In this document: in pieces, positions 1 through 32,196 of the stretch
How the letters are laid out: each line of letters opens with the position of its first letter
Numbering within the stretch: position 1 is the stretch's first letter
From: Candidatus Cloacimonadota bacterium
GTDB taxonomy: Bacteria; Cloacimonadota; Cloacimonadia; Cloacimonadales; PWNZ01
Assembly (NCBI GenBank): GCA_003564155.1
Contig: PWOA01000040.1
Coordinates: 1-32,196 of the forward strand
Reading direction: 5' to 3'
DNA length: 32,196 nt
The notes under the pieces: model-generated
Told to the model about the DNA's origin: nothing
Database searches by the model: none
Seen by the model: only the letters and a program-made list of their open reading frames with translations
Position numbers and translations under genes: made by a program

Positions 1-2
1 AC

Positions 3-581
3 GGTATTTCTCCATTTGGAAAGTTCGAAACTGAAACATTTTATGAGTGGGATGATGAAAAATGGATAATTGAAAATAGAGATGCTTATTTTTACGATCA
101 GCATAATAACTTACAAAAAGTTGAAATACAATTGCTTGATGATGACGTTTGGTATACTTTAGGCAGACAACTTCTTAAGTATGATGAAAACAATAGATTT
201 GCCGAACTAATAACCCAATTTATGCATGATGATTGGCTTAATGATGAAAGATTCTTATTTGAATATCTAGAGACTACCTCTACGGAAAATTATCTAATCC
301 AACCAAAAACTCTGACGGTAACAAACTATCCTAACCCTTTTAACCCTCTAACTACAATTGCTTTCAACCTAACAACTGATCAGAATGTAAGATTGACGAT
401 CTATAACATTAAGGGACAGCGCATTAATACTCTTACTAACGAACATATGAAAGCTGGTGATCATCGAATAATGTGGGATGGTACCGATCAACAAGGAAAT
501 GGTGTTGCTTCAGGAGTCTATTTCTACCAATTATCAACAGAAATTAACTCTCAATCAGGGAAAATGATGTTGATGAAATAA
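3..581 (+). CDS. Secreted protein with T9SS-like (FlgD-like) C-terminal sorting domain, 5' truncated by window edge
   Basis: Frame 3 is open from base 3 (GISPFGKFETETFYEWDDEKW...) into the ORF listed at 132. C-terminus has NYPNPFNPLTTIAF ... IYNIKGQRINTL ... GxHxxxWDGTDxxGNxVASGVYFYQL ... MMLMK. Confidence 0.85.
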   Translation, partial: GISPFGKFETETFYEWDDEKWIIENRDAYFYDQHNNLQKVEIQLLDDDVWYTLGRQLLKYDENNRFAELITQFMHDDWLNDERFLFEYLETTSTENYLIQPKTLTVTNYPNPFNPLTTIAFNLTTDQNVRLTIYNIKGQRINTLTNEHMKAGDHRIMWDGTDQQGNGVASGVYFYQLSTEINSQSGKMMLMK

Positions 582-636
582 ACAGATAATTATTGAAATT
601 ACACCTCATACGTATAATAATATCATGACATTATTA

Positions 637-670
637 AACTTAGGTTATGTTGCCCAACATAACCTAAGTT
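637..670. terminator. Perfect 16-bp inverted repeat, 2-nt loop; putative terminator hairpin
   Basis: aacttaggttatgttg-cc-caacataacctaagtt, 56 nt after the stop at 581. No clear T-tract follows on either strand. Confidence 0.6.
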
Positions 671-839
671 AATTTAATGCCGACAAGATATCAAATTTAT
701 GGGATCATTGACTTTGCCGAACGGTTAAATCCATATAATGCAGTTAAACAAATGGACTACTCAGAGACTGTGAAAAAACTGGATTTGCTTTTTCCATGGC
801 AAATTGCTCCTGATACAAAGATAATGAATTAATTAGCAC

Positions 840-1226
840 CTATTTCCTCAAAATCATACCGGAAGATTTTATCAGACCAAACTTTTTATAGAAACTTTGT
901 GTATCGGTATCACACATCAAATCTATGCAGTTGATGTGCTCCAACTCTTCCAGCATTTTTTCAACAAGCTTTGTTCCGATCCCTTGATGCTGATAATCCG
1001 GTAATACCTCCAACATCGGGATAAAGGCAAAATTAACTTCATCTGATAACGCATTAATAAAACCTACCACCCTCTTTTCGTCAGCCTCATAAGCAACCAC
1101 TATATACTCACTGTTCTGCAAAATCTTGTGAAACTGCTCTATAGTCAAAGGCTTCCTCCAGCCGACAAAAAAACCGGTCAATTCTTTCTTTTTAATTCCT
1201 TCTAAATTAGTAGTGTACTTAATCAT
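840..1226 (-). CDS. GNAT family N-acetyltransferase
   Basis: LEVLPDYQHQGIGTKLVEKMLEEL (acetyl-CoA binding motif) and C-terminal FYKKFGL. Start trimmed to MIKYTTN, with GGAG upstream. Confidence 0.8.
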   Translation of the reverse strand: MIKYTTNLEGIKKKELTGFFVGWRKPLTIEQFHKILQNSEYIVVAYEADEKRVVGFINALSDEVNFAFIPMLEVLPDYQHQGIGTKLVEKMLEELEHINCIDLMCDTDTQSFYKKFGLIKSSGMILRK

Positions 1227-1676
1227 GATTGATACTCCATATATATATGTCGTAGCTTTATCGCTGTCTCTAATACCACACAATTGATAACTTATCATCT
1301 TTACTACTCGGCTCACAAATTTGATGATTTTAATCCTGTCAACTCGATTGTTGATAATAGTTTCACGATATACATAAAAATAATATCAATCTCTGAATAT
1401 TATTGATTTGCATTAGAGCAACATTAACTAACTCTATGGTTAGTGTAAAATACTCTATTAGTTCGTATTTGATTATCCCGTTCTCAGAGCATTATCTTTT
1501 AAACAATTGCTGTTTATTTCGATTGATTAGTTATTGGTTTTTGAGATATATAATAGTCTCGGGATAACCACTGTGGCAAGAAATTGACGAAGAGAAGTTG
1601 TAGTAAAGAAAGCTAAATCTCTACGAGAATTTTTATGTTCTCAATTGTACTAACAATACACCTACATTTGTTTAGT

Positions 1677-1722
1677 AAAAAAAAGGTGTTAAGGTAAATG
1701 AATATTCATAAACCTTAACACC
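1677..1722 (-). terminator. Rho-independent terminator for the 1737-2657 gene
   Basis: On the minus strand, hairpin ggtgttaagg/ccttaacacc (1685-1694 / 1713-1722) with nested palindrome tgaatattca, followed by an 8-T tract (plus-strand A8 at 1677-1684). Confidence 0.8.
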
Positions 1723-1736
1723 GACTAGTTGTACAA

Positions 1737-2657
1737 TTATTTAACCATTATCATCTTCTGGGTTGAAACTATGTTTCCTGTTTGCATACGATAAAAATAT
1801 GTACCGCTTCCGACCTCTCTATTTTGGTCATCACGGCCTTCCCAAACAACATTGTAACGTCCAGCTTGCAGATAATCTTCGACTAATGTAGTGATCTTTT
1901 GACCTCTACTATTGAATATTTCAAGTCTTACATTATCATTATTAGCGATTGAGAAGCTAATGGTTGTATTCGGATTAAATGGATTAGGATAATTTGTTTC
2001 TAATTGAGTAGTTAAGTAAGGTAATTCCGTTTCATCTTCAACACTGAGAAATTTAGATCTGATTCCGATGAAATCATCTTCGTTTATTTCCATTCGATTC
2101 ATCTTGACATCATCAAGATCGTTACTACCTCGAAATCTGTCATTTGACTCCGGAACGTGTTTAACATAGTCAAATTTAACGTTCGAATCATCAGAAGGAT
2201 ATTCTAATGTGATTGCATCAATATTACGCATACAATCTTGTCCCGATCCTCCTGTTAAAACAATTTCATTATAAGCTGATTTACCGGTCTCGTGTTGATA
2301 TACTTCAATGCGTAACACATCATCAGGGTACCAACCAACAGGAGAGCCGATTTCGGAACTTGTTAGAGTTCCCAGGTCAAATCTAATTAAAAATGCTGTT
2401 CCTGTACAATTCATCCCTGTAGGAAATGGTGAATTTTGATCAGGGCCCTCAATAATATAATCGGGTCTTGAAACTATATAGGCTTTATAGGTAATATCCC
2501 CTTCATCAAGGTCCGGATGGACAAGATTATTGTCAACCTCATTATTCCAGTATCCGCCTTCATCGAAAACTTGTTGCGATATTACCAAAGTTCCTTGAGC
2601 CATTAGGACGGTAGCTATAAACATCATAGCTACAGTCAAAACACTAATTTTTTTCAT
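1737..2657 (-). CDS. Secreted protein with T9SS-like C-terminal sorting domain
   Basis: Signal peptide MKKISVLTVAMMFIATVLMAQ; C-terminal NYPNPFNPNTTISFSI ... GSGTYFYRMQTG ... QKMIMVK. GGAGG precedes ATG 2657. Confidence 0.85.
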   Translation of the reverse strand: MKKISVLTVAMMFIATVLMAQGTLVISQQVFDEGGYWNNEVDNNLVHPDLDEGDITYKAYIVSRPDYIIEGPDQNSPFPTGMNCTGTAFLIRFDLGTLTSSEIGSPVGWYPDDVLRIEVYQHETGKSAYNEIVLTGGSGQDCMRNIDAITLEYPSDDSNVKFDYVKHVPESNDRFRGSNDLDDVKMNRMEINEDDFIGIRSKFLSVEDETELPYLTTQLETNYPNPFNPNTTISFSIANNDNVRLEIFNSRGQKITTLVEDYLQAGRYNVVWEGRDDQNREVGSGTYFYRMQTGNIVSTQKMIMVK

Positions 2658-2801
2658 AATTACCTCCACAATGGTAAATTAAGTGTTATTTTCTGCTTAT
2701 CCTCATATATATAAGTTATTCTATTTTTTTTGGCTTACTTATCATTATTCTTGATTTCATAAACCTCCTGATTGCTATAATTTATAAGACTTAAATACAA
2801 G

Positions 2802-2826
2802 TTTCGTAAACAAAAGGTTTACGAAA
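2802..2826. repeat. 10-bp inverted repeat with 5-nt loop upstream of the 1737-2657 gene
   Basis: tttcgtaaac-aaaag-gtttacgaaa. Confidence 0.5.
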
Positions 2827-3322
2827 TACCTGCGCCGTTATTAATAAATTAATTCACATTTCCCATCCTTTCCTTTATTACGAATATGTAATTGTTCGCA
2901 ATAGTCAAGCTTTAAAAATACAACCACATACGGTCAATACTAGTAAATACAAAATCAAAACATATTAATTATTCCCGTAGGGTTCACTCTTAATATCTAT
3001 GTTTTTATCAAACCACAAATATAATATATACCACCAATCAGAATCTGTCAAGTTAAACTTAACAATATGTTAATAAAATCCTCGTTCCCAGCATTTGCCT
3101 CCATCCCTATTATCTTGTCTTACTTAAAGTTATAAATATTACTGTCAAGTCATTAAATATCCTTATAATGGCAATACGTCAAATTATTTGATCTTACTAA
3201 CCTCAGAGAAGCTTGTATCAGGTAAATAAAATGACCTCTTTTTTAAAAAATATCCCCCGGAACTGTAAGTAATTACAGAAAGAAGTTTCTCAAAACCAAA
3301 TAAAGAAAGGAAAGCCTGAGAT

Positions 3323-3370
3323 TATATCGATATATATAAATATTGACACATATCGATATATCTGTATCTT
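3323..3370 (+). promoter_or_regulatory. Putative arsR promoter with two copies of a palindromic operator
   Basis: Palindrome tatatcgatata at 3323-3334 and core atatcgatat at 3350-3359. TTGACA (3343-3348) is 16 nt from TATCTT (3365-3370), so the second operator copy lies inside the promoter spacer. Confidence 0.65.
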
Positions 3371-3401
3371 GTCTGTAGTATTCAAAAACTTGGAGATAAA
3401 A

Positions 3402-3755
3402 ATGGAACAATATAAGAAACTGACAACTATATGTAAAGCATTGAGTGACCCGGCACGTGTCCAAATATTAGATATGCTTTCATGTGGAGAAATGTGTGCC
3501 TGCGAACTTTTACAAAGGTTACAGATAAGTCAATCTACGCTTTCTCATCACATGAAAGTACTAATCAACAGCAAATTAGTTATTGGTAAAAAAAAGGCTA
3601 CTTGGATGAATTATTCTTTAAATAGCGAAAGGATTTCCAGTTTTCATGAACTTCTCATCGCCATAACCGAACCAAAAGATGAATGCATTTGTAATATTTC
3701 TTCAAAGTCTGTTTCCGATGAACCCATTAAGTGGAACGATTTTGATAACAAATAA
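3402..3755 (+). CDS. arsR: ArsR/SmtB family metalloregulator
   Basis: LSDPARVQILDMLSCGEMCACELLQRLQISQSTLSHHMKVL winged helix with a CxC in the recognition region. Start MEQYKK with GGAG upstream. Confidence 0.88.
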   Translation: MEQYKKLTTICKALSDPARVQILDMLSCGEMCACELLQRLQISQSTLSHHMKVLINSKLVIGKKKATWMNYSLNSERISSFHELLIAITEPKDECICNISSKSVSDEPIKWNDFDNK

Positions 3756-3773
3756 ACACGGAGCATATAAATT

Positions 3774-4070
3774 ATGAAAAGATTAACTTTTAAAGAAAGA
3801 GAATTAGTCGCACTTGGTGCAGCTATAGGGAGTAACTGCATACCTTGCGTTGAATACCATGTACCTAATGCAAAGAAAGCTGGTTTAAATAATGATCAAA
3901 TAACCCACGCAATAGAGATTGCAGAATCAGTAAAAGCAGTTCCTGCTGATAAGGTTTTAGCTAAAGCTTTGGATTTGGTTAAAAACACCGAAGAAAAAGA
4001 ATGTGAAGACCCTTCATGTGAATGCCGTGAAGTCATTCAACCTAATGACGACTCACCTTGCTGTAGTTAG
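3774..4070 (+). CDS. Carboxymuconolactone decarboxylase/AhpD-like protein with Cys-rich C-terminus
   Basis: GAAIGSNCIPCVEYHVPNAKKAGLNNDQI (CxxC...H) and tail CEDPSCECREVIQPNDDSPCCS. Confidence 0.75.
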   Translation: MKRLTFKERELVALGAAIGSNCIPCVEYHVPNAKKAGLNNDQITHAIEIAESVKAVPADKVLAKALDLVKNTEEKECEDPSCECREVIQPNDDSPCCS

Positions 4071-4362
4071 CTTGATAATGTTTGATAGAATTGTTGAAGT
4101 TCGGGCAAAGACACACTTTTCGAGGTTAAGCTTAAAGCAGCAGTTGTAATAATAATAGTAAGAGAATAAATTAATTTAGTAATATAAACTAACTATAAAG
4201 AAGAAACATGACGATGTGGCAAAATATGATTAGATCGGTTAGAAATGTTAAAACATTTAGAGTTGAATCAGTAAACTATAGTTACCGGTATCATCATCTT
4301 GAGTTCGGTAAATTTAGGTCAGAGGAGAACTTTTCAAGAAAGAAAGATGAAAGGTGAAAATA

Positions 4363-5427
4363 ATGGAGAAAGCAAAGAAAATAGAAACCGGGATCAGCTT
4401 CTTTGAAAAATACCTGACTATTTGGGTAGCAGCTTGTATGGTTGCGGGTATTCTTATCGGTCGGTATCTTTCTTTTATTCCCGACTTTTTAGGCAGGTTC
4501 GAATATGCTAATGTGTCAATCCCTATCGCTGTTCTTATTTGGCTGATGATCTATCCCATGATGATGAAAGTGGATTTTTCAAGTTTAAAGAATGTCGGGA
4601 AAAGTCCTCAGGGACTTTATCTTACATGGATAGTTAATTGGCTTATCAAACCTTTTTCAATGTATGGGATTGCTTACTTATTCTTCTTCATTGTGTTCAA
4701 AACTTTAATCCCTGCCGAATTAGCCCGGGATTATCTAGCAGGAGCTATATTATTGGGAGCGGCACCGTGCACGGCGATGGTGTTTGTCTGGAGTCATCTT
4801 ACAAAAGGTAATCCTGCTTATACAGTAGTCCAGGTTGCTACTAACAATATTATACTTTTATTTGCATTCACACCCATTGTAGCTTTACTTTTGGGTGTAA
4901 GCGGTATTAGTATTCCTTGGGATACGTTGATTCTTTCGGTTGTATTGTTCGTGGTTATACCTCTAGCCGGTGGTATAATTACCCGTATGAGCGTTATTAA
5001 GTCTAAAGGGTTAGATTACTTTAGCGGTACATTTCTCCCGAAGTTTAGCAACATTACTATAGGTGGCTTGCTGTTAACCTTGGTAATTATATTTTCTTTT
5101 CAGGGACAGATTATTCTTAAAAATCCCCTGCATATTTTCCTGATAGCTATACCCTTAACGATACAGACATTCTTCATATTCACCATTACATATGTGGCTG
5201 CTATGAAATTAAAAATGAGTCACTGTGTTGCTGCGCCTGCCGGTATGATCGGAGCTTCCAACTTCTTTGAACTGGCCGTAGCTGCAGCCATTGCCTTGTT
5301 TGGTGCTGCTTCTCCAGTAGCTCTGGCAACTATAGTCGGTGTTTTAGTAGAAGTTCCTATCATGCTTACCTTAGTCAGAATAGCCAACAAAACGAGACAT
5401 CGCTTCCCGGCTACAGAAAAAGCTTGA
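4363..5427 (+). CDS. arsB: ACR3 family arsenite efflux transporter (GTG 4354 is an alternative start)
   Basis: About 10 TM segments; signatures MMMKVDFSSLKNVGKSPQGL, LGAAPCTAMVFVWSHLTKGNPAYTVVQVATNNIILL, APAGMIGASNFFELAVAAAIALFG. Confidence 0.9.
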   Translation: MEKAKKIETGISFFEKYLTIWVAACMVAGILIGRYLSFIPDFLGRFEYANVSIPIAVLIWLMIYPMMMKVDFSSLKNVGKSPQGLYLTWIVNWLIKPFSMYGIAYLFFFIVFKTLIPAELARDYLAGAILLGAAPCTAMVFVWSHLTKGNPAYTVVQVATNNIILLFAFTPIVALLLGVSGISIPWDTLILSVVLFVVIPLAGGIITRMSVIKSKGLDYFSGTFLPKFSNITIGGLLLTLVIIFSFQGQIILKNPLHIFLIAIPLTIQTFFIFTITYVAAMKLKMSHCVAAPAGMIGASNFFELAVAAAIALFGAASPVALATIVGVLVEVPIMLTLVRIANKTRHRFPATEKA

Positions 5428-5518
5428 CCTGTTTGGCCTAATCACCAAATACATCAGTTCTATTAAATGAAATCGAACAATTATTATAATAAAGCAAATG
5501 ATTTATAAAGGAGCATAA

Positions 5519-6820
5519 ATGAATATCGGTGAGTTAAAAAAGCTTTTAATACTGATAGCGGTGTTTACAGGTGCATACTTTATGCCGATAGAAGTAGAAA
5601 GGTTTATCGGTGGTATCTTTGAATCTCTGCATCTGTTACGATATTATGCCAGAGAACATACAATACTTTGCCTCATACCGGCACTTTTTATTGCCGGAGC
5701 AGTGAGTGTATTTATCAGTCAATCGGCAGTGATGAAATATCTTGGTGGAGAAGCAAAACAATGGATAAGCTATTTAGTGGCATCAGTCAGCGGAACAATT
5801 CTTGCAGTTTGCTCTTGTACCATTTTACCGCTTTTCAGTGGTATATATAAGCGAGGTGCCGGTTTAGGACCTGCAGTTGCCTTTTTGTATTCGGGTCCGG
5901 CAATAAATATTCTAGCAATAATTTTAACAGCTAGAGTATTAGGCATAAGAATGGGGATTGCACGAGCCGTAGGTGCAATAGTATTCGGAGTAGTGATCGG
6001 TTTGGTAATGCAGTTTATTTTCCGTCATGAAGACAGAGAACGGCTCAAAGGCTTTCAACAGATGGCAACAGACGAAAAAGAACGTCCTGTTTGGCAGAAC
6101 ATTATCTATTTTGCATTGCTGGTATTGATATTGGTTGTCGTTAATTGGGCACAACCTGATCCTAACACCGGGATAGGCTTTGTCTCGTTTATGTATGCTA
6201 ATAAATGGGTATTAACATCAATATTAGGTTTATCGTTGGGAATTGTGTTATGGAAGTTTTTTGGATTAAAGTTTTGGAAACTTGCCGCTTCAGTTTTGGC
6301 AGTAGTTATTTCAACACTAATAATCCCAGGCAATCATACACTGCACTTTATAGTGGCAATTACTTTTCTGAGCATCTTTTTAGCCACAGAAAACGAAGAT
6401 TTACAACAGTGGCTAGGAGGTACTTGGGATTTTGCTAAATTAATTGTTCCACTGCTATTCATAGGAGTAGTTATAGCCGGAGCACTATTAGGACGGCCAG
6501 GCGAAGAAGCATGGATACCTTCCGTTTGGATTGAATCTTTAGTTGGTGGCAATTCTTTAGGGGCTAATCTTTTTGCGTCTGTAGCAGGAGCATTTATGTA
6601 CTTTGCTACCTTGACAGAAGTTCCCATTTTACAAGGTTTGATGGGCAGTGGAATGGGTAACGGCCCTGCGTTGGCACTGCTGTTAGCCGGACCGGCTTTA
6701 TCTCTGCCCAGTTTATTAGTTATCGTAAGTGTTTTAGGAGTAAAAAAAACTTCCGTATACATCAGTTTAGTAGTAATAATGTCAACAATAAGCGGTTTAT
6801 TTTTTGGAATGATTAGTTAA
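5519..6820 (+). CDS. Permease of the ArsP_1/DUF318 (PF03773) type
   Basis: AVCSCTILPLFSGIYKRGAGLGPAVAFLYSGPAINILAIILTARVLG and MGNGPALALLLAGPALSLPSLLVI. Confidence 0.82.
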   Translation: MNIGELKKLLILIAVFTGAYFMPIEVERFIGGIFESLHLLRYYAREHTILCLIPALFIAGAVSVFISQSAVMKYLGGEAKQWISYLVASVSGTILAVCSCTILPLFSGIYKRGAGLGPAVAFLYSGPAINILAIILTARVLGIRMGIARAVGAIVFGVVIGLVMQFIFRHEDRERLKGFQQMATDEKERPVWQNIIYFALLVLILVVVNWAQPDPNTGIGFVSFMYANKWVLTSILGLSLGIVLWKFFGLKFWKLAASVLAVVISTLIIPGNHTLHFIVAITFLSIFLATENEDLQQWLGGTWDFAKLIVPLLFIGVVIAGALLGRPGEEAWIPSVWIESLVGGNSLGANLFASVAGAFMYFATLTEVPILQGLMGSGMGNGPALALLLAGPALSLPSLLVIVSVLGVKKTSVYISLVVIMSTISGLFFGMIS

Positions 6821-6882
6821 CGATGTGTCAATCGATCAATGATTGATCACACAGGTTAAAAAACAAATTATTGGAGGATAAA

Positions 6883-7116
6883 ATGGTTATTAAAGTATTA
6901 GGATCGGGTTGTCCCAAATGTAAAAAACTCGAAGAGAATGTTCGCAAAGCCTTAGATGAAAGTGGTTTAACTGCCGAAGTTGAAAAGGTTACCGATATGA
7001 ATAAGATCATGGATTATGGTGTAATGATGACTCCCGGATTGGTCATTGATGAAAAAGTAGTTTCCACCGGTAAAGTATTAGTGCCGAAAAAAATTATTCC
7101 CCTGTTGAAGAAATAA
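6883..7116 (+). CDS. Small thioredoxin-fold protein (TM0996/MTH895-like; possible ArsE analogue)
   Basis: MVIKVLGSGCPKCKKLEENVRKAL ... YGVMMTPGLVIDEKVVSTGKV; cis-Pro motif. GGAGG before ATG 6883. Confidence 0.82.
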   Translation: MVIKVLGSGCPKCKKLEENVRKALDESGLTAEVEKVTDMNKIMDYGVMMTPGLVIDEKVVSTGKVLVPKKIIPLLKK

Positions 7117-7159
7117 GACTAATGAATATTTCCAAATAAGTTAAGAGGTTTAAGTGTTT

Positions 7160-8170
7160 ATGACTAAAAAGTTGTTATTATTTATCAATAGAAATCTGCA
7201 GAACAAGTCTATTTTCAAATCAGGGAGTTCTTCTTGTATTACAATTTTGATACCCTTGTTTATAATAATGTTAATAACCTTATATGGCTGTGAACAAATT
7301 CACAGCAAGGAAAAAGATTACGATAGTAATACAAAACTTGTAGAATTATATCCTTTATTATCAGACTCACCATTAGCTCATGCTAAACTAACTTTCTTGC
7401 CGGAGGAAACTTTACTTCGTTCCGGTGATATAGAAATCTCGGTTCAGGAAATAGATGAGCAGGTAAATGCAGCTTCCCAAAGAGTTAAAGATCAGTTGAA
7501 AGACAATCTTTTCTTTATTTTAGAACAGCAATTCACGGAGATAGTACTTTTAGAAGAAGCTCGAGAAAAGCTTCTTGAAGACGGTATGGATACAGCATCT
7601 ATGACTGATAGGCAAATCTTTGAAACGTTCTTCAGTCAGATGACTGGTAATATTGTGATTACAGAAAAAGAAATAAATGAATTCTATACAGCAAATAAAG
7701 AAGTTATGGGCGGAATGCCTTTAAAACAAGCCAAACCACAAATAGAAAGCTATCTAATACAACAGAAACAACAGCAGGTTATCGAAATATTTGTTTCTCA
7801 AACCGTATCAGGTAAAGAAGTAGAAATAGCTTATGAGTGGACAAAAGAGCAAGCTGATAGAGCTTTAGACAATAGTATAGATAAAGCACGGGAATCAGGT
7901 AAGCCTTCTTTTGTGAATTTCGGATCGGATACTTGTGTGCCTTGTCAACAAATGATACCTACTCGAGAGGCGGTAAGTGAGATTTATAAAGGTAAAGTTA
8001 ACATGGTTTATATCCATGTAGACAAAGATCAATTTTTAGCTTCTCGGTACGGAGTACAAAGTATCCCGACACTTGTTTTTTTTGATAAAAGTGGTATGGA
8101 AACAAAACGTCATGTTGGAATTATGACTCAAAAACAAATAGAAGATCAACTTAATGCATTACTTGATTGA
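7160..8170 (+). CDS. Predicted lipoprotein with SurA_N/PpiC-linker-like region fused to C-terminal thioredoxin domain
   Basis: Lipobox LYGC; helical region EISVQEIDEQVNAASQRVK...EKEINEFYTANKE...; Trx domain GKPSFVNFGSDTCVPCQQMIP...YGVQSIPTLVFFDKSG. Confidence 0.75.
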   Translation: MTKKLLLFINRNLQNKSIFKSGSSSCITILIPLFIIMLITLYGCEQIHSKEKDYDSNTKLVELYPLLSDSPLAHAKLTFLPEETLLRSGDIEISVQEIDEQVNAASQRVKDQLKDNLFFILEQQFTEIVLLEEAREKLLEDGMDTASMTDRQIFETFFSQMTGNIVITEKEINEFYTANKEVMGGMPLKQAKPQIESYLIQQKQQQVIEIFVSQTVSGKEVEIAYEWTKEQADRALDNSIDKARESGKPSFVNFGSDTCVPCQQMIPTREAVSEIYKGKVNMVYIHVDKDQFLASRYGVQSIPTLVFFDKSGMETKRHVGIMTQKQIEDQLNALLD

Positions 8171-8183
8171 AAAAAAATAAACT

Positions 8184-8642
8184 ATGCGGGGAAAAATAAA
8201 CAAAATTACAGGTAACCTACTGTTGTTTTTCGTTATATTCAGCTTAGGATTTGCAATTGGAAAAGAAGTTACCAGAAAACAGTCCGGATCGTCCGATGTA
8301 ATAACCTCTCCTGGCAACCGGGTAGTAGTTTACTATCTACGTTCCACTTTTCGTTGCTGGCAGTGTAATCTAATAGAGCAATATATTGATCAATTGATTA
8401 ACAATGATTTCCTTGAAGACTATGAGAATGACCTTTTAGACTGGATAGTGGTTGATTATCTACAGAATGACGAATTGGCAAATCGTTATAATATATCAGG
8501 CAACACTGTCATAGTATCACTTTATAAAAATGGATCAGAGTTCACTCACCACCGTTTGGATAGAGTTATGGAAAAAGTTTTTCATCATGATGTATTTATG
8601 GATTATGTAAGTGATGCAATAAAAGATTTGCTTGATTATTGA
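8184..8642 (+). CDS. ArsF-like membrane-anchored CxxC protein
   Basis: N-terminal TM (NLLLFFVIFSLGFAIG) then VVVYYLRSTFRCWQCNLIEQYIDQLI...LLDWIVVDY...; recalled resemblance to the ArsF family. Confidence 0.65.
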   Translation: MRGKINKITGNLLLFFVIFSLGFAIGKEVTRKQSGSSDVITSPGNRVVVYYLRSTFRCWQCNLIEQYIDQLINNDFLEDYENDLLDWIVVDYLQNDELANRYNISGNTVIVSLYKNGSEFTHHRLDRVMEKVFHHDVFMDYVSDAIKDLLDY

Positions 8643-8668
8643 GTGATATATCAAAGGAATAAAAATCT

Positions 8669-9385
8669 ATGATACCTTTATTAGTCATGTGGAGTGCCTT
8701 TTTTTTAGGAATTGTCACCTCTATTAGCCCTTGTCCTTTAGCAACCAATATTGCGGCAATATCCTTTCTAGGACGATCGCTTAACGATACGAAACAGGTG
8801 TTTTTATCGGGACTACTTTATACTATAGGTAGGATGATTGTCTATATTGGATTAGGTGTTTTAATTTTAATAGTTTTTGATGCAACTTCTGTTGCCGGAT
8901 CAGAAACAACTTCAAGTATATCCAGATTCTTGCAGAATAATATGGGGATAATTTTAGGACCTGTACTTGTAATTGTGGGGATGCTATTGTTAGGTATGCT
9001 GGAAACTTCATTTTCACTAAATTTTGGCAATCTGGCAATTCAGAATAAAATCGACAATAGAGGAATAATCTGGTCTTTACCTATGGGGATACTTTTTGCT
9101 CTATCTTTCTGCCCTGTGTCGGCAAGTCTTTTTTTTATTGGATTAATTAGTCTTTCAACACAATATTCTTCACCGGTCTTATTACCATTATTATATGGAA
9201 TTGGAACAGCCGTACCGGTTATAGTATTCGCAATTATAATATCTTTTATGGGTAAGTACGTTGGATTAGCATTTAACCGTCTTTCCCAAATAGAAAAATG
9301 GATTAGAACATTTACCGGTATTATATTTATCTTATCAGGTATTTATTATATTTTAACTCATATCTATGGAATAAGTATATTGTAG
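8669..9385 (+). CDS. ArsG/CcdA-like membrane protein
   Basis: Six TM segments with TSISPCPLATNIAAISFLGR and ALSFCPVSASLFFIGL, one Cys-Pro in each half, as in the CcdA/DsbD-beta fold. Confidence 0.75.
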   Translation: MIPLLVMWSAFFLGIVTSISPCPLATNIAAISFLGRSLNDTKQVFLSGLLYTIGRMIVYIGLGVLILIVFDATSVAGSETTSSISRFLQNNMGIILGPVLVIVGMLLLGMLETSFSLNFGNLAIQNKIDNRGIIWSLPMGILFALSFCPVSASLFFIGLISLSTQYSSPVLLPLLYGIGTAVPVIVFAIIISFMGKYVGLAFNRLSQIEKWIRTFTGIIFILSGIYYILTHIYGISIL

Positions 9386-9448
9386 AACTCTATCAGATGA
9401 AAATAGAATTGACTTTGTTTGGCTGCCGTAAATCTTTTTTGTCCTTTA

Positions 9449-9967
9449 TCAATAGAGTACCTTATTTTTTTTCACTGCCCATTCGTGAAACAAATTCAAT
9501 CCGGGGGCTAAAGAGATTTTCGTCATTTTGATTGCTCTATCATTGATTGGTTTTGCCAGTTCATTGTAGATATGTTTATCATCAAAACCAATTTTTGAAG
9601 CATCATTGCTATCAAGACAGTAATATATTTTTTTGATATTAGCCCAATATATTGCACCAATACACATAGGACAGGGCTCACACACGGTATATAAGATGGC
9701 ATTCCGTAAGTGAAATTGGTTTGTTTCCCCACACGCTCTGCGTATTGCTAAAACCTCAGCATGTGCAGTGGGATCTTTAGTCGCAATTACCTCATTAAAG
9801 CCTTTACCAATAACAACTCCTTCTAAAACAATAATCGCTCCGAACGGCCCCCCTTTATTATTTCTCATACCAAAATAAGCCTCATCAATAGCTTGTTGCA
9901 TATATTTTTTATGCATTGATAAGGGAATATTGGTATTTTCATGTTTATTTCGGTTCATAGTACGCAT
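9449..9967 (-). CDS. Nucleoside (guanine-type) deaminase
   Basis: DPTAHAEVLAIRRAC (HAE) and CEPCPMCIGAIYWANIKKIYY (PCxxC) zinc motifs. Confidence 0.85.
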   Translation of the reverse strand: MRTMNRNKHENTNIPLSMHKKYMQQAIDEAYFGMRNNKGGPFGAIIVLEGVVIGKGFNEVIATKDPTAHAEVLAIRRACGETNQFHLRNAILYTVCEPCPMCIGAIYWANIKKIYYCLDSNDASKIGFDDKHIYNELAKPINDRAIKMTKISLAPGLNLFHEWAVKKNKVLY

Positions 9968-10005
9968 CTTTATATTCTAAATAAATGTATACCGACTATT
10001 CAAAA

Positions 10006-10773
10006 TTAGGATGTTTTGTGAGCGATAACAAGCATCTCATGGTCGTTTATCGTCAAAGGATCATTTCTACTGAAATTTCCTAATTGCGCAGCAAATATTT
10101 CAATATTTTGGAAATGAAGTGTTTCTAAAAGCCATTTTATCTCACAAGGGGCATAGTATCTTTCGTTGCAGTTTAACTTCTTTCTATTGCCATCATCATC
10201 CTCAATAATTATCGTATCGTACTCACGGAATGTCATCAAATCAAACCTATGATTAATCATGAAAGCATTCCCCTCCTGATAAGTTTTTTTATAAAACTCA
10301 TCAACAGAATTAAAGATCGGGAAAAGAGCATTTAGTGTTGTGAAGATAAACTTCCCTCCTCTCTTAAGAGCTTTAGCTGCATTTCCCAATATTTTATAGT
10401 TCATTTGATCTGTTTCCATCAAAGGGAAAGCTCCTTCACAAATCATTATCACCACATCAAAGATATTTTTGAAGTTTAATTGTCGAGCATCTTCTTGTAA
10501 GAATACAATATCCAAGCTGTTTTCATTTGCTTTCTCACGCGCTCTTTTAAGCTGTGATTCCGACAGGTCAATACCGGTAACATGATACCCCCGTTTTGAT
10601 AATTCTATAGAGTGCCTGCCGGTTCCACATCCTATGTCTAATATTTTCAGTTTCTCTTGAGGCCCAATTTCCTGCTCAATAAAATCACACTCCCCAGTGG
10701 TTCCTTTAGTATATGCTTCCTGATCATATTTTTTGCCGTAATTATCGAATAGTGTTTCGTACCATTGTTTCAT
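10006..10773 (-). CDS. Class I SAM-dependent methyltransferase
   Basis: LKILDIGCGTGRHSIELSKRGYHVTGIDLSESQL motif I/II. Confidence 0.88.
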   Translation of the reverse strand: MKQWYETLFDNYGKKYDQEAYTKGTTGECDFIEQEIGPQEKLKILDIGCGTGRHSIELSKRGYHVTGIDLSESQLKRAREKANENSLDIVFLQEDARQLNFKNIFDVVIMICEGAFPLMETDQMNYKILGNAAKALKRGGKFIFTTLNALFPIFNSVDEFYKKTYQEGNAFMINHRFDLMTFREYDTIIIEDDDGNRKKLNCNERYYAPCEIKWLLETLHFQNIEIFAAQLGNFSRNDPLTINDHEMLVIAHKTS

Positions 10774-10889
10774 AGTGCAACCTCAGTCACAGAATATGAT
10801 TATAGCTAACCAATACGGCTAATCAGCCAATTAAAACTACCGATTAGATAATTATATTCTCTACAAACCATAATGAATAATATGTAGAT

Positions 10890-11339
10890 CTAATCAGTAT
10901 TTGCAACTATTTCATCAAACCTAACTTCAGCCTCTTCCCGAGCTTCCTCAATTTGAGTTGGTGTTAGTACCTGTTCAGTCTGCTGAGCAAGATCTTCAAC
11001 ATGACTCTTGATTATTGCCTCATCCGGGAAAAATAAACCGGCAACTAATAACCAAATATATGTCTCTTGATCATTCTGTTCTAATCCTTCACCTTGATTA
11101 TAACATAAAGCAAGCCCGACTTGGGCTTCAGGAAGACCTTGTTTAGCAGCCATACGATACCATTTGACAGCCTGGGTAAAATCTTTTTCTATACCGCTTC
11201 CTTGATGATATCTAAGAGCAGTTCTATACTGGGCATCAGCATCACCTTGTTCTGCTTTTTTAAGGTCTCGAGATACTTCAGAACAAGAAATTGCCAGACA
11301 ACAAAAACCCAATATGACTATAATCAGAATATTTTTCAT
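10890..11339 (-). CDS. Sel1-repeat lipoprotein
   Basis: Lipobox LAISC; AEQGDADAQYRTALRYHQGSGIEKDFTQAVKWYRMAAKQGLPEAQVGLALCYNQGEG. Confidence 0.82.
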   Translation of the reverse strand: MKNILIIVILGFCCLAISCSEVSRDLKKAEQGDADAQYRTALRYHQGSGIEKDFTQAVKWYRMAAKQGLPEAQVGLALCYNQGEGLEQNDQETYIWLLVAGLFFPDEAIIKSHVEDLAQQTEQVLTPTQIEEAREEAEVRFDEIVANTD

Positions 11340-11696
11340 TTCATCTCCTCAAAGGAAATTCACACTAATACACTAAACGATAGAACGTTATTTTTTCCTT
11401 TTGAATATATAGACTAATCCTGCATATCAATGATTTGATAACCTTAAGATTGTCAAGGTTAATCTAAATCTAAATATTACCAGTTATCATGTATGAATAT
11501 ATTTTAGCATATTTTGTGTGAGATGTTAATTTAGTATAGATTCAGTATTCAATGGTTGTTGTAACTATATTTCAAGTTGACAGGTTAACGTTTTTTCCTG
11601 AGTGGTAGCGGATAATAAATAATCATGGTTGATGGATTTAAAATTCTAAATTCATTGTTACAGGTTAAGTTACATAAATATTTAGGAGTAATTATT

Positions 11697-13112
11697 ATGA
11701 ATACAGATAATGTTAGAGTTAGATTTGCACCAAGCCCAACCGGTTACCTACATGTCGGAGGCTTGAGAACTGCTCTTTACAATTATTTATTTGCCCGAAA
11801 GAATAAAGGTGTTTTTTTACTTAGAATCGAAGATACGGATAGAAATAGATATGTTGAAGGAGCTGTTGATAATCTATTAAATACACTCAAATTTGTTGGA
11901 TTAGCATACGATGAAGGGCCTTACTTTCAATCAGAACGGAATGATATATATAAAGGATATGCCGATAAATTAGTCAATAATGGGTATGCATATAAATGTT
12001 TTTGTACCACCGAAGACTTATATTTAATGCGCGAACAGCAACGTACCAATGAGCAAGACACCAAGTATGATGGCAGATGCCGAAAGTTATCTTCCCACAA
12101 AATCGAAGAGAATGTCGAGTCGGGCAAACGATATGTAATTCGTGCCAAGATTCCTCAAGATGGTCATGTTGAGTTTAATGATATGGTGAGAGGCAAGATA
12201 AGTTTTCGCTGGGATATGGTAGAAGATCAAGTATTAATGAAATCGGATGGATATCCAACATATCATTTAGCTAATGTAGTTGATGATCACTTAATGCGAA
12301 TAACTCATATTATTAGAGGCGAAGAATGGCTTACCAGTACTCCTAAACATATTTTCCTTTATCAAGCTTTAGATCTTAAACAACCGGTCTTCGCTCATTT
12401 GCCTTTGTTATTAAACCCTGATAAAAGTAAACTTAGCAAAAGACAAGGTGATGTAGCTGTAGAAGATTTCATATTAAAAGGCTATCTCCCCGAAGCTCTT
12501 GTAAATTATGTTGCCCTTTTAGGATGGCACTCCAGTGAAGATCAAGAGATTTTTTCACTCAAAGAATTGGAGCAAGAGTTCTCTTTAAAACGTATTAACA
12601 AAGCCGGAGCAGTGTTTGACCAAGAAAAACTCAAGTGGTTGAACGGCCACTATATAAGATCTCTTGATACGGTTAAGCTTGCTGAGAGATTGAAGATATA
12701 TTTCCGGCAAGCCGGCATAACCATCGACGATAAAGAGAAATATTATAAAGTCATCAACTTCGCAAAAGAAAGAATTAATTTATTACCTGACATTATACCC
12801 GAAACAGAGATGTTTTACAGTTATCTTGATCATAAAAATATCGATTCTGAAATAATTGAAGATCCGCTAAGCCGAAAAATCGCCAAATTCTGGGCTGACG
12901 AACTTTCTATCTTAGATGATATTAGTGATGAAGAGATAAAGAACTTGATAAAGAAAACAACTGATAAGCTTAAAGTTAAAGGGAAAAAGTTATATTTTCC
13001 TCTCAGGCTTGCACTTTACGGTAAAGAACATGGCCCGAATATACCAATTTTAATTGAGCTTTTGGGTAAAGAAGAATCAATAAAAAGATTAAGATCTGCA
13101 TCAGGAGTTTAA
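11697..13112 (+). CDS. gltX: Glutamyl-tRNA synthetase
   Basis: VRFAPSPTGYLHVGGLRTALYNYLFAR (HIGH-type) and KLSKRQGDVAV (KMSKS-type). RBS taggag before ATG 11697. Confidence 0.95.
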   Translation: MNTDNVRVRFAPSPTGYLHVGGLRTALYNYLFARKNKGVFLLRIEDTDRNRYVEGAVDNLLNTLKFVGLAYDEGPYFQSERNDIYKGYADKLVNNGYAYKCFCTTEDLYLMREQQRTNEQDTKYDGRCRKLSSHKIEENVESGKRYVIRAKIPQDGHVEFNDMVRGKISFRWDMVEDQVLMKSDGYPTYHLANVVDDHLMRITHIIRGEEWLTSTPKHIFLYQALDLKQPVFAHLPLLLNPDKSKLSKRQGDVAVEDFILKGYLPEALVNYVALLGWHSSEDQEIFSLKELEQEFSLKRINKAGAVFDQEKLKWLNGHYIRSLDTVKLAERLKIYFRQAGITIDDKEKYYKVINFAKERINLLPDIIPETEMFYSYLDHKNIDSEIIEDPLSRKIAKFWADELSILDDISDEEIKNLIKKTTDKLKVKGKKLYFPLRLALYGKEHGPNIPILIELLGKEESIKRLRSASGV

Positions 13113-14831
13113 ATGGAGCATAAAGACAATAAATATAACATGAACTCTTATAAGACACCTCCTAGTTTTATCAAGGATATTATTGAAGAAGATTTGAAAA
13201 ATAATAAAAACGAAGGTCGAGTACACACAAGATTTCCGCCGGAACCAAACGGTTGTTTGCACATCGGACATGCTAAATCGATATGCTTAAATTTTGGGTT
13301 CGCTAAAGAATACAATGGTCTCTGTAATCTAAGGTTTGATGACACAAACCCCGAAACTGAAAGTGCTGAATTTGCCCAATTTATACAAGACGATATCCGC
13401 TGGTTAGGTTTCGACTGGGAAGAAAGATTGTTTTATGCTTCTGACTATTTTGTGAAATTCTATGAATATGCAGAAACATTAATACAATTAGGGAAAGCTT
13501 ATGTTTGTGAACTGACTGAAGAAGAAATCAGACAATATCGTGGCACTGTTAAACAAGCCGGTATAGAAAGTCCTTATAGGAATCGTAGTTGTGAAGAAAA
13601 TCTAATCCTATTTAGAAAAATGAAAGCCGGCGAATTCCCAAACGCCAGCTACACATTACGAGCAAAAATAGATATGGCGTCGCCCAATATGAAAATGCGT
13701 GATCCTCTAATATACCGTATCCGCAAAAAAAGGCACTACCGAACAGGTGATAAATGGAATATATATCCTATGTACGATTATGCTCATTGTTTATCTGATT
13801 CGATTGAAGGAATTACTCATTCTTTATGTACCCTTGAATTTGATAATAACCGAGCTTTATATAATTGGTTTCTTGATCAATTACCTGTTAAACAACTTCC
13901 TCAACAAATTGAATTTGCCCGTCTTAATCTCACACATACCGTTATGAGCAAGAGGAAACTAACTCTACTAGTTAATGAAAAAGCGGTCGATGGATGGGAT
14001 GATCCAAGATTGCCTACTATAGCAGGTTTAAGACGCCGAGGATATACACCCTCTTCTATAAGAAAATTTGTCGAGAAGGTCGGTATTGCCAAGAGTGACA
14101 GTACAGTCGATATCGCTTTACTTGAACACTGTGTCAGAGATGAATTGAATGCTACAGCACAAAGAGTTATGGCTGTGTTAAAACCTTTAAAAATTACTAT
14201 TACTAATTACCCGGATAATAAAGATGAATACCTAACGGCAATAAACAATCCTGAAGATAAAAATGCCGGAAGCAGAATGATTCCCTTTTCACGGGAATTA
14301 TATATAGAACAAGATGATTTTATGGAAACACCCTCCAAAAAATTCTTTCGCTTAGCTCCCGGAAGAGAAGTCAGACTTCGCTATGCATATTTCATAAAAT
14401 GTGAAGAAGTAATCAAAGATGAAAGTACAGGAGAAATAATCGAATTACTTTGTACTTATGACCATCAGACAAAGGGTGGTTCAGCACCTGATAATAGAAA
14501 AGTTAAAGCCACTTTGCATTGGGTATCTGCTAAACACTGCTATAATGGCACTGTACGTCTTTATGATCATCTCTTTAAAACTCCCGACCCGGTAGCTGAC
14601 GAACAAAATGATTTTAGAACACAACTAAATAAAGAATCATTAGTTACTCTTCAAAATTGTAAATTAGAGCCATCATTAAAACAATCAACTCCCTGCCAAA
14701 GGTTTCAGTTTGAAAGATTAGGATACTTCTTTGTCGATCCGCAAGATTCTAAGCCTGACAGCCCTATGTTCAACAGAATTGTTACATTGAAGGATACCTG
14801 GGCAAAAATACTGAAAAAAACATCTAAATAG
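13113..14831 (+). CDS. glnS: Glutaminyl-tRNA synthetase
   Basis: TRFPPEPNGCLHIGHAKSICLNFG, LRFDDTNPETE, VMSKRKL; starts immediately after the gltX stop (taaatg). Confidence 0.95.
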   Translation: MEHKDNKYNMNSYKTPPSFIKDIIEEDLKNNKNEGRVHTRFPPEPNGCLHIGHAKSICLNFGFAKEYNGLCNLRFDDTNPETESAEFAQFIQDDIRWLGFDWEERLFYASDYFVKFYEYAETLIQLGKAYVCELTEEEIRQYRGTVKQAGIESPYRNRSCEENLILFRKMKAGEFPNASYTLRAKIDMASPNMKMRDPLIYRIRKKRHYRTGDKWNIYPMYDYAHCLSDSIEGITHSLCTLEFDNNRALYNWFLDQLPVKQLPQQIEFARLNLTHTVMSKRKLTLLVNEKAVDGWDDPRLPTIAGLRRRGYTPSSIRKFVEKVGIAKSDSTVDIALLEHCVRDELNATAQRVMAVLKPLKITITNYPDNKDEYLTAINNPEDKNAGSRMIPFSRELYIEQDDFMETPSKKFFRLAPGREVRLRYAYFIKCEEVIKDESTGEIIELLCTYDHQTKGGSAPDNRKVKATLHWVSAKHCYNGTVRLYDHLFKTPDPVADEQNDFRTQLNKESLVTLQNCKLEPSLKQSTPCQRFQFERLGYFFVDPQDSKPDSPMFNRIVTLKDTWAKILKKTSK

Positions 14832-14869
14832 CCTATAGACTACAATTTTTTAATATTAGATGAATAGTT

Positions 14870-15706
14870 ATGATAAGAATGGTTGTTAGTGACTTAGACG
14901 GAACTTTACTAAGAAATGACAGGACTCTTAGTAAGACAAACCGGCACACTTTAGATGAACTTAATAAACTCAATATCGTTAGAGTCGTCGCTACAGGCCG
15001 ATCTTTATATTCAGCACAAAAGGTTATGGACGATGATTTTCCAATAGATTATTTAATCTTTTCAACAGGTGCAGGAATTATAGACTGGAGAACTAAAAAA
15101 TTGCTTTTCAAAAAAAATCTTGGAAGAGGGATAGTCTCAGAAACTGTTAGGTCTCTGTTGCATCACAAGATTAGCTTTATGCTTCACCGAGAAATTCCAA
15201 ACAATCATCATTTTTATTATTATCTAGGGGATAATTATAATGATGACTTTAGGGAAAGAATGAACATCTATAAAGATTTCGCACAACCTTTCAACGAAGC
15301 AGTTCACAATGAGATCTCAGGTACCCAGATTATTTGTATTCTTTCTAGTGTTAAAGATTATTCTATAGTTAGAAATTTGATGAACTGCTATAATGACAAT
15401 TTATCTTTTATCAAAACAACTTCACCATTAGATGGGAAATCAATATGGCTCGAAATGTTTGCAAAAGGGATTAATAAAAGCAGAGCAGCATCCTTTCTTA
15501 GTAAAACTATTGGGATAGATCGAAGAGATGTTTTAGTCGTCGGAAATGATTGGAATGATGAAGATCTACTACAATGGGGTGGTTATAGCTATTTAGTATC
15601 CAATGCCCCAAAGGAACTAAAAAAAGATTATAACCAAGTAACAAACAATCAAGCAAATGGTTTTACAGTTGCAGTAGAAAATACCTGTGCCATAAACAAA
15701 AAATAA
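14870..15706 (+). CDS. HAD-IIB (Cof-type) hydrolase
   Basis: VVSDLDGTLLRNDRTLS, VATGRS, VVGNDWNDEDLLQWGGYSYLVSNAPKELK. Confidence 0.9.
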   Translation: MIRMVVSDLDGTLLRNDRTLSKTNRHTLDELNKLNIVRVVATGRSLYSAQKVMDDDFPIDYLIFSTGAGIIDWRTKKLLFKKNLGRGIVSETVRSLLHHKISFMLHREIPNNHHFYYYLGDNYNDDFRERMNIYKDFAQPFNEAVHNEISGTQIICILSSVKDYSIVRNLMNCYNDNLSFIKTTSPLDGKSIWLEMFAKGINKSRAASFLSKTIGIDRRDVLVVGNDWNDEDLLQWGGYSYLVSNAPKELKKDYNQVTNNQANGFTVAVENTCAINKK

Positions 15707-15755
15707 CTTGACTAAAACCAGTGAGTTATTAGGTTCATATTTAAAGGAGAGACAA

Positions 15756-16196
15756 ATGAAAATTAAGATAACTATATTAGCTATACTGGTGTTGATGACT
15801 GCTTTACCCTTAATAGCGGATTATCGACCAAACTCCTTTTTTAATCCTAATTTAGATAATAGAAGCTTCTTTAATGTTGATAATATGCAAACCAAACACA
15901 CCATGTCATTCATGAGCGGATTCTCTTCAGATGGAAGAGGTGTTTATAAATCTTCATATACTAACCATATAATGTATCAGTTTTCCCCAAATTTAGATCT
16001 GCAAGTCGATCTAAATTTTGTTAATCATGGTACGATCAAATGGGATAACGATATATCAATTTCATCGAATAATGATAATACGACGAATGTTATTCCGGAG
16101 TTTTCTCTCAACTATCGTCCTACTGAAAATAGTCGTATAACTATTGAGTACCGTCAATCTATAAGTCCTTTTCATGATTCCAACTGGCGGTGGTAG
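15756..16196 (+). CDS. Secreted hypothetical protein, possible outer-membrane strand-rich protein
   Basis: Signal peptide MKIKITILAILVLMTALPLIA; AGGAGAG RBS upstream; alternating polar/aromatic strands; ends NWRW. Confidence 0.7.
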   Translation: MKIKITILAILVLMTALPLIADYRPNSFFNPNLDNRSFFNVDNMQTKHTMSFMSGFSSDGRGVYKSSYTNHIMYQFSPNLDLQVDLNFVNHGTIKWDNDISISSNNDNTTNVIPEFSLNYRPTENSRITIEYRQSISPFHDSNWRW

Positions 16197-16199
16197 TAG

Positions 16200-16958
16200 T
16201 TGCAATATTTTCATTTATTATTTTTAGCAATATTGGGATCATGCATCGGAAGTTTTTTTAATGTTTGTATTTATAGGATACCAAACAAAGAATCAATAGT
16301 TTTCCCTCCTTCTCATTGTCCCCACTGTAAAAAGTCAATTCCTCCATGGTTAAATATCCCCATTATAGGATATTTACTTTGTATGGGTAAATGCAAAGAG
16401 TGCAACATTAAAATCAGTTGGCAATACCCACTGGTAGAATTCATCACTCCACTTTTATTTATCTTATTATACCTGAAATTCGGGTTTTCATTTATGTTCT
16501 TCCAATACATAATCCTTTTTTCCGTTGGGATAATAATTTTTTTTATAGATCTGTATCATCAAATAATTCCCGACACATTATCCTTACCTTTAATTCCGTT
16601 AGGAATTTTACTATCCCTCCACCCTTCCGCTGGGGTTAATGTTAAAGATTCACTAGCCGGAGCTATTACAGGATTTTTACTGTTTTACTTTTTAGCATGG
16701 AGTTATTGGAGATTTCGGAATAAAATGGGTTTAGGTGGTGGAGACATTAAGCTCATTGCCGGTTTAGGTGCTTTTATAGGACTAGTAGGCTTAATATTTG
16801 TAATATTAATATCTTCAGTGACAGCGTTGATAACGATACTTGCCATCCGTTATGATATTAACAAACAGTTTTCCTTTGGTCCTTTTATGATATTTGCCGT
16901 CGTTATATATGTATTATATGGGCACAATGTAATCATGTGGTATCTCAGTTTATATTAA
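16200..16958 (+). CDS. pilD: Prepilin peptidase (A24 family), TTG start
   Basis: GSFFNVCIYRIPNKESIVFPPSHCPHCKKSIPPWLNIPIIGYLLCMGKCKECNIKISWQYPLVE; FFIDLYHQIIPD; GLGGGDIKLIAGLG. Confidence 0.93.
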   Translation: MQYFHLLFLAILGSCIGSFFNVCIYRIPNKESIVFPPSHCPHCKKSIPPWLNIPIIGYLLCMGKCKECNIKISWQYPLVEFITPLLFILLYLKFGFSFMFFQYIILFSVGIIIFFIDLYHQIIPDTLSLPLIPLGILLSLHPSAGVNVKDSLAGAITGFLLFYFLAWSYWRFRNKMGLGGGDIKLIAGLGAFIGLVGLIFVILISSVTALITILAIRYDINKQFSFGPFMIFAVVIYVLYGHNVIMWYLSLY

Positions 16959-17303
16959 TAATCAGTTAATAACTCATATATCCCGACACGTAAGTTATTG
17001 TTGTTTGAAATATTAATAAATGAGTTGATACCGGTTTAACTATTTCCTCAAAAACTGAACTTTTTCATCTCGTTGCAGCGTTATCGTAGTAAAAACACAA
17101 ATAATTACATAATCCAAGGGCGGAATTGGCGTTGGGACTTTACTTGTCAATACCCGGAATATCTAATTACATGATATTGTCATATTTGCAAATTTTGGTG
17201 ATAAGTTAGTTCCTGTTATTCAATTAATTATTTTTATAACTTTGTTATTTAATTTTGGATACTACCATTAGGGCATATATGTCTGATAAGCATAATTAAA
17301 TAT

Positions 17304-18587
17304 CTACTCGGGAATATGAGTAAAAGACCAATCGTTCCACAACTCATCAACAATCAAGATTTTTCTATTCAACTTTTTACTGAATTCCGTTTTATGTACG
17401 TTGTCTATGGTATACCCTTGTGTATTGAACATACTACTATTTAGTATCAAAACCTCATCATTATTTTGCATATTTTTTACCTGTTTGGCAATATCTTTAT
17501 AGGTCAATAGACCGGCTACAGTAACAGTTTCCCCAAAATAATTATTCTTTATACATCTTACTTTAACATTATCATACCCATTTATAGCATTTAATTGTGA
17601 AGCAATATCTTTCAATAATCTTGCAGAAAGCTTACCTGTAATAATGGTTGCCGGATAGTCTTTAATTATACTAGCAAACAAAGATTTATTTCTTGTAAAA
17701 TTATCAATAGTGGCTCTGATCATGCCAATACCGTTTTCAAGCTGACAAAAATCTTTATAATATTCGTTAGATGGGATCTGATTATCTGATAATAAAAAAA
17801 ACTCATCAGCAAGATATATATTATCAAGATGATTCTTTTCTCTGAAGTCATTTACTAGTTCCAACACTTCCGTTGAGGATTGTTTTGTGAATTGTTTTAA
17901 ATGTGGCAAATTCTCTCTATGCTTTGTTAATCCTACAGGTACTATACCAATCGAAAGAGTGTTTAGTTCTGGGTTTGATAATTCTGTTAAAGTTGCCAGT
18001 AGTTCTTGACCGTCATTTATTTCTGGGATAAGAACTATCTGCGTATGGAATCTTATTCCTTGGTCAGATAATGACAAAAGTTTATCCAAAATATCGAATT
18101 CTTTACTATACCCCATTATCTTAGCTCTAAGTGACTCATTTGTCGTATGAACCGATATATATAAAGGACTAATTTGTTGTTCGGATATCCTATCATATTC
18201 TTTCATCGAAAGATTGTTTAAAGAGATATAGTTTCCATAAACAAAAGAGAATAGATAATCATCATCCTTTATATACAATGACTGTCTTAATTTAGGTGGC
18301 ATTTGGTCTATAAAACAAAAGATACATTTATTAACACATCTTTTTATCTTATGTGGTTGGGGTTGGACCCCTAAATTTCCTTGCCAATAGTCAGCAATAG
18401 TAATTTTCTTTTTTACATTATTGTCGCCAATGATAATGAGTTCTAAAGATTGTTCTGCAGTATAATATTGAAGATCAATAAAATCATTAATTTCATGATC
18501 ATTAATACTGATTATAGTATCACCTTTTTTTATTCCATATTCTTTGGCAACACTTTTCTCAAATACTCTCTGTACTTTTATGGACAT
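17304..18587 (-). CDS. DUF512 family PDZ/radical-SAM-like protein
   Basis: N-terminal PDZ-like region (VAKEYGIKKGDTIISINDHEI) then CVNKCIFCFIDQMPPKLRQSLYIKDDDYLFSFVYGNYISLNN. Confidence 0.9.
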   Translation of the reverse strand: MSIKVQRVFEKSVAKEYGIKKGDTIISINDHEINDFIDLQYYTAEQSLELIIIGDNNVKKKITIADYWQGNLGVQPQPHKIKRCVNKCIFCFIDQMPPKLRQSLYIKDDDYLFSFVYGNYISLNNLSMKEYDRISEQQISPLYISVHTTNESLRAKIMGYSKEFDILDKLLSLSDQGIRFHTQIVLIPEINDGQELLATLTELSNPELNTLSIGIVPVGLTKHRENLPHLKQFTKQSSTEVLELVNDFREKNHLDNIYLADEFFLLSDNQIPSNEYYKDFCQLENGIGMIRATIDNFTRNKSLFASIIKDYPATIITGKLSARLLKDIASQLNAINGYDNVKVRCIKNNYFGETVTVAGLLTYKDIAKQVKNMQNNDEVLILNSSMFNTQGYTIDNVHKTEFSKKLNRKILIVDELWNDWSFTHIPE

Positions 18588-18634
18588 ATTAAGCCTTTAA
18601 ATTAATTGGGGGTAAAACCGAAAGGAATAATGAA

Positions 18635-19699
18635 TTATGAATCACTGATTATTGCAGAAATAATATTTTGCTCATCCAATCCTTTAAGAATAATATTAAT
18701 TGCTGATGTTAAGGGTACTGCAATAATCATACCAATTGCACCCCATACCCATCCCCAAAATATCAAAGAAATCAGAACTACTACAGGTGACAAATTAAGC
18801 CTATCACCCATAAAATTAGGTTCGATTATATTACCAAATGTCATTTGAGTCGTAATCATGAAAAAGGAAATACCAATCAATCTCCAACCAAACCCATATT
18901 GTAAAAAACAGATTAAAATGGGGAAAGCAGATGCAACTATCGAACCAATGTTGGGTATAAAGTTTAGTACGAAAATAAGCAACCCTGTCATGATAACAAA
19001 ATCAACCTTAAATATCAACACAAAGAACATGGAAGTTAAGGAAGTTCCCAAACTGATGATGGTTTTGTTTAAAAAATACTTCTTCATTTGCTGTCGAATA
19101 TTATCCAAGACAATGAAAGTTCTTTTATTACCGCTATCTGTTAAAACTTTTCTCAATCTTTTCTCCAACTTATTAGCACCGGCTACAATGAAAGCTAAAA
19201 ATATAAGAGTCAAAAACAAACGAACTGAAAAATCGACAAAGGTTCCAGCTGTTCCGGTCACTATCCGCGGTATGGAAAAACTACCCGGAGATAAAATTTG
19301 AGTTCTGTCAAACCATTGAGGTATTTTGGCAAAAACGACTTCCATTCTTAATAAAATGTCTTGAAAAACAGCATAATACTCGTTGATCATATTTATCAAA
19401 CGAGCTTGATACTTGGGAAATTCTATAACAAAAGAATTAACCGCAGTATATATAACTAACCATACTAGAGCAAAAAGTCCGAAGATTATTACCATCATGA
19501 GTATAATTACCAGCAACTTCGGAATCTTATGCTTATATAAAAATGTATTCAGGGGAGCAAAGATGAAACTGAGAAATATTGCAAAAATCAAAGGCAAAAA
19601 AATCGCCTTTAACTCCTTCAACACATATACAATAATAATCGTCGTTAAAACAGTTAATAACAACTTAATCCACTTCAGATCTTCCATCGATTGATACAT
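18635..19699 (-). CDS. AI-2E/PerM family transporter
   Basis: Multiple TMs; FVLNFIPNIGSIVASAFPI and LSPVVVLISLIFWGWVWGAIGMIIAVPLTSAINIIL. Confidence 0.88.
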   Translation of the reverse strand: MYQSMEDLKWIKLLLTVLTTIIIVYVLKELKAIFLPLIFAIFLSFIFAPLNTFLYKHKIPKLLVIILMMVIIFGLFALVWLVIYTAVNSFVIEFPKYQARLINMINEYYAVFQDILLRMEVVFAKIPQWFDRTQILSPGSFSIPRIVTGTAGTFVDFSVRLFLTLIFLAFIVAGANKLEKRLRKVLTDSGNKRTFIVLDNIRQQMKKYFLNKTIISLGTSLTSMFFVLIFKVDFVIMTGLLIFVLNFIPNIGSIVASAFPILICFLQYGFGWRLIGISFFMITTQMTFGNIIEPNFMGDRLNLSPVVVLISLIFWGWVWGAIGMIIAVPLTSAINIILKGLDEQNIISAIISDS

Positions 19700-19867
19700 T
19701 GCTCCTTGAATACTTGTTTAATACTCCATAGTATAGTATCGTCATTTGTAGTCTAAATGTCAAGTAGAAAGGTAAAAATACATTACCTTTGTTGAGAATT
19801 TTGTAACAATAGCTTATTAAACGACTTCGTAATGACCGAACAAATATTTTCATTACAGTCAAAACTG

Positions 19868-21670
19868 TCAATATTGATAACTAACCTGAGATATGGTATT
19901 GTAATATTTTTTGGAATAAAACCAGGCGGACTTGATCTCAACAGTAATATTTGAGGTAAGAAACATTTTTACCATCAACCAGGTATATATATCGTCTCCA
20001 GAAAATGGTTTGCTTTCCCACATCCCTTGCAAGGTATATTCGTAGTTATAATGAGGAATTCCGGAATTAAAAGCATTAATCTGACCACTAATAACAAATT
20101 TGTTCAATCTCCATCTCACATTTTCATATAATAGCAGCCCCTTATTATAAGTTTTGGTCTCAGGAATATATCTTTCAATGAACTCAATACCTGACCTTAG
20201 AGTGATCTTGTCTTCAATGTTATGTGTCCAATCAAAACCACAAACAAAACTTATCTCTCTGCGAATTTTACCCTCATCATCAACAACCCGATATTTATCA
20301 TAATCTTTGCGTCTCATCCTTAATCTAAGTCTATCGAATGGTAGATTATAATGAATTTGTATGAACTGTTCGGATCGAGTAACCGGCATTTTTTCAAAAT
20401 AACTTGTGTCGGGAAACTTCCATATATCAAAATACGAATTAATTGTCATTCTCTTAAATGGTTTAATTTCCAGTCCATAGTATATACCGGTTTCATTATC
20501 AAAAGTATTAGCTGATGAAAAAGGGTTGCCGTGCCAAACTGGAAGATTTGAATCATATTTACGATACAGTAAAAGTTGCCTGAAAGGGCTTCTCCCCCAC
20601 CTAATTCCGAAAATAAATCCATTCTTCTTGTCTATATCTGTATACTCTCCAAAAAGAGAAAGATTTTCGAATGATTGTCTGAAGAATACTCCGACCGTTC
20701 TGTACTTATTATTTCTTTCAGCTAATAAAAATTCTCGGTCAAAGCTGTTGCCTGAAAAATAAAAACCGTAGTTATTATTATTAATGGAGTATTGAAGTGC
20801 TAGACCAAGTATTTCCTCTGTTACTGTTTTTCTGTGTTCGTAACCGGGCTCTCCATAAGGATATATTGTTCTAATCTTATCATCTTCTATCCGAGCATGA
20901 ATTCTAGTTGAAGAATAGAATGGAATAAAAAATGTATTACCCATTTTCATTACAGCTGCCACACCTCCCAATGACCAATTGTTGTATGGACTTGTATGAG
21001 CCCGTAATGGGTTATAGTTTTTTATCGGATGTGTAATAACTGCAGAAGTCTTAGATAGTCCAAAATAAGGCGCATACGCAATCCCTTGACCCAAAGATAA
21101 TCTATATTTTCCAATATTTAATTGGTTAAGAAACCCCATAGAAGTAAAATGGAGATAATATGAATTATTAGCTGTTAAAAATGTATGTAAAGTATCACTT
21201 GTTGATATATAGCCAATTCTTATGCTTTTATTTGATAATTCTGTAGACTGAAATAATCGATTAGATGTACTTTTCTCATCTGTAAGCTGATAATATCGTA
21301 ATCTCTGTCGAAAAACCAGAGACTTTTCTTCACTAAATGATATATAATTTATTATTTTTTGAACAATACTTTTATCAAACCCGATTTCATATAGATCTTG
21401 CTTACTGTTAATAGAATTCTCTTGACGAAACTCAATTATTGCTTGTATCTGTGTATCGGTAAGATCTGTGATTAGTAATAGTTCTTCATAAGAAGCTTTG
21501 TTTATTGGTAAAGGATAAACTCTGTCATAATAATCAATATCGGTGAGTTGACTTTCTTCATCTAACAAATATATATCAAAGGTTTCATCTGAGAGTAAAT
21601 AAACAATAATCGTGAACAATACTAAGACTAATAAAGCTTTTTCCCAAATATTAATCTTAACAATATTCAA
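19868..21670 (-). CDS. Helix-hairpin-helix (ComEA-like) protein fused to a predicted outer-membrane beta-barrel-like region
   Basis: N-terminal signal/anchor; PINKASYEELLLITDLTDTQIQAIIEFRQENSINSKQDLYEIGFDKSIVQKIINYI; then about 480 aa of strand-rich sequence. TTG start with GGAG upstream. Confidence 0.72.
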   Translation of the reverse strand: MNIVKINIWEKALLVLVLFTIIVYLLSDETFDIYLLDEESQLTDIDYYDRVYPLPINKASYEELLLITDLTDTQIQAIIEFRQENSINSKQDLYEIGFDKSIVQKIINYISFSEEKSLVFRQRLRYYQLTDEKSTSNRLFQSTELSNKSIRIGYISTSDTLHTFLTANNSYYLHFTSMGFLNQLNIGKYRLSLGQGIAYAPYFGLSKTSAVITHPIKNYNPLRAHTSPYNNWSLGGVAAVMKMGNTFFIPFYSSTRIHARIEDDKIRTIYPYGEPGYEHRKTVTEEILGLALQYSINNNNYGFYFSGNSFDREFLLAERNNKYRTVGVFFRQSFENLSLFGEYTDIDKKNGFIFGIRWGRSPFRQLLLYRKYDSNLPVWHGNPFSSANTFDNETGIYYGLEIKPFKRMTINSYFDIWKFPDTSYFEKMPVTRSEQFIQIHYNLPFDRLRLRMRRKDYDKYRVVDDEGKIRREISFVCGFDWTHNIEDKITLRSGIEFIERYIPETKTYNKGLLLYENVRWRLNKFVISGQINAFNSGIPHYNYEYTLQGMWESKPFSGDDIYTWLMVKMFLTSNITVEIKSAWFYSKKYYNTISQVSYQY

Positions 21671-21725
21671 AGTATACTCCGTAGAGAAAACTCGATTTAA
21701 TGAATACTAATCCAAAACAAAAATG

Positions 21726-22511
21726 TCATGAAGGAATCTTATATCCAACAGTGATGTAATGTGATGGAGACAAATATTGATGTGTTAAAAGCCCATAGCT
21801 AACACTCAGCCGATTAACTGCAACTATAAACCCCGCTCCAATCCCTTGGGGTTCATGTTGATAGCTGGCTAAAAGTGAAAAATTTTGATAAAGATTATAT
21901 ACTGATGCAATTTTATGAGTAAACTCATAATCAACTTCTTTTTCTGTTCCTATTGATACTGAACAATATTCGTTGAATTTGTAATTAAATTCAAAAACAA
22001 GAACTACAGGTAACAGATCATGATCCATTTTGGTTTTAAAAATATTTTTAAGTGCAAAACCGGTCATAAGTTTATTTTGTCTCCAAATTAATCCAATATC
22101 GGCTAACATTCTATGCTCGTTATGGTAGTTAACAACTTTATTGTTTAACAAACGTAATAAGGCACCTACAGAAATATCCCTATATTGATAATTACTCCCC
22201 AATACTACGTTAGTCTCTCGATATAAAGGATTATTGAGATGTTTGCCTCCTGTATAAAAACCAAAGTTATTTTTTTGTAATGCATAATGAAACATAGAAA
22301 ATGGTAGTTCTCTTATATTATATAGATAACTAAAACCAATTTCTATGCCGGGATAAGAATAAGCAGGATTATAATGTGTTCCGGAAGGAGTTTCGGAAAT
22401 AAAAATCAAACCGGAAGATGCATTATGAACTGCTGAAGCAGGGATTAATAACCCAATAGCTTTAATAGCTGAAAAAGACAGGACAAAGATAATCAATAGC
22501 AAAAGTTTCAC
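21726..22511 (-). CDS. PorV/PorQ-like outer-membrane barrel protein, hypothetical
   Basis: Signal peptide; ASSGLIFISETPSGTHYNPAYSYPGIEIGFSYLYNI; barrel-like strands to the C-terminus. Confidence 0.55.
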   Translation of the reverse strand: MKLLLLIIFVLSFSAIKAIGLLIPASAVHNASSGLIFISETPSGTHYNPAYSYPGIEIGFSYLYNIRELPFSMFHYALQKNNFGFYTGGKHLNNPLYRETNVVLGSNYQYRDISVGALLRLLNNKVVNYHNEHRMLADIGLIWRQNKLMTGFALKNIFKTKMDHDLLPVVLVFEFNYKFNEYCSVSIGTEKEVDYEFTHKIASVYNLYQNFSLLASYQHEPQGIGAGFIVAVNRLSVSYGLLTHQYLSPSHYITVGYKIPS

Positions 22512-22606
22512 TGATTACACCGCGTATTTAGAAAAATAAAGAGGGTCAGCTCTTGTTTAAGATTGCGAAAAGTCTATGGTTTATAAATTTTAAGAAATAC
22601 GGTTTT

Positions 22607-22993
22607 TTAACCGGTCATTGATTCTACTAACGCTTCTAATTTTTCTATCCGATAGGGCTTATCGAGTAATTTGCAATTATTATCTGTTAATTTGCTTATA
22701 TCGTCACTAATATAGCCACTCACTAGGATAAATTTTTGGTTAGGATAGTCTTTTCTAATCTTACGAAATAAATCGTCTCCACTAATATCGGGCAAGTTTA
22801 CATCGGAAATAATCAAATCGATAGTTTCTTGGGTATTGCCAATTAATGCTAATGCTTTTTCTCCGCTATCTGCCGCATATACTCCGTACCCTTTGATTTT
22901 TAAAAATTCTTGGATACATTCTAACATTATTTCATCATCTTCAATTAACAAAATATTTGCCTTCTTAAGGTTATTTACTGAGTTTGTTTGCAT
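22607..22993 (-). CDS. CheY-like single-domain response regulator
   Basis: ILLIEDDEIMLECIQEFLKIKGYGVYAADSGEKAL...DLIISDVNLPDISGDDLFRKIR...ILVSGY...LLDKPYRIEKLEALV. Confidence 0.9.
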   Translation of the reverse strand: MQTNSVNNLKKANILLIEDDEIMLECIQEFLKIKGYGVYAADSGEKALALIGNTQETIDLIISDVNLPDISGDDLFRKIRKDYPNQKFILVSGYISDDISKLTDNNCKLLDKPYRIEKLEALVESMTG

Positions 22994-23324
22994 ACTTCCT
23001 GCCTTTAATATCATTATTAATCAATATCCCATAATCTTGACTTAATTTTTCTATCAATACATAATTTGGCAAGTTAATATTTTTAAGCATACTATGAAAC
23101 TATTTGATGGATTTGATTATTATCTGAATCTAAGACAGTTAATGTTCGTTATCTTGTACTCAAAAGAAAGAGTATACAGAGCAAATTACTTATTATGTTT
23201 ACCTTATACTATACGTTCTAATAGAAATACCCAGCGATATCAAAGCACACAAGTTACTTTGTATTTTATTGACAAGTTATACCATTAAGCGATTTTGGGA
23301 ATAAATACATATGATGGAAGGAAT

Positions 23325-24656
23325 GTGAAAAAAAAGGTAGTAGCAATAGTTGGTAGACCAAATGTCGGTAAATCAACATTATTTAATCGTTTGGTTCGTA
23401 AGCGAAGCGCCATTATTGATTCTGTAGAAGGAATAACTAGGGATCGAAAATATGAAGATGTGGAATGGAACGGGAAAGAGTTTCTCCTTGTAGATACCGG
23501 GGGAATAATACCCCGGCCGACAGATAGTATATCAAAAGCAGTAAAAATCCAAGCTGAAATAGCAATTTGCGAAGCTGATTTAATACTTTATTTAGTTGAT
23601 AATCAAGTAGGTATTAGTGACATAGACAGCATTGTCGGGAAAATGCTATTACCTTATCATAGCAAGGTTATCCTAGTTGCTAACAAAACAGATATTAAGG
23701 AAGAAGAGGTTTCAGCCTACGAATTTATGCACTTAGGATTTGGTGAACCGGTTGCAATTTCAGCTTCCCATGGAAGAAATATCGGAGATCTTTTAGACAT
23801 AATAGTAAATGAATTAAATATTCAAAAAGATGAAACAGAAGCCCCAGAAGAGATCAAAATCGCAATAGTTGGTAAACCTAATGTAGGAAAATCTTCTTTA
23901 TTGAACAGGCTTGTCGGCGAGAATACAGCTATAGTTGACAGTATCCCGGGCACCACAAGAGATTCATGTGACTCAGTTATTACATATTACGGCACAAAAT
24001 TGAGATTTATCGATACAGCCGGTTTACGGAGAAAGAAAAGTGTTAATTACGGAGTTGAACTCTTTAGTGTAATGCGAACAATAGAAAGCATTAACCGTTG
24101 TGATATAGTTGTCCTCTTACTAGCTGCTGATGAAAAAATTAGCGACCAAGATCAAAAGATTGCTTCATATATTCAACGGACAAATAAGAATATTATAATT
24201 GTCGTCAACAAATGGGATTTAATTGAAAAGGATAATAGTACCGTGGGCGAGTATATTAACAATATTAACGATGAGCTTTCTTTTGTTAAGTTTGCACCGG
24301 TAATATTCATGTCAGCCTTAACGAATTTTAGAGTGAGAAAAATACTAGACAAAACATTGGAAATTCATAAGGAAAACAACAGAAGAATTCCGACCTCTGA
24401 ACTCAATATGTTTTTACAAAAAATATTGTCTAAATTCCCACCCTCTCATGCTTCAGGGAAACACGCTAAAATCTATTACTGCACTCAACAACGTACAAAT
24501 CCTCCTGTATTTATTTTCTTCTGTAATAACGCTAATTTAATTAATGAAAGCTATAAAAAATATCTCTATAATCAATTGAGAAGTGAATTCTCTTTCGAAG
24601 GTACTGCTATAAAAACACTGTTTCGTAGTCGGGGTGAAAAAGACTCTGCACAATGA
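23325..24656 (+). CDS. der: Ribosome-associated GTPase Der (GTG start)
   Basis: Two G domains: GRPNVGKSTLFNRL and GKPNVGKSSLLNRL; DTGGI, DTAGLRRKK; NKWDLIEK. GGAAGGA RBS before GTG 23325. Confidence 0.94.
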   Translation: MKKKVVAIVGRPNVGKSTLFNRLVRKRSAIIDSVEGITRDRKYEDVEWNGKEFLLVDTGGIIPRPTDSISKAVKIQAEIAICEADLILYLVDNQVGISDIDSIVGKMLLPYHSKVILVANKTDIKEEEVSAYEFMHLGFGEPVAISASHGRNIGDLLDIIVNELNIQKDETEAPEEIKIAIVGKPNVGKSSLLNRLVGENTAIVDSIPGTTRDSCDSVITYYGTKLRFIDTAGLRRKKSVNYGVELFSVMRTIESINRCDIVVLLLAADEKISDQDQKIASYIQRTNKNIIIVVNKWDLIEKDNSTVGEYINNINDELSFVKFAPVIFMSALTNFRVRKILDKTLEIHKENNRRIPTSELNMFLQKILSKFPPSHASGKHAKIYYCTQQRTNPPVFIFFCNNANLINESYKKYLYNQLRSEFSFEGTAIKTLFRSRGEKDSAQ

Positions 24657-24775
24657 AATAAATCCGTTCAGTGTTTCTTACATCAAATAATATTCGTTTA
24701 ATATGTTAATGAGTAGTTAAAATAATTGTTGTTATTTGCTTTAATGAGTGAAAAAGGAAATGGTAGTTTTAGGCA

Positions 24776-25432
24776 ATGAATTTCATAAACGGACATGCTT
24801 TTCTATTTACGTTAGTCTTGTTACTATTGTTCTATTTGATAGGAAGTATTCCGACAAGCTTTGTTCTAGGAAAAATAATAAAAAAAATTGACATCAGAAA
24901 ATATGGCAGTGGCAATGTAGGAGCGACAAATGCCTTACGTGTGCTGGGTTGGAAAATCGGAGTTATTGCCTTGTTATTTGATATGTTTAAAGGTTTCATT
25001 GTTATTTTTGTTGCCCAAATAGTATTCCCTGAATTCAGATTAATGATCTTAGCATCCGGCATAGCTGTAATTTTCGGACATATCTTCACCGTTTTTCTCA
25101 AATTTAAAGGTGGTAAAGGTGTAGCTACTTCTGCAGGTGTATTTATTGCACTTAGTCCTTTAGCATCAGTTATCGCTTTAATAGCTTTTTTTGTAATAAC
25201 TATCTTCACAAAATATGTGTCTTTAGGATCAATTACGGGTGCATCAGTACTTCTAATAAGTAAAGTTATCATTACTATAAATAATAACTTCGAAAATATT
25301 GAATACTTATTAATAACCTTCATAGTTGCAGCTTTCATAGTTTACAAACATAAAGATAACATAAAACGAATTCTAAATAATACGGAAAATAAAATCAGCT
25401 TTAAGAAGACTATGGACACAAATGAGATGTAA
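24776..25432 (+). CDS. plsY: Acyl-phosphate glycerol-3-phosphate acyltransferase PlsY
   Basis: YLIGSIPTSFVLGKIIKKIDIRKYGSGNVGATNALRVLGWK; GHIFTVFLKFKGGKGVATSAGV. Confidence 0.94.
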   Translation: MNFINGHAFLFTLVLLLLFYLIGSIPTSFVLGKIIKKIDIRKYGSGNVGATNALRVLGWKIGVIALLFDMFKGFIVIFVAQIVFPEFRLMILASGIAVIFGHIFTVFLKFKGGKGVATSAGVFIALSPLASVIALIAFFVITIFTKYVSLGSITGASVLLISKVIITINNNFENIEYLLITFIVAAFIVYKHKDNIKRILNNTENKISFKKTMDTNEM

Positions 25433-25541
25433 TTATCAAAACCAGCATATCGACTTAATTAGTAAATATAAATCTTGTTAAGTTTAATGATTGGAGTAAA
25501 AAACATTTTGGATAACTAAGATTAAACGAAGGAGTAGAATT

Positions 25542-26915
25542 TTGTGTGGAATAATTGGAGTATTTGACGCAGATACGGGATGTCAAAATAAATATAATTC
25601 GCAAGATTACGCCATGCTTGGCTTATTTGCAGAACAACATAGAGGCCAGGAGAGCTGCGGAATGGCTGTTAGTGACGGTGGTGTGTTTAAATTAAAAAAA
25701 GAGATGGGTCTGGTAAAGCAAGTATTTACACCGGAAGTATTATCTCAACTCAAAGGGAGAATAGCCGTAGGCCATGTTCGCTATCCGACGAGAGGATCAG
25801 CAACTCACTACAATTCGCAACCTCATGTCGTAGAAACATTAGCAGGACCTTCGTTTGCTCTCGCAAGCAATGGAGACATTGTAAATTATTCTCAAATTAG
25901 AAGTGAACTGGAAGACCAAGGTGTGTACTTTGCCAGTGATAATGACGGCGAACTGCTAATCAAATATATTGTTTATCAGGTTGATAAAAAAGGCAAATCT
26001 ATAGTTGAAGCTATAAAGCTATTAATGGAAAATATCAAAGGAGCTTATTCTACCGTTTTAGCAACCAGAGATGCTCTTTATATGTTTAGAGATCCTCAAG
26101 CTATACGACCGATGGTTTGGGGTAAGACAGATGATAATGTTTATATAGCAGCTTCAGAAAGCTGTGCTCTAAACATCTTAGGAATCTACGATTTTGACGA
26201 AGTTAATGCCGGAGAAATTATTATCGTAACAAATAATGGCACTGAAAAAATCTTAGGTGTAGATGATCGAAACAAGATAAATCTATGTCATTGTATTTTC
26301 GAACATATATATTTTTCTAGACCGGATAGCTACAATTTCAAAGAAAATATCTATATGGTCAGAGAATGTATCGGAAGTTTATTAGCTGATTTAGACGATT
26401 TTGATGCAGATATGGTAATTCCTGTCCCTGATTCTGCAAATTTCATGGCTATTGGTTACACCAGGAAAAAACAAATTCCATTTGAAATGGGTCTAATTCG
26501 AAATCACTACGTAGGAAGAACATTTATCAAACCCGAACAAACTATTCGGGACGAAGGTGTTCAACATAAATACAATGCTTTACCAAACTTTTTTGAAGGG
26601 AAAAAAATTATATTAGTTGACGATTCCCTAGTCAGGGGAACTACGATAAAAAAAATTATTGACCTCATCCTACGGGCAGGCGCCAAAGAAGTTCATTTAA
26701 GAATTGGTTCTCCACCGGTCAAATATTCATGTTTCTACGGTATAGATACTCCTACTAAGGAAGAATTGATTGCCAACAGAAAATCGCTCGAAGGTATTAG
26801 AGAATATATTGGCGCTGATACTCTAAAATACTTGCCGGTTAATTTGCTCAAAAATATCGTTTCTAAACCTGATAATTATTGTTCTGCTTGCTTTACCGGT
26901 GATTACCCAATTTAA
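25542..26915 (+). CDS. purF: Amidophosphoribosyltransferase (TTG start)
   Basis: CGIIGVFD catalytic N-terminal Cys; HRGQESCGMAV; GHVRYPTRGS; IILVDDSLVRGTTIKKI PRPP motif; AAGGAG RBS before TTG. Confidence 0.94.
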   Translation: MCGIIGVFDADTGCQNKYNSQDYAMLGLFAEQHRGQESCGMAVSDGGVFKLKKEMGLVKQVFTPEVLSQLKGRIAVGHVRYPTRGSATHYNSQPHVVETLAGPSFALASNGDIVNYSQIRSELEDQGVYFASDNDGELLIKYIVYQVDKKGKSIVEAIKLLMENIKGAYSTVLATRDALYMFRDPQAIRPMVWGKTDDNVYIAASESCALNILGIYDFDEVNAGEIIIVTNNGTEKILGVDDRNKINLCHCIFEHIYFSRPDSYNFKENIYMVRECIGSLLADLDDFDADMVIPVPDSANFMAIGYTRKKQIPFEMGLIRNHYVGRTFIKPEQTIRDEGVQHKYNALPNFFEGKKIILVDDSLVRGTTIKKIIDLILRAGAKEVHLRIGSPPVKYSCFYGIDTPTKEELIANRKSLEGIREYIGADTLKYLPVNLLKNIVSKPDNYCSACFTGDYPI

Positions 26916-26957
26916 TGAAATGATGATCGCTTTTTATCTCATCAAGGAGAATTTCTT

Positions 26958-27956
26958 ATGAATTTAGACCAACTTAAAACTATCTTAAAAAGCTTTCGAA
27001 AGAAAAAGGTGTTAGTTGTTGGGGATGTTATGGTTGATCATTATCTGTGGGGTAGCGTAGAACGTATATCACCTGAAGCACCTGTTCCAGTCGTTGAGGT
27101 ATCTAAGGAAGAATACCGTCTAGGTGGTGCAGCTAATGTAGCACTCAATATTAAAGCTTTAGGAGCTGAACCATTTTTAATAGGAGTAACCGGTAATGAC
27201 TCAAATTATTCTCGAATCTGTCATTTAATGAAAGACAAGCAAATTCAAAGTGATTATTTGTTAAAAGACAGCAAAAGACCAACAACTTTAAAAAGTAGGA
27301 TTATAGCTCACAGTCAACAAGTTATTCGTATAGATCATGAATCAAAGTCTGATATTGAAGATGATAAAGTTAGTGAATTAGTAAATATTTTTCATGATTT
27401 GAGTGATAATATAGATGTAATAGTATTGCAAGATTATAATAAAGGAGTTCTCACTCCACAGGTAATCAGATTCATCATAGAAGAGGCTAATAAAAAGGGA
27501 ATAATAGTTGCTGTAGATCCAAAGTTCAAGAATTTTTTCGAGTACAAAAACTGTACTATCTTCAAACCAAATCTAGCTGAATTACAAAAAAATACAGGTT
27601 ATCCTATCGAAAACGATTACTGCATGGACCAAGCTGCTGAGAATATTTTAACTAAACTACAGGCTGCTGTTTTAATTGTAACCAGAGGTGAAAAAGGACT
27701 CACTATATATCAAAAAAGTAAAAAACGACATGACACCCCCACTTTTGCTCAACAAATTTTTGATGTTTCAGGTGCGGGAGATACTGTTATTAGCACTGTT
27801 TCTTTAAGTTTATCTTGTGGAGTGAATATTAATCAAGCTGCAGAAATAGCTAATCATGCTGCCGGAGCCGTATGTAGTAAAATTGGAATTCAACCTGCTT
27901 ATTACGAGGATATTGTTGATTCTTATATCAAGTACAATAAGCTGTGTATAAAATGA
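26958..27956 (+). CDS. rfaE1: D-glycero-beta-D-manno-heptose-7-phosphate kinase (PfkB family)
   Basis: VLVVGDVMVDHYLWGSVERISPEAPVPVVEVSKEEYRLGGAANVALNI; DVSGAGDTVISTVSLSL. Confidence 0.92.
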   Translation: MNLDQLKTILKSFRKKKVLVVGDVMVDHYLWGSVERISPEAPVPVVEVSKEEYRLGGAANVALNIKALGAEPFLIGVTGNDSNYSRICHLMKDKQIQSDYLLKDSKRPTTLKSRIIAHSQQVIRIDHESKSDIEDDKVSELVNIFHDLSDNIDVIVLQDYNKGVLTPQVIRFIIEEANKKGIIVAVDPKFKNFFEYKNCTIFKPNLAELQKNTGYPIENDYCMDQAAENILTKLQAAVLIVTRGEKGLTIYQKSKKRHDTPTFAQQIFDVSGAGDTVISTVSLSLSCGVNINQAAEIANHAAGAVCSKIGIQPAYYEDIVDSYIKYNKLCIK

Positions 27957-27984
27957 TAATCGTTACTTAGCTTAAGTTGTTATA

Positions 27985-28572
27985 TTAATCAGGTGATGAT
28001 TGATATAACCCGTGAGTTTTAATATACTCAGATACTTCCAATGGTACTAAGTCACTTATATCATTACCGGTAAACACTCGTTCACGTATAAGACTTGAAG
28101 ATATCTCAACTGGTTCAATGTTTATGATTCTTATCCGTTCAAGATAATCAACTTTTGTTAAGTCTGTATTCGTCTTACGATTGACTGCAACAATATTTAC
28201 ATTCTCTAACAACCATCGATAATCATACCAGGTTGTCAACTGAGTTATATTGTCAGCACCAATAATCAAAAACACGTTATCATTTGGGAACTGTTGTTGA
28301 TTTTTTTTAATCAAATGCTTAGTAAAACTTTTTTTATTACTAGTATAATCAAGTTTTGATGGATAAAAATGGGGATAATTATCAACAGCTAATTCTACCA
28401 TTATCATCCGGTGAAAAAAAGCAGTGATTTGATCAGGCAGCTTATGTGGAGGGTTAGATGAAGGGGCAAAATATACCCGATCAAGTGGAACCTGTTTTGC
28501 TGATTCAACAGCTACTGCCAAATGTCCATAATGGATAGGATCAAATGTTCCTCCTAATACACCGATATTCAT
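27985..28572 (-). CDS. nadD: Nicotinate-nucleotide adenylyltransferase
   Basis: IGVLGGTFDPIHYGHLAVAVESA; FAPSSNPPHK; IIGADNITQLTTWYDYRWLL; ISSSLIRERV. Confidence 0.93.
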   Translation of the reverse strand: MNIGVLGGTFDPIHYGHLAVAVESAKQVPLDRVYFAPSSNPPHKLPDQITAFFHRMIMVELAVDNYPHFYPSKLDYTSNKKSFTKHLIKKNQQQFPNDNVFLIIGADNITQLTTWYDYRWLLENVNIVAVNRKTNTDLTKVDYLERIRIINIEPVEISSSLIRERVFTGNDISDLVPLEVSEYIKTHGLYQSSPD

Positions 28573-28677
28573 AACTTAAAACTACAATTCTGTCTTTTAG
28601 AATATTTTTTGAGTTATATTAATGTAAGGATACTGTGCAAAGCAATTCTTTATCTTTACACAATACCCTTCTTAATA

Positions 28678-29463
28678 TCACTCAAAGGTTCTGCTAATCA
28701 GCCTTTGTATACGGTTTGTTTCCGTTGTTTGAGGATAGTGGTCATTCAATGAATGTAACATACGCAGAGCGTTATTTTGATTCTTACGTTCAATATAAAT
28801 CAATGCTGAATAGTATCTGGATTTTTTGTCAATTTCGTTCCTGTTGCCCAACTCAATGATTTCATTGAAATACATAATAGCTGCACTATAATCGTACAAG
28901 CGATAATAGATATAACCATTATTATACTTCTTCTCCAACAATTTGAACTGAGCTTTTTGAACATATTCAATCGCTTGTGATCTTTTGTCAGCAAAAGGAT
29001 ATCTATCCAAATATGACTCAAAAGCATCAATGGCTGCGGTTGTCTCTTTTTGACAATAATGAGGATTCAGTGATAGATTAAAATATGACTCTCCTATTCT
29101 ATAATAAGCCAAATGAATTTTATTGTGCTCAGGGAAAAGTCTGATTAATTCCCGGTACTCAAAAACTGCTTCATCATAACGACTCATATTAAAATATGAT
29201 TCCGCCAGCCTAAATTGAGCTTGTGGAGTATGTCTTGAACTTCTTTCAAAAACTACTTCTAAGTAATAATCGGCAGCCCTATTATAACGACCTGCATCAT
29301 AATTAGTATTTGCTCGTTCCATCTTTTCCTGAACTGACATAGTTCTTCTTGCTTTTGCGCCGCTGCAAGCTGTTATAAATATTATTAATGCAATCAATAG
29401 AAGCGATGCTATTCTATTTAACTTATAATATAATTCTGTATTTTTAACCGGATGTCTACCCAC
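28678..29463 (-). CDS. bamD: BamD/YfiO-like outer-membrane assembly lipoprotein (GTG start likely)
   Basis: Lipobox FITAC; TPR pattern NYDAGRYNRAADYYLEVVFERSSRHTPQAQFRLAESYFNMSRYDEAVFEYRELIRLFPEH. GGAGG before GTG 29463. Confidence 0.82.
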   Translation of the reverse strand: MGRHPVKNTELYYKLNRIASLLLIALIIFITACSGAKARRTMSVQEKMERANTNYDAGRYNRAADYYLEVVFERSSRHTPQAQFRLAESYFNMSRYDEAVFEYRELIRLFPEHNKIHLAYYRIGESYFNLSLNPHYCQKETTAAIDAFESYLDRYPFADKRSQAIEYVQKAQFKLLEKKYNNGYIYYRLYDYSAAIMYFNEIIELGNRNEIDKKSRYYSALIYIERKNQNNALRMLHSLNDHYPQTTETNRIQRLISRTFE

Positions 29464-29569
29464 TAATTCCTCCATACTTTAGTGTAAAGATCGGAATATC
29501 TCGTCTATAACAAACAATAATGTTATGAGAAGTTATAATTAAACAATTCATGCTAAAATGTCCAACGTA

Positions 29570-30103
29570 TTAATCAACAAAATATAACAAATAAACCAAG
29601 CCACCTACAATGGCGGTAATTAAAACCGGATCATACCACTTCATCCCACCTGAATATTGTTCCGGCAAAGATTTAAGACTAAGAGTTCGATAGTCTTTTA
29701 TCTGCCCTTCAGGATATTTTGTTACTTGGTAATTAAATCTATTGATAGTTTCCTTCTTTATCGTTCTTGAAAATATTTTCTTGTGCTCTACGATTTGAGT
29801 GATTACGTAATGTGATATAGAAATCATTAAATATTCATCCGTCGGATTTTCATACAACCGATAATTATCTTCAAATAATCTTTGTTTAAACAAATCGGTT
29901 ATAGCAGTTGTATATTTACCTGTATTGATATTCAATATAATGGGAACATCTAAACTGTATTGGCCATAGAATTTCTCAACTACCTGTATAGGGATTTGAT
30001 TATCCGTATAATAATCTTCTATGCTTGATGTAGAGACATCAAGACCGGTTAGCTGTCCCAATATTAGTAAAAGACCAAGAAATCCAACAAGATGTTTCGT
30101 CAT
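29570..30103 (-). CDS. Secreted/membrane hypothetical protein
   Basis: Signal peptide and C-terminal TM (VLITAIVGGLVYLLYF); ATG overlaps the stop of the upstream aminopeptidase by 4 nt (ATGA). Confidence 0.7.
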   Translation of the reverse strand: MTKHLVGFLGLLLILGQLTGLDVSTSSIEDYYTDNQIPIQVVEKFYGQYSLDVPIILNINTGKYTTAITDLFKQRLFEDNYRLYENPTDEYLMISISHYVITQIVEHKKIFSRTIKKETINRFNYQVTKYPEGQIKDYRTLSLKSLPEQYSGGMKWYDPVLITAIVGGLVYLLYFVD

Positions 30104-31506
30104 TTGTCTTTAAGATAAAAAACACTATAAGCTTTATAAGTTGAATAAAGATCAGCTTTTGATATTATCTCGTATGGTGCATGCATACCTAATACACCTG
30201 TACCACAATCAATTACATCAGCTCCATGAACTGCTAAAAACTTTGCAATTGTTCCTCCTCCGCCTTGATCAACCTTACCTAAAGCTCCTAATTGCCAATT
30301 AACTTGCTCTTTGTCAAAAAGACGAATAAGTTTGGCAATAAACTCTGAATGTGCATCATTTGATCCACCTTTACCTCTAACACCTGTAAATTTTGTTATA
30401 CTAACACCTTGTCCCATAATAACAGCATTATCTTTCTCGTGCACCGATGGAAAATTTGGATTTATTGCTGCATTGACATCAGCCGATAATATCTGACTAT
30501 TCATTAAAGTCTTCCTAACAGCATAACTGTCATATTGTTCTCCGTTTGTCTTTAATAACTCACAAATAAAATCTACAAACTGGGATGATCTTGCACCGGT
30601 ATTTCCTTCACTACCAACCTCTTCTTTGTCGGAAAAGAAAACTACTGATGTTCTGGAATGCTTACCGGATTTTGCAGCTAAAAGAGCTTTAAGTGAGGTA
30701 TAGGCACAGACTCTGTCATCGTGACCATAACCTGCTATCATACTTCTATCTAAACCTGTATCCCTGGCTTTTCCAGCTGGAACTAACTCTAACTCTGCAC
30801 TTAAAAGATCCGATTCTGTAATACCATAACGTTCATGTAATAACACCAAAGCTTGATATTTTACAGCTTCTTTAACACCATTATCAAGATGAGGTATTGA
30901 AGTAAATATTACATTCATTTGTGATGCATCAATAGCATCTTTAACATTTTTTTTAAGCTGGTCAGCTCCTAGGTGAGGTAATAAATCGGGCATAATAAAA
31001 ACTGGATCATCCTCTTCCTCACCTATCGTTATATTAACTAACTCGCCATCTCTTTTGATAACAACACCATGCAATGCTAAAGGTGTTGACATCCATTGAT
31101 ATTTCTTGATACCGCCATAATAATGGGTTCTCATCATACCTAAACTGGTTATAGAATCTTCATAAAGCGGATTCTGTTTAAGATCTACACGTGGTGTATC
31201 TATATGAGGTGCTACTACGTTAACTCCCTCCATGATAGGTTTATTACCTATTACAGCGGCTAACATACTTTTATTATGATAAACTGTAAATACTCGTTTA
31301 TCATTAGCTGATTTGCTCATTTCTACAAAATTATTGTTATTAAGAACTTCTCGAGTATAGTTAATAGTTTCTCTAACTGTCTTACAATTACTAAGAAAAC
31401 TCTTGTAACCTTCGGCAAAATCAAAAGCCTCTTTTTTTTCCTTTTCGGAAGAAGCTTTCCAAAAATTCGTCTTTTCGTAAATTAATTTTTCCTTTGTACC
31501 TTTCAC
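30100..31506 (-). CDS. M18 family aminopeptidase (GTG start)
   Basis: VVAPHIDTPRVDLKQNPLYED; AGYGHDDRVCAYTSLKAL; FSDKEEVGSEGNTGARS; GKVDQGGGGTIAKFLA...GVLGMHAPYE. GGAGGT before GTG. Confidence 0.92.
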   Translation of the reverse strand: MKGTKEKLIYEKTNFWKASSEKEKKEAFDFAEGYKSFLSNCKTVRETINYTREVLNNNNFVEMSKSANDKRVFTVYHNKSMLAAVIGNKPIMEGVNVVAPHIDTPRVDLKQNPLYEDSITSLGMMRTHYYGGIKKYQWMSTPLALHGVVIKRDGELVNITIGEEEDDPVFIMPDLLPHLGADQLKKNVKDAIDASQMNVIFTSIPHLDNGVKEAVKYQALVLLHERYGITESDLLSAELELVPAGKARDTGLDRSMIAGYGHDDRVCAYTSLKALLAAKSGKHSRTSVVFFSDKEEVGSEGNTGARSSQFVDFICELLKTNGEQYDSYAVRKTLMNSQILSADVNAAINPNFPSVHEKDNAVIMGQGVSITKFTGVRGKGGSNDAHSEFIAKLIRLFDKEQVNWQLGALGKVDQGGGGTIAKFLAVHGADVIDCGTGVLGMHAPYEIISKADLYSTYKAYSVFYLKDK

Positions 31507-32042
31507 GATACCTCCCATATTTACTACTATTTAACATTATGTTCAATATCTATTCAATCGTGTTAGTGTCAATTATTATTTAAATAGATACAGATCAACT
31601 TAACTCCATTGTTTTATGATATGTTAACACTGAACGTAAATCATTGATAAAGTAGTTAAGGTATACGATTATCCATAGAGTCGGTCGCTGCGTAAGCTAG
31701 TAGACTAAGATTAGTGGTGTCAATGCACTAGGAGAATGTTACCGGAAATTGTGGATCAAATGACAACACATGAACTATAGCCCGGTAAACTTACTCTGGA
31801 AATGTATCCGGACCAGCTCCGGTTAAATATTGCTCCGTACTTCACTGGATAACCTAGTCTGGAAGGCTTTAGGGTCATTTTTACTACGTTTTCCTGATTA
31901 AAGGTTTTTGAGATCTGGCTATTTCATAAATGTTCCCATACTTAATAGTTTTAACTGGATACTTATAAATTCAAATACACAATAACTAGAATACAGAGAT
32001 GTTTTTCATAATTTTTATCTCTTCTAGAATTACTTAAACTAC

Positions 32043-32109
32043 TAGCTTACCATTAGGGAGAGTAGGAGTCGAATGGTATCCGACTCCTACTCTCCCTAAT
32101 GGTAAGCTA
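32043..32109. repeat. Perfect 29-bp inverted repeat with 9-nt loop
   Basis: tagcttaccattagggagagtaggagtcg - aatggtatc - cgactcctactctccctaatggtaagcta. Confidence 0.95.
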
Positions 32110-32196
32110 TTGGTAACAGTAGTGTCTCAAATGTTGGTGTAAATTCCACCTCATTATTACCGGCTTTTAGATAAAGACCAGCTTAGCCCTTTATGG

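Follow-up and report, generated by a model that had tools for sequence, protein, structure and literature searches.

The arsenic resistance operon of a member of the Candidatus Cloacimonadota raises the question of what the proteins ArsE, ArsF and ArsG actually do. The operon is located in a stretch of 32,196 nucleotides that was analyzed as a whole and is here termed the window (contig C42 of a host assembly of 1.86 Mb that is 83% complete). The designation ArsEFG was reportedly in use by 2019 (Chen 2019, PubMed 31059239), and no paper on the mechanism of these proteins was found in the literature searched. The published scheme treats ArsE and ArsF as the subunits of a nitroreductase for nitro-aromatic arsenicals (roxarsone, nitarsone), and ArsG is assigned as an efflux permease (PMC9144182) for the resulting aromatic amino-arsenicals. 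A sequence-only reading of the window had proposed a transmembrane thiol relay.

Eight genes on the plus strand (3403–9385) are arranged in the order arsR, CxxC-containing AhpD-like gene, ACR3, PF03773 permease, arsE, gene for a thioredoxin (Trx) lipoprotein, arsF and arsG. This is the gene set named by the sequence-only reading, and its family names held up in HMM searches against Pfam and NCBIfam, in which ArsE, ArsF and ArsG all scored above the curated NCBIfam cut-offs. The description of the genes as close-spaced fits all gaps of 13–91 bp and fails for one gap of 283 bp at 4071–4353. A genome from the same family (G001) carries a gene for a universal stress protein (Usp) at the position of this gap (L034:500-1408, between the CMD gene and ACR3), and the window may therefore have lost such a gene. 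A scan of the window revealed no plus-strand terminator-like site in the gaps between the operon genes. The eight genes are presumably transcribed as a single operon. Elsewhere in the window, positions 132–581 and 1737–2669 encode proteins with a YPNPFNP sorting tail as in type IX-like secretion, that of the latter protein being of the FlgD_ig/Por_Secre_tail type.

With regard to regulation, the predicted arsR promoter/operator (3323–3371, plus strand) was delineated by repeat search and promoter scan. In this region, which precedes the gene, ATATCGATAT recurs with a spacing of 26 bp around TTGACA (3343), accompanied by a -10-like TATCTT. The layout ATATCGAT..ATAAATATTGACA..TCGATATAA also precedes the orthologous ACR3-type arsR of G006, a genome from another family of the same order, which supports the prediction that 3323–3371 is a conserved operator of ACR3-type arsR. 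The arsR gene itself (3403–3755, plus strand; HTH_5) is of the ACR3-operon type, and ATG 3403 is a better start than TTG 3369 as judged by the position of the ribosome-binding site. The arsenic-type MCAC motif of its product places a paired cysteine (CxC, in EMCACEL) in the DNA-binding helix, as expected for an arsenic sensor, and the operon is presumably under ArsR control.

The first of the genes that follow arsR encodes a CMD/AhpD-like protein (3774–4070, plus strand) with a CIPC motif and a cysteine-rich tail (PF02627, 48.7 bits; TIGR00778, 31 bits), which is rare in the cassette survey described below (three loci). ACR3, the arsenite efflux transporter (4363–5427, plus strand; TIGR00832 equivalog, 368 bits vs. 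a cut-off of 283), is better started at ATG 4363 according to the ribosome-binding site, and its Cys139 is invariant (32/32). The PF03773 permease (5519–6820, plus strand; 243 bits vs. 32), which by this domain resembles ArsP-type permeases, is of the long form with 433 amino acids. It reached none of the functional equivalogs, the SO_0444 and SaoE models scoring far below cut-off, and Cys51, Cys98 and Cys100 are invariant in all 43 sequences of the first survey.

ArsE (6883–7116, plus strand) is a predicted cytosolic protein of the thioredoxin fold with a CPKC motif that matched the TIGR00412 'MTH895/ArsE family' with 106.4 bits (cut-off 62). Its start is better placed at ATG 6883 because of the position of the ribosome-binding site, the nearest solved structure is MtH895 (1ilo, E 1.8e-13), and both cysteines of the CxxC motif are invariant (73/73; C14/C17 when numbering begins four codons upstream of ATG 6883). 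Next in the operon is a putative lipoprotein (7160–8170, plus strand), for which the domain search found a C-terminal thioredoxin domain (CVPC) and an N-terminal domain without family. The N-terminal domain occurs in Cloacimonadota and at two other loci and has no name in the libraries; a SurA-like chaperone, considered for this part, was without support in Pfam and PDB sequence searches. ArsF (8184–8642, plus strand) is a predicted membrane-anchored, extracytoplasmic protein of the thioredoxin fold with an RCWQC motif. Its score for NF040494 is marginal (61.4 bits vs. 60) and reaches 75–120 bits in other genomes carrying the cassette. Cys58 and Cys61 are invariant in 81/81 sequences and constitute the sole invariant columns of the protein. 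In one member of the Desulfobacteraceae (L146, G113:C14:111755-112066), an in-frame TAG lies inside arsF and may indicate a decayed gene, a sequencing error or recoding. The distribution of N-terminal hydrophobic segments, as called by a simple hydropathy script rather than a trained predictor, supports the proposed topology with ArsE in the cytosol and both ArsF and the Trx lipoprotein exported: such a segment was present in none of 62 ArsE homologues, ahead of the CxxC motif in 80 of 81 ArsF proteins, and in all 20 proteins occupying the Trx slot.

The last gene, arsG (8669–9385, plus strand), encodes a CcdA/DsbD-like membrane protein containing Cys22 and Cys148 (NF040495, 248.3 bits vs. 200; PF13386, 63.6 bits). 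Profile searches against solved structures returned no match for ArsG and weak matches to glutaredoxin-like disulfide oxidoreductases for ArsF, and folds were therefore predicted (one structure-prediction alignment left out a plasmid-record sequence). The ArsF model has a pLDDT of 90, and its Foldseek matches are thioredoxins, although the alignment suggests that the cis-proline of thioredoxins is replaced by another residue. The ArsG model has a pLDDT of 79, and the only PDB match with a Foldseek probability of 1.00 is the electron transporter CcdA (5vkv, E 0.04, TM ~0.5). In hhalign, ArsG aligned with CcdA relatives at 97.4% (E 1e-11), with the first cysteine matched and the second one residue off, the second motif being FCP in ArsG vs. 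GPC in CcdA. Among 53 ArsG members, 50 matched DsbD_2 and three matched LysE, and the latter speak against the relay insofar as the superfamily of CcdA-like folds includes true exporters. The modest E and TM values of the CcdA match, the pLDDT of the ArsG model, the shifted FCP motif and the apparent lack of a cis-proline in ArsF likewise count against it. As Cys22 was part of the pattern used for the first survey, its invariance there is biased and proves nothing, while Cys148 was found in 85/85 sequences. Conservation was hence assessed in a sample selected by HMM, in which ArsG has one conserved cysteine per half (C22, 56/56 with one row truncated; C148, 57/57), both retained even where the adjoining residues vary. 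The CcdA-like fold and the cysteine pair claimed earlier were supported by the predicted model, profile comparison and the HMM-selected sample. Beyond the relay cysteines, there are almost no conserved cysteines in these proteins.

Neighborhoods were studied in two samples. The first survey was a single scan of GTDB genomes with ArsG; it yielded 80 loci, and these belong to more than 15 phyla. The HMM sample comprised four phylum-level sets of 199, 345, 399 and 346 genomes, of which 13, 30, 2 and 7, respectively, encode an ArsG above cut-off. Mapping with profiles built here was confined to the same-strand block around arsG at 84 loci, many blocks being cut by contig ends. These blocks contain ArsF (81), permease (64), ArsE (63), ArsR (56), ACR3 (21), ArsC of the LMWPc type (13; glutaredoxin-type ArsC lay outside the search) and DGC protein (9). 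The permease hence appears as a core partner (64/84) and ACR3 as an optional one (21/84), in agreement with the wider module suggested by the sequence-only reading. That reading had also drawn on the gene order. The order E-[Trx]-F-G with permease is not peculiar to the window, and the commonest arrangement is ArsR-permease-ArsE-ArsF-ArsG. Since the same neighbors recur in more than 130 loci, the association is far beyond chance. At 56 of the 57 loci taken from the HMM sample, arsF immediately precedes arsG. The two genes mostly overlap or abut (median gap -1 bp). Several ArsF-ArsG fusions had been suspected from long open frames; among the mapped loci of the HMM sample, L117 alone is a natural fusion, its ArsF part scoring 46.9, below cut-off. 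A cysteine-rich DGC-domain protein (PF08859) is often found inside the cassette (L180:4911-5330 and nine survey loci).

The presence of a Trx lipoprotein between ArsE and ArsF characterizes one ArsG clade with a support of 100/100. It was recorded for 16 of the 19 rows of this clade, none of 500 shuffles was as clustered, and inspection showed a Trx protein nearby in the remaining three rows as well. A member of the Victivallales (L041; 1306-2556) encodes, just upstream of ArsF, an exported thioredoxin that continues into a NosL-like and then a MerB-like domain. A second locus (L119:3-983), the 5' end of which is missing, features the same C-terminal NosL-like/MerB-like part, likewise just upstream of ArsF. 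With Pfam scores for MerB (alkylmercury lyase) of 65 and 57 bits for L041 and L119, respectively, these sequences suggest an organometal(loid) chemistry that may be served by the relay.

The ArsR usually found with the cassette has four conserved cysteines, namely a CVC motif and the pair C81/C88 near the C-terminus (about 42/54 in the survey), and this pair is absent from the ArsR of the window. The four-cysteine type, with the extra pair seven residues apart, is encoded by L180:3133-3510 and by the arsR genes beside the permease in most survey loci. The G006 cassette comes with an ArsR of this four-cysteine type, and in that genome ACR3 and its arsR form a separate convergent unit. From these sequence comparisons, the simplest account would be that the ACR3 unit and the cassette were joined in the family to which the window belongs and that the cassette's own regulator was lost. 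The host assembly contains a second copy of permease-ArsE-lipoprotein-ArsF-ArsG on contig C91 (L179). In DNA sequence, this copy is 90% identical to the locus of G001 and 79% identical to that of the window, and its GC content is 40% vs. 34% for the window; it is possibly either binning contamination or a true second copy.

On the basis of sequence and structural models, we consider it rather probable that ArsE, ArsG and ArsF/Trx lipoprotein constitute a transmembrane dithiol relay. The main rival is the published assignment of ArsE and ArsF as nitroreductase subunits and of ArsG as a pump, which is reflected in the NCBIfam names of NF040494 and NF040495. We regard it as unlikely, because ArsE without a signal and ArsF, exported-looking in 80/81 sequences, would reside in different compartments, which is difficult to reconcile with two subunits of one enzyme. 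Moreover, neither ArsE nor ArsF matches a flavin nitroreductase family, the cysteine pair of ArsG is invariant and CcdA-like, and the cassette is carried by many environmental phyla for which contact with synthetic nitro-arsenicals seems unlikely. A relay could also supply the electrons for nitro reduction, so that the published phenotype may be correct, with the roles of the proteins wrongly assigned.

That the proteins serve general disulfide reduction or cytochrome c maturation and merely adjoin ars genes is a very improbable reading, even though the domain of ArsG bears the Pfam name 'Cytochrome C biogenesis protein transmembrane region'. The NCBIfam equivalog matched is ArsG, the genome, at 83% completeness, yielded no assembly protein of the CcmC/CcmF type (Cytochrom_C_asm, PF01578), a DsbD is encoded separately (L003), and ArsR is part of most cassettes (56/84). 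The first two of these points place ArsG outside cytochrome c maturation. A further proposal dates from 2010, when CcdA, Trx and 'redox-active disulfide protein 2' were described in ars operons along with a possible transmembrane electron transfer (PMC2963123); the flow across the membrane was doubted in the same study, ArsC being cytosolic. That the thiol proteins feed this arsenate reductase would be in line with two LMWPc-family proteins encoded elsewhere in the host genome, outside the operon. The operon itself lacks arsC, and a cytosolic ArsC needs neither a membrane shuttle nor an exported Trx. As a general role, feeding of ArsC was rejected on the count of 13/84 blocks with LMWPc-type arsC, and we give it hardly any credence here.

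When compared with known systems, the operon agrees with ArsEFG in that the three proteins exceed the cut-offs of TIGR00412, NF040494 and NF040495 and are clustered in an ars operon. It differs from ArsEFG by the Trx lipoprotein between ArsE and ArsF, the AhpD-like protein, ACR3 and the long PF03773 permease, as well as in being read as a relay instead of a nitroreductase plus pump. The 2010 set (PMC2963123) shares the kinds of proteins and the idea of electron transfer; it comprised eight instances tied to ArsC, whereas the cassette described here occurs in many phyla, mostly without ArsC, and has ArsF and the permease among its core members. CcdA/DsbD systems with periplasmic partners of the thioredoxin fold resemble ArsG and its partners in fold, one cysteine per half, an exported Trx partner and occasional Trx-membrane fusion. 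Unlike these, ArsG forms a family of its own with SPCPLATN and FCP motifs, is associated with ArsR and has in ArsF a partner without evident cis-proline. The ars cluster on the Prevotella nigrescens plasmid NZ_CP072340 (L033) likewise encodes ArsR-like, ArsF, ArsG, ArsE-like Trx, permease and ACR3 proteins, but has another order, contains arsC, lacks the Trx lipoprotein and has an ArsG that is 34–37% identical. The order E-[Trx]-F-G with permease also occurs outside the window, and CcdA/Trx genes in ars operons have been known since 2010. New relative to the literature searched are the breadth of the cassette, the permease as core partner, the independence from ArsC and ACR3, the Trx-lipoprotein clade, the four-cysteine ArsR and the merged regulation in the window.

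The operon joins an arsenite unit (arsR, AhpD-like gene and ACR3) to the cassette of ArsE, ArsF, ArsG and permease. In the proposed relay, the electron flow and its direction, as we infer them, would run from thioredoxin reductase/NADPH (two thioredoxin reductases are encoded in the genome) to ArsE in the cytosol, which in turn would reduce ArsG, a CcdA-like protein, at its Cys22-Cys148 disulfide. ArsG would pass the electrons on to ArsF and the Trx lipoprotein at the outer face. These exported thioredoxin-fold proteins would act there in one of two ways, by reducing an arsenical or by maintaining outer-side thiols in the reduced state. Any particular outer-side role is doubtful. ACR3 would export arsenite and, more speculatively, the PF03773 permease a thiol-reactive arsenical that is probably trivalent and perhaps methylated. 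ArsM is encoded in the same genome and makes methylarsenicals a plausible relay-linked substrate.

Only tentatively can the wider proposal be put forward that ArsEFG is a dedicated transmembrane dithiol relay with a PF03773 permease, not a nitroreductase plus pump, and exports reducing power for organometal(loid)s outside the cytosol. The additional exported thioredoxin of one ArsG clade has a MerB-like (carbon-metal lyase) extension at L041, and probably also at L119, which hints at relay-powered chemistry of carbon-arsenic or carbon-metal bonds there. The relay prediction hinges on a few cysteines. If it is true, a named resistance family of many phyla has been given the wrong division of labor: ArsG would move electrons, not arsenicals, and resistance would include redox work outside the cytosol.
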